Shown here piece by piece: positions 1 through 64,000 of a stretch of DNA of 64,000 nucleotides. The notes beneath the pieces were generated by a model, which saw nothing but the letters and a program-made list of their open reading frames with translations, did not search any database and was not told where the DNA came from. The position numbers were made by a program, and so were the translations under genes. Source of the stretch: Paracoccus zhejiangensis (GTDB lineage Bacteria; Pseudomonadota; Alphaproteobacteria; Rhodobacterales; Rhodobacteraceae); NCBI RefSeq assembly GCF_002847445.1, contig NZ_CP025430.1, positions 1-64,000 on the forward strand, given 5' to 3'. Every line of letters starts with the position of its first letter. Position 1 is the first letter of the stretch.

Positions 1-210
1 GCCAAAGCGCACGGGCTGCCCATTGAACTGCACCTCGCCCTCGGTCGGGTCCAGAAAACCGCTGAGGATCTTCATGATCGTGGATTTCCCGGCGCCATTC
101 TCGCCGATCAGGGCGTGAACCTCGCCCGGCTCCAGCGCCAGATCGACGCCATGCAGCACCTGAATGGGGCCGAAGCTTTTCGAGACGTTTTTCAGCGCCA
201 GAACGGTCAT
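1..210 (-). CDS. Sugar ABC transporter ATP-binding protein (N-terminal part, runs off left edge)
   Basis: The first 70 residues are present; the gene continues beyond base 1. The translation has a Walker A motif, GENGAGKST, about 35 residues from the start, in the N-terminal context MTVLALKNVSKSFG, as in RbsA/XylG-type ATPases of carbohydrate importers. It would power uptake of a sugar at the inner membrane. Its ATG (208-210) overlaps the TGA of the upstream oxidoreductase by ATGA, so it is translationally coupled in the catabolic operon. The substrate cannot be told from the fragment. Confidence 0.85.
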   Translation of the reverse strand, partial: MTVLALKNVSKSFGPIQVLHGVDLALEPGEVHALIGENGAGKSTIMKILSGFLDPTEGEVQFNGQPVRFG

Positions 211-1305
211 GGTGCCACCGGGGTCCAGGCGCCGTCCTTGGCGGAGGAGGCTTGCGCTGCGGCGATAAAACCCATGCCCGACAGCCCGTCGGCAATTCCC
301 GCCACGCGGTCCAGTGGGGCCAGATCGCCCCGGATGATCGCGGCGATGTCGCTGTAAAGATTGGCGAAACCTTCCAGATAAACCCTCGGGATGGCCCGGC
401 GGGGTGCGGAAGGACTGGCTGCGATCCTGCGCCCGGGTCAGGATCTGCGCCGGGCCGTCCTTCGGGGTCAGGATCAGCCGCTCGCTGTCCTCTTGCCGCC
501 ATTCCAGCCCGCCCTTGGTGCCGAAGACGCGCAGCGACAGGTTGTTGCCCTGACCGGCGGCGACCTGACTGACCCAGATACCGCCCTTGGCGCCCGAGGC
601 ATAGCGCAGCGCCACGCGGGCATCGTCGTCGATGGGGCGGCCCGGCACGATGCTGGAAAGCTGGGCCGAGATCTCGTCCGGCGTCTCGCCTGTCACGAAC
701 TGCGCCAATTGCCAGGCATGGGTGCCAATATCGCCTAGCGCGCCGGCGCCCGCGCGGGCCGGATCGGTGCGCCATTCGGCCTGTTTTCCCTGCGCGGCAT
801 CCGACAGCCAGCCCTGAAGATATTCGGCCTGCACCAGCCGGACCTGACCAAGCGCGCCCTCAGCAACCAGCGCGCGCGCCTCGCGCACCATCGGCAGGGC
901 GGAATAGTTGTGGGTCAGGAAGAAGCGGGCGCTGCTGGCGGCCGCAGCCTCGGCGATCTCGCGCGCCTGATCCGGAGTCGCGGCCAAGGGCTTGTCACAG
1001 ATCACATGGATGCCGGCCTTGAGGAAGGCGACGGCAGGGGCGGCATGCATGTGGTTGGGCGTCACGATGGCCACCGCCTCGATCCCATCTTCGAGCGCCG
1101 CCTCGGCTTGGGCCATCTCGTTGAAATCGGCATAGCTGCGGGCGATGTTCAGCTCCGCCGCGCTGGCAGCCGCACGGTCGGGGTCCGAGGAGAGAGCACC
1201 GGCGACCAGATCGAAACGGCCATCCATGCGCGCAGCGATGCGATGCACCGCGCCGATGAAAGCGCCGCTGCCGCCGCCGACCATGCCAAGACGAACAGGT
1301 GTCAT
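207..1305 (-). pseudogene. Gfo/Idh/MocA family oxidoreductase, interrupted by a one-base frameshift
   Basis: NAD(P)-dependent sugar or polyol dehydrogenase family. The N-terminus has the Rossmann fold (VRLGMVGGGSGAF), and the family motif CDKPLA follows near residue 110. The frame is intact from ATG 1305 down to about 383. There the family-typical GHPEGYLEGFANLY is broken: the run AAA at 380-382 has one base more than the frame needs. After the shift the frame resumes cleanly and ends in a TGA at 207-209. Without the correction the reading frame runs with no stop straight into the downstream ABC ATPase. The start overlaps the isomerase stop (ATGA). This is either a real inactivating mutation or a sequencing error; the rest of the gene looks under selection. 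Confidence 0.75.
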
Positions 1306-2354
1306 AGTCCAAGCGCCTTTCTCATTGCGTCCTCATCGATCGTCGAGGCGACGAAATTGTCGAAGGTATGCGGGGTGGTGCGGATGATGTGGTCGCGGAC
1401 GAACTTGGCCCCCTCGCGCGCCCCGTCCTCGGGATGCTTCAGCGCGCATTCCCATTCGACCACGGCCCAGCCATCGAAGCCGTATCGCGTCAGCTTGGAA
1501 AAGACCTGCTTGAAGTCGACCTGCCCGTCACCGAGGCTGCGGAAGCGCCCGGCGCGATCGACCCAGGGCTGGTAGCCGCCATAGACGCCCTGCCGCCCGG
1601 TGGGGCGGAACTCGGCATCCTTCACATGGAACATGCGGATGCGGTCGTGATAGATGTCGATGTTTTGCAGGTAATCCAGTTGCTGCAACACATAATGTGA
1701 CGGGTCATAGAGCATGTTGGCGCGGGGGTGCTGGTCCACCCGGTCCAGAAACATCTCGAAGGTCACGCCGTCATGCAGATCCTCGCCGGGGTGGATCTCG
1801 TAGCAGATATCGATGCCGTTTTCCTCGGCGATATCCAGAAGCGGCCGCCAGCGCGCGGCCAGCGTGTCGAAGGCGGTTTCCACAAGTCCGGGCGCGCGCT
1901 GCGGCCAAGGATAGAGATAGGGCCAAGCGAGCGAGCCCGAGAAGCTGACCATGCGGTCCAGCCCCAGCAGGCGGCTGACGCGGATGGCGCGGGCGACCTG
2001 GTCCACGGCCCAGTCCTGCCGCGCCTTGGGATTGCCGCGGATCGCCGCCGGGGCGAAGGCATCGAAGCCTGCGTCATAGGCCGGGTGGACGGCGACAAGC
2101 TGGCCCTGCAGATGGGTCGAGAGTTCCGTGACCTCGATGCCGTTCTGGCGCGCCACGCCCAGGAACTCGTCGCGATAGGTCGCGGAGGACTCGGCCAGCT
2201 CCAGATCCAGAAAGCGCGGATCGAGCGTCGGCAGCTGCACGCCCAGGTAGCCGCAATCGGCGGCCCAACGGGTAATCCCGTCCCACGAGTCGAACGGCGC
2301 CGTGTCGCCGATGAACTGCGCCAGAAACAGCGCAGGCCCCTTGATGGTCCGCAT
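1302..2354 (-). CDS. Sugar phosphate isomerase/epimerase (xylose isomerase-like TIM barrel)
   Basis: 350 residues, first gene of the minus-strand catabolic operon. Family AP_endonuc_2 / xylose isomerase-like TIM barrel. Conserved metal-site segments include CYEIHPGE, MLYDPSHY, FHVKDAEF and VVEWECAL, in the order expected for barrel strands. ATG 2354 was chosen because GGGAG lies 8 bases upstream; an open frame extends further but is antisense to the regulator. It probably interconverts a keto-sugar or inosose for the neighbouring oxidoreductase. The exact substrate is unknown. Confidence 0.88.
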   Translation of the reverse strand: MRTIKGPALFLAQFIGDTAPFDSWDGITRWAADCGYLGVQLPTLDPRFLDLELAESSATYRDEFLGVARQNGIEVTELSTHLQGQLVAVHPAYDAGFDAFAPAAIRGNPKARQDWAVDQVARAIRVSRLLGLDRMVSFSGSLAWPYLYPWPQRAPGLVETAFDTLAARWRPLLDIAEENGIDICYEIHPGEDLHDGVTFEMFLDRVDQHPRANMLYDPSHYVLQQLDYLQNIDIYHDRIRMFHVKDAEFRPTGRQGVYGGYQPWVDRAGRFRSLGDGQVDFKQVFSKLTRYGFDGWAVVEWECALKHPEDGAREGAKFVRDHIIRTTPHTFDNFVASTIDEDAMRKALGL

Positions 2355-2389
2355 GATTGTCACTCCCTGATTCTCAAGCTGCACTGGAC

Positions 2390-2403
2390 TGAAATCGATT
2401 ACA
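2390..2403. promoter_or_regulatory. Candidate LacI-family operator
   Basis: The near-palindrome TGAAATCGATTACA has the central CG and AATCGATT core typical of LacI/PurR-type operators. It sits between the divergent isomerase operon and the LacI-type gene, so one site could control both directions. Binding is inferred from position and symmetry only. Confidence 0.55.
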
Positions 2404-2456
2404 ATGATTTTCTTCTTGCGCTTGCCGGATGGCCGTTGCGGGCCTAGTCTCGCGCG

Positions 2457-3497
2457 ATGAACAAGCGCATGGCGACGCCCGGTCGGGCCAAGATCTCTGA
2501 CGTGGCCAAGCTGGCCGGCGTCTCGCCGGCGACGGTCAGCCGAGTGCTGTCGCGACCGGGGCTGGTGGCCGAGGCGACGCGGCTGGCGGTGATGAATGCG
2601 GTCACTGCGACGGGCTATCGGATGAATTACGCGGCGCGGAACCTGCGCAAGCAGCGCACCGGCAGCGTCGTGGCGCTGGTGCCCAATCTGGGCAACCCCT
2701 TCTTTGCCAAGATCCTCGAAGGCATGGGGCGCGAACTGGCGCGTGGTGGCTATGACCTTCTGGTCGCCGATACGCTCGAGGGCGAGGGGCGGCACCGGAC
2801 GCTGGAGCGGTTTCTCGACCCCTCGCGTGCGGATGGCATCATCCTCCTGGACGGGCTGGTGCCCCATGCCGATCTGGACCAGCGCGACGACCTGCCGCCG
2901 ATCATCACCGCTTGCGAATGGATCGAAGGCGCGTCCCTGCCGCGGGTGATGCTGGACAACCGCGAGGGCGGGCGGCTGGCAGTGACGCATCTGCGCGAGT
3001 TGGGTCATGAGCGCATCGGCATCATTGGCGGCCCGTCGCAAAACGTTTTGCATCAGGCGCGACTGGCCGGGGCGGAAGCCGCAGCCGAGGGTGCGCAGCT
3101 TGTCAGCTATCCGGGCGATTTCACCCTCGCCTCGGGGCAGGCCGCGGCCGAGCTGTGGTCTGCCATGCCGCACGCAACGCGCCCCAGCGCGGTCTTTGCC
3201 TTCTCGGACGAGATGGCTTGCGCCTTCATGGCGCGGCTGCACCAACGCGGCTTTGCTGTGCCGCGCGATGTCTCGGTCATCGGCTTTGATGATATCGAGC
3301 TGGCCTCGCATCTGACGCCGGCCCTGACCACGATCCGCCAGCCCAAGCGCGACCTTGGCCGTGCGGCCGCGGGCATCATCATCGACCGCATTGCCGGGCG
3401 CGAGATTCCCGAAGTCACGCTGCTGGTGCCCCGGCTGATGCTGCGCGACTCGACGGCGGCACTGGCTGGGCAGGGGGCCGGGGTGGACAAGACTTAG
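2457..3497 (+). CDS. LacI family transcriptional regulator
   Basis: 346 residues. An N-terminal helix-turn-helix (ISDVAKLAGVSPATVSRVLS, residues 13-32) is followed by a LacI hinge and a periplasmic-binding-like sensor domain. That domain contains VALVPNLGNPFFAKI, the characteristic VIGFDDIELASHLTP segment and TTIRQPKRDLGRAA. It lies divergent to the sugar-catabolic operon and is the obvious candidate for its substrate-responsive repressor. ATG at 2457 gives a full-length N-terminus. Confidence 0.93.
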   Translation: MNKRMATPGRAKISDVAKLAGVSPATVSRVLSRPGLVAEATRLAVMNAVTATGYRMNYAARNLRKQRTGSVVALVPNLGNPFFAKILEGMGRELARGGYDLLVADTLEGEGRHRTLERFLDPSRADGIILLDGLVPHADLDQRDDLPPIITACEWIEGASLPRVMLDNREGGRLAVTHLRELGHERIGIIGGPSQNVLHQARLAGAEAAAEGAQLVSYPGDFTLASGQAAAELWSAMPHATRPSAVFAFSDEMACAFMARLHQRGFAVPRDVSVIGFDDIELASHLTPALTTIRQPKRDLGRAAAGIIIDRIAGREIPEVTLLVPRLMLRDSTAALAGQGAGVDKT

Positions 3498-3660
3498 CGC
3501 CGGTCGGCTGGTGATCCGTGGCGGATCCTGACCATTTGGAAGAAAAACCACTTGGTTTAGCCGACAAGATTTGTCGAGATCGCTTTTTCATGCTAGGGGA
3601 ATGGAACATCCTGGGCGCAACGGAAGGTTGCGTTCCCATACTTGCAGCGGGAAGGCTGGT

Positions 3661-4596
3661 ATGACCGGGACAGGTTCCGACAGTTGCACTGCCGTGATCG
3701 GCAATGTGCGGATGACGCTTTATACCCATCATCCCGCGCGCGAGGCGCAGGGCCTGATGTTGATGTGCCATGGCAACAGCGGCAATGCCGAGGCGCTGCG
3801 CGATTTCGCCCTGCCGTTGTCCGAGCGGCTGGGCCTGATCATCGTCGCGCCGCTGTTCGACCGGAAGCGATTTCCGCCCGTCGCCTATCAGCGCGGCCAC
3901 ATCACCGATGGCCATGGGCGTCCTCGCCCGCCCGAGCAATGGGCCACGCGACTGGTGCCGGCGCTGATCGACTGGGCGCTGGACGGGGGGTCGCTGCCCT
4001 ATTGGCTCTGGGGATTTTCCGCCGGGGCACAGTTCCTGTCGCGGGTTGCCGCCTTCCAGCCGCTCAGGATCGCGCCCGAACGGATCGTGATCGTCAGCCC
4101 CTCGGTCCACGTGCAGCCGCTGCTGGGTCGCTGGCCCTCGGGCGAAGCCGCGCCCTATGGTCTGGGCGGGGTGTTTCACGGTGACGAAGAACAAGAGGTC
4201 CAGCGCCGCTATCTCGAACGGCCGGTGACGCTCTGCGTGGGCGCAGAGGATCACGAGGCGACCGACCCGACACTGGGGCGCAACCGGGCCGCCCGGCGGC
4301 AGGGGCCGGACCGGCTGGCGCGCGCCGCCCGGACCTTCGACCTGGGGGCGATGACGGCGCTGCGGCTGGGTTGCGATTTCGGCTGGCAGCTGAAGATCGT
4401 GCCGGGCGTCGGCCATTCCGCCCGCGACATGCTCGAGCCGCTCAGGGCCATGGCGATCATGGACCTGTTGCCGGAAACCCGGCCCGAGGCGCAGAGGTTG
4501 CGCGAGGGTCTGCCCTTCGAACTGGTCCCCGGCCGCCGGTCCGGACCCAAGATCCGTGTCGGCGGCCGCTGGTTCGATCTGCCGCGCAAATCTTGA
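3661..4596 (+). CDS. Alpha/beta hydrolase, cytoplasmic paralogue of a tandem pair
   Basis: 311 residues from ATG 3661, preceded by GGAAGG; the frame is open upstream to 3571 but without support. Features: oxyanion region MLMCHGNSGN, nucleophile elbow GFSAGAQFLSRVA (Ser about 120) and the final His in GVGHSARDM (about 252). These fit the alpha/beta hydrolase / PHB-depolymerase-like superfamily. It has no signal peptide. It shares PLFDR-RFP, SAGAQFLSRVA and GHSAR with the next gene, so the two arose by duplication. The substrate is unknown. Confidence 0.75.
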   Translation: MTGTGSDSCTAVIGNVRMTLYTHHPAREAQGLMLMCHGNSGNAEALRDFALPLSERLGLIIVAPLFDRKRFPPVAYQRGHITDGHGRPRPPEQWATRLVPALIDWALDGGSLPYWLWGFSAGAQFLSRVAAFQPLRIAPERIVIVSPSVHVQPLLGRWPSGEAAPYGLGGVFHGDEEQEVQRRYLERPVTLCVGAEDHEATDPTLGRNRAARRQGPDRLARAARTFDLGAMTALRLGCDFGWQLKIVPGVGHSARDMLEPLRAMAIMDLLPETRPEAQRLREGLPFELVPGRRSGPKIRVGGRWFDLPRKS

Positions 4597-4654
4597 TTCC
4601 GTCCGCCGCTCGCCGCAGACTTGCCGGGCCGAACCCATAGGGGGCAAGACGAGG

Positions 4655-5527
4655 ATGAAGCCGACGCTTGGGCGCAACCTGATCCGCCGGGCCATGCTGG
4701 GCGCGGCGCTGATGCTTCTGGCCCCGGCCTCGGCGCCCGCCGACGAACCAGTCGAGCAGGTGACGGCCGAGATCGACGGGCGGGACCTGCGCGTCTATCG
4801 CTATCATCCCGATGGCTGCGCCGCGCCCTCGATCCTGCTGGTCTTTCACGGCAACAGCCGGGCGGCGAAATCCTATCTCAACTCGGCGCGCGAGATCGCC
4901 GACCAGGGCTGCTTCATCGTCTATTCGCCACTCTTCGACCGCGACCGCTTTCCGAACTGGACCTATCATCGCGGCGGGCTGGTCCGTGACGGGCAGCTGC
5001 AGCCCGAAGAGGATTGGACTGCCTCGATGGTTGACGACCTGATGGACTGGGCGCGGCAGCAGGAGGGGCTGCCCGAGGCAGATGGCTATCTCTTCGGGCA
5101 TTCCGCCGGGGCACAGTTCCTGTCGCGCGTTGCGGCCTATGCGCTGCCCGATGACGTGTCGCGCATCATCCTGGCCAATCCCTCCAGCTATGTCATGCCA
5201 AGCGAGGAAGAAGAGGTTCCCTATGGCTATGGCGGGTTGCCCGAACCCGAGGCAGAGGGCTGGATGCGCGATTATCTGGCCGCGCCGATCACCATCTACC
5301 TGGGCGAAGAGGATACCGGGTCGAAGGATCTGACCACGAATCCGCCGGCGCTGCGTCAGGGACAGAACCGGCTGGACCGGGGCGAGCGCACCTTTGAGGC
5401 TGCCCGCATGGCCGCCGAGTCGAAAGGCTGGCCGTTCAACTGGAGCCTGGTTCACGCCGATGACGTGGGCCACAGCGCCCGCGGGATGCTCGGGGCCGAG
5501 GAAATGGTCGAGGCCTTGGGGTTCTGA
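4655..5527 (+). CDS. Secreted alpha/beta hydrolase, second paralogue
   Basis: 290 residues. The N-terminus is a signal peptide (two Arg, hydrophobic stretch, then PASAPADE), so the enzyme is exported, unlike its neighbour. Motifs: VFHGNSRAAKSY, GHSAGAQFLSRVA (Ser about 150) and DVGHSARGM (His about 273). ATG 4655 is chosen to give the signal peptide. The gene begins 58 bases after its paralogue, probably in one transcript. Function beyond ester or related hydrolysis cannot be assigned. Confidence 0.78.
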   Translation: MKPTLGRNLIRRAMLGAALMLLAPASAPADEPVEQVTAEIDGRDLRVYRYHPDGCAAPSILLVFHGNSRAAKSYLNSAREIADQGCFIVYSPLFDRDRFPNWTYHRGGLVRDGQLQPEEDWTASMVDDLMDWARQQEGLPEADGYLFGHSAGAQFLSRVAAYALPDDVSRIILANPSSYVMPSEEEEVPYGYGGLPEPEAEGWMRDYLAAPITIYLGEEDTGSKDLTTNPPALRQGQNRLDRGERTFEAARMAAESKGWPFNWSLVHADDVGHSARGMLGAEEMVEALGF

Positions 5528-5907
5528 CGGTGGTGCGTCTCACGACGATATATTGCAGCAAATGCAAGTGGCCGGCATGAATTGGCCGACTCGGTTCGTC
5601 AGTTTTGCCCGCGAAGTGGTGATTTGAACGAAATACGCGGTGCGAGATGGCGATATTGGGGCCATATAGTCGATTTCATTTACTGGTATGCCATAACCGG
5701 CCAGAATCCGCTTGTTCTCCTTTCGGGTGCAGCTAAAATTCGCCGCAATTAGCGTTTGTTTGTGCAGGGTGACTGGAAGGTCCGGGCGGCGGGTCGACCA
5801 CCGCTGGGTTTTGCAAGGTTTTAGCAGTTGGTCCTGCGACGCCGAAGCGACTGTCCTAAGGTTTTCTTCCATGGTGGTAGCGATCTGAATTAACTTTGAA
5901 ATAACCA

Positions 5908-5920
5908 AAACAATTTGTTT
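5908..5920. promoter_or_regulatory. Palindrome 1, possible operator
   Basis: AAACAATTTGTTT is a perfect 6-base inverted repeat around one central base. It shares AAACA...TGTTT with a second palindrome whose centre is about 32 bases away (three helical turns), which suggests paired binding of a dimeric regulator. Confidence 0.4.
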
Positions 5921-5939
5921 AGATCTACACCGGTTAGTC

Positions 5940-5953
5940 GAAACAACTGTTTC
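5940..5953. promoter_or_regulatory. Palindrome 2, possible operator
   Basis: GAAACAACTGTTTC is a perfect 6-base inverted repeat with a 2-base spacer, similar to the palindrome at 5908-5920. A third short hairpin (GAACG TTTT CGTTC) lies at about 5982-5995. Confidence 0.4.
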
Positions 5954-6199
5954 CGGACCGATAGCACGCACAGCAATGTTGAACGTTTTCGTTCGGAATT
6001 CCGGTCTACAAAACCGTTCAGATATCGTCATTGAAGTGAATCAACCTGCGGGTTAGCCCAAAAGGGCGATTGGTCTGGGGTCGGCATTTCGTTCGGTTGC
6101 CATGCTGACTCGCCAGACGTTTACTGAGTTTGCAGTTGCAGAGAGTTATTTTCAGCGACGCGCGAGAGCCTGCGCGCCTGCGGAAGGGATACAATCCAC

Positions 6200-7957
6200 A
6201 TGGCCCATCTCAATCTTCGAAAAAGCCGTATCGACCACGCCAAACGCGCTTTCAGCACCCGGCGGGTTCCGCGCAAGGCTTACCAGACCCTGTTGACGGG
6301 CAAGCTGGTGCCGAAACCCGGCGATCTGGTGCTGGCCCGTGTCGACGAGATCGGCAAGCAGACCAAGCTGGAACTGACCGATGGCCGGCGCGCGCACATG
6401 TTCCCGGGTGACGAGATCATCGTCTGCTATGGCAACCGCTATGCGCCGGACCAGTACGAGGCGCAGATCGGCCAGGATCTCTCGCCCTGCGATCTGGTTG
6501 CGGCCGGCGGTCTGGCCGCGGTCGAGCTGTCGCGGCACCAGCGGATGAAGCCGCCGACCCAGATCACGCCGCTCGGGCTGCTGGGCGATGCCAAGGGCCG
6601 CAGGCTGAACCTGTCGAGCTTCGGCGTCGATGCGACCGACGCGGTGCCGCAGATCCCGGCGATCCTGTCGCTTGGCACCTCGATGAATGCCGGCAAGACG
6701 CTGACGGCGACCTCGCTGGTGCGTGGGTTCAAGCGGCTGGGGTTCAAGGTCGGCGCGCTGAAGATCACCGGCACGGGGGCAGGCGGCGACATGTGGATCG
6801 TGCGCGATGCCGGTGCCGATGTGGCGCTTGATTTCACCGATGCGGGCTTTGCCAGCACCTATCTGGTCGGCATCCCCGAGATCGAGGCGGCGACCTATCG
6901 GCTGATGAACCACGCGGCGGCGCAGGGCTGCGATGTCTGCGTGATCGAGATTGCCGACGGCTTGCAGCAGCTCGAGACCTCGCAACTGATCCGCAGTCCG
7001 CAGATCCTCGATGTGACCATCGGCACGGTCTTTGCCGCCTATGACGCAATGGGGGCGAAATACGGCGTCGATCTTCTGCGCGCGGCGGGCCATTCGGTCC
7101 TCGCCATGAGCGGGCGTCTGGGGCGTTCGCCCCTCGGCGTGCGCGAGGCCGAGGCGGCGACCGGGCTCAGGGTGTTCTCGCCCTGGGAATTGCAGGAGGG
7201 CGCGCTGATGACGGCGATCCGCGAACGCGCGGCGGCTGCCTGCCGGACCCGCAGCGCAGCGCAGCCGGCGCTGGAGGCGTTGGCGCAGGCGGCGGTGCCG
7301 GCGAATGTGGCGCTTGGCAACCTGGTGCCGATGGGGCCGGCGGCGGCGGATGCACGGCGGATCGGCCTTTCGGGCACATCGCTGGCGCGTGACATCCTCG
7401 ACCGCGTCGCCCATCACGTCATGCAGGCCGAGGCCGACCAGCTGTGCGGGGTTGCCTACGGTGCTCATGCTGCGGGTCGTCGCGACTGGCGCAATGGCGT
7501 GCGGCCGCAGGACTGGATCACCGATTTCGGCGTGATCGAACTGAAGGTGCCGAGGCTGCGCAAGACGCGCTATGAACCGGCCTTCCCGCGTCAGGCGGCG
7601 GCGCCCATCGCCGCGCTGAAGGCGGTGATCGATTCCCGTCATGGCGATTTCGACACGGCGGTGCAGCGGCTCTGTGCCGGTCTCGCCAAGGGCGGTCGCT
7701 TCGGCGGCGACCTGGACCGGCTGCTCGACGAGCTGCGGCGGATGATCGATGCCGCCCGGCTGCAGGGCCTGCCGCTGGCAGGGCCCATGCGGGTGCTGGA
7801 CTGGCCGCTGCCCGGTCCCTCCGAGAATGGCGGCATCGACGAGGACGAGATCTTCGACGGCGGCACCGGCTTTCTGGGCGGGCTCGAAAGCGATCACGAC
7901 CGGGTCGGCGTGGGCGAGCTGTTCCAGAACGGCTTCGGCGTGACCGCGGCGGAATGA
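6200..7957 (+). CDS. P-loop NTPase (DUF1611/MobB-like) fused to a Mutator/IS256 transposase-like segment
   Basis: 585 residues, first gene of a four-gene unit. Residues 1-150 form an unrecognised N-terminal domain (GDLVLARVDEIG, VCYGNRYAPDQYEA). Residues about 155-345 are a P-loop domain: Walker A-like GTSMNAGKT at about 159, then KVGALKITGTGAGG, resembling DUF1611, BioD and MobB folds. Residues about 395-460 look like the N-terminal part of IS256/Mutator transposases: RRDWRNGVR, then VIELKVPRLRK and the YEPAF end of the repeat. The C-terminus has an acidic tail. There is no DDE catalytic domain, so this is not a working transposase. The role is unknown; the neighbours (type I exporter, ATP-grasp/CapA enzyme) suggest a regulatory or precursor-supplying function. 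Confidence 0.7.
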   Translation: MAHLNLRKSRIDHAKRAFSTRRVPRKAYQTLLTGKLVPKPGDLVLARVDEIGKQTKLELTDGRRAHMFPGDEIIVCYGNRYAPDQYEAQIGQDLSPCDLVAAGGLAAVELSRHQRMKPPTQITPLGLLGDAKGRRLNLSSFGVDATDAVPQIPAILSLGTSMNAGKTLTATSLVRGFKRLGFKVGALKITGTGAGGDMWIVRDAGADVALDFTDAGFASTYLVGIPEIEAATYRLMNHAAAQGCDVCVIEIADGLQQLETSQLIRSPQILDVTIGTVFAAYDAMGAKYGVDLLRAAGHSVLAMSGRLGRSPLGVREAEAATGLRVFSPWELQEGALMTAIRERAAAACRTRSAAQPALEALAQAAVPANVALGNLVPMGPAAADARRIGLSGTSLARDILDRVAHHVMQAEADQLCGVAYGAHAAGRRDWRNGVRPQDWITDFGVIELKVPRLRKTRYEPAFPRQAAAPIAALKAVIDSRHGDFDTAVQRLCAGLAKGGRFGGDLDRLLDELRRMIDAARLQGLPLAGPMRVLDWPLPGPSENGGIDEDEIFDGGTGFLGGLESDHDRVGVGELFQNGFGVTAAE

Positions 7958-8027
7958 CCAAGGGCCATTGGCCCGGGCAGATCCGGGGCCGGTCACGCGG
8001 CCCCGGTGGGAAGACAAGGGACGATTG

Positions 8028-9743
8028 ATGGCAAGACGCAGGAAAGCCGGAACCGAGACCGTGATGACGGCGGCATGGCGCCAGTCGCGGCCCGGGCTGT
8101 TCGTGGTGCTGCTGTTCACGGCCTGCTTCAACCTGCTGAAGTTCGCCATGCCGCTCTACCTGATCCAGGTGCTGGACCGGGTGCCGGCCAGCCGCAGCAT
8201 CGAGACGCTGGTGATGCTGACCATCATGGTCGTCATCGCCGTCGGCTGCGGTCTGGCGCTGGACGTGATCCGGCGGCGGATGCTGGTCCGTTGGGGGCTG
8301 TGGATCGAGCGCCAGTTCGGCCCGCGCGTGGTCGGGCAGGGGCTTGAGGGCCGCAGCAGCGACGACCAGTCGGGCGAGATCGACGGCGCGCTTGGTGATG
8401 TCGCACGGCTGCGCAGCTTTGTCTCGGGTCCGATCGTGTCCTGGCTGGATATCGGCTTCGCACCGCTGTTCTTCATCGGCATCTTCCTCGTCCACCCTCT
8501 GCTGGGCGTGATCGGGCTCGCGGCGCTGGTGGCGCTGGCCGTCGTCGGGGTTCTGGGCGATTCCCTGACGCGGGATGCGCGCCGCGCCTCGGGTGATGCC
8601 TATCGCGAGCAGCGGGCGCTGGTGCAGGCCGCCGGGCAGAACCGGGAAAGCGTCGGCGCCTTCTCGATGTCGCGCACCCTGACCGAGCGCTGGCGGCGCA
8701 CCGCCTCGGCCCGGCTGCAAGAGCGCCAGCGCATCGAGGACGGGCATATCCTGTTCAAGAGCCTGCGCCGGGGCATCGGACAGTTCCTGCGCATCGCCAT
8801 GATCGCCGCCGGTGTCTGGCTGGTGGTGATCGGATCGCTGACCTTCGGCGGCATCTTTGCCGCGCGGATCATGGCGGGCTTTGGCTTCAGTCTGGCCAAT
8901 GACGCGATCAGCAACTGGCGTAACCTGCGCGAGGCGCGGTCTGCCTATGCCTCGCTGCGCAAGCGGCTGGCCGAGGACCCGGATCAGCCCGCGTCGGTCG
9001 AGGGCGAGCCTGCTGCGGCACCGCTGATCCTCGACCAGATGAGCTTTCGCCAGCCGGGCGAGCGGTCCTACCTGTTCAACCGGCTGACGCTGGAACTGGC
9101 ACCGGGCGAGTTGATGGTGGTCAGCGGTCAGGCCGGGACCGGCAAGACAACGCTGTCGCGGCTGCTGGTCGGGGTGCTGGCGCCGCGCGAAGGCCAGATC
9201 CGGCTGGGGGATGTCGAGCTGTCGCGTCTGCCGCCCGAGCAGCGGGCCGGTCTGATCGGCTTCCTGCCCCAGCATACCGAGCTTTTCACCGGCACCATCC
9301 GCGAGAACATCGCCCGCATGGACGCGGGCGATTTCGCCGCCGTGACCGATGCTGCCCGGCTGGTCGGGATGCACGAGAAGTTCATCGGCCTGCCCGAGGG
9401 CTATGACACGGTGATCAGCGGCGACAGCTTCGGCATGTCCGGCAGCGAGCGCAAGCGCATCGCCCTGGCCCGCGCCTTCTATGGTCGTCCGCGCCTGATC
9501 GTCCTCGACGAGCCGACGGCCAATCTGGATGCCGGCGCCCGCCGGGTGCTGGAAACGGCGCTGGCCGAGTTGAAACAGGGTGGGGCCTCGCTGGTCGTCA
9601 CCCAGTCGATCCATTCGGTGCAGATCGCCCGCATGGCCGAACGATTCCTGATCCTCGGCGGCAAGCGCGCCCATGAGGTAACCGAGAATACCGGCCGCGA
9701 GACCCGCGAACGTGCCCGCGACCATCTGAGAAGCGTGAAATGA
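8028..9743 (+). CDS. Type I secretion ABC transporter (PrtD-like permease/ATPase) with altered ATPase motifs
   Basis: 571 residues from ATG 8028 (AAGGGA upstream). The membrane domain covers about residues 18-320 with hydrophobic segments near 20-40, 55-75, 135-180 and 265-300. The ATPase domain begins near 328. Walker A is GQAGTGKTT (about 366) and Walker B is LIVLDEPTANLD. The signature is MSGSERKR (470-477) instead of LSGGQ-type. The switch-loop His is replaced by Gln 526 in VVTQSIHS. The 4-base overlap with the HlyD gene identifies a type I exporter pair. The substrate is unknown. Confidence 0.85.
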   Translation: MARRRKAGTETVMTAAWRQSRPGLFVVLLFTACFNLLKFAMPLYLIQVLDRVPASRSIETLVMLTIMVVIAVGCGLALDVIRRRMLVRWGLWIERQFGPRVVGQGLEGRSSDDQSGEIDGALGDVARLRSFVSGPIVSWLDIGFAPLFFIGIFLVHPLLGVIGLAALVALAVVGVLGDSLTRDARRASGDAYREQRALVQAAGQNRESVGAFSMSRTLTERWRRTASARLQERQRIEDGHILFKSLRRGIGQFLRIAMIAAGVWLVVIGSLTFGGIFAARIMAGFGFSLANDAISNWRNLREARSAYASLRKRLAEDPDQPASVEGEPAAAPLILDQMSFRQPGERSYLFNRLTLELAPGELMVVSGQAGTGKTTLSRLLVGVLAPREGQIRLGDVELSRLPPEQRAGLIGFLPQHTELFTGTIRENIARMDAGDFAAVTDAARLVGMHEKFIGLPEGYDTVISGDSFGMSGSERKRIALARAFYGRPRLIVLDEPTANLDAGARRVLETALAELKQGGASLVVTQSIHSVQIARMAERFLILGGKRAHEVTENTGRETRERARDHLRSVK

Positions 9744-11062
9744 CCGATCGGACCCAGACCCTCCTCGACGCCGAGACCGGACCGCCCTTCGGTCGCGGGT
9801 TGGCACTGGCCGGCTTTGGCGTGATCGCGGTCTTTGCCGGCACCTTCTATGTCTGGGCTGCCGCCGCCCCGATCGAAGGCGCGGTGGTGGCGCCGGGCCT
9901 TGTCAGCGTCGATACCAGCGTGCGCACCGTCCAGCATCTGGAAGGCGGCATCATCCAGGACATCCTGGTCCGTGACGGCGATCAGGTCGAACCCGGACAG
10001 GTGCTGATCCGGCTGCAGAACACCGTGCCCTCCTCGAGCCTGAACGAGGTGCAGGCGCAGTATTTCGAAGCGCGGGCGACCGAGGCTCGATTGCTGGCCG
10101 AGCAGCAGGGGCTGGATGAGATCAGCTTTCCCGGCGAACTGACCGAGAAGATCGGCGACAGCGCCGCGCAATCGGCCATGGCCGGCCAGCTGGGCATCTT
10201 TGACAGCCGCCGGACTTTGATGACCGACCGGCTGACCATCTTCGAGCGCACCACCGACGGGCTCGAGACCGAGATCGAGGGGCTGGAGGGCCAGATTGCC
10301 GCCTCGGAATCGCGCCAGAAGCTTCTGGGCGAGGAACTGGCCGATGTGCAGCGCCTCTTCGACCGAAACCTGACCGACAAGCCGCGTCTGCTGCAGTTGC
10401 AGCGCGACGCCGCCCAGTTGGAGGGCGAGATTGCCAGCTATCGCGCGGCCATCGGCACGGCCGAGCAGAAAATCGCGGAAACCGCCCTGCGCCGGTCCGA
10501 GCTGAAGAATGCCATGGAGACCGAGGTGGTCCAGCAACTCCGCGACAGCCGGGCGCGTGCCTATGAGCTGAGCCAGCGCCTTGCCGCCGCCCGCGACGTG
10601 ATGGGCCGGACCGACATCCGCTCGCCGGTCAGCGGCGTGGTGACGGGCTTGCAGGTCCACACCGTCGGCGGGGTCATCGCCGCCGGCCAGCCGCTGATGG
10701 ACGTGGTGCCGGTCAGCGACAAGCTGGTGGTGCAGGCGACCATCGATCCGCTGGACATCGATCAGGTCACGCCCGGGCAGGAGGCGCAGGTCTGGCTCTC
10801 GGCGCTGAACCGGCGCAGCCAGCACCCGATCGAAGGGTTGGTGCAGACCGTCTCGGCCGACCGGCTGGTCGATCCCCAGACCGGCGCCCCCTATTACCTG
10901 GCGCGGGTCGAATTGCAGCGCGCCGAGATCGAGAAGGGCGGGATGCCGCTGCAGCCCGGCATGAGCGCCGAGGTGATGATCCATACCGGCGCGCGCACCA
11001 CGCTCGACTATCTGCTTTCACCGATCACCCAGTTTCTGACGCGCGCCATGCGCGAGGGATGA
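9740..11062 (+). CDS. HlyD family periplasmic adaptor of type I secretion
   Basis: 440 residues. A short cytoplasmic N-terminus and one membrane anchor (about 22-42) are followed by the lipoyl/barrel half-motif VQHLEGGIIQDILVRDGD, long coiled-coil arms (about 95-290) and the returning barrel (TDIRSPVSGVVTGLQVHTVGG). It would link the ABC protein to an outer-membrane TolC channel encoded elsewhere. Its ATG overlaps the ABC stop codon. Confidence 0.92.
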   Translation: MTDRTQTLLDAETGPPFGRGLALAGFGVIAVFAGTFYVWAAAAPIEGAVVAPGLVSVDTSVRTVQHLEGGIIQDILVRDGDQVEPGQVLIRLQNTVPSSSLNEVQAQYFEARATEARLLAEQQGLDEISFPGELTEKIGDSAAQSAMAGQLGIFDSRRTLMTDRLTIFERTTDGLETEIEGLEGQIAASESRQKLLGEELADVQRLFDRNLTDKPRLLQLQRDAAQLEGEIASYRAAIGTAEQKIAETALRRSELKNAMETEVVQQLRDSRARAYELSQRLAAARDVMGRTDIRSPVSGVVTGLQVHTVGGVIAAGQPLMDVVPVSDKLVVQATIDPLDIDQVTPGQEAQVWLSALNRRSQHPIEGLVQTVSADRLVDPQTGAPYYLARVELQRAEIEKGGMPLQPGMSAEVMIHTGARTTLDYLLSPITQFLTRAMREG

Positions 11063-11103
11063 GGTTCATCCCTTTCCCCATTTTTACACGTGAGGACAAA
11101 GCC

Positions 11104-14100
11104 ATGCAGAGTCTCGACGCCGCGTTCCTTGCCGCAGGCAATATCCACGCCCGCTGCCGGGTCCTGTCACTGCGCATCAAGGACGCGGCTGACCAGACTG
11201 TTTCGCCCGAGGCCATCACCATGCTGGCCGAAGCGATGCAGCGCATCCGCCCCGTGGTTCTGGATTGCCCGGCCTGGCGGCGGTTGACGCAGGCCCGGGC
11301 GGATGTGCCGCTCGCGGCGCTGGTCGAGGTTCTGGCCCTCATCATGCAGCGCTATACCCATTGGCCGGTGAAATTCTGCTCCTGGCGCGAACGCGCCTCG
11401 CAGAGCCATCCCGGGCGGACTGACCAACTCGAGCGGCAGGGGATCGCGGTCTTCGAGATCGGCGCCGAGAATCCGGGCCGCGTGGCGGGTGAAGGGGCAA
11501 TGGCTCTGGCCGAACTGCTGCTGGGGCAGCCTTCCGTCGACGAGGTTTACCACGCCTTTCTTGCGCAGATGACCATCTTCCAGGACCGCACCTCGCACGA
11601 AACGCCCTCGGGCGACGCGCTGCAGATCGCCGGCGACGCCGCGCGGCGGGGAATTGCCTGGGCGGTGATGCAACGTTCGCAACTGATGCGGTTGGGACTG
11701 GGGCGCTATTCGCAGATCCTGAAGGGCACGGAGTCGACGCATACGCGCTCGATCGGTCGGCTGGTAGCGGGCGACAAGGGGCTGACCAACCGGATCCTGA
11801 CCGAGGCGGGTTTGCCGGTGCCGCGTCAGGCCGTGACCAGCAGTCTGAAGCGGGCGCAATCGCTGGCCGAGAAGGTCGGCTATCCGCTGGTGGTCAAGCC
11901 GCGCAACGGCAATATGGGGCGCGGCATCACCATCGGCGTGCGCGACGGCAAACATCTGGCCAAGGCTTTCGAGCGGGCGCAGAAGGTCTCGCACACGGTC
12001 GTGCTGGAATCGCTGATCGAGGGCGAGGAATATCGCCTGCTGGCGGTCGGCGGCCGCTTTGTCGCCGCCGCCCATCGTCGCGCTGCACAGGTCAAGGGCG
12101 ATGGCGTCTCGACCATCACCCAGCTGGTCGAGCGCGAGAACCTGCGGCCCGAGCGCGAGCCGGTGCTGATCAGCCGCATGGCCATCCTGCGCCGGCTGGA
12201 ACTGGACGATTACGCGCTGGAGGTTCTGGCCGAGCAGGGGATGGATGCGGCCTCGATCCCGGAGAAGGGGCAGATCGCGTATCTCAGGCGGGAATCGAAC
12301 ATTTCGCGCGGCGGCGAGCCTGCGGATGTGACGGACAGGATGCATCCCGACAACATCGAGATGGCGGGTCGCGCGGCGCGGATTGTGGGGCTGGACATCG
12401 CCGGCATCGATTTCATCACCACCGATCCCGCCATCTCGTGGCGGCAGAATCGGGCCGCGATCTGTGAAGTGAACAGCCGGCCGGGGATCAACATGCAGAT
12501 CCAGATGGCCGGGAAGGGCCGGGACCGCATCACCGGGCCGATCCTCGACATGTATTTCCCGCAGGGCAGCCGCTCGCGTATGCCCGTGGTCGCGCTTCTG
12601 GGCCAGCCCGAGCAGACCCGGCAGTTGCGCGAGAGCATCGAGGCGGCGGCGACAGAGGCCGGGCTGGTGCTGGGACTGGTCGGACCCGCCGCGTCACCGG
12701 CCTATCAGGACGGCCCGACGAGCACGCGGCGTCTGGCAGATGCCGATGCGCTGGCCTGGGACCCCGATATCGACCTGGCGCTGCTGGAGGCCACCCCTGC
12801 CGAGGTCGTCGCCCGTGGCATCGGGGTCGAGCGGCTGGACCTCGCGGTTACGGCTCTCAGCGATGGCTCTGAAGTGCATGGGCTGGCCTCCGAGACGCTG
12901 TCCCGGGTCTCTGGCGGGCGGTTGGTCGGGCTGGACGACCCGGCAGCCGCCGAGCAGGTCGGCGCGGTCCTGGGCCTCGATCTGCCGCAGGTCGTATCGA
13001 CGCCGTTGCCGATGTCGCTGCAAACGGAAGCCAGCGCCAACTATGCCACCCCCTTGCCGCGTCGGGCGGTGGACCCCGACGAGGTCGCGGTGCTGTTCCT
13101 CGGCGATGTGGGTTTTGGCGAAAGCTACATGCACCATCCCCGCACGCTGGACCTGCAGCGGATCCTGGGCAGCTTTGGTCACGGCTATTCACTGGCGAAC
13201 CTGCAGGACATCATGGGGCTTGGGCATTTCACCATCGCCAATCTCGAGGTGCCGCTGTCGATGCGCCCCGATCCGGCATTGCAGGGGCAGAAGAACTATC
13301 TGGGCTGGTGCGATCCCGAGCGGACGGCGGCGGCCCTGCAGCAGGCGGGAATCGATGCCGTCTGTCTTGCCAACAACCACATGCTGGATTGCGGCGCGGC
13401 GGGCTTGTCGGACACGCTGACCCGGTTGCAGGCGTCGGGGATCGGCGCCTTCGGCGCGGGCGAGGGCGAGGATGCGGCCGCTCATCCGCTGATCTATCGC
13501 TTCCAGATCGGCGGCGCCGAGCGGTCGCTGGTGGTCTTTCCCGGCTTCGAATATCGCCGCCGCTATGATCGCCGCTATCGCTGGTATGCGCGGGGTGAAC
13601 GCGGCGGGATCGGGCTCTTGTCCCCCGATGCCATCGCCCGGCAGGTCACCGCTCTGCGCGAGGTGCTGCCCGATCCGGTCTTCGTGGGCTTTCCGCATTG
13701 GGGCACCGATTACGAGGACACCACCGACGCTCAGCGCGAGACGGCGGCGGAACTGGTGGCGGCGGGGCTCGACCTGATCATCGGCCATGGCGCGCATGTG
13801 CTGCAGCCGATCGAGATGATCGACGGGGTGCCGGTGCTCTACAATATCGGGAACTTCGTCTGGAACACGCCGGGGCGGTTCAAGTCTCGCGAGGTGCTGC
13901 CGATGGGGGCGGCGGTCAGCCTGACCTTTGCCCGCAACCAGCGTGGCGGTCCCAGGCTGCGGCTTTACCCCATCGTCACCGACAACGACCTGACGGGCTT
14001 CCAGAACCGCCCGGTGACCGGGGACGAGTTCCCCGAAGTTGCCCGATTCCTGACTTCGCGGCTGATGGGCCGTCCGCGACGGATGCAGGATGAGGCTGGC

Positions 14101-14172
14101 TTCTGCCTGGACCTGCCCCTGCACGCGCGACGCACCGCCCAGGCATCCGCGTCCCACGTGGCGGCGGAATAG
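11104..14172 (+). CDS. Cyanophycin synthetase-like ATP-grasp ligase + degenerate Mur-like domain + CapA phosphoesterase fusion
   Basis: 1022 residues from ATG 11104 (GAGG 10 bases upstream; an alternative start lies at 11059). Residues 1-215 match the CphA N-domain region. Residues about 230-480 are ATP-grasp: DKGLTNRILTEAGLPVP, VVKPRNGNMGRGIT, LLAVGGRFVAAAHR, CEVNSRPGINM. Residues about 489-645 align with the Mur-ligase part of CphA, but the P-loop GTNGKTT position reads GQPEQTRQ and the domain is shortened. Residues about 660-965 are CapA/PgsA-like: FLGDVGFGES, ANNHMLDCG, FPHWGTDYED, IIGHGAHVLQPIE. Inferred role: ATP-dependent amide-bond formation coupled to a polyanion-synthesis-type phosphoesterase. 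It follows the exporter genes by 41 bases. Confidence 0.85.
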   Translation: MQSLDAAFLAAGNIHARCRVLSLRIKDAADQTVSPEAITMLAEAMQRIRPVVLDCPAWRRLTQARADVPLAALVEVLALIMQRYTHWPVKFCSWRERASQSHPGRTDQLERQGIAVFEIGAENPGRVAGEGAMALAELLLGQPSVDEVYHAFLAQMTIFQDRTSHETPSGDALQIAGDAARRGIAWAVMQRSQLMRLGLGRYSQILKGTESTHTRSIGRLVAGDKGLTNRILTEAGLPVPRQAVTSSLKRAQSLAEKVGYPLVVKPRNGNMGRGITIGVRDGKHLAKAFERAQKVSHTVVLESLIEGEEYRLLAVGGRFVAAAHRRAAQVKGDGVSTITQLVERENLRPEREPVLISRMAILRRLELDDYALEVLAEQGMDAASIPEKGQIAYLRRESNISRGGEPADVTDRMHPDNIEMAGRAARIVGLDIAGIDFITTDPAISWRQNRAAICEVNSRPGINMQIQMAGKGRDRITGPILDMYFPQGSRSRMPVVALLGQPEQTRQLRESIEAAATEAGLVLGLVGPAASPAYQDGPTSTRRLADADALAWDPDIDLALLEATPAEVVARGIGVERLDLAVTALSDGSEVHGLASETLSRVSGGRLVGLDDPAAAEQVGAVLGLDLPQVVSTPLPMSLQTEASANYATPLPRRAVDPDEVAVLFLGDVGFGESYMHHPRTLDLQRILGSFGHGYSLANLQDIMGLGHFTIANLEVPLSMRPDPALQGQKNYLGWCDPERTAAALQQAGIDAVCLANNHMLDCGAAGLSDTLTRLQASGIGAFGAGEGEDAAAHPLIYRFQIGGAERSLVVFPGFEYRRRYDRRYRWYARGERGGIGLLSPDAIARQVTALREVLPDPVFVGFPHWGTDYEDTTDAQRETAAELVAAGLDLIIGHGAHVLQPIEMIDGVPVLYNIGNFVWNTPGRFKSREVLPMGAAVSLTFARNQRGGPRLRLYPIVTDNDLTGFQNRPVTGDEFPEVARFLTSRLMGRPRRMQDEAGFCLDLPLHARRTAQASASHVAAE

Positions 14173-14193
14173 CGCCGCGGTTCTTGCGATGAG

Positions 14194-14224
14194 GGGGCGC
14201 TGCCAATGGGCGGCGCCCCTTTTC
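14194..14224 (+). terminator. Rho-independent terminator of the export/ligase operon
   Basis: An 11-base-pair GC-rich stem (GGGGCGCTGCC / GGCGGCGCCCC, one G-U pair) with a 4-base loop is followed by TTTT. It lies 21 bases after the fusion gene and separates the operon from purQ. Confidence 0.8.
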
Positions 14225-14276
14225 CCGGACGGCCGCTTGCGCTATGGCAGGGCCATTCCCGCCACAGGAGCCGCCG

Positions 14277-14945
14277 ATGAAAGCCGCCGTCATCACCTTC
14301 CCCGGATCGAATTGCGATCGCGATCTGGCCGTCGCGCTGGATCAGGCGGGGGCCGATGTGTCCCGCGTCTGGCACAAGGACGAGGCCTTGCCGGCAGGGA
14401 CCGATCTGGTTGCCGTTCCGGGCGGGTTCTCCTTCGGCGATTACCTGCGCTGCGGCGCCATCGCCGCCCATTCGCCGATCGCCGGGGCGCTGCGCGAACA
14501 CGCACGGCGCGGCGGCTATGTGCTGGGTGTCTGCAACGGCTTCCAGGTGCTGACCGAACTGGGCCTGCTGCCCGGCGCGCTGATGCGCAATGCCGGGCTG
14601 ACCTTTGTCTGCCGACCGGTCGGGCTGATCGTGGCGGCAGGCGACAATGCCTTCACCGCCGGCTACGCCCGTGGCGCGCGGCTGGACATCCCGGTTGCCC
14701 ACCACGACGGCAATTACCAGATCGATGCCGAGGGACTGGCGCGGCTGAAGGCCGAGGACCGGATCGCCTTCACCTATGAGAGCGCGGTGAACGGCTCGGT
14801 CGCCGATATCGCCGGCGTGCTGTCCGAGAACCGCCGGGTGCTGGGCCTGATGCCGCATCCCGAGCGGGCGGCCGATCCGTCGCTCGGCGGCAACGATGGC
14901 GCCGCGATGTTCCGTGGCCTCGTCGATCTGGCTGTTGCGGCCTGA
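14277..14945 (+). CDS. purQ: Phosphoribosylformylglycinamidine synthase subunit PurQ (glutaminase)
   Basis: 222 residues. Class I glutamine amidotransferase delivering ammonia to PurL for purine synthesis. The N-terminus [16 protein letters not shown] is diagnostic. The nucleophile Cys 86 is in GVCNGFQVL, and the His/Glu pair in [14 protein letters not shown] 14277 follows ACAGGAG. purS and purL are not in the window beside it. Confidence 0.96.
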
Positions 14946-14954
14946 CTTGAGAGA

Positions 14955-14976
14955 AAGCCCGCAAGGGCTTAGATTG
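14955..14976 (+). terminator. Short hairpin after purQ, possible weak terminator
   Basis: AAGCCC-GCAA-GGGCTT is a perfect 6-bp stem with a GNRA-type loop, 10 bases after the purQ stop codon. No proper T-run follows, so termination is uncertain. Confidence 0.4.
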
Positions 14977-15035
14977 GCTTGATCCATGGCAATTGATGGA
15001 CAGGCCGATTGGCAAGGGAAGCTGACCCGACCCAG

Positions 15036-16823
15036 ATGACAGATACGGGCACCGAAACGCCGCTGCGCAATCCGTGGTGGCTGCGCATTGCGGTTGCGCT
15101 GATCCTGGTCACGGCGGCCGGGGTCATCTGGGTGACCAATGCCTGGCTGACCGAGCGGTTCTCCGAAACCACACGGGTGCGGCTGGAGCTGCGGTCGGCG
15201 CTCTATATCGGCAACCTGCGGTCGGAATTGCAGCGGACGGCCGTGGTGCCCTTGCTGCTGGCGCGCGATCCGGCGTTGATCGGCTCGCTGAACGGGCAGG
15301 ATTTCTCGACCACATCGGCGCGGCTGATGGCGGCGCAGAAGGAAATCAACGTCGCCTCGATCCGGCTTCTGGATGCCTCGGGGCGGGTGGTGGCCTCGAC
15401 CGACCGGGCGCTTCTGGGCGGCAATGACCTGTCCCAGCCCTATTTCGTCGAGGCCCTGCGTTCGCGCGAGACCGTGTTTACGGTCAGCAAGAACGAAGCC
15501 GGGGCGAATGAGTTCAGCTACTCCCGCGCGGTGGTCGCCGAGGGCAAGGCCGTGGGGGTCATCGCCGTGGCCGCCGATCTCTTGCGGCTGGAGCGTTCAT
15601 GGGCGGGGATCTCGGACGCGGTGGCCGTGCTGGACAGCGCCGGGACCATTGTTCTTTCGACCGAGCCGCGCTGGCGCGGGCTGACCCTGCCCGAGGCGCT
15701 GTCGGTGCGCTCGGCCCCCAATGCCATCGACCGCGCCTTCCAGGTGACCGCCGACTGGACCAACCAGCCGCCCGACGCCTATCTGCGCGGCAAGGCGGTG
15801 ATGCAGACCGAGACCCGGATTCCCTTCCGTGGCTGGCGCATGGTGTCCTTTGCCACCTATGATTCGATCCGCGAGCGGGTGAACGCGGTTCTGGCACTGG
15901 AGATCATGGGCTTTGCCATCATCTTGGCCGCCGCCTTCTATATCCTGTCGCGGCGCGAGCGCGAGAAATCGGTGGCCTTCATGCGCGAGTCGGCCGACCT
16001 CAGGGCGCTGAACAACCGCCTCAAGGCCGAGATCGCCGAGCGGGTGCGGGTGCAGCGCGAGTTGCGGGTGGCCGAGCAGACAGTTCAGCAAAGCTCGAAA
16101 CTCGCGGCCCTGGGAGAGATGTCGGCAGGGGTCAGCCACGAGTTGAACCAGCCGCTGGCGGCGATGAAGACCTATCTGGCCGGCGCGCGGCTCTTGTTGC
16201 AGCGCGGGCGCGGCGAAGAGGCGCTGTCCAGTTTCCAGCGCATCGATGATCTGGTCGAGCGCATGGGCGCCATCACCCGGCAGCTGAAAAGCTTTGCGCG
16301 CAAGGGCGAGGAGGCGATGGAGCCGGTGGACCTGCGCGCCAGCGTCTCGGCCGCGCTGACCATGATGGAGCCGCAATTGCGTAGCGGGGTGATCCGCGTC
16401 AGCCACAGCATCCCGCGCGAGAAGATCATGGTTCTGGCCGACCGCATCCGGCTGGAGCAGGTGATCATCAACCTGCTGCGCAACGCGGTCGATGCGGTGA
16501 AATCGCAGCGCGACCCGATGATCGAGATCGCCGTTGGCACCGGCTCGCATGCCTATGTGTCGGTGCGCGACAACGGCCCGGGCGTCGCGGATCTGGAAAA
16601 ATTGTTCGAACCTTTTTTCACCACCAAGAAGCCCGGCGAGGGAACCGGGCTGGGACTTGCGATTTCCTCTGGGATTGTCTCCGATTTCGGGGGACGATTG
16701 ACGGCCCAGAACAATGAGACGGGCGGAGGGGCGGTGTTCGAGGTCGAACTGCCGCTCTACGAGCCCGGTGTGCGGCGCCGGATGCCGACCCCGGAGGGCG
16801 GGGACAGCGTGGCGGCCGAATGA
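15036..16823 (+). CDS. dctB: DctB-like sensor histidine kinase
   Basis: 595 residues. A membrane segment (about 15-35), a periplasmic double-Cache-like sensor to about residue 285, a second membrane segment (EIMGFAIILAAAFYIL) and a coiled coil come first. Then the H-box GEMSAGVSHELNQPLAAM, the N-box NLLRNAVDAV and the ATP lid motifs DNGPG and GTGLGLAIS. These fit the C4-dicarboxylate-sensing DctB family. ATG 15036 is chosen; a TTG at 15009 would add 9 residues. It partners with the next gene. No dctPQM transporter is adjacent, so the signal is not certain. Confidence 0.85.
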   Translation: MTDTGTETPLRNPWWLRIAVALILVTAAGVIWVTNAWLTERFSETTRVRLELRSALYIGNLRSELQRTAVVPLLLARDPALIGSLNGQDFSTTSARLMAAQKEINVASIRLLDASGRVVASTDRALLGGNDLSQPYFVEALRSRETVFTVSKNEAGANEFSYSRAVVAEGKAVGVIAVAADLLRLERSWAGISDAVAVLDSAGTIVLSTEPRWRGLTLPEALSVRSAPNAIDRAFQVTADWTNQPPDAYLRGKAVMQTETRIPFRGWRMVSFATYDSIRERVNAVLALEIMGFAIILAAAFYILSRREREKSVAFMRESADLRALNNRLKAEIAERVRVQRELRVAEQTVQQSSKLAALGEMSAGVSHELNQPLAAMKTYLAGARLLLQRGRGEEALSSFQRIDDLVERMGAITRQLKSFARKGEEAMEPVDLRASVSAALTMMEPQLRSGVIRVSHSIPREKIMVLADRIRLEQVIINLLRNAVDAVKSQRDPMIEIAVGTGSHAYVSVRDNGPGVADLEKLFEPFFTTKKPGEGTGLGLAISSGIVSDFGGRLTAQNNETGGGAVFEVELPLYEPGVRRRMPTPEGGDSVAAE

Positions 16824-16847
16824 TGTATTTGAGACAAGGATGGCCAA

Positions 16848-18173
16848 ATGGCGCGTAAACTGAAAATCGCGATCGTCGATGACGAGCCCGACATGCGGGA
16901 ATCGATCAGCCAGTGGCTGGTGCTGTCAGGCTTCCAGACCGAGACCTATGCCAGTGCCGAGGATGCGCTGAAGGTCATCGGTGCCGACTGGCCGGGCGTG
17001 GTTGTCACGGATATCCGGATGCCGGGCATGGACGGGATGACCTTCCTCAAGCGGCTGATGGGGCTCGACTCGGGCCTGCCGGTCATCATGATCACCGGAC
17101 ATGGCGATGTGCCGATGGCCGTCGAGGCGATGCGGCTTGGCGCCATGGACTTCATGGAAAAGCCCTTCAACCCCGACCGCATGACCGAGCTGGCCAAGAA
17201 GGCCACGCAGTCGCGCCGCCTGACGCTGGACAATCGCGCCCTACGCCGCGACCTGTCCGAAGGCCAGCAGGTCATGTCCAAGCTGATCGGCACCAGCCCG
17301 GTGATGGAGCGGCTGCGCGAGGATATCCTGGATCTGGGGCAGGCCGATGGTCATGTGCTGATCGACGGCGAGACCGGCACCGGCAAGACGCTGGTGGCGC
17401 ACGCGCTGCACGCGGTCGGGCCGCGGGCGTCGAAGAAGTTCGTGCCGGTTTCCTGCGCGGCCTATAATGACGAGGCGCTGGCCTCGCGGCTGTTCGGCCC
17501 GCTGGAAAACGGCGTGCCGGCGGTCGAGGAGGCACGGGGCGGGACGCTGTGCCTCGAGGATGTCGAGGCGCTGTCCGAACCGCTGCAGGCGCGGCTGCTG
17601 GCCTTCATCAGCGAGCAGGGGACCCCGGCCGAGACCCGGATCATCGCCATCTCGAACGCGCGGGGCGAGGGGCGCAAGGCCGAGGATTCGCTGCGCCCCG
17701 ACCTGTTCTATCGTCTCTCGGCGCTGAAGATCACACTGCCGCCGCTGCGGGCGCGGGGCGAGGATATTCTTGCCCTCTTCACTCGGATGACCGAGCAGTT
17801 CAGCGAGGAATATGGCTGCGAGCCGCCGCAGGTGAACGCGCAGGAGGCCGCGCAGCTGCTGCAGGCGCCCTGGCCGGGGAATATCCGTCAGCTGATCAAC
17901 GTGGCCGAGCGGGCGGTGCTGCAGAACCGTCGCGGGTCCGGGTCGATTGCCTCGCTGCTGATGGCCGATGGCGATGACAACCAGCAGGCCACCACGACCG
18001 AGGGCAAGCCGCTGAAGGAATATGTCGAGAGCTTCGAGAAGATGCTGATCGACAATACCATGCGCCGCCACAAGGGCAGCATCGCCAGCGTCATGGAGGA
18101 GCTCTGCCTGCCGCGCCGGACGCTGAACGAGAAGATGGCGAAATACGGGCTGCAACGCGGGGATTATCTCTAG
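16848..18173 (+). CDS. dctD: DctD-like response regulator with AAA+ domain lacking the GAFTGA loop
   Basis: 441 residues. The receiver domain (1-120) has phospho-Asp in VVTDIRMPG and the switch Lys in MEKPFNP. The AAA+ domain has Walker A GETGTGKT. The segment that should carry GAFTGA reads LFGPLENGVPAVEEARGG, and Walker B is altered (TLCLEDVE). R-finger region: RPDLFYRLS. A Fis-type HTH lies at the C-terminus (IASVMEELCLPRRTLNEKM). GAFTGA contacts sigma-54, so this protein may activate or repress without sigma-54. It lies 24 bases after the kinase gene. Confidence 0.87.
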   Translation: MARKLKIAIVDDEPDMRESISQWLVLSGFQTETYASAEDALKVIGADWPGVVVTDIRMPGMDGMTFLKRLMGLDSGLPVIMITGHGDVPMAVEAMRLGAMDFMEKPFNPDRMTELAKKATQSRRLTLDNRALRRDLSEGQQVMSKLIGTSPVMERLREDILDLGQADGHVLIDGETGTGKTLVAHALHAVGPRASKKFVPVSCAAYNDEALASRLFGPLENGVPAVEEARGGTLCLEDVEALSEPLQARLLAFISEQGTPAETRIIAISNARGEGRKAEDSLRPDLFYRLSALKITLPPLRARGEDILALFTRMTEQFSEEYGCEPPQVNAQEAAQLLQAPWPGNIRQLINVAERAVLQNRRGSGSIASLLMADGDDNQQATTTEGKPLKEYVESFEKMLIDNTMRRHKGSIASVMEELCLPRRTLNEKMAKYGLQRGDYL

Positions 18174-18192
18174 GCGCTCAACCGGTCGGCAA

Positions 18193-18226
18193 TGAAAAAC
18201 GGCGGCCCCGAGGGGTCGCCGTTTCT
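18193..18226. terminator. Bidirectional terminator between dctD and the convergent gene
   Basis: AAACGGCGGCCCC and GGGGTCGCCGTTT form a 13-bp stem with one wobble position. On the minus strand it is followed by TTTTTC, a good terminator for the gene ending at 18246. On the plus strand it lies 23 bases after dctD with GTTTCTG. Confidence 0.75.
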
Positions 18227-18245
18227 GCTTGGGGGGGGATCGGGC

Positions 18246-19403
18246 TCAGACGAAGGCGAAGCTGTCGCCGTTCAACTCGAGCACGTAGTTTGCCTCGGTA
18301 TGGCCAGCGATGTCGGTGTTGTCGTCAAGGATATGATCCTGGTCGCTGAACACGGTCCAAGGCAGATCATCCGCCGCCTCAGGATCGAGCGGATTGTTTT
18401 GGGCGAAATCCGGGATGTTGTAGTTGGCTTTATCGCCGTGGCAATCTGTCACGATCACGGACTTGAGGATGTCGCTGCGGTCGATGAATGGGTCTTGCTC
18501 GACCAGCATGGCGACAATCTGGTCCAGATAGGCATCCGGATCTTCGCCCATCTCGGCAGGAACGTCGATGCTGACGGTGTAATACCAGTCGCCGCTGGTA
18601 TCGCCGGGAGTAGGTTGATAGCCGCCGTTGCCGTCATCAACATTGTAGAACGACAAGGTGAGATTGGTGATCTGGGCGTCCTGCATCTCGATCTTGCCGG
18701 CGACATCCGGGCCGTCCAGCGGGCGGTCGCAGAGGTCGGGCGGCTCGGGCTGGCAGACTTCACCAGTGCCGGCCAGCTTCAGGCTGCCCTCGCGGTTCTC
18801 CCCGACGCTGGTGGCGCGGATGCCGATTTCAGAATTGGCCAGCTGATCTAGGCTGGTGACCTTCAGCGCGCTCAGCGACACGGTAACGGTGCCCGAGGTG
18901 TTGTCGGCATCGTTGCCGCCAACGCTGCCGAGGGCCTTGGCATAGTCGAAACCGTTCAGCTTGTCGCCGTCGGTATCCGAGCCGTTCATGTTGTTGCTGT
19001 TGGTCCCGACCTTGGTGATCGATCCGCCATCGTTGTTCACGTCGATGAAGAAGCCGTTCAGGTCGGCTTTCCCGCTGATCAGCTCATAGTTGAACACGAC
19101 ATTGTCGCCAACGATCGTCGCGATGACCTCAATGGTCACGCCGCCGGAGCTCAGAACCCATTTGGCAAAGGAATCAGTAGGGGTGGGTTCGGTCACAGTG
19201 CTTCCTCCATTATGGTCTTGCCCGCCATGGTCTTGGCCACCGTGATCGCCGGGGGTGTTGTGGTCCTGATCCTTGCCGCCATGACCCTTCCCGGGGTCAC
19301 GCTCACGACCGTGAGCGTCGCCCCGGTGGTCGAAACGATCATTGCGGTCTTCATGACGGTCGGATTTGCCGTTTCCTCGGCTGGGCTTGCCGGACTTACT
19401 CAT
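18246..19403 (-). CDS. Hypothetical acidic protein with Asp/Gly/His-rich N-terminus, possible type I secretion substrate
   Basis: 385 residues from ATG 19403. Residues 1-70 are very rich in Gly, His, Asp, Lys and Arg, with GGQDHGGQDH repeats. The rest is acidic and beta-rich (FFIDVNNDGGSIT, DTDGDKLNGFDYAKAL, WYYTVSIDVPAEMG), with several Asp/Asn runs that could bind calcium. There is no Sec signal and no membrane segment. The extreme C-terminus ELNGDSFAFV is an acidic residue followed by hydrophobic residues, as in some type I secretion signals. I do not recognise a family. Export by the 8028/9740 system is an inference from composition and proximity only. Confidence 0.65.
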   Translation of the reverse strand: MSKSGKPSRGNGKSDRHEDRNDRFDHRGDAHGRERDPGKGHGGKDQDHNTPGDHGGQDHGGQDHNGGSTVTEPTPTDSFAKWVLSSGGVTIEVIATIVGDNVVFNYELISGKADLNGFFIDVNNDGGSITKVGTNSNNMNGSDTDGDKLNGFDYAKALGSVGGNDADNTSGTVTVSLSALKVTSLDQLANSEIGIRATSVGENREGSLKLAGTGEVCQPEPPDLCDRPLDGPDVAGKIEMQDAQITNLTLSFYNVDDGNGGYQPTPGDTSGDWYYTVSIDVPAEMGEDPDAYLDQIVAMLVEQDPFIDRSDILKSVIVTDCHGDKANYNIPDFAQNNPLDPEAADDLPWTVFSDQDHILDDNTDIAGHTEANYVLELNGDSFAFV

Positions 19404-19745
19404 TAACTTAGCCTTTACTAAACAACTGTCTCCCAAAATATCGGCGAAATATGGCCGATCAACCTGTCTAAAAGTTAGCGAGCTCAACTATTAAATTATC
19501 TATTTTTATCAATATGATACTTAGATCCCGTGTGCAGCTTCTGGCTCTCGCATCGCCATGACTCAGCCAAAATCCGCAAAATTCAATCATAGCGTGTGAA
19601 AAATGGACCGTTTCACGCATTTCTTGTGCGGCCTATGGTCGCGCGATCTGCAGACAGCATCGCCCTCGCAAGCGCCAGCGATTGCAGCCTTGCACCGATG
19701 GGCGTCGGGCGGTAACTGCGGCTGACAGCAGACAAGGCCGCAGAT
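19404..19745. other. Intergenic region between divergent 19403 gene and metZ
   Basis: 342 bases. An AT-rich stretch (about 19404-19540) probably carries the minus-strand promoter. An imperfect hairpin near 19592-19619 (GCGTGTGAAA...TTTCACGC) could be part of the metZ leader. I looked for a SAM-II riboswitch, common before metZ in Alphaproteobacteria, and did not find its conserved segments. Confidence 0.5.
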
Positions 19746-20930
19746 ATGACCGAAACGCCCAAGAATGCCGCCCATCCCCGAACCCGCGCCGTGCATCACG
19801 GCACGCGCCGAAGCCAGTATGGCGAGATGGCCGAGGCGATCTTCCTGACCCAGGGCTTTGTCTATGACAGTGCCGAGCAGGCCGAGGCGCGGTTCATCGA
19901 GACCGGCCCGGACGAGTTCATCTATGCCCGCTATGGCAACCCCACCAGCCGCATGTTCGAGGACCGGATCGCCGCGCTGGAAGGGACCGAGGATGCCTTT
20001 GCCACCGCCTCGGGCATGGCCGCGGTGAACGGTGCGCTGTTTTCCATGTGCGCCCCGGGCGATCACATCGTCGCCTCGCGGGCACTCTTCGGCTCCTGCC
20101 TCTTTGTCCTGGACCTGCTGGCCAAGTTCGGGGTCGAGGTGACTTACGTCAACGGGACCGATCTCGATCAATGGCGCGCGGCGCTGCGGCCCGGCACCAA
20201 GGCGGTGTTCTTCGAGTCGGTGTCGAATCCAGGCCTCGAGGTGATCGACATGAAGGGCGTGGCCGAACTGGCCCATGCGGTCGGCGCGCTGGTGGTGGTG
20301 GACAATGTCTTTGCCACGCCGGTCTTTTCCCGCGCGGTCGAGCAGGGCGCCGATGTTGTGGTCTATTCGGCCACCAAGCATATCGATGGCGGCGGCCGGG
20401 CGCTGGCCGGGGTCATCTGCGGCACCCGCGACTACATCCGCAAGGTGGTCGAGCCCTATCTGAAACATACCGGCGGCGCCATCAGCCCGTTCCACAGCTG
20501 GATCATGCTGAACGGATTGGCGACCATGGATCTTCGGGTTCGGGCGCAGGCCGAAAGTGCCATGACCATCGCCAAGGCGCTGCAGGGTCATCGCAAGCTG
20601 AAGCGCGTCATCTATCCGGGCCTGCCCGACCATCCGCAGCACGCGCTGGCGATGGAGCAGATGGGCAGCGGCGGCACCATGCTGGCGCTGGAGATCGAGG
20701 GCGGCAAGGATGCGGCCTTCGCGGCGCTGAACCGGCTGCGGCTGATCAGCATCTCGAACAACCTCGGCGATGCCAAGTCGATCGTCACCCATCCGGCCAC
20801 GACCACGCATCAGCGCCTCAGCGATGCCGACAAGGCCTATCTGGGCATCACCCCGGGCCTGTTGCGCCTGTCGGTCGGACTTGAACATTCGGGTGACCTG
20901 ATCGACGATCTGCAGGCCGCGCTGCAATAG
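19746..20930 (+). CDS. metZ: O-succinylhomoserine sulfhydrylase
   Basis: 394 residues, Cys/Met metabolism PLP enzyme. It makes homocysteine from O-succinylhomoserine and sulfide. Markers: the metZ-typical start region TRAVHHGTRRSQYGEMAEAI, YARYGNPTSRMFEDR, the PLP Lys 211 in YSATKHIDGGGR, and GGTMLALEIEGG. It is a single gene, with folE2 following as a separate function. Confidence 0.93.
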   Translation: MTETPKNAAHPRTRAVHHGTRRSQYGEMAEAIFLTQGFVYDSAEQAEARFIETGPDEFIYARYGNPTSRMFEDRIAALEGTEDAFATASGMAAVNGALFSMCAPGDHIVASRALFGSCLFVLDLLAKFGVEVTYVNGTDLDQWRAALRPGTKAVFFESVSNPGLEVIDMKGVAELAHAVGALVVVDNVFATPVFSRAVEQGADVVVYSATKHIDGGGRALAGVICGTRDYIRKVVEPYLKHTGGAISPFHSWIMLNGLATMDLRVRAQAESAMTIAKALQGHRKLKRVIYPGLPDHPQHALAMEQMGSGGTMLALEIEGGKDAAFAALNRLRLISISNNLGDAKSIVTHPATTTHQRLSDADKAYLGITPGLLRLSVGLEHSGDLIDDLQAALQ

Positions 20931-20967
20931 GGCGCGGTCGGACACTTGCGCCCGACAAAAATCATTT

Positions 20968-20987
20968 GGGATCGGGCCACCGATCCC
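20968..20987 (+). terminator. Hairpin between metZ and folE2
   Basis: GGGATCGG-GCCA-CCGATCCC is a perfect 8-bp stem 37 bases after metZ. There is no T-run, so it may be a weak terminator or a leader structure of folE2. Confidence 0.4.
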
Positions 20988-21025
20988 CATATATGCCGCA
21001 GCCTTTCCCCCTGAAGGAGCCGAGC

Positions 21026-21988
21026 ATGACCGAGAACCGCCCCCTGATCCCGGCCTATCCGGCGCTGGCGCGCGACTATGACGCCGGTTTCACCGTCGAT
21101 GCCGCCTACAAGGCCAGCCTGCCCGACCTGCAGAACGGCCCGGCCAGCCTGATCGTCGGCGCGCACAAGCCGATCCAGCATGTCGGGATATCGAATTTCC
21201 GTCTGCCGATCCGCTATCAGCGGCGCGACGGGGGCGAGATCACGCTGGAAACCAGCGTCACCGGCACCGTCAGCCTCGAGGCGGGGCGCAAGGGCATCAA
21301 CATGAGCCGCATCATGCGGTCCTTCTACGCCCATTCGGAAAAGCAGTTCAGCCTGAAGGTGCTGGAAGCGGCGCTGGATGATTACCAGGCCGATCTGGAC
21401 GCGCTGGACGCCCGCATCCTGATGCGGCTGTCCTACCCGGTGCGGGTCGACTCGCTGCGCTCGGGCCTCTGGGGCTGGCAGTATTACGACATCTCGCAAG
21501 AGGTTGTGGAACAGCGCGGCCATCGCCTCAGGATCATGCATTTCGATTACGTCTATTCCTCGACCTGCCCCTGTTCGCTGGAACTGTCCGAACATGCGCG
21601 CGAGACCCGGGCCCGGCTGGCCACGCCGCATTCGCAGCGCTCGATCGCGCGGATCTCGGTGGTGATGAACGGGCCCGAGAAGATCTGGTTCGAGGATATG
21701 GTCGATCTCTGCCGCCGCGCCGTGCCGACCGAGACGCAGGTCATGGTCAAGCGCGAGGATGAACAGGCCTTTGCCGAGCTGAACGCCTCGAACCCGATCT
21801 TCGTCGAGGATGCGGTGCGGGCCTTTGCCCAGCAGCTGATGGATGATCCGCGCTATGGCGATTTCCGCGTCGTGGCCAGCCACCAGGAATCGCTACATTC
21901 CCATGATGCCGTCAGCGTGCTGACCGACGGTCCCACCTTCGAGCAGCACAGCCTCGACCCGGCACTGTTCGCGCGGCTGCGGGCCTGA
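21026..21988 (+). CDS. folE2: GTP cyclohydrolase FolE2 (type IB)
   Basis: 320 residues. Converts GTP to dihydroneopterin triphosphate, the first step of folate synthesis; it is the zinc-independent alternative to FolE. Markers: VGISNFRLPI, the STCPCSLELSEHAR metal/Cys motif and ASHQESLHSHDA near the C-terminus. ATG 21026 is preceded by GAAGGAG; an upstream in-frame start lacks this. Confidence 0.95.
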   Translation: MTENRPLIPAYPALARDYDAGFTVDAAYKASLPDLQNGPASLIVGAHKPIQHVGISNFRLPIRYQRRDGGEITLETSVTGTVSLEAGRKGINMSRIMRSFYAHSEKQFSLKVLEAALDDYQADLDALDARILMRLSYPVRVDSLRSGLWGWQYYDISQEVVEQRGHRLRIMHFDYVYSSTCPCSLELSEHARETRARLATPHSQRSIARISVVMNGPEKIWFEDMVDLCRRAVPTETQVMVKREDEQAFAELNASNPIFVEDAVRAFAQQLMDDPRYGDFRVVASHQESLHSHDAVSVLTDGPTFEQHSLDPALFARLRA

Positions 21989-22008
21989 GCCACAGCCGCG
22001 CGCCGGCC

Positions 22009-22830
22009 TTACTCGGATGCGGCCGGGACCGAGGTCTCGGTGATCGGGATGATCGACAGGGCGTAGATCCCGCCGCTCTCGTCAAGGCTGGTCAGGTTGA
22101 CGCAATAGCTGCCATCGGTGCTGACCGGGGCCAGTTCCAGCTTGCTGTTGGTATCACCGCCGCCATCGTCATCCTCGGAAATCACCTGCCCGATGCCGTC
22201 CTCGAGCGTCAGGTAGGTGTCGAAGATCGGGCTACGTGCCTCGATCCGCACGCCGGTTCCGGCGGCGACGTTCAGGGCAATGCTGGCCTTGGCCGACAGC
22301 TGGTCGCTGGTGATGATCTCGTCGCTGCCAGCCTTGATCTCGACCGGTTCGCCGGCGGTCCTGATGCAAGCATCGGGCGGCGGGGCCGGGGTGATCGAGA
22401 CCGGGACCACGGCATCGGTCTCGGCGAAATTGACGACGGTATCGACCTGCAGGCAATAGTTGCCCGGCTGCAGGCGGCTGACGATGCGGGCATTGGTATC
22501 GCCGCCACCGTCATCGTCCGAGGCGACGATCTGGCCCTTGTCGCCGAAGAGGATCAGCGTGGTGTCGACGCTGCCCGAATCGGCCAGCATGGTCAGCGCG
22601 ACCGGTGCGGTAATGCCCAGTTCGATATAGCGTGGCTCGTTGCGCCGCAGCTGGACGAAGGCGCCGGTGACATCCTCGGGCTGCTTGTCAAAGCTGAGGC
22701 TTTGCGCGGTCAGCGCGGCGGGCTGGCCGCAGAGGCCGGTGGCCGGACTCGCGCTCTCCTGTGCCTCGGCAGCACCGAAGCCGCAGGTCACGGCAGCGGC
22801 GGCAAGCAGCAACGGTCTGAATTCTCGCAT
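22009..22830 (-). CDS. Exported protein with two PPC-type repeat domains
   Basis: 273 residues from ATG 22830, giving a signal peptide (MREFRPLLLAAAAVTCGFG, cleavage near AEAQE). Two internal repeats follow, each with a beta-rich segment and the acidic motif DDDGGGDTN, then a Gly/Tyr-Cys strand (GNYCLQV, GSYCVNL). This pattern fits bacterial pre-peptidase C-terminal (PPC) domains. Two Cys per repeat could form disulfides in the periplasm. No catalytic domain is attached. Convergent with folE2. Confidence 0.75.
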   Translation of the reverse strand: MREFRPLLLAAAAVTCGFGAAEAQESASPATGLCGQPAALTAQSLSFDKQPEDVTGAFVQLRRNEPRYIELGITAPVALTMLADSGSVDTTLILFGDKGQIVASDDDGGGDTNARIVSRLQPGNYCLQVDTVVNFAETDAVVPVSITPAPPPDACIRTAGEPVEIKAGSDEIITSDQLSAKASIALNVAAGTGVRIEARSPIFDTYLTLEDGIGQVISEDDDGGGDTNSKLELAPVSTDGSYCVNLTSLDESGGIYALSIIPITETSVPAASE

Positions 22831-23000
22831 GGAAACCCCTGAATGATCGTGACGCATGACCCATGTGCTGGCCCGGAACGGGGGACAGGTCAAGCGGGCT
22901 CTGGGTCGCGGGCGGGGCAGGTGGGGTATTTCTGTGGGTGGCGGGAACGGAATGTGAACACGCCCTTCCCATGCGGGGCCTTCGCGTTTATGTTCCGGTC

Positions 23001-25442
23001 ATGAGCCAGTTCGACGATCAGGATGCCTTCGAGGCTGCCGTGCCGCTGTCGCAACGCGCCTTGTCGGCGCGTCCTGCCCCCTATCTGGAAGGGCTGAACG
23101 CCGCGCAGCGCGAGGCGGTCGAGGCGCTGGACGGGCCGGTCTTGATGCTGGCCGGGGCAGGGACGGGCAAAACCCGCGCCCTGACCACGCGGATCGCGCA
23201 TCTGCTGCTGCTGGGCAAGGCGCGGCCGGGACAGATCCTTGCCGTGACCTTCACCAACAAGGCCGCGCGCGAGATGAAGAACCGGGTCGGTCGGCTCTTG
23301 GGCGAGGCGGTCGAGGGCATGCCCTGGCTTGGCACCTTCCACTCGATCAGCGTCAAGATCCTGCGCCGTCATGCCGAGTTGATCGGCCGGGACGGGCTGC
23401 ATCTGAAGCCCAGCTTCACCATTCTGGACACCGACGACCAGCTGCGGGTCCTTAAGCAGATCATCCAAGCCGAGGCCATAGACGAGAAAAAGTGGACTGC
23501 TCGGTGGATTGCGTCGCACATAGACAACTATAAGAACAGGTGCCTGCGCCCCGAGTCAGTCCCTGCGTCGGCAGATTTCACTGTCGAGCGCATACCAGGG
23601 AAATTTGTTACTAGAAAAGATGGTGGGCCCGGCCACGAATGTTCTGGAATAGAGCTATATAGGCAGTATCAGGACCGGCTGCTGGCGCTGAACGCGGTCG
23701 ATTTCGGCGACCTGCTGATGCATTGCGTGACCCTGTTCCAGGCGCATCCGGACGTGCTGAAGCAATGGCAGGACCGCTTCCGCTATATTCTTGTGGACGA
23801 GTATCAGGACACCAATATCGCGCAGTACATGTGGCTGCGGCTGCTGGCGCAGGCGCATCGCAACATCTGCTGCGTGGGGGATGACGACCAGTCGATCTAT
23901 GGCTGGCGGGGGGCCGAGGTCGGCAATATCCTGCGGTTCGAGCAGGATTTCCCCGGCGCGCGGGTGATCCGGCTGGAACAGAATTACCGCTCGACCCCGC
24001 ATATCCTCGCCGCTGCCTCGGGGCTGATTGCGGCGAACAAGGGGCGCTTGGGCAAGACGCTGTGGACCGATGCCGAGGACGAGGGCGAGCGGGTGCGCCT
24101 GATCGGCCATTGGGACAGCGAGGCGGAGGCGCGCTGGATCGGCGAGGAGATCGAGAGCTTTCAGGGCGGCCATCGCGCCAGTATCGGCCGGGTCAGCCTG
24201 AACGATATTGCCATCCTCGTCCGCGCCAGCCACCAGATGCGGGCCTTCGAGGACCGCTTCATGACCATCGGTCTGCCCTATCGCGTCATCGGCGGCCCGC
24301 GCTTCTACGAGCGGCAGGAAATTCGTGATGCCATGGCCTATTTCCGGCTGGTGGTCAGCCCCGCCGACGACCTGGCCTTCGAGCGGATCGTGAATACGCC
24401 CAAGCGCGGTCTTGGCGACAAGGCGGTGCAGACCATTCAGACCGCTGCGCGGAACAATGGCGTCAATCTTCTGGAGGGCGCGCGGATCGTCGTCGAGGAC
24501 GGTCTGATCGGCGGCAAGGGCGGCGCGGCGCTGCGCGAATTCGTGAACGGGATCGGGCGCTGGCATGCCGATGTGCTGGACAGCACCGTCAGCCATGTCG
24601 AACTGGCCGAGCGGATTCTGGACGAATCCGGCTATACCGCCATGTGGCAGAACGAGAAATCCCCGGATGCGCCCGGGCGTCTCGACAACCTCAAGGAACT
24701 GGTCAAGGCGCTGGAAGAGTTCGACAATCTTCAGGGCTTCCTCGAACATGTAGCGCTGGTGATGGACCGCGACGAGGGCGAGGTGTCGGAAGAGGTCAGC
24801 ATCATGACCCTGCACGGCGCCAAGGGGCTGGAATTCCCGATCGTCTTCCTGCCGGGGTGGGAGGACGGGCTGTTCCCGAGCCAGCGCGCCATGGACGAAA
24901 GCGGCACCCGCGGGCTCGAGGAGGAACGCCGGCTGGCCTATGTCGGCATCACCCGGGCCGAGCGCCTGGCGACCATCAGCTTTGCCGGCAACCGTCGGCT
25001 CTACGGGCAATGGCAAAGCTCGATGCCCTCGCGCTTCGTCGATGAACTGCCAGAGGATCATGTCGAGGTGCTGACCCCGCCGGGCCTCTATGGCGGCGGC
25101 TACGGCGCGGCGATGGCCTTTGCCGGCGCCAATGGCGGCACTGACATGCACCAGCGCGCCGCCCATGCCGATGTTTACAACTCGCCGGGCTGGAAGCGGA
25201 TGCAGGCCAATGCCACCCTGCGCAAGCCGCCGGTGCAACGCACGCCGGTCATCATCGATGCCGAGCCGGCGGCGGGCTATGCCGTGGGTGACCGGGTGTT
25301 CCACCAGAAATTCGGCAATGGCACGGTGATGGGCATCGCCGAGGATACGCTGACGGTGCAGTTCCCCACCGGCTTCAAGACCATCAAGGCCGCCTATCTG
25401 CAGCCCTCGGGTAGCGCGGGCGGGGATGACGTGCCGTTCTGA
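23001..25442 (+). CDS. uvrD: ATP-dependent DNA helicase UvrD/PcrA
   Basis: 813 residues. SF1A 3'-5' helicase acting in nucleotide excision and mismatch repair. Motifs: LNAAQREAVEA (Q-motif), GAGTGKTRAL (Walker A), TFTNKAAREMKNR, VDEYQDTN (Walker B), GDDDQSIYGWRGA, QNYRSTPHI, TLHGAKGLEFP and VGITRAERLA. A C-terminal Tudor-like tail (VGDRVFHQKFGNGTV) is present. Codons 160-223 (23478-23670) use AGA/AGG, ATA, CTA and TCA, unlike the rest of the gene, though the protein still matches the family there. Confidence 0.95.
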   Translation: MSQFDDQDAFEAAVPLSQRALSARPAPYLEGLNAAQREAVEALDGPVLMLAGAGTGKTRALTTRIAHLLLLGKARPGQILAVTFTNKAAREMKNRVGRLLGEAVEGMPWLGTFHSISVKILRRHAELIGRDGLHLKPSFTILDTDDQLRVLKQIIQAEAIDEKKWTARWIASHIDNYKNRCLRPESVPASADFTVERIPGKFVTRKDGGPGHECSGIELYRQYQDRLLALNAVDFGDLLMHCVTLFQAHPDVLKQWQDRFRYILVDEYQDTNIAQYMWLRLLAQAHRNICCVGDDDQSIYGWRGAEVGNILRFEQDFPGARVIRLEQNYRSTPHILAAASGLIAANKGRLGKTLWTDAEDEGERVRLIGHWDSEAEARWIGEEIESFQGGHRASIGRVSLNDIAILVRASHQMRAFEDRFMTIGLPYRVIGGPRFYERQEIRDAMAYFRLVVSPADDLAFERIVNTPKRGLGDKAVQTIQTAARNNGVNLLEGARIVVEDGLIGGKGGAALREFVNGIGRWHADVLDSTVSHVELAERILDESGYTAMWQNEKSPDAPGRLDNLKELVKALEEFDNLQGFLEHVALVMDRDEGEVSEEVSIMTLHGAKGLEFPIVFLPGWEDGLFPSQRAMDESGTRGLEEERRLAYVGITRAERLATISFAGNRRLYGQWQSSMPSRFVDELPEDHVEVLTPPGLYGGGYGAAMAFAGANGGTDMHQRAAHADVYNSPGWKRMQANATLRKPPVQRTPVIIDAEPAAGYAVGDRVFHQKFGNGTVMGIAEDTLTVQFPTGFKTIKAAYLQPSGSAGGDDVPF

Positions 25443-25451
25443 GCCGCGCGG

Positions 25452-26246
25452 CTATTGCACGCCGCCCCGCACGCCCTTTCCAATCGCATCCTCCAGCCGC
25501 CGCGCCTCGCGGTCGAGACCCCAGGGCGGGTTGATGACGAACATGCCAGAGCCGACCATGTTGTGATCCGCCCGGACCGGCGGGAAGCGGATCTCTGACA
25601 CCAGCGCCTGCCGGTGATTCTGCTTCAGCCGCGTGAGCATCGGCAGATGCCGGTCATCGGTCAGGATCGGGTACCACAGCGCGATTGCCCCGACATTCCA
25701 CTTGCGCACGATCTGGTCGATCTGGCGCGGAATCTCCTCGTACTCGGTCTTCACCTCGTAGCTGGGATCGATCAGCATGAAGCCCCGCCGCGGTGTCGGC
25801 GGGCACAGCGACTGCGCCACCTGGAAACCGTCGCGGCGGTGAATGGTGGCGAAGCCCGCCACCCAGGACAGCGCCGCATGTTCGGCCGGGTGCAGCTCGG
25901 CCAGGTGGGCATTGTCGGATTTGCGCAGGAAATGCGCGGCGATCAGCGGTGAGCCGGGATAGGCGGCGCGGCCATGGGCGGCGCGGACGGCGGCCAGAAC
26001 CTGCAGGAAGGGATGGCCCGCCTGCAACCAGCTCTCGGCCTCGGCGCGCCGGATGCCCGCCGCCGCCTCGCCGGTCTTCTGCGCCTCGGCGCTGTCCAGC
26101 CGATAAAGGCCGCGCCCGGCATGGGTCTCGATATAGCTGAGCTGCTTGTCCTTGCGCGTCAGGTAATCCAGCGCCACCGCAAGCAGCGCGTGCTTGTGGA
26201 GATCGGCAAGGTTCCCGGCGTGATAGGCGTGCTGATAGCTGAGCAT
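25452..26246 (-). CDS. rlmJ: 23S rRNA (adenine(2030)-N6)-methyltransferase RlmJ
   Basis: 264 residues. Start chosen at the second of two ATGs so that the N-terminus is MLSYQHAYHAGN, as in E. coli RlmJ (MLSYRH). Markers: LHKHALLAVALDYL, YIETHAGRGLY and the catalytic LIDPSYE (DPPYE-type). It methylates 23S rRNA using S-adenosylmethionine. It lies just downstream of the terminator-like last hairpin of the small-RNA array, so part of its expression may come from read-through. Convergent with uvrD, 9 bases apart. Confidence 0.92.
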   Translation of the reverse strand: MLSYQHAYHAGNLADLHKHALLAVALDYLTRKDKQLSYIETHAGRGLYRLDSAEAQKTGEAAAGIRRAEAESWLQAGHPFLQVLAAVRAAHGRAAYPGSPLIAAHFLRKSDNAHLAELHPAEHAALSWVAGFATIHRRDGFQVAQSLCPPTPRRGFMLIDPSYEVKTEYEEIPRQIDQIVRKWNVGAIALWYPILTDDRHLPMLTRLKQNHRQALVSEIRFPPVRADHNMVGSGMFVINPPWGLDREARRLEDAIGKGVRGGVQ

Positions 26247-26270
26247 CATTCGCCCATAACCCGGCCCGCA

Positions 26271-26317
26271 GAAAAAGAAAAGCGGCGGCGCCCAGGGAGG
26301 AGGAGGGGCGCCGCCGC
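26271..26317 (-). terminator. Terminator formed by the last hairpin of the RNA array
   Basis: A perfect 12-bp stem, GCGGCGGCGCCC / GGGCGCCGCCGC (26282-26293 and 26306-26317), with a motif-bearing loop. On the minus strand it is followed by TTTTCTTTTTC. It is both a CCUCCUCCC hairpin and a classical Rho-independent terminator, 22 bases before the rlmJ start region. Confidence 0.8.
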
Positions 26318-26951
26318 GTTCACGCTGGCCCAGGGAGGAGGAGGGGTCGCGTATGGGGTGCGGTGTCGCCCTGGGAGGAGGTAGGGCTTCACCGCGAACA
26401 AGGCAGGCTGTCCAGGGAGGAGGAGGGACAGCGGGCCTCGTATTCTTTTCAGCGGCGGCCCCTGGGAGGAGGAGTGGGGCCGCCGCTGTGCACGCGGACC
26501 TCAGGGAGGAGGAGAGGCCGCGTATGGGGTGCGGTGTCGCCCTGGGAGGAGGTAGGGCTTCACCGCGAACAAGGCAGGCTGTCCAGGGAGGAGGAGGGAC
26601 AGCGGGCCTCGTATTCTTTTCAGCGGCGGCCCCTGGGAGGAGGAGTGGGGCCGCCGCTGTGCACGCGGACCTCAGGGAGGAGGAGAGGCCGCGCATGGGG
26701 TGCGGTGTCGCCCTGGGAGGAGGTAGGGCTTCACCGCGAACAAGGCGGGCTGTCCAGGGAGGAGGAGGGACAGCGGGCCTCGTATTCTTTTCAGCGGCGG
26801 CCTCAGGGAGGAGGAGAGAGGCCGCCGCTGCGACAGGATGGCCCTAGGGAGGAGGAGCGGGCGATCCTGTTAACTGGGTGGCGGCATCCTCAGGGAGGAG
26901 GAGGGAGGATGCCGCCTAAGCCCTGGCCCCAGGGAGGAGGAGGGGCGAGGG
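26282..26951 (-). ncRNA. Array of 16 CCUCCUCCC-loop hairpins (CcsR/cuckoo-type small RNAs)
   Basis: Sixteen stem-loops, each presenting CCUCCUCCC in the loop of the minus-strand RNA. Plus-strand positions: 26282-26317, 26322-26352, 26360-26395, 26401-26438, 26450-26488, 26493-26522, 26531-26566, 26572-26609, 26621-26659, 26664-26693, 26702-26737, 26743-26780, 26792-26830, 26833-26870, 26880-26916, 26921-26951. Many stems are perfect over 11-13 bp while their sequences differ, so pairing is conserved. The array directly follows a DUF1127 gene. In Rhodobacter sphaeroides a DUF1127 gene (CcaF1) precedes four stress-induced CcsR RNAs with the same motif. I infer co-transcription and processing into several small RNAs. 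Confidence 0.88.
26349..26802. repeat. 171-bp tandem repeat inside the small-RNA array
   Basis: Unit A (26349-26519) and unit B (26520-26690) are identical over 171 bases. Unit C (26691 to about 26802) matches the first 112 bases with two differences (26694, and the change of GGCAGG to GGCGGG near 26747), then diverges. Each full unit carries four hairpins. This is recent unequal duplication. Confidence 0.92.
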
Positions 26952-26965
26952 ATCAAAAACCTATG

Positions 26966-27196
26966 TTACTGCGCGGCGCCGTAGGCGGCTTCGCGGGCGA
27001 TGCGGGAGATCATCGAACGATGAATGCCCAGGTCAGCCAGGTCACGCGCGGTCAGGGCGTTCAGTTCGCGAACGGTCTGACGGTAGACGGCATTGCGAGC
27101 GCGGCTTTCCTGAATGCCGGCGATCACGTCGCCCAGCCAAGTGCGGAAACCGGCTTCTTTGCGGGCGCTGCCGTGGATATGTTCAATTGCAGCCAT
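26966..27196 (-). CDS. ccaF1: Small DUF1127 protein, CcaF1-like
   Basis: 76 residues from ATG 27196 (GGAAG upstream). The C-terminal half is the DUF1127 helix pair: VRELNALTARDLADLGI then HRSMISRIAREAAYG. It is basic and small, consistent with RNA binding. In R. sphaeroides the homologous CcaF1 binds RNA and helps mature the CcsR RNAs encoded downstream on the same transcript. Here the hairpin array begins 14 bases after the stop. The symbol rests on this synteny. Confidence 0.85.
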   Translation of the reverse strand: MAAIEHIHGSARKEAGFRTWLGDVIAGIQESRARNAVYRQTVRELNALTARDLADLGIHRSMISRIAREAAYGAAQ

Positions 27197-27539
27197 GTTC
27201 GTCTTCCTTGCGTCTGCTCTTCGTCTCTGCGCCGAACCCGGATGGTCCTGCGCTTTCGGATGAGACAAAGATGGCGCTAATGCTGCAGATGCACAATGGC
27301 TGGAATGTGGTTTTCTGCTATGCAGCAATTGCATAACTATTGCTGACCTAGCTGGCTGTGACCTGCTGAAAAGGCGCGCAAAAAAGAGAGCGTTTCGCCG
27401 TTAGCGATCACGGTTCCGCTACCCTGTGCTCTTGTGACGCAGGGTCAGATGGGGTTAGCCTGCGACAAAGGGACGCGAGTGTTGCCGAGGCGCTGCGGTT
27501 CCATAAGTTTGATGACGATCTCGGGTGAAAGGCGAAGAA
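27197..27539. other. Divergent intergenic region between ccaF1-like gene and mrp
   Basis: 343 bases without a gene. The part near 27290-27400 is AT-richer and includes an inverted repeat (27319-27335). It should hold the stress promoter of the DUF1127/small-RNA transcript (minus) and the mrp promoter (plus). I cannot place -35/-10 elements with confidence. Confidence 0.5.
27319..27335. promoter_or_regulatory. Inverted repeat upstream of the small-RNA operon
   Basis: TATGCA-GCAAT-TGCATA is a perfect 6-base inverted repeat, 123 bases upstream of the DUF1127 start. It is a possible operator; no known regulator is assigned. Confidence 0.35.
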
Positions 27540-28616
27540 ATGGGCATCGAGCGTGAAGTTGCCGTAAGGTCAATCGAGGGGATCGAGATTCCGGGCGGTG
27601 GGACCCTTGGCGGGGCCGATCTTTTGCGCGCCCTGACGGTCGATGGCGACACGGTTCGATTCGTCCTCGAGGTCCGGGATGCCGATCAGGCGCGCGCATT
27701 CGCCCCGGTCGAGGCCGAGGCGCGGCGGCGGCTGCTGGCGCTGCCGGGCGTGGCCAATGTCTCGATCGTCATGACCGCGCCGGCCGGCAAGCCGGCGGCA
27801 CAGACGCCACCACCGCAGATGAAGCTGGGCCGTCACCCGACCCCGCAAGCCGGCCCGCAGCCGATCCCGGGTGTGAAGAACATCATCGCCATTGGTTCCG
27901 GCAAGGGTGGCGTGGGAAAATCCACCGTCACCTCGAACCTCGCGGTGGCACTGGCGCGGGCCGGGCGTCGCGTGGGCATTCTGGATGCCGACATCCATGG
28001 CCCCAGCCAGCCGCGGATGATGGGCGCCTCGGGCCGCCCGGCCAGCCCCGACGGTCAGCGGATCGAACCGCTGCAGGCGCATGGCGTCACGCTGATGTCG
28101 ATCGGCTTCATGCTGAACGAGGGCGAGGCGGTGATCTGGCGCGGCCCGATGCTGATGGGCGCGATGCAGCAGTTGCTGGGACAGGTGAACTGGGGCGAGC
28201 TTGACGTGCTGCTGATCGACCTGCCGCCCGGCACTGGCGATGTGCAGCTGTCGCTGTGCCAGAAGGCGGCGCTGACCGGGGCGCTGATCGTCTCGACGCC
28301 GCAGGATGTGGCGCTGCTGGATGCCCGCCGCGCCATCGACATGTTCCGCAAGCTGAAGACGCCGATCCTCGGGCTGGTCGAGAACATGTCGAGCTATGTC
28401 TGCCCGAATTGCGGCCACGAGGCGCATCTCTTCGGTCATGGCGGTGTCGCCGCCGAGGCGCGGGACCTGGATCTGCCCTTCCTTGGCGAGATTCCGCTCG
28501 AGCTCGAGGTGCGACTGGCCGGCGATGCGGGCCGCCCGGTGGCGCTGGGCGAGGGCGCGGTCGCCGATGCCTACGCCCGGCTGGCGGATCGGCTGATCAA
28601 GGGCGGGCTGGCCTGA
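27540..28616 (+). CDS. mrp: Mrp/ApbC family iron-sulfur cluster carrier ATPase
   Basis: 358 residues. The N-terminal MIP18/DUF59-like domain (about 15-90) is followed by a P-loop ATPase with deviant Walker [12 protein letters not shown] (about 123), [12 protein letters not shown], and [15 protein letters not shown]. The C-terminal CPNCG motif (about 288) holds a bridging [4Fe-4S] cluster in this family. It transfers Fe-S clusters to target enzymes. ATG 27540 is used (GTG 27525 is an alternative). Confidence 0.92.
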
Positions 28617-28620
28617 GCGG

Positions 28621-29085
28621 TCAGCCCTTGTCGCCGAGGCCCATCTCTTCCAGCACGCGCTGGCGGGCCAAGGCCGAGTCACGGTCGTTGATGCCCAGCA
28701 ACCCGGCGACGAGGCGGATCATGGATTCCTCGTCGGCCCCGCGGGTCTCGTCGGCATAGGCGATCTCCCACAGCGCGGCGATGACATCGAAGCGGTCTTC
28801 CAGCGCGATGCGGTCCTTGATCGTGCGGGTGAAGCGGACGGTATCGGGGGCCTCGGCCTCGATCATCTCGGCGGCGGCGCGGCGTTCGGCCGCCTGCTGG
28901 CCGCTGAGACCCCGGCGGCGGGCCAGGATCTGCTCGATCCGCCGCTGCTCGACCCCGTCATAGCGATCATCGGCACGCGCGACCCGCACCAACAGGGCGG
29001 CAAGCGCAACCTCGGCATCGCCGGCATCGATGCGGCGGTCCTCGGTGTCTTCGGCGAAAAGGCGGGTCAGGAGATTGCGGAACAT
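28621..29085 (-). CDS. TerB-family (tellurite resistance-like) protein
   Basis: 154 residues, all-helical. Motifs typical of bacterial TerB domains: ALLVRVARADDRYDGVE near residue 30, and DVIAALWEIAYADETRGADEE with acidic residues that bind metal in the family, then RLVAGLLGI. Cytoplasmic. Function in this organism is unknown. Convergent with mrp (4-base gap). Confidence 0.85.
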   Translation of the reverse strand: MFRNLLTRLFAEDTEDRRIDAGDAEVALAALLVRVARADDRYDGVEQRRIEQILARRRGLSGQQAAERRAAAEMIEAEAPDTVRFTRTIKDRIALEDRFDVIAALWEIAYADETRGADEESMIRLVAGLLGINDRDSALARQRVLEEMGLGDKG

Positions 29086-29126
29086 GCAGGTATCATAGAC
29101 CTTACGCCCGCCGTCACAAGACGCGA

Positions 29127-29423
29127 TCAGGCAGGGTCATATCCGGCGACGATGACGACGTCCCCCGCGCTGCAAGGTTTGCGCAGCGCCAGTGCCGCCT
29201 GGTACTCGGCACTGTGATAGCAGTCGGTCGCGGCCTCGAGGCTGGGAAACTCGACGACGACGCTGCGCGGGCGTGCCTCACCCTCGACCACGGTTTGCAC
29301 CCCGCCGCGCACGAGGAAGCGCCCGCCGTATTGGGCCAGAGGCGCGGCATTGGCCTGACGATAGGCCTCGTAGGCTGTGGGATCATCCACCGTCACATGC
29401 GCGATCCAGTATCCCTTGGGCAT
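29127..29423 (-). CDS. DUF1330 family protein
   Basis: 98 residues, ferredoxin-like dimeric alpha-beta barrel family. Markers: MPKGYWIAHVTVDDPTAYEA, GGRFLVRGG, RSVVVEFPSLEAA and CYHSAEYQAA. The start overlaps the stop of the phzF-like gene by one base, so the two are translationally coupled. Function is unknown. Confidence 0.9.
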   Translation of the reverse strand: MPKGYWIAHVTVDDPTAYEAYRQANAAPLAQYGGRFLVRGGVQTVVEGEARPRSVVVEFPSLEAATDCYHSAEYQAALALRKPCSAGDVVIVAGYDPA

Positions 29424-30286
29424 CAGTGAACCTCCGGTATGGTGATGCGTCCCTCGGCGACCTTCGCCGCCCGCCCGCTGATGCGGACCTCGGTGATGGC
29501 CCCGTTTCCGACCTGAACCGTCAGCCCGATCTCTGACGGGCGGCCCATCTCGACGCCCTGACGCAGCGCGATGCGGTTCTCGCCCTCGCCGAGCCGACCG
29601 GCGGCCAGCAGCAGGGCGGGCAAGGTGGCCGAGGCCGATCCGGTCGCGGGGTCCTCGGGCACGCCATTCGCGGGCGCGAACATGCGGGCGCGGAAACCAT
29701 CACCCTCGGGCGCATAGGCATAGAGCTTGGGGGCAGCGCGGGTCAGCGCCTCGAAGGCCTCGCCGCGCGGACGTGCCTGGGCCAGCGCCTCGAGATCACG
29801 CAGCGGCACGAAGATGAAATCATTGCCAGCGCTGGCCATGGCGGGGCGATGCGCGCCGAACCCGATCTGTCCCACCGCCAGCCCCAGCGCCGCGGCAACA
29901 TCCACAGGCGTTGGTGCCTCGCCGGTTAGGGCAGGCAGGGCCGGGGCCACAAACTCCGCCAGCCCGTCCGCAATGGTGACCGGCACCAGCCCAGCCTGTT
30001 CCTCCAGCACGATCCGCCCATTCTCGCCGCCCGACAGGTGCAGCGCGCAACCGATGGTCGGATGGCCGGCAAAGGGGATCTCGGCCTTGGGCAGGAAGAT
30101 CCGCACCCGTGCCGTATGCGCCGGATCGCGCGGCGACTGGACAAAAATCGTCTCGCTGAGATTGAACTGCCGGGCGATCACCTGCATCTGCGCCGTGCTC
30201 AGCCCGTCCGCCCCCGTGACCACGGCCAGCGGATTGCCCGAAAAAGGCCGGTCGGTGAAGACATCGTAGATATGGAAGTCGAGCAT
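29423..30286 (-). CDS. PhzF family phenazine-biosynthesis-like isomerase
   Basis: 287 residues from ATG 30286. Diaminopimelate-epimerase fold; markers: DVFTDRPFSGNPLAVV with the early Asp, FNLSETIFV, FAGHPTIGCA and VPEDPATGSA. The family performs isomerisation or hydration of small acids; only some members make phenazines. The neighbour is DUF1330, not phenazine genes. Confidence 0.92.
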   Translation of the reverse strand: MLDFHIYDVFTDRPFSGNPLAVVTGADGLSTAQMQVIARQFNLSETIFVQSPRDPAHTARVRIFLPKAEIPFAGHPTIGCALHLSGGENGRIVLEEQAGLVPVTIADGLAEFVAPALPALTGEAPTPVDVAAALGLAVGQIGFGAHRPAMASAGNDFIFVPLRDLEALAQARPRGEAFEALTRAAPKLYAYAPEGDGFRARMFAPANGVPEDPATGSASATLPALLLAAGRLGEGENRIALRQGVEMGRPSEIGLTVQVGNGAITEVRISGRAAKVAEGRITIPEVH

Positions 30287-30413
30287 GTGCGGGGTCCTGG
30301 CGGCCTGAACCTGCGATCCTGTCACCGGCATTCGGGTGATGCAACCGGCCGCTTTGTCGCGCGCAGTTGCGGGTGTATCATTGCGTGATGGACTCAACCC
30401 CAAGGAGGTTGCC

Positions 30414-30689
30414 GTGCATCGCTTCATCATTGCCCTCTGCCTGACCCTGCCTGCACTGCCCGCGCTGGCCGGTTCACCCAATAATCCCGGTGCCGGAGGT
30501 CAGTTCCTGCGCGACGAGGCGCGTGAGCTGAAGGAATCCGGCTCGACGGTCGGCGAATTCCTGAACGAGACCCGCGAGGCCGATCCCGATTTCACGCTTG
30601 GCGGGCATATCCAGGAGTTCGGCGAGCGTTTCCTTGGCTCGACCCCGAATCCGGCAAATGACCGTGGCGGCGGGAACGACCGCGACTAG
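30414..30689 (+). CDS. Small exported hypothetical protein
   Basis: 91 residues starting at GTG 30414, chosen because AAGGAGG lies exactly 5 bases upstream and the start yields a clean signal peptide (FIIALCLTLPALPALAG). The mature part (about 70 residues) is hydrophilic and acidic, with a Gly/Asn/Asp-rich end. I do not recognise a family. Confidence 0.75.
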   Translation: MHRFIIALCLTLPALPALAGSPNNPGAGGQFLRDEARELKESGSTVGEFLNETREADPDFTLGGHIQEFGERFLGSTPNPANDRGGGNDRD

Positions 30690-30726
30690 CGCGCCGCAGC
30701 TTCACCCGATTATCCCGCCTCGGCCC

Positions 30727-31632
30727 TCAATACTTCTGCGGCACGTAGAGATCGCGGGGCAGCACGTCGCGCTCGTAATCGGGATTGAACACCCGGTTCG
30801 GCAGCTCGATCTCTTCGTGGGGCACCTCGGTATAGGGCATCAGCCCCAGAAGGTGGCTCATGCAGTTCAGCCGGGCACGCTTCTTGTCATTGCCCGGCAC
30901 GATGTACCACGGCGCCTCGGGGATATTGGTGCGCTCGAACATCTCTTCCTTGGCCTTGGTATAGCTTTCCCATCGCACCCGGCTTTGCAGGTCCATCGGT
31001 GACAGCTTCCACTGCTTCAGCGGATCATGGATGCGCATGAGGAACCGCATCTGCTGCTCCTCGTCGGTGACCGAAAACCAGTACTTCACCAGCCGGATGC
31101 CCGAGCGGACCAGCATCCGTTCGAATTCGGGAACGTCCTGAAAGAACTGTTCGACCTCGTCCTCGTTCGCGAAGCCCATCACCCGCTCGACCCCCGCGCG
31201 GTTGTACCAGCTGCGGTCGAACAGCACGATTTCCCCGCCTGCCGGCAGATGCGGCACGTATCGCTGGAAATACCATTGCGTCTTTTCCCGGTCCGAGGGT
31301 GCGGGCAGGGCGACCACGCGGGCGACGCGCGGGTTCAGCCGCTGGGTGATGCGCTTGATGGCGCCGCCCTTTCCGGCCGAATCGCGGCCCTCGAAGATGA
31401 CGACGATCTTTTCCTTGTAGTGGCTGACCCAGTCCTGCAGCTTGATCAGCTCGGATTGCAGGCGCAGCAATTCCTGGAAATACAGCTTGCGATCCATCTG
31501 CTCGGGATGGTTGTCGCGGTAGATGCGCCGGATCTCGGCGGATAGCACCGCATCCTCCAACTCGATCTCGTAATCCTCGTCCAGCGTGTCCTGAAGCTCG
31601 GCTTCGAACCAGTCCTTGGGCGCATCGTTCAT
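30727..31632 (-). CDS. ppk2: Polyphosphate kinase 2
   Basis: 301 residues from ATG 31632. Uses polyphosphate to phosphorylate nucleoside diphosphates or monophosphates. Markers: Walker A FEGRDSAGKGGAIKRI, lid-region FDRSWYNRAGVERVMGF and the PPK2 pattern KQWKLSPMDLQSRVRWESYT. The one-domain length fits. A monocistronic-looking gene. Confidence 0.95.
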   Translation of the reverse strand: MNDAPKDWFEAELQDTLDEDYEIELEDAVLSAEIRRIYRDNHPEQMDRKLYFQELLRLQSELIKLQDWVSHYKEKIVVIFEGRDSAGKGGAIKRITQRLNPRVARVVALPAPSDREKTQWYFQRYVPHLPAGGEIVLFDRSWYNRAGVERVMGFANEDEVEQFFQDVPEFERMLVRSGIRLVKYWFSVTDEEQQMRFLMRIHDPLKQWKLSPMDLQSRVRWESYTKAKEEMFERTNIPEAPWYIVPGNDKKRARLNCMSHLLGLMPYTEVPHEEIELPNRVFNPDYERDVLPRDLYVPQKY

Positions 31633-31685
31633 GTTCGGCAATCCTGCAGTGACGTTACGTAGTTAGCAGAGAAAGATGACAAGTT

Positions 31686-31708
31686 AAAAAAGGTTGGGTT
31701 TCCAAACC
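31686..31708 (-). terminator. Terminator downstream of the 31754-32218 gene
   Basis: On the minus strand GGTT-T-GG-AAA-CC-C-AACC forms a stem with one mismatch, followed by six T residues. It lies about 45 bases after the gene. Confidence 0.65.
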
Positions 31709-31753
31709 TGCAGAATCTGCACATAAAGATTGTGCGCGGCGGCCTTTGCTCTG

Positions 31754-32218
31754 TCAGCGGTTGAAGCGCGCAGCGCAAGACCGCGTAACCCCCAGTACAA
31801 AGCCACCGCCGCGCACCCCGTCCACCGTGCCGCACCATTCGCCGTTCGTGCTGAACAGGCTGCGCGTGCCGCGCGCCGGACGATAGGCAACCCGCCGACC
31901 GTTCACGTCGAAAAGGTTCAGCACCCCGCCCGCATTGGTGCTGTAATAGCCCATGACCCCGCCATCGCCGGTGATGATCAGCCGTTCCGAATTCGCCGGG
32001 TTCGAGGGCCGGTTCTCGTAGGCCGAGCTGGAATTGGCGCTGTTCGCCGCGCTGTTCCAGGCGGAATTGGGCGAGTTCGACATGCGCGACGGCTTGTTCG
32101 CCGGATGGGCCGGGCCAAGGTCGAAGGGAATCTGCGACTGTTCGATGACGATCAGGGGGGCGTCAGCGAGGGCAGGGGTTGTGACGAGTGCGACGACGGT
32201 GGCGAGGGCGAGACGCAT
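31754..32218 (-). CDS. Exported hypothetical protein
   Basis: 154 residues with a signal peptide (MRLALATVVALVTTPALADA). The middle is Asn/Ser-rich (NSAWNSAANSANSSSA). The C-terminal domain has two Cys and repeated Gly-turns (GDGGVMGYY, NGEWCGTVDG, GVTRSCAARF). Family not recognised; probably periplasmic or surface-associated. Confidence 0.7.
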   Translation of the reverse strand: MRLALATVVALVTTPALADAPLIVIEQSQIPFDLGPAHPANKPSRMSNSPNSAWNSAANSANSSSAYENRPSNPANSERLIITGDGGVMGYYSTNAGGVLNLFDVNGRRVAYRPARGTRSLFSTNGEWCGTVDGVRGGGFVLGVTRSCAARFNR

Positions 32219-32410
32219 GGGGTGGATCGCTCGTTATGGTTTTGAGCGATTGTGACGCGTTGGGGGCGGTTTGGGTAGGGGGGAGGGGATGGGTCGGCGG
32301 AAAGCTGTCAGCACCCGAAACGCCGGTTCGCCTGCAGGATCGAAAGCCGGAGACCTATTGGTGACGTCTTTGCAACCGATGGACAGTCCTCTAGCCTTTC
32401 GGCGACCGGT

Positions 32411-32809
32411 CTACAGAAGTTTGAATTTGCTTCCCTTGTTCTCGGGCAGAAGGTAAAGCCCATTCCGATTATTCAATCGCTGTTGGACCATGCGTTCCCA
32501 ATGCCAGAGGATAAGGGCCGCCTGCTGCGTAATTGGTTTTCTCTGAATGGTGGGGGCTAGATAAAAGGCAAGTACTCCCGACTTGAGTATTGCTGCTTTT
32601 TCAGGCTTTCGCTTCGCGTTGTGAACATCTTTGGACAAAGTTATCCAGTTAGATTCCTTGCCAATTTTTGTGTAGAGTTCTATATCAGAAATATTCTTGG
32701 GAAATTTGTCCCGAAGTGCGCACGCTTCATGTCCCTCAATTTTGATTGCCTCGTGAAGGCATCGAGCTAAGGCTGGTGGCATGTTGTGGTCAAATAGTAC
32801 TCGGATCAT
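32411..32809 (-). CDS. PIN-like toxin, DUF5615/VapC45 type
   Basis: 132 residues. Early acidic motif VLFDHNMPPALARCL, then SKDVHN and a basic C-terminus, as in PIN-like ribonuclease toxins of the DUF5615/Mut7-C type. It follows and overlaps by 20 bases the DUF433-type antitoxin. Codon use is AT-rich relative to both flanks, indicating acquired DNA. Predicted action is RNA cleavage when antitoxin is lost. Confidence 0.78.
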   Translation of the reverse strand: MIRVLFDHNMPPALARCLHEAIKIEGHEACALRDKFPKNISDIELYTKIGKESNWITLSKDVHNAKRKPEKAAILKSGVLAFYLAPTIQRKPITQQAALILWHWERMVQQRLNNRNGLYLLPENKGSKFKLL

Positions 32810-33473
32810 GCTTGTCTAGTGATCTCTCGTACTTGATAGCCGAATTGACGTATTTCGTAGGAATCTCGTATAGTTTGCCTATCTGTGAGGCCGTCATGCC
32901 GAGTTTGTGCTCTCCGAGCAAAGTGCCTGTGGAGATGCCGTATTTCTCAAGTATCGGGGCGCCGAACGAGCGCCTCGGGTCGATAATGACCTCTTTATCC
33001 GCTGTTGGACGCCATCGAACTACCCTGCCGTTCTCATAGTCGAGATCCCTCAATGAAAGCTCGACGATTTTTCCAAATATCTTTTGCCCAGGGTTTTTTC
33101 GAGACAAGCTTTCATAGTTTTCTTCGTCTTCAAGTGCCTTGAAGACGATCTCTTTTCCATCTGTTTTAAAACTGAGCGAAGATAGTGGGCGCTCGATCCC
33201 GTATTTTTCCTGTGCTATCAAAATCGCTGTACGTACTGCTTGCAGCGAAACGCCGGCACGACGGAAGGCTCCTACGACTCGAGTCTCAATGAGATCAAGA
33301 AAACTAATAGCGGTGGAGTCATCGAATGCGCTATATCTTGCATTCCAAATAGGCTCTGAAGAAGAGGTTCCTCTAGTCCAACGAATAATATCGACTGCAG
33401 AGCCGCCGATCAGCCTTGCGGCCTGCTGTGGTGTGTAGACACCTTCGCCAAATATTTCGTGGTCGAGCGGCAC
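32790..33473 (-). CDS. DUF433-type antitoxin with N-terminal MerR-like helix-turn-helix
   Basis: 227 residues from GTG 33473 with AGGAGG upstream. The N-terminus (VYTPQQAARLIGGSAVDIIRWTRG) looks like a MerR-type DNA-binding segment. The centre includes SFLDLIETRVVGAFRRAGVSL, and the C-terminal DUF433 domain has DPRRSFGAPIL and GMTASQIGKLYEIP. It should repress its own operon and neutralise the toxin. An inverted repeat sits directly upstream. Confidence 0.78.
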   Translation of the reverse strand: MPLDHEIFGEGVYTPQQAARLIGGSAVDIIRWTRGTSSSEPIWNARYSAFDDSTAISFLDLIETRVVGAFRRAGVSLQAVRTAILIAQEKYGIERPLSSLSFKTDGKEIVFKALEDEENYESLSRKNPGQKIFGKIVELSLRDLDYENGRVVRWRPTADKEVIIDPRRSFGAPILEKYGISTGTLLGEHKLGMTASQIGKLYEIPTKYVNSAIKYERSLDKHDPSTI

Positions 33474-33490
33474 TTGTTCCTCCTGCAGCC

Positions 33491-33522
33491 ATTGTATTGG
33501 TCACAGATCGGACCAACACAAT
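33491..33522 (-). promoter_or_regulatory. Operator/promoter of the toxin-antitoxin operon
   Basis: The inverted repeat TTGGTC-N8-GACCAA (33497-33516) lies next to a TACAAT -10-like hexamer on the minus strand, 18 bases before the antitoxin start. The repeat sits between -35 and -10, a usual place for autoregulation. Confidence 0.6.
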
Positions 33523-33532
33523 AGTGAAGTTC

Positions 33533-35176
33533 TCACACCAACCTTGCCCCCACCTTCGCCGCCTCCACAAACCCCGCAAACAGCGGCGCGGGCAGGAACG
33601 GCTTCGACTTCAGTTCCGGATGCGATTGCACGCCGATGAACCACGGGTGATCGGCATATTCCACCACCTCGGGCAGCTTGCCGTCGGGGGACATGCCCGA
33701 GAAATGCAGGCCGGCGGCCTCCAGCTGGTCGCGGTATTTCGCGTCGACCTCGTAGCGGTGGCGGTGGCGGTCTTCCATCTCGGTCGCGCCGCCATAGATC
33801 TCGGAGATCTTCGAGCCGGGCTCCAGGATCGCGGTATAGGCGCCAAGGCGCATGGTGCCGCCCTTGTCGTCGCCGACCTTGCGTTGCACGGTGTAATTCC
33901 CCTGCACCCATTCCTTCAGGTGATAGACGACCGGGGTAAAGCGGGTCTGGCCGGCCTCGTGGTCGAATTCCTCGGAGCCCGCATCGGGCATCTCGGCCAG
34001 GTTCCGGGCGGCCTCGATCACCGCCATCTGCATTCCCAGACAGATGCCCAGATAGGGCACCTTCTTCTCGCGCGCATATTTCGCTGCGGCGATCATCCCC
34101 TCGGTGCCGCGCTCGCCGAAACCGCCCGGCACGATGATGCCGTGATAGCCGTCCAGAAGATGCGCGCCTTCGCCTTCCAGTTTCTCGCTGTCCACCCAGT
34201 CGGCCTTGACCCGCACACGGTTCGCCATGCCGCCATGGGTCAGCGCCTCGGCGATGGACTTATAGGCATCCTCGAGCTGGGTATATTTGCCGACAACGGC
34301 GATCTTCACCTTGCCCTCGGCATTCTGCAGCCGGTCCATCACGTCTTCCCACCGCGACATGTCGGGGCGCGGGGCCGGGCTGATGCCAAAGGCGTCGAGC
34401 ACCGCCTGATCCAGACCGGCGCGGTGATAGGCCAGGGGGGCCTCGTAGATCGATTTCAGGTCGTAGGCCGGGATCACCGCATCGGGGCGGACATTGCAGA
34501 AAAGCGCGATCTTGGCGCGTTCCTTTTCCGGGATCGGATGTTCGCTGCGGCAGACCAGCACGTCGGGGGCCAGGCCGATGGACTGCAATTCCTTGACGCT
34601 GTGCTGGGTGGGCTTGGTCTTCAACTCGCCCGAGGCAGCCAGATAGGGCAGCAGTGTCAGGTGCATCAGGATGCATTGGCCGCGCGGACGTTCGTGGATG
34701 AACTGCCGGATCGCCTCGAAGAAGGGCAGGCCCTCGATATCGCCGACCGTGCCGCCGATCTCGCACAGCATGAAGTCCACCTCGTCCTCGCCGATGGACA
34801 GGAAATCCTTGATCTCGTTGGTGACGTGGGGAATGACTTGGATGGTCTTGCCGAGATATTCGCCACGGCGCTCCTTCTCCAGCACATTGGAATAGATCCG
34901 GCCCGAGCTGACGGAATCGGTCTTGCGGGCCGAAACGCCGGTGAAGCGCTCGTAATGGCCAAGATCCAGGTCGGTCTCGGCGCCGTCATCGGTGACGAAG
35001 ACCTCGCCATGTTCAAAGGGCGACATGGTGCCGGGGTCGACGTTCAGATAGGGGTCTAGCTTGCGCAGCCGCACGGTAAAGCCCCGCGCCTGCAACAGCG
35101 CCCCCAGCGCGGCGGACGCCAAGCCCTTGCCGAGTGAGGAAACCACGCCGCCGGTGATGAAGATGTAACGCGCCAT
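33533..35176 (-). CDS. pyrG: CTP synthase
   Basis: 547 residues. Makes CTP from UTP, ATP and glutamine. The synthase half starts with [15 protein letters not shown] and has [15 protein letters not shown]; the glutaminase half has GGFGERG, the nucleophile in [10 protein letters not shown] and the end HPELKSKPF. Full family length. It lies downstream of secG on the same strand with a 151-base gap. Confidence 0.97.
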
Positions 35177-35327
35177 TGGGCCCCCGTGATGTCGTCAAAT
35201 TCAAGTCATAGCGGGCCGCCGAGCGACCTGCATCACGGGAGTCAAGAAATAACCGATTTGTCCCGTGGCCGCAACGGACCGCAAGTGGATGTGGGGCGAT
35301 TTTCACACCCCGCAATTTCTGGTGAGC

Positions 35328-35897
35328 TTAGTTGGTCGCAGGTGCGGCCGGTTCGGCGGGCGTTTCCGCCGCCGGTGCAGTCTCGGCCGCGGGGGCCTCT
35401 GCCGCAGGTGCCTCGGCTGCCGGAGCAGCTTCAGCCGGGGCTTCCGCAGCCGGCGGGGTCACAGGCGCGGCCGCCGCATCCGTCGCCGGGGCAGCCGCTT
35501 CAGGCGCCGCAGCCGCATCACCGGCCGGCGCGGTAGGCGCGGGCGGCGTCACCGGCTGGCCGCTGGTCGCGGGCGGGGGCGTATAGGTGCCAAGGCCCGG
35601 CAGGTTCGTCGCCGGTGCCTGCTGGCTCTGACCGTTGCCACCCAGCTGGTCGATGATCGAGCCGGTCGAGGCTTCGCGGGCCGCGATGATGGTCAGCGCG
35701 ATCGAGGTCACGAACAACGCGATGCCGAAGATCCAGGTCAGCCGGGTAAAGACGTTCGCCGCCTGACGGCCGGTCATCACCCCGCCGCCACCGCCGCCGC
35801 CCATGCCAAGGCCACCGCCTTCCGAGCGTTGCAGCAGCACCACCCCTGTCAGAAGCAGGGCCAGAATCAGATGGATCGTCAGCACGACGTTTTGCAC
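35328..35897 (-). CDS. secG: Preprotein translocase subunit SecG with long Ala/Pro-rich tail
   Basis: 189 residues; E. coli SecG has about 110. Two membrane helices (1-20 and about 52-72) are separated by the conserved [19 protein letters not shown] segment. Residues about 95-189 are a low-complexity tail of Ala, Pro and Glu (repeats of APAAEAPA). Auxiliary subunit of the SecYEG channel. Divergent from cobQ. Confidence 0.92.
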
Positions 35898-35971
35898 GGG
35901 GCGGGCCTTTCCTTTGCGGACGCGCCTATCTAGTCATCCGCAGAGATGATGGCAAGCGGTGGGTGGCCTCG

Positions 35972-37405
35972 ATGGGCGCGGTGATGATTCAGGGCACGGG
36001 CTCGAATGTCGGCAAGTCGCTGCTGGTCGCGGGCCTCTGCCGCGCGGCTCGGCTGCGCGGGCTGTCGGTCGCGCCCTTCAAGCCGCAGAACATGTCGAAC
36101 AATGCCGCCGTGACCGCCGATGGCGGCGAGATCGGCCGGGCGCAGGCGCTGCAGGCGCGGGCCTCGGGGCTGGAGCCGGTTTGCGACATGAACCCGGTGC
36201 TCTTGAAGCCCGAGACCGATACCGGCGCGCAGGTGGTGGTGCAGGGCCGCGCCGTGGCTCGGGCCGAGGCGCGCGACTATGCGGCGCTGAAACCGCGTCT
36301 GCTGACGGCGGTGATGGAGAGTTTCGACCGGCTCAGGGCCGCCCATGATCTGGTCATCGTCGAGGGCGCGGGCAGTCCCGCCGAGGTGAACCTGCGCCCG
36401 CGCGACATTGCCAATATGGGATTCGCGCGGGCGGCCAATGTGCCGGTGGTGCTGGCGGGTGACATCGACCGGGGCGGGGTCATCGCCCAGATCGTCGGCA
36501 CGCAGGCGGTGATCGATCCCGAGGATGCCGCGATGGTGCGGGGGTTTCTCATCAACAAGTTCCGTGGCGACCCGCGGCTGTTCGACGATGGCTATCGCTT
36601 CATCGCCGAGCGCACCGGCTGGCCCGGCTTCGGCGTCCTGCCCTGGTTCAGGGACGCCATCCGCTTGCCGGCCGAGGATGCGGTCGATCTGCGCGCCTCG
36701 CGCGGGGCGGGGTTGAACGTGGTCTGCCTGACCCTGTCGCGGATCGCCAATTTCGACGATCTCGACCCGCTGGCCGCCGAGCCCGGGGTGCGGCTGACCA
36801 TGCTGGGGCCAGGGCAGGTCTTGCCGGGCGATACCGATCTGGTGGTGATCCCCGGCACCAAATCCACGCGCGGCGATCTGGATTTCCTGCGGGCGCAGGG
36901 TTGGCATATCGACCTTCAGGCGCATCTGCGGCGGGGCGGGCATGTGCTGGGTCTCTGCGGCGGCTACCAGATGCTGGGGCGAGCCATCCGCGACCCGCAG
37001 GGCACTGACGGTCTGCCGGGCGAAAGCGAGGGGCTGGGCCTGCTGGAGGTGACGACCGAGATGGCCGGGGCCAAGCGGCTCGAGCGCGTCAGCGGCACCG
37101 CCCTTGGCCAGCCGCTCAACGGCTACGAGATTCATATGGGCCGGACCGAAGGGCCGGATTGCGCGCGGCCCTTCGCCCATCTCCCCGGCCCGGATGGCGC
37201 GATCAGCAGCGACGGGCGGGTGATGGGCACCTATCTGCACGGTCTTTTCGCCGATGACCGCTTTCGGGCCGGCTTCCTGGCGCGGCTGGGGACGGCCTCG
37301 CAGCCGGGATACGAGGCGGGCGTCGAGGAGACGCTGGACCTGTTGGCAGACCATATGGAGCGGCATCTGGATGTCGGGGCGATCTTGGGGCTGGCGCGAA
37401 GCTAG
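35972..37405 (+). CDS. cobQ: Cobyric acid synthase CobQ
   Basis: 477 residues. Amidates four carboxylates of adenosyl-cobyrinate diamide in B12 synthesis. Markers: [45 protein letters not shown] and a glutaminase domain with [10 protein letters not shown] and [11 protein letters not shown] 35972 is preferred (GTG 35963 adds 3 residues). Convergent with the cobC-like gene. Confidence 0.95.
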
Positions 37406-37430
37406 CAGACCCGGCCCGTGCGACCAGCGC

Positions 37431-37566
37431 GGGCCAGCGGCCGACCGCCCGCAAGGGCGGCCGCTTTGGGTGACGTCCTGCGCCGCACAGCGGGTCGATA
37501 TGCTGGCGCCATAAAGGCGCTTCGTTCACCCGCAGGCAGCGGCCACCCGCGGTCGGCCGCTGGCCC
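37431..37566. repeat. Structured region bounded by an 18-bp inverted repeat between cobQ and cobC
   Basis: 37431-37448 and 37549-37566 are perfect 18-base inverted copies (GGGCCAGCGGCCGACCGC). The 100 bases between hold further pairs, including GCGCC-ATAAA-GGCGC, and a competing CCGCCC-GCAA-GGGCGG hairpin at the left edge. It may be a bidirectional terminator, an extragenic palindromic element or a small structured RNA. Confidence 0.7.
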
Positions 37567-37575
37567 TCCGCCCCG

Positions 37576-38538
37576 CTATCGCTTCATCGCCGCCGCCACC
37601 CGGTCCCATTCCGCGTGATCGCCCGGAATGCCCATGCGCAGCCATCCGCCCGAATAGGGAAAGCGCCGGGTCCAGATCTGCGACCGGGCCAACCCGTCCT
37701 GCGCGGCTTCCGCATCCCCGGTCTCATACAACCGGAAGAGATGCGTGCCGCCGACCACCTGCCAGCCCCTTTGCATCGCCAGCCGGTCCAGCCGCAGCGC
37801 CGCCTCGCTGTGATAGACGACTGCCGCGTCGGCCCATGCCGCATCCGCCATCGCCGCCGCCCCGATCTCCAGCGCCTGGCCATTGACCGACCACGGCCCC
37901 GCTTCGCGCGCCACCGACGCCAGCAGCGATGGCGCGCCCAGCAGGAAGCCAAGCCGCAGCCCCGCCAGCCCCCAGAACTTGCCGAAGCTGCGCAGGATGC
38001 TGACATTCGCGGGCATCCGGCCTGCCAGCGACAGGTCTGGCCTCGGATCGGCAAAGCTTTCATCGACGACCAGATGCCCGACGCGGTCCGCGAGGTCGGC
38101 GAGCACATCGGGCGCCCATTCGCGCCCGTCGGGATTGTTCGGATTGACCACCACCGCCAGATCGGCGCCCGCCATGGCCTCGATGGTCGGAACGTCGCCG
38201 ACCTGCCAGCCCGCCGCGCGCAGGCTGGCGGCATGTTCGTTATAGCTGGGCGCAATGACCGCCGCGCGGCCCTTGGGCAGGACACGGGGCAGAAGCTGGA
38301 TCGGCGCCGAGGCCCCCGCCATCGGCAGCACCTGTTCTGCCTCGCAGCCGAACCACGCCGCCGCCACCGCGATCAGCCGCGCCCGCGCCGATTCGGTCGG
38401 CAGCGCGCGCCAGACCGCCTCGGGTACTTGCCCCACAGGCCAGGGGCGGCGGTTGATTCCTGTGGACAGATCGATCCAGTCGCCCCCGCCAAAGCGCGCC
38501 TGAGCCCGATCGATATCGCCGCCATGGTCCCGATTCAT
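37576..38538 (-). CDS. cobC: L-threonine-O-3-phosphate decarboxylase (CobC/CobD type)
   Basis: 320 residues, fold-type I PLP enzyme. Makes aminopropanol phosphate for the B12 lower-ligand arm. Markers: WIDLSTGINRRPWP (typical opening), VVNPNNPDGREW, VDESFADP and the PLP Lys in RSFGKFWGLAGLRLGF. It fits with cobQ nearby and cobS further on. Confidence 0.9.
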   Translation of the reverse strand: MNRDHGGDIDRAQARFGGGDWIDLSTGINRRPWPVGQVPEAVWRALPTESARARLIAVAAAWFGCEAEQVLPMAGASAPIQLLPRVLPKGRAAVIAPSYNEHAASLRAAGWQVGDVPTIEAMAGADLAVVVNPNNPDGREWAPDVLADLADRVGHLVVDESFADPRPDLSLAGRMPANVSILRSFGKFWGLAGLRLGFLLGAPSLLASVAREAGPWSVNGQALEIGAAAMADAAWADAAVVYHSEAALRLDRLAMQRGWQVVGGTHLFRLYETGDAEAAQDGLARSQIWTRRFPYSGGWLRMGIPGDHAEWDRVAAAMKR

Positions 38539-38752
38539 GCGGGTTTTCCCCCTGTCCGCCGCCTGCGCGACTGCTAGGCAGTGCCTCGTTGCGAGGCAAG
38601 CCGTTAAGGAAATTTTACTTTACACCCTACCATTTCCAACACAGGATATAGTGTAAGCAGCCAAGGCATCCCGCCGGGTGTTGTGACTGCCACCAAGACT
38701 AGCGGCGACAGAACCGCTTCCTCAGACGGGCGAAAGCAGGCAGGGGACAGAC

Positions 38753-39256
38753 ATGGCTCAGACAGATCATTACATCCACAGCGACGAGATCCACCCGATC
38801 GACATTGTCGAGTCGGTGGCCACCCATCACGAGTGGGACTTCGACCGCCTCGCCGATGACCAGATCGCCATGGTGGTCGAGGGGCAGTGGCGCAGCTACT
38901 CGATCACCCTAGCCTGGTCGGCGCGGGAAGAGGTGCTGCGGCTGATCTGCACCTTCGACATGGACCCGCCCGAGGAGCGTCTGCCCGAGCTCTATGAGAC
39001 GCTGAATCTCGCCAATGATCAGGTCTGGGATGGCGGCTTCACCTTCTGGGCCGAGCAGAAGCTGATGGTCTGGCGCTATGGTCTGGTGCTGGCCGGCGAC
39101 ACCATCGCCGCGCCTGAGCAGATCGACCAGATGATCTGCAACGCGCTGCTGGGCTGCGAACGCTTCTACCCCTCGTTCCAGCTGGCTGCCTGGGGCAACG
39201 CCAGCCCCGCCGCCGCGCTGGACATCGCTTTGTCCGAAGCCTACGGACGGGCCTGA
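38753..39256 (+). CDS. YbjN domain-containing protein
   Basis: 167 residues, no signal peptide. The YbjN/type III chaperone-like fold is suggested by WDFDRLADDQIAMVVEGQW, the ERLPELYETLNLANDQ helix and the LMVWRYGLVLAG strand. Members often act as chaperone-like stress factors. Upstream of proC in a likely two-part operon. The 214 bases before it hold no gene. Confidence 0.85.
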   Translation: MAQTDHYIHSDEIHPIDIVESVATHHEWDFDRLADDQIAMVVEGQWRSYSITLAWSAREEVLRLICTFDMDPPEERLPELYETLNLANDQVWDGGFTFWAEQKLMVWRYGLVLAGDTIAAPEQIDQMICNALLGCERFYPSFQLAAWGNASPAAALDIALSEAYGRA

Positions 39257-39294
39257 CGGGGGCGCATCTTCCCCGACGGCATGAGGGGGAATGA

Positions 39295-40107
39295 ATGACC
39301 GATTTCAACGATCTGAACAGCCGCGGGCTGGTGCTTGTGGGCTGTGGCCGCATGGGCGGGGCGATGCTGAAGGGATGGCTGGCGCGCGGGCTGGAACCGG
39401 GCGCGGTGACCGTCATCGACCCGAAACTGGCCCCCGACTGGCAGGACAAAGGTCTGCGGGTGAACGCGCCCTTGCCCGAAAACCCCGCCGTTCTGGTTCT
39501 CGCGGTGAAGCCGCAGATGATGGCCGAGGCGCTTGGCGAGATGCCGAAACTGACCGACACGCTGGTCGTCTCGGTCGCCGCTGGCACCACCATCGCCACC
39601 TATGAACAGGCCTTTCCGGGCAGCCCGGTCGTGCGGGTGATGCCCAACACCCCCGCCGCCATCGGGCAGGGTATTTCCGCGATGATCGGCAATGCCGCCG
39701 CCACGCCGGCCCATCTGGATCTGGCCGAGGCGCTGATGCGCGCGGTCGGGCGCGTGGTGCGGCTGGAGGGCGAGGACCAGATGGATGCGGTCACCGGCCT
39801 CTCGGGCAGCGGCCCGGCCTATGTCTTCCACCTGATCGAGGCGATGGCCGCCGCTGGCGTGGCGCAGGGCTTGCCGGCAGACCTGTCGCTGGAACTGGCT
39901 CGGATGACCGTGGCCGGGGCCGGGGCGCTGGCGGTCGATGCCGATGAGGACCCGGCGGTCCTGCGCGAGAACGTCACCTCGCCCGGCGGCACCACAGCGG
40001 CCGGGCTGAAGGTGCTGATGGATCCGGACACCGGCTTGCCGCCGCTGATGGCGCGCACGGTTGCCGCGGCCACCGAACGCGGCCGTGAACTGGGGAAAGC
40101 GAAATGA
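39295..40107 (+). CDS. proC: Pyrroline-5-carboxylate reductase
   Basis: 270 residues; last step of proline synthesis. Rossmann motif VGCGRMGGAMLKGW, then VLAVKPQMM, VVRVMPNTPAAIGQG, TGLSGSGPAYVF and the C-terminal VTSPGGTTAAGL. Its stop overlaps the start of the tRNA-binding protein gene. Confidence 0.96.
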   Translation: MTDFNDLNSRGLVLVGCGRMGGAMLKGWLARGLEPGAVTVIDPKLAPDWQDKGLRVNAPLPENPAVLVLAVKPQMMAEALGEMPKLTDTLVVSVAAGTTIATYEQAFPGSPVVRVMPNTPAAIGQGISAMIGNAAATPAHLDLAEALMRAVGRVVRLEGEDQMDAVTGLSGSGPAYVFHLIEAMAAAGVAQGLPADLSLELARMTVAGAGALAVDADEDPAVLRENVTSPGGTTAAGLKVLMDPDTGLPPLMARTVAAATERGRELGKAK

Positions 40108-40436
40108 CCATTTCCTTCGACGATTTCCTGAAGGTCGATATCCGTGTCGCCACCATCACCCGCGCCGAACCCTTCCCCGAGGCCCGCAAGCCCGCGATCA
40201 AGCTTTGGCTGGATCTGGGCGAGCTGGGCGAGCGCAAGTCCTCGGCCCAGATCACCAAATATTACCAGCCCGAGATGCTGGTCGGAAAACAGGTGCTCTG
40301 CGTGGTGAATTTCCCGCCGCGCCAGATCGGCCCGGTCATGTCCGAGGTGCTGGTGCTGGGTGTGCCGGATGAGGAGAACGAGGTCGTTCTGATCGCGCCC
40401 GATCTGAAAATCCCGAATGGCGGAAGGATGTATTGA
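40104..40436 (+). CDS. tRNA-binding domain protein (CsaA-like)
   Basis: 110 residues forming one EMAP/OB-fold tRNA-binding domain: FLKVDIRVATITRAEPFPEA, KLWLDLGELG, SSAQITKYY, VVNFPPRQIG and the end PNGGRMY. CsaA homologues are dimeric chaperone-like proteins. Overlaps proC by 4 bases and the next gene by one base (TGATG). Confidence 0.92.
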   Translation: MTISFDDFLKVDIRVATITRAEPFPEARKPAIKLWLDLGELGERKSSAQITKYYQPEMLVGKQVLCVVNFPPRQIGPVMSEVLVLGVPDEENEVVLIAPDLKIPNGGRMY

Positions 40437-41395
40437 TGAAACTGCTGGTCACCCGCCCGATGACACCCGCCGCAACCGAGGCGATCTGCGCCCGCTTTGA
40501 CGCGAGCTTCCTGCCCGACCACCCGCTGACGCCCGCCGAGGCGCGGCAGGCTATGCAGGATCACGACCTGATCCTGCCGACGCTGCGCGACGGCTTCACC
40601 GCCGAGGCCTTTGCCGGTGCCGCGCCCGGCGATCTGCGCTGCAAACTGCTGGCGAATTTCGGCGTGGGCTTCAACCATATCGATATCGAGGCGGCGCGGA
40701 CCGCCGGCATCGCCGTCTCGAACACGCCGGGCGCGGTCACCGACGCCACCGCCGACATCGCCATGACGCTGCTGCTGATGGCCGCCCGCCGTGCCAGCGA
40801 GGGCGAGCATCTGGTGCGCAGCGGGGCATGGGACGGCTGGTATCCGACCCAGCTTCTGGGCACCCACGTCACCGGCAAGACCGTCGGCATCATCGGCATG
40901 GGCCGCATCGGGCAGGCCATTGCCCGGCGCTGCCATTTCGGCTTCGGGATGCGGGTGGTGTTTCACAACCGCTCGGTGGTCTCGTCGCTGGACTTCCCGG
41001 CCGAGCAGATGCCGGATCTCGCCGCGACGCTTTCGGCCGCCGATTTCGCCGTGGTCGCGGTGCCGGGTGGCGCCGGGACGCGGCATCTGATCGGGGCGGC
41101 GGAGCTGGCCGCACTGGGGCCGGGCGGCTATCTGATCAACATCTCGCGCGGCGATGTGGTGGACGAAGCCGCGCTGATCGCGGCGCTGCAATCGGGCGCC
41201 ATCGCAGGTGCCGGGCTTGATGTCTACGAGCAGGAGCCGCTGGTCCCCGAGGAGCTGCGCAAGCTGTGGAATGTCAGCCTGCTGCCGCATCTCGGCACCG
41301 CCGCCGAAGAGGTTCGTACCGCCATGGCGCTGCGCGCGCTGGACAACCTGGTCGACTTTGCCGAGGGCCGCCCGCCGCGCGATCTGGTCACTTAA
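40436..41395 (+). CDS. D-2-hydroxyacid dehydrogenase (glyoxylate/hydroxypyruvate reductase type)
   Basis: 319 residues. Catalytic domain with NFGVGFNHID; NAD(P) domain with VGIIGMGRIGQAIAR; active-site Arg in LINISRGDVVDE, Glu in YEQEP and His in LLPHLGTA. ATG 40436 overlaps the previous stop. It may connect to the glycerate kinase 500 bases downstream (hydroxypyruvate to glycerate to 2-phosphoglycerate), an inference from distance. Confidence 0.9.
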   Translation: MKLLVTRPMTPAATEAICARFDASFLPDHPLTPAEARQAMQDHDLILPTLRDGFTAEAFAGAAPGDLRCKLLANFGVGFNHIDIEAARTAGIAVSNTPGAVTDATADIAMTLLLMAARRASEGEHLVRSGAWDGWYPTQLLGTHVTGKTVGIIGMGRIGQAIARRCHFGFGMRVVFHNRSVVSSLDFPAEQMPDLAATLSAADFAVVAVPGGAGTRHLIGAAELAALGPGGYLINISRGDVVDEAALIAALQSGAIAGAGLDVYEQEPLVPEELRKLWNVSLLPHLGTAAEEVRTAMALRALDNLVDFAEGRPPRDLVT

Positions 41396-41477
41396 CAATT
41401 GCTCAATCGCGGAACTGCGGTTTCCGAGCCTGCGTTTGACCCCGGTAATCAACGCGCAATTCTGAAAGGAGCACGCG

Positions 41478-41696
41478 ATGAACTGGGATATCGTTGAAGG
41501 CAAGTGGAAGCAGCTCAAGGGTGCCGCTCGCGCCAAATGGGGTGATCTGACCGATGACGAATACGATCAGGTCGCCGGCAACCGCGAGCAGCTGGCCGGC
41601 AAGCTGCAAGAGAAATACGGCTGGACCAAGGACGAGGCCGAAAAGCAGGTCGACGAGTTCGCGCGTGATGTGGATCGCGACCTGAAGAACCTCTGA
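41478..41696 (+). CDS. CsbD family stress-response protein
   Basis: 72 residues, highly charged. Family pattern MNWDIVEGKWKQLKGAARAKWG, LTDDEYDQVAGNREQLAGKLQEKYG. Usually general-stress induced. AAAGGAG precedes the ATG. A monocistronic gene with a hairpin at 41704-41720 and a strong terminator at 41774. Confidence 0.95.
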   Translation: MNWDIVEGKWKQLKGAARAKWGDLTDDEYDQVAGNREQLAGKLQEKYGWTKDEAEKQVDEFARDVDRDLKNL

Positions 41697-41773
41697 GATC
41701 AGACACCGGCTTTGCCGGTGGGCGCCAACCGGCAAGCGGGACACCCGTCCCACCTGTAGGTTCACCAGTATAT

Positions 41774-41805
41774 GCCGCCGCCGAGCAATCGGCGGCGGCT
41801 TTTTT
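41774..41805 (+). terminator. Strong Rho-independent terminator after csbD-like gene
   Basis: A perfect 11-bp stem GCCGCCGCCGA / TCGGCGGCGGC with GCAA loop and six T residues. A smaller stem (CACCGGC-TTT-GCCGGTG, 41704-41720) lies nearer the gene. Confidence 0.92.
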
Positions 41806-41889
41806 GCGGCGCCGGACCGGGCGATCTTTGCGCCCGCCAGTCCGTGAACGCCTCTTTCCTTTTTCAGCGAAACAGGCTCATCTTGCGCC

Positions 41890-43128
41890 ATGACAGAGCT
41901 TGGCGAACGCGCGATGGCCTTGATCCGCGCCGGTATTGCGGCTGCGGACCCCGCGGCTTGCGTGACAGCAAACCTGGATCAGGCGCTGGCCGATCCGCCC
42001 GCCGCAGGTGGGCGCTGGCATGTGATCGCGCTTGGCAAGGCGGCGCGGGCCATGGCGGTCGCGGCACTGGCGGGCCTGCCCAAGGGCACGACTGCGCTGG
42101 TCATCACCAATGCCGGCAATGATGCGCCGCTGGAACGCGCGCGGGTGCTGACCTCGGGCCATCCGGTGCCAGATGCGGCGGGTGAAGTGGCGGCGCGCGA
42201 GGTTGAGGCGATCCTGCAAGCGGCAGGTCCCGATGACCGGGTGCTGGCGCTGATCTCGGGCGGCGGGTCGGCCATGCTGCCGGCGCCGATCCCCGGGCTG
42301 ACGCTGAAGGACAAGCAGGCGGTGAACAAGCTGCTGCTGGCCGGGGGTGCCGATATCACCGAGACCAACCTGATCCGTCAGGCGCTGTCACGGCTGAAGG
42401 GCGGGGGCTGGCTGCGGACCAGCCGCGCCCCGGTCACGGCGCTGATCCTGTCGGACGTGCCGGGCGATGATCTGCGCGTCATTGCCTCGGGTCCGACGGT
42501 CGCGCCGATCGGCACGGTGGCCGAGGCTGCCGCCAAGGCCCGTGCTCTGGGTCTCTGGGACGGGTTGCCCGGCGCGGTGCAGGAAGCATTGACCCGCGCC
42601 GAGGATCGCGGCGCGCTGCCCGAGGCGCGCAACATCCTGATCGGCTCGAACCCGCAAAGCGTGGCGGCGATGGTCGCGGCGGGGGCTTCTCAGGGGCCGA
42701 TCCAGCTGGAAGGCGATGTGCAGGACTGTGCCGAGGCGATCCTTGCGGTGGTGCGCGACCTGCCCGACGGCGCGGCCATGGCCTTCGGTGGCGAGACGAC
42801 GGTGACGCTGACCGGCAAGGGCATGGGCGGGCGCAACCAGGAACTGGCACTGCGTTTCGCGCGGCTGGCCAGCGAGACGCTGGCGCGCGACTGGGTTTTT
42901 GCGAGCGTCGGTACCGATGGCCGCGACGGGCCGGGGCAGGCTGCGGGCGGGCTGGTCGGACCCGAAACCATCGATCTGATCCGCAAGGCCGGCATCGATC
43001 CCGATGACGCGCTGTCCCGGAACGATTCCACCCCAGCGCTGAAGGCCGGCAAGGCGCTGGTCACCACCGGCCCGACCGGCACCAATGTGGCCGATCTGGC
43101 GATCTTCATCCGCGGAACGGTGGCGTGA
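41890..43128 (+). CDS. gckA: Glycerate 2-kinase (GckA/TtuD, MOFRL family)
   Basis: 412 residues. Phosphorylates glycerate to 2-phosphoglycerate. Markers: HVIALGKAARAMA, LTSGHPVPD, LALISGGGSAMLPAP, ILSDVPGDDLRVIASGP and the MOFRL block KGMGGRNQELAL with VGTDGRDGP. Its stop overlaps the GTG of the next gene. Confidence 0.94.
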   Translation: MTELGERAMALIRAGIAAADPAACVTANLDQALADPPAAGGRWHVIALGKAARAMAVAALAGLPKGTTALVITNAGNDAPLERARVLTSGHPVPDAAGEVAAREVEAILQAAGPDDRVLALISGGGSAMLPAPIPGLTLKDKQAVNKLLLAGGADITETNLIRQALSRLKGGGWLRTSRAPVTALILSDVPGDDLRVIASGPTVAPIGTVAEAAAKARALGLWDGLPGAVQEALTRAEDRGALPEARNILIGSNPQSVAAMVAAGASQGPIQLEGDVQDCAEAILAVVRDLPDGAAMAFGGETTVTLTGKGMGGRNQELALRFARLASETLARDWVFASVGTDGRDGPGQAAGGLVGPETIDLIRKAGIDPDDALSRNDSTPALKAGKALVTTGPTGTNVADLAIFIRGTVA

Positions 43129-44084
43129 TCCGCGCCTATACGCTGGCCGGCAATAAGCTGGTCCCGCTGCCCGAGGGGGTGGACCTGGCAGAGGCGATCT
43201 GGATCGACCTCTGGTCGCCGACCGACAAGCAGATCGCCGACGCGACCGCGCTGGGGATCGACGTGCCGAGTCTTGCCGATATGGAAGAGATCGAGATATC
43301 TAACCGGCTCTACCGTGAAGGTGACACCGAATACATGACCGCCGTGCTGCCCGGCGAATTGCCCGACGGCACAAGGGTCGCCATGCCGGTGGCCTTCCTT
43401 CTGTCGCCGGGCCGGCTGGTCACCGTGCGCCACCATGCGCCGCGCCCCTTCAACACCTTTCCCGATCGGGCCGAACGCTCGACCACCGGCTGCCGCTCGG
43501 CCGAAAGGCTGTTCCTGGGCCTGATCGAAGAGATCATCGCCCGGCTGGCCGACATCCTGGAAAACTCGGGCCGGGTGCTGGATGCGACGGTGCTGAAGGT
43601 TTTCGATGCCGGTGCCGACAGCCCCTCGGCGGTGCTGCAGGCGGCCTTGTCCAAGGTGGGTGCCGAGGCCGAGCTGATGGCGCGGGTGCGGCTTGGCCTG
43701 CTGACGATCGAGCGGCTGCTGGCCTTCTACACCGCCACCACCGACGAGCGCCCCGATACCGCCAAGATCCGGGCGGTGCTGCGCGGCCAGCAGCGCGATG
43801 TCCAGGCGCTGGAGGTCCATGCCGATTTCCTCTCGTCGCGGGTCAGTCTGTCGGTCGACACCACGCTGGGGATGATCAATCTGCAGCAGAACAAAACGGT
43901 GCGGATCCTTTCGGTCATCGCCGCGCTGTTCCTGCCGCCGACGCTGATCGCCAGCATCTACGGGATGAATTTCGAGGTCATGCCCGAACTGCAGCAGCGC
44001 TGGGGATATGGCATGGCGCTGGTGATGATGGTGGGTTCGGCGGTGGGCACCTATCTCGTGCTGCGCTGGAAGAAATGGCTGTAA
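43125..44084 (+). CDS. CorA-family divalent cation transporter (ZntB-like)
   Basis: 319 residues from GTG 43125. A long cytoplasmic domain is followed by two C-terminal helices. The first ends in the diagnostic YGMNFE signature (ASIYGMNFEVMPE), the second is about 295-312. Mg, Co or Zn transport; GMN is intact. Translationally coupled to the kinase gene. Confidence 0.92.
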   Translation: MIRAYTLAGNKLVPLPEGVDLAEAIWIDLWSPTDKQIADATALGIDVPSLADMEEIEISNRLYREGDTEYMTAVLPGELPDGTRVAMPVAFLLSPGRLVTVRHHAPRPFNTFPDRAERSTTGCRSAERLFLGLIEEIIARLADILENSGRVLDATVLKVFDAGADSPSAVLQAALSKVGAEAELMARVRLGLLTIERLLAFYTATTDERPDTAKIRAVLRGQQRDVQALEVHADFLSSRVSLSVDTTLGMINLQQNKTVRILSVIAALFLPPTLIASIYGMNFEVMPELQQRWGYGMALVMMVGSAVGTYLVLRWKKWL

Positions 44085-44134
44085 CGCGCTGAGTTCAGGC
44101 GCGGCCGAAGCTTGGGAAGGTAAGGGGTCTGCAG

Positions 44135-45205
44135 ATGCGTTCAACGATGTCCTATCTGGTCTGGCCGCTGATCGTGACGGTTCTGGGCGTGGCACTGGCC
44201 GGGTTCATTGGCTGGGAATTCACCGGGCGCAGCTCGGGGGCGATCTCGTTCCTGCTGATCGCGGCGGTGCTGGCAGTGCTGGAAATCTCGCTCAGCTTCG
44301 ACAATGCCATCGTCAATGCCAACAAGCTGAAAACCATGTCGCCGATCTGGCAGCGACGCTTTCTGACCTGGGGCATCCTGATCGCGGTCTTCGGGATGCG
44401 GCTGTTGTTCCCGCTGATCATCGTGGTGATCGCGGCCAAGATCGGGCCATGGGCCGCCGTCATGCTGGCCGCCACCGAGCCCGGCGAATACGCGCGGATC
44501 ATGGGCGAGGCGCATCTGCCCATCGCGGCCTTTGGCGGGTCGTTCCTGATGCTGGTCGCGCTCAGCTTCTTCTTCGACCAGTCGAAGGATGTGGACTGGA
44601 TCGGCCGGTTGGAGCGGGCCTTGCGCGCCCTCGGTTCGGTCCGGGGGATGGAGGTCGGTTTCGTCCTCGTCATCATCCTGCTGTTCGTCTGGCTGCTGCC
44701 GGTCAGGGACGAGAAGATCTTCATGTTCTCGGCCATGTGCGGCATCGTGACCTTTCTGGCCGTGGATGCGCTGGGGCATGTTCTGGACCGCTGGGGCAAG
44801 AGCGCGGGGGCGGCGGAACAGGGCGGGTTTGGCGCCTTCCTCTATCTCGAGGTGCTGGATGCCTCGTTCAGCTTTGACGGGGTGATCGGGGCCTTTGCGC
44901 TGACGCAGAACCTGTTCCTGATCGCCATCGGGCTGGGGATCGGGGCGATGTATGTGCGGGCGATGACCGTCATGCTGGTCGAGCGCGGCACCTTGGCCGA
45001 GTTCCGATTTCTGGAACATGGGGCCTTCTGGTCGATCCTGATCCTCAGCATCATTATGTTCGGCCAGACCATGTGGCACATCCCCGAGGCGGTGACTGGT
45101 CTGCTGGGCGCGGGCTTCATCGGCATGGCCTTCATCAGCAGTCTCATCTGGAACCGCCGACATCGCGAGCGCGAGGCGGATGAGGAAGAGGCGCGCAACG
45201 GCTGA
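44135..45205 (+). CDS. DUF475 / TerC-superfamily integral membrane protein
   Basis: 356 residues with about nine hydrophobic segments. TerC-type signature near residue 50 (ISLSFDNAIVNANKL) and its repeat near residue 245 (DASFSFDGVIGAFAL), both with intramembrane Asp residues. The C-terminus is charged (RHREREADEEEARNG). Likely metal-ion related transport in the tellurium-resistance superfamily. Confidence 0.88.
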   Translation: MRSTMSYLVWPLIVTVLGVALAGFIGWEFTGRSSGAISFLLIAAVLAVLEISLSFDNAIVNANKLKTMSPIWQRRFLTWGILIAVFGMRLLFPLIIVVIAAKIGPWAAVMLAATEPGEYARIMGEAHLPIAAFGGSFLMLVALSFFFDQSKDVDWIGRLERALRALGSVRGMEVGFVLVIILLFVWLLPVRDEKIFMFSAMCGIVTFLAVDALGHVLDRWGKSAGAAEQGGFGAFLYLEVLDASFSFDGVIGAFALTQNLFLIAIGLGIGAMYVRAMTVMLVERGTLAEFRFLEHGAFWSILILSIIMFGQTMWHIPEAVTGLLGAGFIGMAFISSLIWNRRHREREADEEEARNG

Positions 45206-45252
45206 CCTCGCCCTCGGCGCGGGCCGGGGCGCGGTGAACCGGGGCGCTCTGC

Positions 45253-45540
45253 CTACATCGAGTCGATCAGGTCCAGCATCTCGGGCGGCAACTGGTCCTC
45301 GGGGATGGAGTAGACATGCTGCCCATCCTTCGGGTCGGTCACGGTGATCTTGTAGACCATCGCATCGGCCGAGCGTGACCGAACGCTGCGCGAGGCCAGT
45401 TGGTCCAGATCGCGTGGCTCGAAATACTCGCAGATCTCCTGCTGGACCGCCGCGGATTGCTGGTCCACGTCGATCCGCTTCTTGACGCCAGCTGCGGCGA
45501 TCCCGCCAAAGCCGCCGCTGGACGAGATTTCAATGATCAT
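45253..45540 (-). CDS. Emfourin-type protealysin inhibitor
   Basis: 95 residues from ATG 45540. Begins MIIEISSSGGFGGI, the opening expected for emfourins, and ends with the acidic DQLPPEMLDLIDSM. It lies directly after a protealysin-like protease gene on the same strand, the arrangement described for protealysin and emfourin in Serratia. It would inhibit the protease inside the cell. Confidence 0.82.
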   Translation of the reverse strand: MIIEISSSGGFGGIAAAGVKKRIDVDQQSAAVQQEICEYFEPRDLDQLASRSVRSRSADAMVYKITVTDPKDGQHVYSIPEDQLPPEMLDLIDSM

Positions 45541-45649
45541 GGCAATGCATCCAGCCGTTACCGTTGCGCAACTCATCGCGCAAAAGATAGGCGCGGCAGG
45601 CGATTCCGGCAAGATCACTCTATGGACAGGTTGCCTCAGCCGGCCCCGA

Positions 45650-46756
45650 TCAGGCGGGCAGCCCAACCAGCTTCCACGCCCGGCGCAGCATGATCACCTC
45701 GGTGCTGCCCATGCCGTGAATGGCGGTGGCGGCATCCACGGTCTGCTGGCACCATTCGGCAAAGCTGGCCAGCGGGTTGTTCAGGTCCTGAAGCGCGCGA
45801 TACCAGATCTGCCCGGGCTTTTCCCAGGAATTGCCGCCAAGATACTGGCAATAGAGGTAGAAGGCGTGGTTCGGGATGCCCGAGTTGATATGCACCCCGC
45901 CATTGTCATCGGTGGTGGACAGGAAATTGTCCATGTGGAAGGGCTGCGGGTCCTGGCCCAGCAATTCGTCGGCATAGGCGGTGCCGGGGGCCTTCATGCT
46001 GCGCAGGCCGACGCCCTTCACATCGGGGCCAAGGATGCCGCCGCCGATGATCCAGTCGGCCGCATCCACATCCTGCCCCAGATGGCGCTGCACCGCGATG
46101 GCGCCGAAGACATCGGCGATGCTTTCATTCAGTGCCCCGGACTGGTCCTGATAGACCAGCCCGCCGGAATGCTGGACGACACCATGGGTCATCTCATGCG
46201 CGATAACCGAGAGGTCGATGAAGGTCTTGAACAGCTTGCCGTCGCCATTGCCATAGGCCATCTGCCGGCCGTCCCAGAAGGCGTTGTTGTAATTGCGGCG
46301 GTGGTTCACCGTGGCGATCAGCGACTGGCCCTCGCCATCCAGCGAGTTGCGGTTGAACTGGGTCGCATAGAGCGAGAAGACCTCGCCCGCGCCGTCATAG
46401 GCATTGTCGACATCGGCATTGCCGGTGGGGTCGTCGCCTTCCGCGCGGACCAGCTTGCCGGGCAGCGCGGCCTTGTGCTCGCCGTCATGGATACGGCGGT
46501 CGGGGGTAAAGCCGGGCGCGGCGCTGCGCCGCTTGCCGCCCCGCGCGACGGCAGCGGTGGGCTGGTCGGGCGGGGGCGGGGTGACATGGCCCTGTTCCTG
46601 CCGTTCCTGCCGCAATTGCTCGGTCTGCTTCAGCAGGCTGCGGGCCATGTCGGCCATCTTTTCGTCGCCGCGCAGCGCGATGACGCGTAACATATGCGGG
46701 GGGACGATGCAGTTGATCGGGTGATGAGTGGCGTTGCCGCAGACCGCAAAACACAT
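45650..46756 (-). CDS. M4 family metallopeptidase, protealysin-like
   Basis: 368 residues from ATG 46756. No signal peptide; a short propeptide with the conserved IVPPHMLRVIA motif, typical of protealysin-like proteases. Zinc site HEMTH (187-191) with the third ligand in NESIADVFGA; C-terminal domain with the catalytic His in GGVHINSGIPNHAFY. An Ala/Pro linker lies around residues 55-80. Forms an operon with its inhibitor. Confidence 0.93.
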   Translation of the reverse strand: MCFAVCGNATHHPINCIVPPHMLRVIALRGDEKMADMARSLLKQTEQLRQERQEQGHVTPPPPDQPTAAVARGGKRRSAAPGFTPDRRIHDGEHKAALPGKLVRAEGDDPTGNADVDNAYDGAGEVFSLYATQFNRNSLDGEGQSLIATVNHRRNYNNAFWDGRQMAYGNGDGKLFKTFIDLSVIAHEMTHGVVQHSGGLVYQDQSGALNESIADVFGAIAVQRHLGQDVDAADWIIGGGILGPDVKGVGLRSMKAPGTAYADELLGQDPQPFHMDNFLSTTDDNGGVHINSGIPNHAFYLYCQYLGGNSWEKPGQIWYRALQDLNNPLASFAEWCQQTVDAATAIHGMGSTEVIMLRRAWKLVGLPA

Positions 46757-46785
46757 GACACAGATTCCTCTTGCTGGCAGCAAAA

Positions 46786-46802
46786 GATTAACACAGGTTA
46801 AC
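46786..46802. promoter_or_regulatory. Inverted repeat upstream of the protease gene
   Basis: GATTAACACAGGTTAAC is an imperfect palindrome (GTTAAC...GATTAAC arms), 30 bases before the protease start, a possible operator or promoter element. Confidence 0.3.
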
Positions 46803-46897
46803 GCCAGAACAAAGAGAGAACATCAACCGCAAAGGGTTGTGCAGGGGGAATTGCTCACCCTTGTGACTGGATGTGTTGGGGCGTGGGGTAGGGTCGA

Positions 46898-46917
46898 GGC
46901 AGGGCCGAGGCCCTGCC
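46898..46917 (-). terminator. Hairpin directly after ugpC
   Basis: GGCAGGGC-CGAG-GCCCTGCC is a perfect 8-bp stem starting 7 bases after the ugpC stop. There is no T-run, so it may be a stabilising 3' hairpin or a Rho-dependent end. Confidence 0.45.
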
Positions 46918-46923
46918 CGGATC

Positions 46924-47931
46924 TCAGTCCAGCCGCTTGCCGCTGTCCGCGTCGAACCGGTGTAGGGCCTGCGCCGGCACCGACAGGCGCAGCACCTCGC
47001 CCAGATCGGCATCCGAGGGGGCGGTGACGGTGAAAGCCTCGCCGCCGACCAGGCCATGGACAAGCCGCTGCGCGCCCAATTCCTCGACCGCGTTGATGCG
47101 CAGCTCGATCGGGCCGTCGGCGGTGATGTCCATATCCTCGGGGCGGATGCCCAGCAGCCCGGCATGGGCGCTGCCCGGCAGATGCGGCACGGCGCGGGCG
47201 GGGATAAGGTTCATCGCGGGCGAGCCGATGAAGCCCGCGACGAAGGCCGAGGCGGGGCGGCGATAGACCTCAAGGGGCGTGCCGATCTGCTCGACCTTGC
47301 CCATGTTCAAGACGACCAGCCGGTCGGCCAGTGTCATCGCCTCGAGCTGGTCATGGGTGACATAGAGGCTGGTGGTGCGCAGGCGCTTCTGCAGCTCCTT
47401 GATTTCCAGTCGCATGGCCACGCGCAGTTTCGCGTCGAGGTTCGACAGCGGCTCGTCGAAGAGGAAGGCCGCCGGTTCGCGCACGATGGCGCGGCCCATG
47501 GCGACGCGCTGGCGCTGGCCACCCGACAGGGCGCGGGGCTTGCGGTCGAGATAAGGTTCAAGCTGCAGGATGCCCGCCGCCTCGGCCACGCGGCGATCGA
47601 TCTCGTCGCGCTTGGTGCCGCGGTTCTTCAGCCCGTATTCGAGGTTCTGGCGCACCGACATATGCGGGTAGAGCGCATAGTTCTGGAACACCATGGCGAT
47701 GTCGCGGTCGGCCGGCTCGATCTCGTTCACGACGCGATCAGCGATTTTGACCGTGCCATCGGTGATGCTCTCCAGTCCCGCGACCATGCGCAGCAGGGTG
47801 GACTTGCCGCAGCCCGAAGGCCCGACCAGCACGATGAACTCGCCATCGGCGATGTCGATATTCACGTCGCCGATGGCACGGGTGCCGCCGGGATAGACCT
47901 TGCCGACATTCTCCAGGGTGATGGATGCCAC
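46924..47931 (-). CDS. ugpC: sn-glycerol-3-phosphate ABC transporter ATP-binding protein UgpC
   Basis: 335 residues from GTG 47931 (GGAG 10 bases upstream). Walker [10 protein letters not shown], signature [15 protein letters not shown], Walker [16 protein letters not shown], switch His in [15 protein letters not shown], and a C-terminal TOBE/MalK-like regulatory region ([10 protein letters not shown]). Last gene of ugpBAEC. Confidence 0.93.
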
Positions 47932-47933
47932 GA

Positions 47934-48782
47934 TTATTTCTCCGTCTCGACAAGACCTTTGACGAACAGCTTCTGCATGGCAATGACCACGGCGACGGGC
48001 GGCAGCATCGCCATGACGGCGGTCGCCATCACCAGATGCCATTGCGGCAGCCCGTCCACCGCGTCGGCCATGCGCTTGATGCCCGCAACGATGGTGTAAT
48101 AGCTGGAATCGGTGGTGACCAAGAGCGGCCACAGGTACTGATTCCAGCCATAGATAAAGAGGATCACGAACAAGGCCGCGATGTTGGTGCGCGACAGCGG
48201 CAGCAGGATGTCGCGGAAGAATTTCATCGGGCCGGCGCCGTCGATCCGCGCGGCCTCGGTCAGCTCGTCCGGGATGGTCAGGAAGACCTGCCGGAAGAGG
48301 AAGGTCGCCGTGGCCGAGGCAATGAGCGGGATCGACAGGCCCGCATAGCTGTTCAACAGCCCCAGCCCCGCGACCACCTGGAAGGTCGGCACGATGCGCA
48401 CCTCGACCGGCAGCATCAGGGTGATGAAGATGCACCAGAAGGCGAGGTTGCGCAGCGGGAAGCGGAAATAGACGATGGCGAAGGCCGAGAGCACCGAGAT
48501 GATGATCTTGCCGATGGCGATCATCAGCGCCATCACGAGGCTGTTCAGCATCATCATCCCCACCGGCGGGGTACCGCTGGTGGAAAGGCCGCTGTCGAGC
48601 ATGCGGCTGTAGTTCTCGATCAGATGCGGGCCGGGCCACATCGGGATGGTTCCCGAGGAAAAGTCGGTGGCCGTATGGGTGGAGGCGACGAAGGCGATCC
48701 AGACCGGCATGGCGACGATGGCCACGCCAAGGATCAGCACCAGATGCGCCAGAAGGTTCAGGCCGGGGCGGTTCTCGATCAT
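47934..48782 (-). CDS. ugpE: sn-glycerol-3-phosphate ABC transporter permease UgpE
   Basis: 282 residues, six predicted membrane helices. The EAA loop is [23 protein letters not shown] (start of motif near residue 180), the ATPase contact. The start overlaps the ugpA stop by one base and the stop lies 2 bases before ugpC. Confidence 0.93.
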
Positions 48783-49660
48783 CAGTATTCCACCTTCTTC
48801 TCGACCCAGCGGAACTGGATCACCGTCAGCGCGATCACGATCAGCATCAGGATCACCGATTGCGCGCCCGAGCTGCCAAGGTTCTGGCCGACGAAGCCGT
48901 CGAAATAGACCTTGTAGACCATGATGTTGGTGGCCTGCGCCGGGCCGCCCTCGGTGGTGCTGTCGATGACCGCGAAGGTGTCGAACATGGCGTAGACGAT
49001 GTTCACGACCAGAAGGAAGAAGGTCGTGGGCGAGATCAGCGGCAGGGTGATGGTGAAGAAGCGCTTCACCGGACCGGCGCCGTCGATGGCCGCAGCTTCG
49101 CGCAAGCTGGCCGGGATCGACTGCAGGCCGGCGACGAAGAACAGGAAGTTATAGCTGATCTGCTTCCAGGCGCTGGCGATCACCACCAGCAGGAACGCAT
49201 CGCCCTTGTCGCTGATATGGTTCCAGTCATAGCCGACCTGATCGAGGAAATAGGGCAGGATGCCGATGGTCGGGTTGAAGATGAACCACCACAGGATGCC
49301 GGCGACGGCGGGGGCGACGGCGTAGGGCCAGACGAGCAGCGTCGTGTAGGTCTGGGCCGAGCGGATCATCCGGTCGACCGCCACCGCGAGCAGCAGCGAG
49401 AAGCCCATCGACAGGATCGTCACCGAGACGGCAAAGACCGCGGTCACTTGCAGCGAGTTCAGGTATTCGGGGCTGTCGAGCAGCCGCCAGTAGTTCTCCA
49501 TGCCGACGAAGGTCGACTTCATCCCGAAAGCATCTTCGCGCAGGAAGCTTTGCCAGACGGCCTGGGCGGCGGGCCAGATGAAGAAGATGAAGGTGATGGC
49601 CAATTGGGGGGCCAGCAGAAGCCAGGGCAAAAGCTGGTTGCGAAAGATCGTGCGCTTCAT
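48782..49660 (-). CDS. ugpA: sn-glycerol-3-phosphate ABC transporter permease UgpA
   Basis: 292 residues, six membrane helices beginning at about 12 ([19 protein letters not shown]). EAA loop [20 protein letters not shown] near residue 185. Pairs with UgpE to form the channel. Confidence 0.93.
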
Positions 49661-49728
49661 CTTGTCACTCGGGTCCGTGAGGATGGGGGCCGCAGCATCG
49701 CCACGGCCCCCGGGATCAGCCTATCAGC

Positions 49729-51042
49729 TTACTGGTTCTGCGCCTGGAATTCCTCGATCAGCGCATTGCCACGCTCGACCACGCCATCCAGCGCGCCCTG
49801 GGCATCCTTGGACCCCGACATGAGCTGTTCAAACTCCTCGTCGATGATGCCGCGGATTTGGACATAGTTGCCAAAGCGCAGGCCCTTGGAGTTCTCGGTC
49901 GGCGTGTTCAGCGTGATCTGCTTCAGACCGGTATCGGCACCCGGGTTCTCACCGAAGAAGCCGGCCATCTCGTCAGCCGCCGCCTGGGTGATCGGCAGAT
50001 AGCCCGAGAACGAGGCCCAATCGGCTTGGACTGCCGGGCTCGAGAGGTACTCGAAGAACTTCGCGGCGCCGGCATATTCCTCGTCCGGACGGCCCGACAA
50101 CACCCAGAGCGTCGCCCCGCCGATGATCGAGTTCTGCGGCGCACCCTCGACATCGTCGTAATAGGGCAGCATGCCGAAGCCCAGTTCGAAGTCCTTGGCA
50201 TTGGCGATGACGCCGGCGCGGCTGGCCGAGCTGTTCATGATCATCGCGCATTCCTGCGAGTAGAACATGGGCGGTGCGTTGTCGCCGCCGACCGGGCCGC
50301 CATATTTGAAGATGCCCTCATCGGCCCATTTCTTCAGGTTGCCCCAATGCTTGACCTGCACCGGCCCGTTGACGGACAGGCGTGCGCCCAGCCCGCCGAA
50401 GCCGTTTTCCAGCGTGCCGATCGGCTGGTTGTGCCAGGCGCTAAGGTTCTCGGTCTGGATCCAGCTGATCCAGCCGGTGGTGAAGCCGCAGCTGGCCGCG
50501 CCGGACTCCATAATCTTCTTGGAGAACTCTTCCATCTCGGCCCAGGTCTTGGGCGGGGTGTTCGGGTCCAGCCCGGCCTTCTCGAAGACCGACTTGTTGT
50601 AATAGAGGATCGGGGTCGAGCTGTTGAAGGGCATGGACAGCATGTTGCCGTCGGTATCGGTGTAGTAGCCGACGACCGAGGGCAGGAAGGCCGACTGGTC
50701 GAATGCAGCGCCCTGATCCTTCATCAGCTGGTGAACCGGGATGACGGCGCCCTGTGCGGCCATCATGGTGCCGGTGCCGACCTCGAAAACCTGCACGATG
50801 GCGGGCTGTTCATTGGCACGGAAGGCCGCGATCGCGGCGGTCATGGTTTCGGGGTAGGTGCCCTTGTAGGAGGGGACGACCTTGTAATCGGTCTGGCTGT
50901 CATTGAAGCCCTTGACGATCTCTTCCAGCTTGGCGCCCAGTTCGCCGCCCATGGCGTGCCACCACTGGACCTCGGTCTGTGCGCTGGCCGACATGGCCGA
51001 CAGCGCAAGCGCGACGGCCGAAGCCGTAAACAATGATTTCAT
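49729..51042 (-). CDS. ugpB: sn-glycerol-3-phosphate-binding protein UgpB
   Basis: 437 residues from ATG 51042 with AGGAGG upstream. Signal peptide MKSLFTASAVALALSAMSAS. The mature protein begins QTEVQWWHAMGGELG, typical of UgpB. Periplasmic capture of glycerol-3-phosphate or its diesters. First gene of the operon; Pho-box-like sites lie about 77-94 bases upstream. Confidence 0.94.
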   Translation of the reverse strand: MKSLFTASAVALALSAMSASAQTEVQWWHAMGGELGAKLEEIVKGFNDSQTDYKVVPSYKGTYPETMTAAIAAFRANEQPAIVQVFEVGTGTMMAAQGAVIPVHQLMKDQGAAFDQSAFLPSVVGYYTDTDGNMLSMPFNSSTPILYYNKSVFEKAGLDPNTPPKTWAEMEEFSKKIMESGAASCGFTTGWISWIQTENLSAWHNQPIGTLENGFGGLGARLSVNGPVQVKHWGNLKKWADEGIFKYGGPVGGDNAPPMFYSQECAMIMNSSASRAGVIANAKDFELGFGMLPYYDDVEGAPQNSIIGGATLWVLSGRPDEEYAGAAKFFEYLSSPAVQADWASFSGYLPITQAAADEMAGFFGENPGADTGLKQITLNTPTENSKGLRFGNYVQIRGIIDEEFEQLMSGSKDAQGALDGVVERGNALIEEFQAQNQ

Positions 51043-51118
51043 AAGATTTTTCCTCCTGCTGAGGTCATGGGTACTGACGCGGTCTAGCCTCCCGCCGTGA
51101 CAGTCCCACAACCATTTT

Positions 51119-51136
51119 GTGAAGGAAATGTGACAG
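51119..51136 (-). promoter_or_regulatory. Candidate PhoB box of the ugp operon
   Basis: Minus strand reads CTGTCAC-ATTT-CCTTCAC, two 7-base half sites with a 4-base AT spacer as in Pho boxes. A further CTGTCAC half site is at 51097-51103, in phase at 22 bases (2 x 11). PhoB control of ugp under phosphate starvation is established in other proteobacteria; here it is inferred. Confidence 0.65.
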
Positions 51137-51296
51137 TCTTTGACTGAACGGTCAACGAAAGGATGGGCGTTTTTTGCAGGGGTCGCAAAATGGCCAGCAG
51201 AGGGCCAGCGGACGACCGCGGGCAGCCGCTGGGGCGGTTCGTGTACCTGCCTTCATGGCGCAAGGATATCGAACGATTGTCCGGCGCTGGACCGCG

Positions 51297-51330
51297 AAAA
51301 AGCGGCCAGCCGCCGGGACGGCAGGCCGCT
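51297..51330 (-). terminator. Terminator of the DUF808 gene
   Basis: AGCGGCC / GGCCGCT stem with an inner GCCG/CGGC stem; on the minus strand followed by a run of T. It lies about 50 bases after the stop. Confidence 0.75.
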
Positions 51331-51378
51331 GGCCCGGGCCGCTGGCGCGGCGTATCCGGGCTGTTGTCTGCCGGCGTC

Positions 51379-52386
51379 TCAGACCTTCTCGGTCTTGCCG
51401 AACAGGCCCTTGATCCAGCCGATCAGCGGAATCACCGTCGCGCCGAGCAGCGGGTTGATGATGTACTTGGCCAGCGGGATCAGGATCAGGCCGATCACCA
51501 GACCGACGATGCCGTCGAAGAAGGCGGTGGTGGCCCAGTTGGCCAGCCCGGCGATCTGCGGCAGGGCAAGCGCGGCGGCCTCGGCCTGGTGCTTGATCCA
51601 CTCGTAAGGCTGGTGCTGGCCCATCTCGTGCAGGCCGTGGATGATGATCTGGCCGCCGACCCAGATCATCGCGGCGGTGCCGACGACGGTCAGCACCTTC
51701 ATGAAGCCCGGCATGATTTTCACGATGCCCCGGCCAAGCGCGGCCAGCGCGCCCTGACGCTCGGTCGCCAGGTGAACGCCGACATCATCGGCCTTCACGA
51801 TCAGCGCGACGAAGCCATAGACGGCGACGGTGATGCCGATGGCGACGATGAACAGGATCAGCGCCTTCATCCACAGCGTATCGGTCGCGGGGATGGTCGA
51901 GAGCGCGATGGTCATGATCTCGGCCGAGAGGATGAAATCGGTCTTGATCGCGCCGGCAACCCGGGTTTCCTCCAGCGCCGCGCCATCCTGGTCCGGATGG
52001 GTGTGCTTGGCGCTGTCATGGGCGTCGGAGTGGCTGCCGAAAGCATGGGCGACCTTTTCCGCGCCCTCGTAACACAGATAGGCCCCGCCGATCATCAAGA
52101 GCGGCGCGATCAGCCATGGCGCGAAGGCCGAGAGCAGAAGCGCGATGGGCAAGAGGATGATCAGCTTGTTGAAGATCGAGCCGCGCGCAATCTTCCACAC
52201 GATCGGCAATTCGCGGCTGGCGTCGAAGCCCTGGACATATTTCGGCGTCACCGCCGCATCGTCGATGACCGCGCCGGCCGCCTTGGCCCCGGCCTTGACC
52301 GCCTGACCCGCCACATCATCGATGGATGCCGCCGCGACCTTCGAGATCGAGGCCACGTCATCCAGTAGCGCAATCAGACCACTCAT
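51379..52386 (-). CDS. DUF808 family membrane protein (YedI-like)
   Basis: 335 residues from ATG 52386. Family opening MSGLIALLDDVASISKVAAASIDD and PELPIVWKIA-like RELPIVWKIARGS. About six hydrophobic segments (LLPIALLLSAFAPWLIAPLLM, LILFIVAIGITVAVYGF and others). A His/Asp-rich loop (HSDAHDSAKHTH) may bind metal. Function unknown. Confidence 0.9.
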   Translation of the reverse strand: MSGLIALLDDVASISKVAAASIDDVAGQAVKAGAKAAGAVIDDAAVTPKYVQGFDASRELPIVWKIARGSIFNKLIILLPIALLLSAFAPWLIAPLLMIGGAYLCYEGAEKVAHAFGSHSDAHDSAKHTHPDQDGAALEETRVAGAIKTDFILSAEIMTIALSTIPATDTLWMKALILFIVAIGITVAVYGFVALIVKADDVGVHLATERQGALAALGRGIVKIMPGFMKVLTVVGTAAMIWVGGQIIIHGLHEMGQHQPYEWIKHQAEAAALALPQIAGLANWATTAFFDGIVGLVIGLILIPLAKYIINPLLGATVIPLIGWIKGLFGKTEKV

Positions 52387-52480
52387 CCGGTATCTCCGTC
52401 CTGTCCTGTCCCGTAACTGCCCTGCCAACGCTGCGGGCGCAAGTTCGGTTCACCCCGGGCAGGACGAAAGACGGGGACAG

Positions 52481-52519
52481 GAAAAGTCCCGCCCGCGCCA
52501 GAGAGGGGGCGCGGGCGGG
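52481..52519 (-). terminator. Terminator of the fasciclin gene
   Basis: A perfect 12-bp stem CCCGCCCGCGCC / GGCGCGGGCGGG, followed on the minus strand by ACTTTTC. 18 bases after the gene. Confidence 0.85.
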
Positions 52520-52536
52520 TGATGCCGTGGGTCAGC

Positions 52537-53106
52537 TTACATCGCGTCCATCTTCGGCATCAGCACGGTGTCGATGACATGGATGACGCCGTTCGACTGA
52601 TCGACATCGGGGATGGTGACGACGGCGGTCGTGCCATTCTCGTCTGTCAGGGTCAGCGCCTTGTCGCTGTCACGGATCGCGGCGGTCAGCACGCAGCCGC
52701 CAACCGTGTTGACCGCATGGGCGCCACCATCATCTGCGATCATCTTGCCGATGGCCGGCGATATGGCGTCCACTGCGGCGACATGGCAGGTCAGCACCTT
52801 GGCCAGCATGTCCTTGTTCTCGGGCTTCAGCAGATCCTCGACCGCGCCGGCGGGCAGCTTTTCAAAGGCGGCATTGGTGGGGGCGAAGACGGTGAAGGGG
52901 CCGGGGCCTGACAGCGTCTCGGCCAGTCCGGCGGCCTGCACGGCGGCGACCAGCGTGGTGTGATCGGCCGAGTTCACGGCATTCTCGACGATGTTCTTGT
53001 CGGGGAACATCTCGGCGCCGCCCACCATGGTATTGGCCGCCCATGCGGCAAAGCCGAGGCTGGCGGTCAGGGTCATCGTGCCGATGGCCAAAGTCATGCG
53101 CTTCAT
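52537..53106 (-). CDS. Fasciclin (FAS1) domain exported protein
   Basis: 189 residues from ATG 53106 (AAGGAGGATC upstream). Signal peptide MKRMTLAIGTMTLTASLGFA. FAS1 motifs: GPFTVFAPTNAAFEKLP (H1) and NGVIHVIDTVLMP (H2). Cell-surface/periplasmic adhesion-type domain. It follows the ECF sigma/anti-sigma pair by about 100 bases on the same strand and may be in its regulon. Confidence 0.93.
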   Translation of the reverse strand: MKRMTLAIGTMTLTASLGFAAWAANTMVGGAEMFPDKNIVENAVNSADHTTLVAAVQAAGLAETLSGPGPFTVFAPTNAAFEKLPAGAVEDLLKPENKDMLAKVLTCHVAAVDAISPAIGKMIADDGGAHAVNTVGGCVLTAAIRDSDKALTLTDENGTTAVVTIPDVDQSNGVIHVIDTVLMPKMDAM

Positions 53107-53205
53107 CTGTGATCCTCCTTGAGGGTTCAGGCGCGCTCCTCGCGCCCTGTGCCTCAAGACACGGAGGGGATGCGGCGAAGTTGCGGGCAGGGACCCGCCC
53201 TCGCC

Positions 53206-53940
53206 TCACGTTTGCGTGAGTGTGGAGTGCGCCATGATGGTCCCGGTCGGCTGGCCCGTGGGTGACCCGCCAAGCGGTTCGTCCGAGATCGCCAGCTGCA
53301 CGTCGGTTCCCGGTTCCAGTCCCTCGGGCAGGACCATGGTCATGCTGCCCTCATGCGGAACAAGGCCAAGTGAGACCGGCGTGGCCTCGGGCCCGGCGAT
53401 CCACCACAGCTCCATGTCACGGCCCTCATGGGCCTCGCCTTCCATCATGGCGACCTTGATCTCGCGGCCTTCGACATGGGCCTCGACCATCATGCCTTCC
53501 ATCGCCAGCTGGGCGACGTAATCCGGCTGGTCCTGTCCCGGCAGCAGGATGACGGCCAGCGCCACGGCGCCGGCGGCCACCGCGCCCAGAAGCCAGCCCA
53601 TCCAGCCGCCCGACCTGCCCGAGCTGCCAGCGCGTCCGCGCCGGATCTGTGGTACATCGGCCAGCGGCTCGCGGGCGTGGCCAAGCGCCCGCTGGATCCC
53701 CAGCCGCGCACCGGCCGGCGCCATCACCGGGGTCAGTTCATTGGCCATGCCGGCCAGGCGCTCCTGCCACAGCCGCACCATGGCGGCGAAAGCGGCATCC
53801 TCGGCCAGTCGCTTGCGCGCCGCCTCGGCCTCGTCCTCGGCCAGAAGGCCAAGGGCGAATTCCGCGGCCAGCGCCTCGGTTTCCTCTTCCGGGGTCAGTG
53901 GCACGGGCGCGGGCGGGGGAGGGGGAGGGGTGTCGGTCAT
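53206..53940 (-). CDS. Anti-sigma factor, RskA family
   Basis: 244 residues. N-terminal sigma-binding domain (AAEFALGLLAEDEAEAARKRL...WQERLAGMANEL), one membrane helix (MGWLLGAVAAGAVALAVILLP, about residue 110-130), and a C-terminal periplasmic RskA domain (GMMVEAHVEGREIKV, LVPHEGSMTMVLPEGL). There is no HXXXCXXC zinc motif. It overlaps the sigma factor gene by 4 bases. Confidence 0.92.
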   Translation of the reverse strand: MTDTPPPPPPAPVPLTPEEETEALAAEFALGLLAEDEAEAARKRLAEDAAFAAMVRLWQERLAGMANELTPVMAPAGARLGIQRALGHAREPLADVPQIRRGRAGSSGRSGGWMGWLLGAVAAGAVALAVILLPGQDQPDYVAQLAMEGMMVEAHVEGREIKVAMMEGEAHEGRDMELWWIAGPEATPVSLGLVPHEGSMTMVLPEGLEPGTDVQLAISDEPLGGSPTGQPTGTIMAHSTLTQT

Positions 53941-54506
53941 TGGCTCACGCAGTCCTTCAACTGCACCAGCCCGCGCCGCAGCCAGCTGCGCACGGTATTG
54001 ATCGGTGCGCCGGCGCTCTGGGCCAGTTCGGCATAGCTGGCGCCCTCCAGGTAGACGGCACGCAGGGCCAGCGCCTGCGCGTCCCCCATTTCGTCAAGGC
54101 AATTGTCCAGCATCCGCTGCTGCTCCCGGCGGATCACCTGTTCCTCGGGACCGGGCGCAGACGAGGCGACGGCCTCGGCAGCCTCGGGCAGCGCGGCGGG
54201 CGGGCGGCCATTCTCGGCCCGCAGGCGGTCGATGGCGCGGTTCCGTGCAATGGTGATCAGCCAGGTCATCGGCGACAGCCCGTTGGCGGCATAGCGCCCG
54301 GCATTGTTCCAGACGCGGATATAGACTTCCTGCAGCACCTCCTCGGCCGCGGGACGTTCCTTCAGGACCGACAGGCAGACGGCGTGAAGTTTCGCCGAGG
54401 TCGCCTCGTAAAGCGCATCGAAAGCCTGCCGATCGCCAAGGGCGACGCGGGCGATCAAGGCCTCGATTTCAGCGCGTCGGCGCTCGAGCACGGGACGTCC
54501 TTCCAT
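53937..54506 (-). CDS. ECF sigma factor (RpoE/SigK-like)
   Basis: 189 residues from ATG 54506. Region 2: [19 protein letters not shown], then [15 protein letters not shown] and [17 protein letters not shown]. Region 4: [22 protein letters not shown] and [17 protein letters not shown]. Held inactive by the following membrane anti-sigma factor. The inducing signal is unknown. Confidence 0.94.
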
Positions 54507-54615
54507 TGGCTTCGGCCACGTTAGGCCGCAGCGCGCACCGGCGTCAACGCCAGCGACCTTGCACCTGACCCACGAATGCGCGATCAAGCAACGGATGCGA
54601 GTGAAGGGGCCCGAG

Positions 54616-55590
54616 ATGCTGGACGCGACGACCAAACCCACCGAAGAGATCGACCTGCGCGAGGTGTTCGGTCTGGACAGCGACATGAAGGTCAAGGGCT
54701 TTGCCGAAAAGACCGACCGCGTGCCCGAGATCGACCCGACCTACAAGTTCGACCCCGACACGACCTTGGCGATTCTGGCGGGCTTTGCCTATAACCGCCG
54801 GGTGATGATCCAGGGCTATCACGGCACCGGGAAATCCACCCATATCGAGCAGGTCGCCGCGCGGCTGAACTGGCCCTGCGTGCGGGTGAACCTCGACAGC
54901 CATGTCAGCCGGATCGACCTGATCGGCAAGGACGCGATCAAGCTGGTCGATGGCAAGCAGGTGACGGTGTTCCACGAGGGCATCCTGCCCTGGGCGCTGC
55001 GCAACCAGACTGCCATCGTCTTCGACGAATACGATGCCGGCCGCGCCGACGTGATGTTCGTGATCCAGCGCGTGCTGGAGGCCGACGGCAAGCTGACGCT
55101 CTTGGACCAGAACGAGGTGATCACGCCGAACCCCTATTTCCGCCTCTTCGCGACCGCGAACACGGTGGGTCTGGGCGACACGACCGGCCTTTACCACGGC
55201 ACCCAGCAGATCAACCAGGGCCAGATGGACCGCTGGTCGCTGGTCGCCACGCTGAACTATCTCAGCCATGACGCCGAGGCGGCGATCGTGCTGGCGAAGA
55301 ACCCGAACTACAACAACGAGAAGGGCCGCCGGATCATCAACCAGATGGTGACGCTGGCCGACCTGACCCGCACCGCCTTCATGCAGGGCGACCTGTCCAC
55401 CGTCATGTCGCCGCGCACGGTGATCAGCTGGGCGCAGAACGCGCGCATCTTCGACAATGTCGGCTATGCTTTCCGGCTGACCTTCCTGAACAAATGCGAC
55501 GAGCTGGAACGCCAGACCGTGGCCGAGTTCTATCAGCGCCTCTTCGACGAGGAACTGCCGGAGAGCGCGGCGGCGATCGCGGGGCAGTAA
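54616..55590 (+). CDS. cobS: Cobaltochelatase subunit CobS
   Basis: 324 residues from ATG 54616 (AAGGGG upstream). AAA+ ATPase of the aerobic B12 cobalt chelatase CobNST. Markers: Walker [31 protein letters not shown], Walker [35 protein letters not shown] and [11 protein letters not shown]. cobT is not adjacent: the next gene is a racemase-like protein. Confidence 0.95.
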
Positions 55591-55593
55591 GCC

Positions 55594-56283
55594 GTGCATC
55601 TGGGCCTGATCGGCGGCATCGGCCCGGCGGCGACCGTTGTCTACTACCAGCGCCTCTGTGACGCCGTGGCGGCGCGGGGCGGAACCTTGGACCTGACCAT
55701 CGTTCAGGCCGATATCCAGACGCTGATCCGCAACAACCTGGCGGACCGCAGGGCAGAGCAGGCCGGGATCTATGCACGGCTGATCGACCGGCTGGCGGCG
55801 GCGGGGGCGGATTGCGTCGCCATCACCTCATTGGGCGGGCATTTCTGTCTCGAGGAGACGCGGGCGATCTCGGCCCTGCCCATTGTCTCGGCGGTCGCGC
55901 CGCTGGACGATTACTTCGCAGCGCAGGGGATCGGGCGTGTCGGTCTTCTGGGGACGCGGGTGGTCATGCGAACGCGGCTTTATGGGCAGTTGACCCGGAC
56001 CAAGGCGGTGGTGCTGGACGACCGGATCGAGGAATTGGGCCAACGCTATCAGGATCTCGCCGTCCGTGGCCATTGTCTGCCCGAAGATCGCACGGCCTTC
56101 TTCGCTGCCGGCCGCGAACTGGTCGAGAAGCACGGGGCCGAGGCGGTCGTTCTGGCCGGCACCGACCTGAACCTCGCCTTTGACGGCACCGATCCGGGCT
56201 ATCCGGTCATCGACGCGCTGGATGTGCATGTTAATGTGCTGGCCGATCTGGCGACGGGGCGGCGGGGGCTGGACACCGTCTGA
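55594..56283 (+). CDS. Aspartate/glutamate racemase superfamily protein lacking both catalytic cysteines
   Basis: 229 residues from GTG 55594, 3 bases after cobS. Family opening LGLIGGIGPAATVVYYQRL. The usual first active-site motif (PCNTAH-like) is CVAITSLGGHF, and the second (LGCTE-like) is VLAGTDLNLAF. Neither has Cys at the expected place, so a two-base racemase mechanism is not possible as usual. It may be a hydrolase, lyase or binding protein of the same fold. Confidence 0.8.
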   Translation: MHLGLIGGIGPAATVVYYQRLCDAVAARGGTLDLTIVQADIQTLIRNNLADRRAEQAGIYARLIDRLAAAGADCVAITSLGGHFCLEETRAISALPIVSAVAPLDDYFAAQGIGRVGLLGTRVVMRTRLYGQLTRTKAVVLDDRIEELGQRYQDLAVRGHCLPEDRTAFFAAGRELVEKHGAEAVVLAGTDLNLAFDGTDPGYPVIDALDVHVNVLADLATGRRGLDTV

Positions 56284-56391
56284 CCAGCAGGCCCGGCTCT
56301 CAGCCGCGCATGGTAGTGTATCCGCTTTTCCTTTGCCCGAATCGTTCCCCGCATGGCAATATTTCCCCTGCAAACACAAGGGGTTCCCGCC

Positions 56392-58041
56392 ATGCGTTCC
56401 GTCGCCGCTGCCCTGACTGTCCTGTTCCTGCTGGCCGCACCGGCGATAGCTCAGGATCGCGCCATCATCGTGCTGGATGCCTCGGGCTCGATGTGGGGCC
56501 AGATCGAGGGGCGTTCCAAGATAGAGATCGCCCGCGAGACGCTGGCTGGGGTGCTGGGCGCGATCCCGGACGGGCGGGAACTGGGCCTCATCGCCTATGG
56601 CCATCGCAGCAAGGGCGATTGCGCCGATATCGAACTGGTGGTGCCGCCTGCGACTGGCAGCGGACCGGCCATTGCCGAGGCCGCCAACCGGCTTAACCCG
56701 CTTGGCAAGACGCCGCTGACCGATGCGGTGCGGCAGGCAGCCGAGGCGCTGCGCTTCACCGAGGACAAGGCCACGGTGATCCTGGTAACCGACGGGCTTG
56801 AAACCTGCGAGGCCGATCCCTGCGCACTGGCGGCGGAACTGGAACAATCCGGCGTCGACTTCACCGCTCATGTCGTCGGCTTCGGCCTGACCGCAGAGGA
56901 GGGGGCGCAGGTGGCCTGTCTGGCCGAGGCGACCGGCGGGCGCTATCTGCGGGCCAGCGATGCCGGGGCGCTAGCCGAGGCGCTGCGCGAGACGGTGGTG
57001 GCATCGCCCGAGCCGGAACCAGTGCCGGAACCTCAGCCCGAACCCGAGCCGGCCCCGCCGGCGATGAACCTGCAGGTCACCTCGGTGCTGTGCGAAACTT
57101 GCGAGGCGCTGCCCGGTGAGGACAGCCGGGTGCGTTGGGATGTCTTCCACGCCGCGCCCGAAGCGCAGGACGGGCTGGGCGCGCCGGTCGAGGGCGGCTA
57201 TGCCGCCAGCTTCGGTCTTGCGCTCGATCCCGGCGATTATGTGCTGGTCGCCAGCACCAATGACATCCAGCGCCGGATGCCGTTTACCATCGCTGCGGGT
57301 GAACAAACCGATTTGCATATCGATTGGGACGCCGCGCCGGTGACAGTCCGGGTCACTTCGACGCCGGGCGCGACCGAACTGCTGGAAGGCGCGCGGCTGG
57401 ATCTGGTCAACGGCGATTGGACCAGTGGCGGCTATACGAGTTACGACCAGCTCGTTCCCGCCGGCACCGTGCAGTTGACCGGCAGCATGGGCGCGGCGCG
57501 CGCCGAGGCCACGCTGACCGTAGTGGCCGGGCAGACGCTGGAGCATGAACTGGTGATCGGCTCGGGCTGGATCACCCCGGTCGTTCTCTATGCCGAGGGT
57601 GGGCCGCCCGTCGAGGATTCGGGGATTCGCTTCGATATCCGACCGGCATCGGGGGGCGAGCCGGTGCAGGGCGGCTATGGTCAGGTGACGGTTGATGTGC
57701 CGGCGGGCGAGCTGATCGTCGAGGTCAGTCTCGGTCAGGCTAGCGCCGCCTCGCAGCCGGTGACGGTGGCGGCGGGCCAGACGGTCGAGGCGCCGATCCT
57801 CTTGAATGCCGGGGTGCTGGCCATCGCCGCACCGGGGGCGGACCGGATCGATCTTCTGGCGGCCAAGGCCAAGATCAACGGCGATCGCGACGGCTTCGGC
57901 GGCGGCTATGGCGAGGCCTACCAGGACACGCTGCATCCGGGCGACTACCTGATCCGCGTCACCTATGCCGGCGATCTGCCGCCGAAAGAGGCGCAGGCCA
58001 CGGTCACCGCGGGCGAGCGGACCGAAATCACGGTGGAATAG
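56392..58041 (+). CDS. Exported VWA-domain protein with repeated beta domains
   Basis: 549 residues from ATG 56392, giving the signal peptide MRSVAAALTVLFLLAAPA. VWA domain residues about 20-200 with an intact MIDAS (LDASGSMWG ... GKTPLTDAVRQA ... TDGLETCEADPC). A Pro/Glu linker follows (PEPEPVPEPQPEPEPAPP, about 205-220). Three to four carboxypeptidase-regulatory or Ig-like repeats end the protein, each with a GGY(G/A) turn and a GDY(V/L) strand. Periplasmic; ligand unknown. Confidence 0.88.
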   Translation: MRSVAAALTVLFLLAAPAIAQDRAIIVLDASGSMWGQIEGRSKIEIARETLAGVLGAIPDGRELGLIAYGHRSKGDCADIELVVPPATGSGPAIAEAANRLNPLGKTPLTDAVRQAAEALRFTEDKATVILVTDGLETCEADPCALAAELEQSGVDFTAHVVGFGLTAEEGAQVACLAEATGGRYLRASDAGALAEALRETVVASPEPEPVPEPQPEPEPAPPAMNLQVTSVLCETCEALPGEDSRVRWDVFHAAPEAQDGLGAPVEGGYAASFGLALDPGDYVLVASTNDIQRRMPFTIAAGEQTDLHIDWDAAPVTVRVTSTPGATELLEGARLDLVNGDWTSGGYTSYDQLVPAGTVQLTGSMGAARAEATLTVVAGQTLEHELVIGSGWITPVVLYAEGGPPVEDSGIRFDIRPASGGEPVQGGYGQVTVDVPAGELIVEVSLGQASAASQPVTVAAGQTVEAPILLNAGVLAIAAPGADRIDLLAAKAKINGDRDGFGGGYGEAYQDTLHPGDYLIRVTYAGDLPPKEAQATVTAGERTEITVE

Positions 58042-58183
58042 CGGAGGTGGCCCTGCCGCTTGCCGGAGGTCCAAACGGGCTTCCGCCGAGGCTGTTTTGG
58101 CGCTATCAGCCGCGCCGGACAGGACGAAAACGCCGCGCCACCGCCCGTTGACCCCGCCTTTCACCGGGTCTAAACCGGGCTAA

Positions 58184-59127
<944 letters not shown>

Positions 59128-59129
59128 CG

Positions 59130-59747
59130 ATGGCCTATCCCGATCTGGACGCACTCGCCGAACTGGCCGAGCACATCACGATGCGCCGCCCCAATGCGGT
59201 CGTCGAAACCGAGGTTGCCTATGGCGAGTTGACGGTGACCACCACCGTCGCCGGCATCGTCGATCTGGTCGAGTTCCTGCGCACTGACACCAATTGCCGC
59301 TTCTCGACGCTGGTCGACATCACCGCCGTCGATCACCCGGCGCGCGGCCAGCGCTTCGACATGGTCTGGCACCTGCTGTCCATGTACCGCAACCAGCGCA
59401 TCCGGCTGAAGGCCAATGTCCGCGAGGACGAGCTGGTGCCCTCGCTGATCGGCATCTTCCCGGCGGCGAACTGGTTCGAGCGCGAAGTCTTCGACATGTT
59501 CGGCATCATGTTCTCGGGCCATCCCGACCTGCGCCGCATCCTGACCGATTACGGCTTCCGCGGCCATCCGCTGCGCAAGGACTTCCCGACAACTGGCTAT
59601 GTCGAGGTCCGCTATGATGAGGTCGAGAAGCGCGTGGTGTATGAGCCGGTGAAGCTGGTTCAGGAATACCGCCAGTATGATTTCCTCTCGCCCTGGGAGG
59701 GCGCGAAATACGTGTTGCCCGGCGATGAGAAGGGGGCCGCGAAATGA
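59130..59747 (+). CDS. nuoC: NADH-quinone oxidoreductase subunit C
   Basis: 205 residues. Signature [26 protein letters not shown] and [14 protein letters not shown]. Peripheral-arm subunit next to the quinone site. Overlaps nuoD by 4 bases. Confidence 0.96.
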
Positions 59748-60988
59748 TGGACGGCGATATCCGCATCAACCAGTATGACGACGGCAGCCAGGACATGCTG
59801 ACCGGCGAACAGCGCATCCGCAACTTCAACATCAACTTCGGGCCCCAGCACCCCGCCGCCCACGGCGTGCTGCGCATGGTGCTGGAGCTGGACGGCGAGA
59901 TCGTCGAACGCGCCGATCCGCATATCGGGCTCTTGCATCGCGGCACCGAGAAGCTGATGGAAAGCCGCACCTATCTGCAGAACCTGCCCTATTTCGACCG
60001 GCTCGACTATGTGGCGCCGATGAACCAGGAGCACGCCTGGTGCCTGGCGATCGAGCGGCTGACCGGCACCACGGTTCCGCGTCGCGCCAGCCTGATCCGG
60101 GTTCTGTATTCGGAAATCGGCCGGATTCTGAACCACCTTCTGAACATCACCACCGGCGCGCTGGACGTGGGCGCGCTGACCCCGCCGCTCTGGGCCTTTG
60201 AAGAGCGCGAGAAGCTGATGGTGTTCTATGAACGCGCCTGCGGGGCGCGTCTGCACTCGGCCTACTTCCGGCCCGGCGGCGTCCACCAGGACCTGCCGCC
60301 CGAGCTGATCGACGATATCGAGGCCTGGTGTGACCCGTTCCTGAAGGTTGTGGACGATCTGGACGTGCTGCTGACCGAGAACCGGATTTTCAAGCAGCGC
60401 ATGGTCGATATCGGCATCATCAGCGAGCAGGACGTGCTGGACTGGGGCTTCTCGGGCGTGATGGCGCGCGGGTCGGGCCTTGCCTGGGACCTGCGGCGCA
60501 GCCAGCCCTATGAATGCTATGACGAGTTCGCCTTCCAGGTGCCGGTCGGCAAAAGCGGCGACTGCTATGACCGCTACCTGATCCGCATGGAAGAGATGCG
60601 CCAGTCGGTCAGCATCATGAAGCAGGCCGTGGCCAAGCTGCGCGAGCCGGCGGGGCAGGGCGATGTGCTGGCGCGTGGGAAGCTGACGCCGCCCAAGCGC
60701 GCCGAGATGAAGACCAACATGGAAAGCCTGATCCACCATTTCAAACTCTATACCGAGGGTTTCAAGGTTCCGGCGGGCGAGGTCTATGCGGCGGTCGAGG
60801 CCCCCAAGGGCGAATTCGGCGTCTACCTGGTCAGCGACGGCACCAACAAGCCCTATCGCAGCAAGATCCGCGCCCCCGGCTTCCTGCATCTGCAGGCGAT
60901 GGATTACATGGCCAAGGGCCATATGCTGGCCGATGTCTGCGCCCTGATCGGGACGATGGATATCGTGTTCGGCGAGGTCGACCGGTGA
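59744..60988 (+). CDS. nuoD: NADH-quinone oxidoreductase subunit D
   Basis: 414 residues. [18 protein letters not shown] with the quinone-site His, [37 protein letters not shown] and DIVFGEVDR at the end. Full length. The stop overlaps the next small gene (TGATG). Confidence 0.97.
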
Positions 60989-61113
60989 TGAAGGGCGCGG
61001 TGCTGATGCTGCTGGCCACCGCGACGCTGGCCGTCACGGCGGCCATCGCCGCCATCGGCAGCGAACCCGTCCGCAAGCCGGCGGGTCGCAAGACGCCGGC
61101 ATCGCGGAAATAG
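60988..61113 (+). CDS. 41-residue membrane/exported peptide in the nuo operon
   Basis: ATG 60988 overlaps the nuoD stop. A hydrophobic helix (VLMLLATATLAVTAAIAAI) is followed by a basic tail (RKPAGRKTPASRK). It probably sits in the membrane with its tail outside the helix. Tight coupling to nuoD supports it being translated. Function unknown. Confidence 0.65.
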   Translation: MKGAVLMLLATATLAVTAAIAAIGSEPVRKPAGRKTPASRK

Positions 61114-61122
61114 GGGGCGCCG

Positions 61123-61473
61123 ATGATCGATGCCTTCCTGAACTACATCGCCTGGGGTCTGGTCATCATCCTGGCCGGGATCACCGTGCTGCTGGCGCTG
61201 AACAAGCAGACCGGGCTGGCGCTGATCCAGCACCGGCCCGAGATGCTGCCGCAGGCCATGCTGGTGCGCTATGCCGGGATGACCGTTCTGGCGCTGATCA
61301 CCGCCTGGATCGGCGCGCCGCGCGTGCTGTTCGGCGTGTTGCTGGCCGTCTCGGTCATCGGCTTCGGTGACGCTTTCATTTACCGCCGGGCGGATCATCC
61401 GTTCTGGCTTCACCTGATCGTTGGAGGCGCGGCCCTGTTCTGCGCGTTCCTGTCGCTCATTGCGATGAACTGA
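61123..61473 (+). CDS. Small integral membrane protein of the nuo operon
   Basis: 116 residues with three to four hydrophobic segments ([68 protein letters not shown]). It corresponds in place to unidentified reading frames of the P. denitrificans nqo cluster. Not a core complex I subunit; possibly an assembly or accessory factor. Confidence 0.8.
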
Positions 61474-61480
61474 GGATCTC

Positions 61481-62587
61481 ATGCTTCGCCGCCTTTCAAA
61501 AGAACAACCCGCCAGCTTCGAATTCACCCCGGCCAACCTTGACTGGGCCCGGGCGCAGATGACCAAGTATCCCGAGGGCCGTCAGGCCTCGGCGGTCATC
61601 CCGATCCTGTGGCGGGCGCAGGAACAGGAAGGCTGGCTCAGCCGTCCGGCCATCGAATATGTCGGCAACCTGCTGGGCATGCCCTATATCCGGGTGCTCG
61701 AGGTGGCGACATTCTACTTCATGTTCCAGCTGCAACCGATTGGCAAAGTTGCGCATATCCAGATTTGCGGCACCACGACCTGCATGATCTGCGGGGCCGA
61801 GGACCTGATCCGCGTCTGCCGCGAGAAGATCTCGCCCGAGGCGCATGGCATTTCGGCTGATGGCCGTTTCTCATGGGAAGAGGTCGAGTGCCTTGGCGCC
61901 TGCGCCAATGCGCCGATGATCCAGATCGGCAAGGATTTCTATGAGGACCTGACCGCCGAGAAGCTGTCGGCGCTGATCGACGGTCTGGCTGACGGCTCGG
62001 TGCCGGTGCCCGGCTCGCAAACCGGCCGCTTCTCGTCCGAGCCGGTGACCGGGCTGACCAGCCTTGTCGAGACCAAGGGCGGGTCCGAGCGCAATGCCTC
62101 GGTCGCCGAGGCGCTGCGCGTGGGCGACACCATCAAGCGCATCGACGGCACGGAAGTGCCGATCCTGACCAAGTGGAAGCAGGGCGCGAACCAGACGACC
62201 GCGCCCGACGCGGCGAAACTGGAGGAAAAGCCCGCCGAGAAGCCGGCTGAGGCTGCGGCACCTACTGCTGCGGCGCCGGCGCCCGTCGCATCCGAAGGCA
62301 CCCGTCCGGCGGGTCTCGAGGGCGCGCGCGACGGCAAGGCGGATGACCTGAAGCTGATCAAGGGCGTCGGTCCCAAGCTCGAGGCGCTGCTGAACAGCCT
62401 CGGCTTCTGGCATTTCGACCAGATCGCAGCATGGACCGCCGACGAGCTGGCCTGGGTGGACAGCAACCTCGAGGGCTTCCACGGTCGCGCCAGCCGCGAT
62501 GAATGGGTCAAGCAGGCCGATCTGCTGGCCAAAGGCGGCGAGACGGAATTTTCGCGCCGTGCCGAAAAGGATGGTATCTACGACTAA
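61481..62587 (+). CDS. nuoE: NADH-quinone oxidoreductase subunit E with C-terminal helix-hairpin-helix-like domain
   Basis: 368 residues; ordinary NuoE is about 170-240. Thioredoxin-like [2Fe-2S] domain (1-190) with Cys in [15 protein letters not shown] and [15 protein letters not shown]. Then an Ala/Pro/Glu linker (about 245-280) and a domain with [19 protein letters not shown] (about 290-308), [10 protein letters not shown] and the end [10 protein letters not shown]. The same C-terminal domain recurs in the next gene. Confidence 0.94.
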
Positions 62588-62635
62588 GGATAAACGCGGA
62601 ACGGCCCGAAGGCCGACAGGACAGGGAAGGACGAC

Positions 62636-63406
62636 ATGCAACAGAACGAGTGCACGCGAAACTGCTGGATCGCCGCGGGCGTGGTTGGCCTGCTGGTGTG
62701 GATTTTCGCCTCTTTCATCGGTTCCACCCCGGCCTTCGGCGGCCTGTTCCTTGGCCTCATCGCCACCGTCCTGATGGGCCTGTTCCTGGTCTGGGCCTTG
62801 TGCCGCGGCAGCGGCTCTGCCGAGGATGACCGGCATCACGGCCTGACCCGCGCCAATCCCAGCTCGACCATCGTGCCGCTGCAAGGCGCCGCGCCTGTCG
62901 CGACAGCTGCGGAACCGGCTCCGGCCCCTGCGCCGAAACCCGCACCGGCGGCTCCGGCCGCCTCCGCCCCGGCGGCGGTGACCGAGACCAAGGCCGAGCC
63001 TGCGCCGGCACCTGCCGCCAAGCCGGCCCCGAAACCGGCCGCCGAAAAGCCGGCGGAGCCGAAGGCCGAGAAGAAGGCCGAACCGAAAGCCGCCGCGAAA
63101 CCGGCGGCGAAGAAGGACAGCAAGCCGGCGGCGAAGCCCGCGAAGGCCGCCAAGGCCAAGCCCGATGATCTCAAGCAGATCAAGGGCGTCGGGCCGAAGC
63201 TTGAGCAATTGCTGCACGAGAACGGCATCACCCAGTTCTCGCAGATCGCTGCTTGGGGCGAGGCCGAGATCGACGAATTTGCCGAGAAGATCGGCAGCAT
63301 GGGCGGGCGGATCCGCAGCGATGACTGGATCGCTCAGGCCAGGACCCTGGCCGAGGGCGGCTCGACCGAGTTCGCGTCGCGCGTGAAGAAGGGCGACGTG
63401 TATTGA
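62636..63406 (+). CDS. Membrane-anchored protein with Ala/Lys/Pro linker and NuoE-like C-terminal HhH domain
   Basis: 256 residues. Two N-terminal membrane helices (about 10-30 and 33-55), a long low-complexity linker of Ala, Pro, Lys and Glu (about 85-175), and a C-terminal domain [19 protein letters not shown] (about 181-199) through SRVKKGDVY. The last domain is clearly paralogous to the NuoE extension. It may tether to or assemble with complex I; function unproven. Confidence 0.82.
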   Translation: MQQNECTRNCWIAAGVVGLLVWIFASFIGSTPAFGGLFLGLIATVLMGLFLVWALCRGSGSAEDDRHHGLTRANPSSTIVPLQGAAPVATAAEPAPAPAPKPAPAAPAASAPAAVTETKAEPAPAPAAKPAPKPAAEKPAEPKAEKKAEPKAAAKPAAKKDSKPAAKPAKAAKAKPDDLKQIKGVGPKLEQLLHENGITQFSQIAAWGEAEIDEFAEKIGSMGGRIRSDDWIAQARTLAEGGSTEFASRVKKGDVY

Positions 63407-63621
63407 TGGCCGGGCGCCACGATCCTCGGGACGCAGCCCAGCTGCGACTGGCCGCCGTGGTGATCGCGCTCGCCATGGTCGGATGGATCGTCCTGCAATG
63501 GGCGGCGAAACAATATGGCTGGGAACCCCGCTGGGTGTTTCTGGTCGACCTTGCGGCAATCGGCGCTTTCGTCTGGTCGCTGCTGGTAACCTGGCGTATC
63601 TGGCGCCGCAGGAATGGCTGA
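63406..63621 (+). CDS. DUF5337-like small membrane protein
   Basis: 71 residues from ATG 63406 (TGATG overlap with the preceding stop). Two hydrophobic helices (LAAVVIALAMVGWIVLQWAA; VFLVDLAAIGAFVWSLLV) and a basic end (WRIWRRRNG). Accessory gene of the nuo cluster. Confidence 0.75.
   Translation: MAGRHDPRDAAQLRLAAVVIALAMVGWIVLQWAAKQYGWEPRWVFLVDLAAIGAFVWSLLVTWRIWRRRNG

Positions 63622-64000
<379 letters not shown>

Follow-up and report, generated by a model that had tools for sequence, protein, structure and literature searches.

The 16 stem-loops at 26282-26951 on the minus strand of the window (the whole stretch of Paracoccus zhejiangensis DNA analyzed here, 64,000 nucleotides) quite probably form an expanded DUF1127-CcsR (cuckoo) operon, whose stress transcript would be cut to about eight RNAs that block ribosome binding sites. 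In the mechanism we propose, a stress promoter would drive one transcript that carries the DUF1127 message and the 16 hairpins and ends at the last hairpin, an endonuclease would cut this transcript into about eight two-hairpin RNAs (as RNase E does in R. sphaeroides), and the CCUCCUCCC word of every loop would pair with ribosome binding sites rich in G (GGGAGG type), silencing the mRNAs. With redundant loops, more copies would give more inhibitor per transcript. Transcription, cutting, targets and dose effect are steps that we infer; the hairpins, their strand, the conserved loop, the pairwise organization, the block duplication and the conserved promoter region can be read in the sequence itself.

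New in this work are the evidence for selection on one RNA strand, the two-hairpin unit, the length arising from block copies, the ranking of array lengths, and the conserved promoter with its PhaR-like site. The copy-number behavior, the evidence for the two-hairpin unit and the PhaR-like site seem worth following.

Hairpins and Family Assignment

Folded to minimum energy, the minus strand forms exactly 16 hairpin loops with the full word in every one, which confirms the initial annotation's count of 16 minus-strand stem-loops with CCUCCUCCC in the loop. Exact copies of CCTCCTCCC number 16 on the window's minus strand, all within 26295-26940, and 0 on the plus strand. The minus-strand fold energy is −363 kcal/mol, whereas 20 dinucleotide shuffles average −244.75 (sd 6.05), giving a z of −19.55; the plus strand also beats its own shuffles (z of −10.76) because inverted repeats must fold so. 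The perfect loop-closing arms are 13 bp long in hairpins 4, 8, and 12 and 12 bp long in hairpins 2 and 16, and the remaining hairpins have 3–7 bp of perfect pairing beside the loop, with the stem going on past internal loops or bulges. The 12-bp and 13-bp perfect arms that had been given as examples are thus present, and an 11-bp example is found in no hairpin. The most constant part of the loop is positions 4–9, CCUCCC, each of which departs from CCTCCC in 3–13 of 679 hairpins in a count that is blind to hairpins with more than two mismatches.

A DUF1127 gene had been placed immediately upstream of the array, and the Pfam search confirms it: a gene of 76 amino acids plus stop (26966-27196, minus strand; PF06568, 46.5 bits, E of 3e-12), CcaF1-like by position and one of four DUF1127 matches in the genome. 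It lies directly upstream and on the same strand, as expected of a CcaF1-CcsR operon, and alignment of upstream regions points to GCAAGGAAG (27203-27211, minus strand) as its probable ribosome binding site. The downstream neighbor, outside the RNA, is an rlmJ-like rRNA methyltransferase gene (25452-26249, minus strand; PF04378, E of 1.5e-48), and the divergent upstream gene is Mrp/ApbC-like, with a best NCBIfam match under the cut-off (305.4 of 348 bits).

Neighboring hairpins that each carry CCUCCUCCC in the loop (16 of 16 here) and variable stems that retain their pairing (also found here) are the marks of cuckoo/CcsR/ar14 RNAs, of which the cuckoo family was reportedly described by Reinkensmeier and Giegerich in 2015. 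The covariance search proposed in the initial annotation places five matches to Rfam CcsR1 (RF02791; 39.8–50.5 bits, E of 2.9e-7 to 2e-10) and three to ar14 (RF02344; 47.7–52.5 bits) on the array. Neither model reaches its gathering score, the best values being 50.5 of 65.3 bits for CcsR1 and 52.5 of 58.8 bits for ar14, where the gathering score is a curator's cut-off and no biological trait. Of 14 control genomes, 8 likewise give weak CcsR1 matches (E up to 1), and the other CcsR1 matches in this genome are weak, at 20.6 bits or less. Weak matches at two loci were rejected, since a single hairpin with an imperfect word is present in L007 and no hairpin in L008. A covariance model for a relative is described as discriminating less well because the stems are highly diverged (PMC3927594). 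Together with the DUF1127 neighbor, the sub-threshold matches support the CcsR/cuckoo assignment made earlier, and it is well supported by sequence that the array belongs among the known anti-Shine-Dalgarno small RNAs of cuckoo/CcsR/ar14 type and is arranged like the CcaF1-CcsR operon.

In R. sphaeroides, ccaF1 is reported to be co-transcribed with CcsR1-4 from an RpoHI/RpoHII promoter, with processing by RNase E (PMC10253847); the CcsR RNAs derive from the 3' portion of that transcript, RNase E taking part, and they have flhR as a target and an influence on the pyruvate dehydrogenase complex (PMC8625941, PMC8307010). The array resembles that operon in the DUF1127 gene directly upstream, the CCUCCUCCC loops, the two-hairpin unit, a candidate RpoH-like promoter and the terminator-like last hairpin (PMC10253847), and differs in having about eight units vs. 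four RNAs, near-identical 171-bp blocks, and a score below gathering for the R. sphaeroides CcsR1 model (RF02791). S. meliloti ar14/NfeR1 (RF02344) likewise repeats the CCUCCUCCC loop over several hairpins whose stems vary; unlike the array, NfeR1 is described with three hairpins and its own sigma-70 promoter (PMC10746234, PMC7143759). The cuckoo RNAs share the loop word and variable stems, but are described as having 2–4 hairpins (PMC4504443), as are the known Rhizobiales members (PMC3927594), and their association with short DUF1127 proteins is termed the CIN1 locus (PMC10253847). No paper on such arrays in Paracoccus appears among the literature matches listed (titles and abstract starts), and the P. 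denitrificans small-RNA paper PMC5107571 is, by a term search, without mention of Rfam, CcsR, ar14, DUF1127 or Shine.

Selection on the RNA and Its Strand

A single transition in a C-G or A-T pair leaves G.U on a given strand and the mirror transition leaves C.A, and equal numbers of the two are expected were the RNA irrelevant. Isolated internal stem mismatches, read on the motif strand, number 159 G.U, 8 C.A and 90 others in 553 unique hairpins, which come from clusters of the exact motif and were not filtered by folding. The ratio of G.U to C.A is 64:4 in the Paracoccus set and 96:4 in the other set, and 173:12 when a folding filter is applied (618 hairpins); the p-values of this mismatch test overstate independence since the hairpins are related. 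The G.U excess on the motif strand means that selection acts on the strand that is read onward from the DUF1127 gene. This is new sequence evidence, clear in its direction, that the molecule under selection is the minus-strand RNA.

Stems scoring at least 6 make up 66% of 542 hairpins, vs. 9% after the 3' arms are swapped. In the terminal two-hairpin unit, aligned over 23 sequences (22 of 27 relative rows plus the window, with L058, L060, L063, L067, and L069 omitted as they looked like near-duplicates), 99.4% of cells are paired and 22 cells are changed on both sides, vs. 5.2 in shuffles and 0–2 with slid partners; 0 of 500 shuffles reach 22. The five doubly changed pairs are all confined to the last hairpin, and the terminal unit has no more further pair types than shuffles do (315 of 500 as high). 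The arm-swap, mismatch and double-change counts bear out the earlier remark that the stems vary in sequence yet keep pairing.

These counts also bear on a coding explanation, by which the repeat would be part of a 414-codon frame running into rlmJ. There is indeed an open frame at 25452-26696, and the 171-bp period of the array is a multiple of three; however, compensatory stem changes and the G.U bias speak against translation, many motif spacings in this array and in its relatives are not divisible by three, and rlmJ has its own start past the terminator-like hairpin. We regard this explanation as scarcely credible.

Pairwise Organization of the Array

Hairpins were called across loci with at most one loop mismatch. 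The Paracoccus set, built by sequence likeness (L060, L080, and L081 are recorded without a Paracoccus name), comprises 61 loci and 56 distinct arrays, 49 of which have at least 6 hairpins; the seven arrays of 2–5 hairpins, some of them cut by contig ends, were left out of the parity count. Hairpin number is even in 46 of the 49 and odd in 3 (7, 11, and 11). Weaker and stronger hairpins take turns along the arrays: in 29 of 29 even arrays the mean strength of the second pair member exceeds that of the first. The median motif spacing is 38 within a pair vs. 45.5 between pairs, both comparisons being made on even arrays with the odd ones omitted. The Rfam CcsR1 model, with 83 positions and two hairpins, fits a two-hairpin unit. 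From the even counts and the alternation of weak and strong hairpins, the unit is probably a two-hairpin RNA, present about eight times here, and the array is read most simply as eight CcsR-like RNAs.

The pair is not universal, since the 31 arrays of other genera (P. limosus falls here, and is even) divide into 18 even and 13 odd, and some arrays, those of G288 and G481, repeat in threes. The linkers in which cutting is proposed are not richer in A+T (0.43 vs. 0.50). Many Paracoccus arrays (L033, L037, L038, L048, L054, L058, L062, L063, and others) have spacings of 66–77 bases between some pairs, a few of these linkers carrying a short motif-less stem (GCCGC...GCGGC); the window array has no 66–77-base spacing.

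Array Length and Duplication

Read from the DUF1127 gene, the array begins with hairpins 1–4 (26792-26951, minus strand as throughout), two two-hairpin units that by sequence and fold are its least repeated part. Sequence comparison then gives a first 171-bp block with hairpins 5–8 (26621-26791), a second with hairpins 9–12 (26450-26620), and a partial third (26318-26449) in which hairpins 13 and 14 are near-identical copies and hairpin 15 has diverged. With this 171-bp period, hairpins 5–8 are repeated as 9–12 and hairpins 9–10 as 13–14: the pairs 5/9, 6/10, 7/11, 8/12, 9/13, and 10/14 are identical at 39 or 40 of 40 bases, and the diverged pairs 11/15 and 12/16 at 30 and 27 of 40. Much of the array length, judged by these identities, is thus made of near-identical copies of a 171-bp, four-hairpin block, and the 16 hairpins are therefore not independent, about ten being distinct. 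Hairpin 16 (26270-26317) has a 12-bp perfect stem and the full word in its loop, followed by TTTTCTTTTTCT, and from these features is probably an intrinsic terminator. A terminator consensus scan gives one site, at hairpin 16, vs. a mean of 0.9 in shuffles, and therefore proves nothing; the T-run after the last hairpin is missing in some relatives.

Arrays appear to gain and lose hairpins through duplication. The nearest relative found, the uncultured Paracoccus locus L053, has 8 hairpins at 95% identity over 3076 bases (99% for DUF1127); P. saliphilus has 20, in a four-hairpin repeat with a period of 188 bp, and the 26 of G288, which belongs to another genus, follow a three-hairpin repeat with a period of 140 bp. 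The difference from the nearest relative could in principle be an assembly error, with the array too long here or collapsed there. The contig of L053 is named NODE, in the style of a short-read assembler, and a 171-bp repeat could collapse; against this, the genome of the window is in 5 contigs, the window's own being nearly 4 Mb, and the same kind of block repeats occurs in other species, which makes such an error very unlikely.

As for length, motif pairs were counted as exact words 20–50 bases apart, a count that underestimates other genomes because wider spacings and imperfect words are missed. At least one pair is present in 122 of 125 Paracoccus genomes, and this genome has the most on one strand, 15, followed by 13. 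In the family, 296 of 394 genomes have motif pairs, and 5 of the 394 have at least 15 in total: this one, G130, G173 (Wenxinia marina by its matching locus L115), G423 (17), and G288 (25). Across the class, 17 of 337 genomes match, of which 4 belong to the family and the 13 others, with 1–3 pairs each, are taken as chance. When one loop mismatch is allowed, arrays of at least 16 hairpins are found in G489 (16), Wenxinia (17), G230 (17), P. saliphilus (20), G423 (20), and G288 (26). The array had been called unusually large, which agrees with the top one-strand pair count among 125 Paracoccus genomes and is exceeded by the 20 hairpins of P. saliphilus and the 26 of G288; 16 hairpins is long and no record. 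Two Paracoccus genomes, G001 and G003, each have arrays on three different contigs.

The extra hairpins might also be neutral, tandem blocks changing by slippage or recombination with 8 or 16 hairpins working alike. The block copies are nearly identical, the closest relative does with 8, and Paracoccus-set arrays of at least 6 hairpins range from 6 to 20, all of which would be in keeping with neutrality. Retention of the word and the pairing in 16 of 16 copies points the other way, a weak argument since the youngest copies had little time to decay. We consider neutrality a substantial possibility, though short of probable, and it is compatible with the expanded operon we favor save for the dose effect. 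If, instead, copy number sets dose, the numbers seen in Paracoccus (among them 8, 10, 12, 14, 16, and 20) together with 26 in another genus would constitute a natural titration series, which makes it testable why a regulator repeating one identical word needs many copies.

Promoter Region and Upstream Site

Upstream of the DUF1127 gene, 26 aligned upstream regions conserve an RpoH-like promoter, TTGTGC-N16-CCATCT (27269-27296, minus strand), which we take to resemble heat-shock sigma promoters; the pattern is present in 23 of 28 Paracoccus-set loci tested. A sigma-70-type promoter was looked for at the locus and none was found. Between the promoter and the DUF1127 ribosome binding site, the same alignments show a conserved 5' leader stem-loop around ATC(C/T)GGG, here ATCCGGG (27229-27253, minus strand), with no Rfam match at E up to 1.

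Just upstream of the promoter lies a candidate PhaR site, CTGCATAGCAG (27315-27325, minus strand), that fits the consensus given for R. sphaeroides, CTGCNNNGCAG (PMC12542648). In 44 of 69 loci (25 of 28 Paracoccus-set loci and 19 of 41 others), a site with this consensus stands no more than 350 bases ahead of the DUF1127 match, and the remainder of the same 69 loci holds 8 in 318,678 bases; these loci are related, some being near-duplicates, and in the 41 others the match start serves as a proxy for the gene start. Counted over the window only, the consensus turns up no less often than by chance (5 found vs. 3.08 expected), and the candidate site could, given its position, serve the divergent gene instead. 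The genome contains five CTGCATRGCAG sites, one upstream of the array operon, one where a MaoC-type dehydratase gene starts (L203, about position 1500), and three in or at other reading frames. Some MaoC-type enzymes serve PHA synthesis. The PhaR-like upstream site of the Paracoccus locus is a possible contrast with the R. sphaeroides operon and, if real, would link carbon storage to a broad post-transcriptional inhibitor.

A further proposal, which we put forward tentatively and think less likely than not, is that the array acts as a variable-number tandem repeat with which lineages tune anti-Shine-Dalgarno dose by blocks of two to four hairpins, and that in Paracoccus a heat-shock sigma factor and the storage-polymer sensor PhaR jointly set the shut-off of GGGAGG-type messages.

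Targets of the Loop

Binding was calculated at 317 heuristically called gene starts with an assumed 16S tail, which is readable in 0 of 1 (this genome) and 1 of 31 kin, where the rRNA may be absent or masked. Mean binding is −8.30 kcal/mol for the loop vs. −8.31 kcal/mol for the assumed tail. An altered specificity of the loop is unsupported, as the loop is stronger by at least 1 kcal/mol at 128 of 317 starts, the tail at 109, and the two lie within 1 kcal/mol at 80. The loop binds starts no better on average than the assumed tail and therefore no preferred target class is shown; a general preference for one class of start site was not found among the 317. The site of the DUF1127 gene itself binds the loop weakly, at −5.3 kcal/mol, and 78.5% of the 317 starts bind as well or better.

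The loops could alternatively, in line with one of the two dose-dependent sponge roles suggested in the initial annotation, titrate an RNA-binding protein (Hfq or another) or the DUF1127 protein itself, and not mRNAs, with hairpin number as the capacity of the sponge. Many identical loops on varied stems and a DUF1127 gene adjoining the array would suit this role, as would reports that CcaF1 binds RNA and affects CcsR maturation (PMC12501420, PMC8307010) and that CcsR is said to interact with Hfq (PMC8307010). CcaF1 is, however, also reported to complement an Agrobacterium defect ascribed to protein-protein contact (PMC12501420), and NfeR1, an ar14 RNA with three such loops, is described as silencing ntrB through redundant loop words that pair at the translation start region (PMC10746234). 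A protein sponge seems improbable, and by analogy with NfeR1 we hold redundant blocking of ribosome binding sites by processed RNAs to be most likely.

The full-length loop complement GGGAGGAGG followed by N3-11-ATG occurs at 9 places in the genome, 4 of them opposite the array itself. Among the other five, two are at recognizable genes, a malonyl-CoA decarboxylase (matA; Pfam) and madL, two start frames of 29 and 67 codons, and the last lies in a frame that we presume to be PaaZ-like. Malonate use as a general target is ruled out, because madL is present in 25 of 125 Paracoccus genomes vs. 122 of 125 with array pairs. The malonyl-CoA decarboxylase gene and madL (L151 and L152, about position 1500 in each) are about 3 kb apart, and both have a perfect 9-base loop complement, a candidate target site, as ribosome binding site. 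The full 9-mer stands before madL in 2 of 25 loci, one being in the window's own genome. In 23 of 25 loci, the 32 bases that precede madL contain GGGAGG, with which the loop core CCUCCC would be predicted to pair, vs. 18 of the 317 sampled starts (in a 17-base region).
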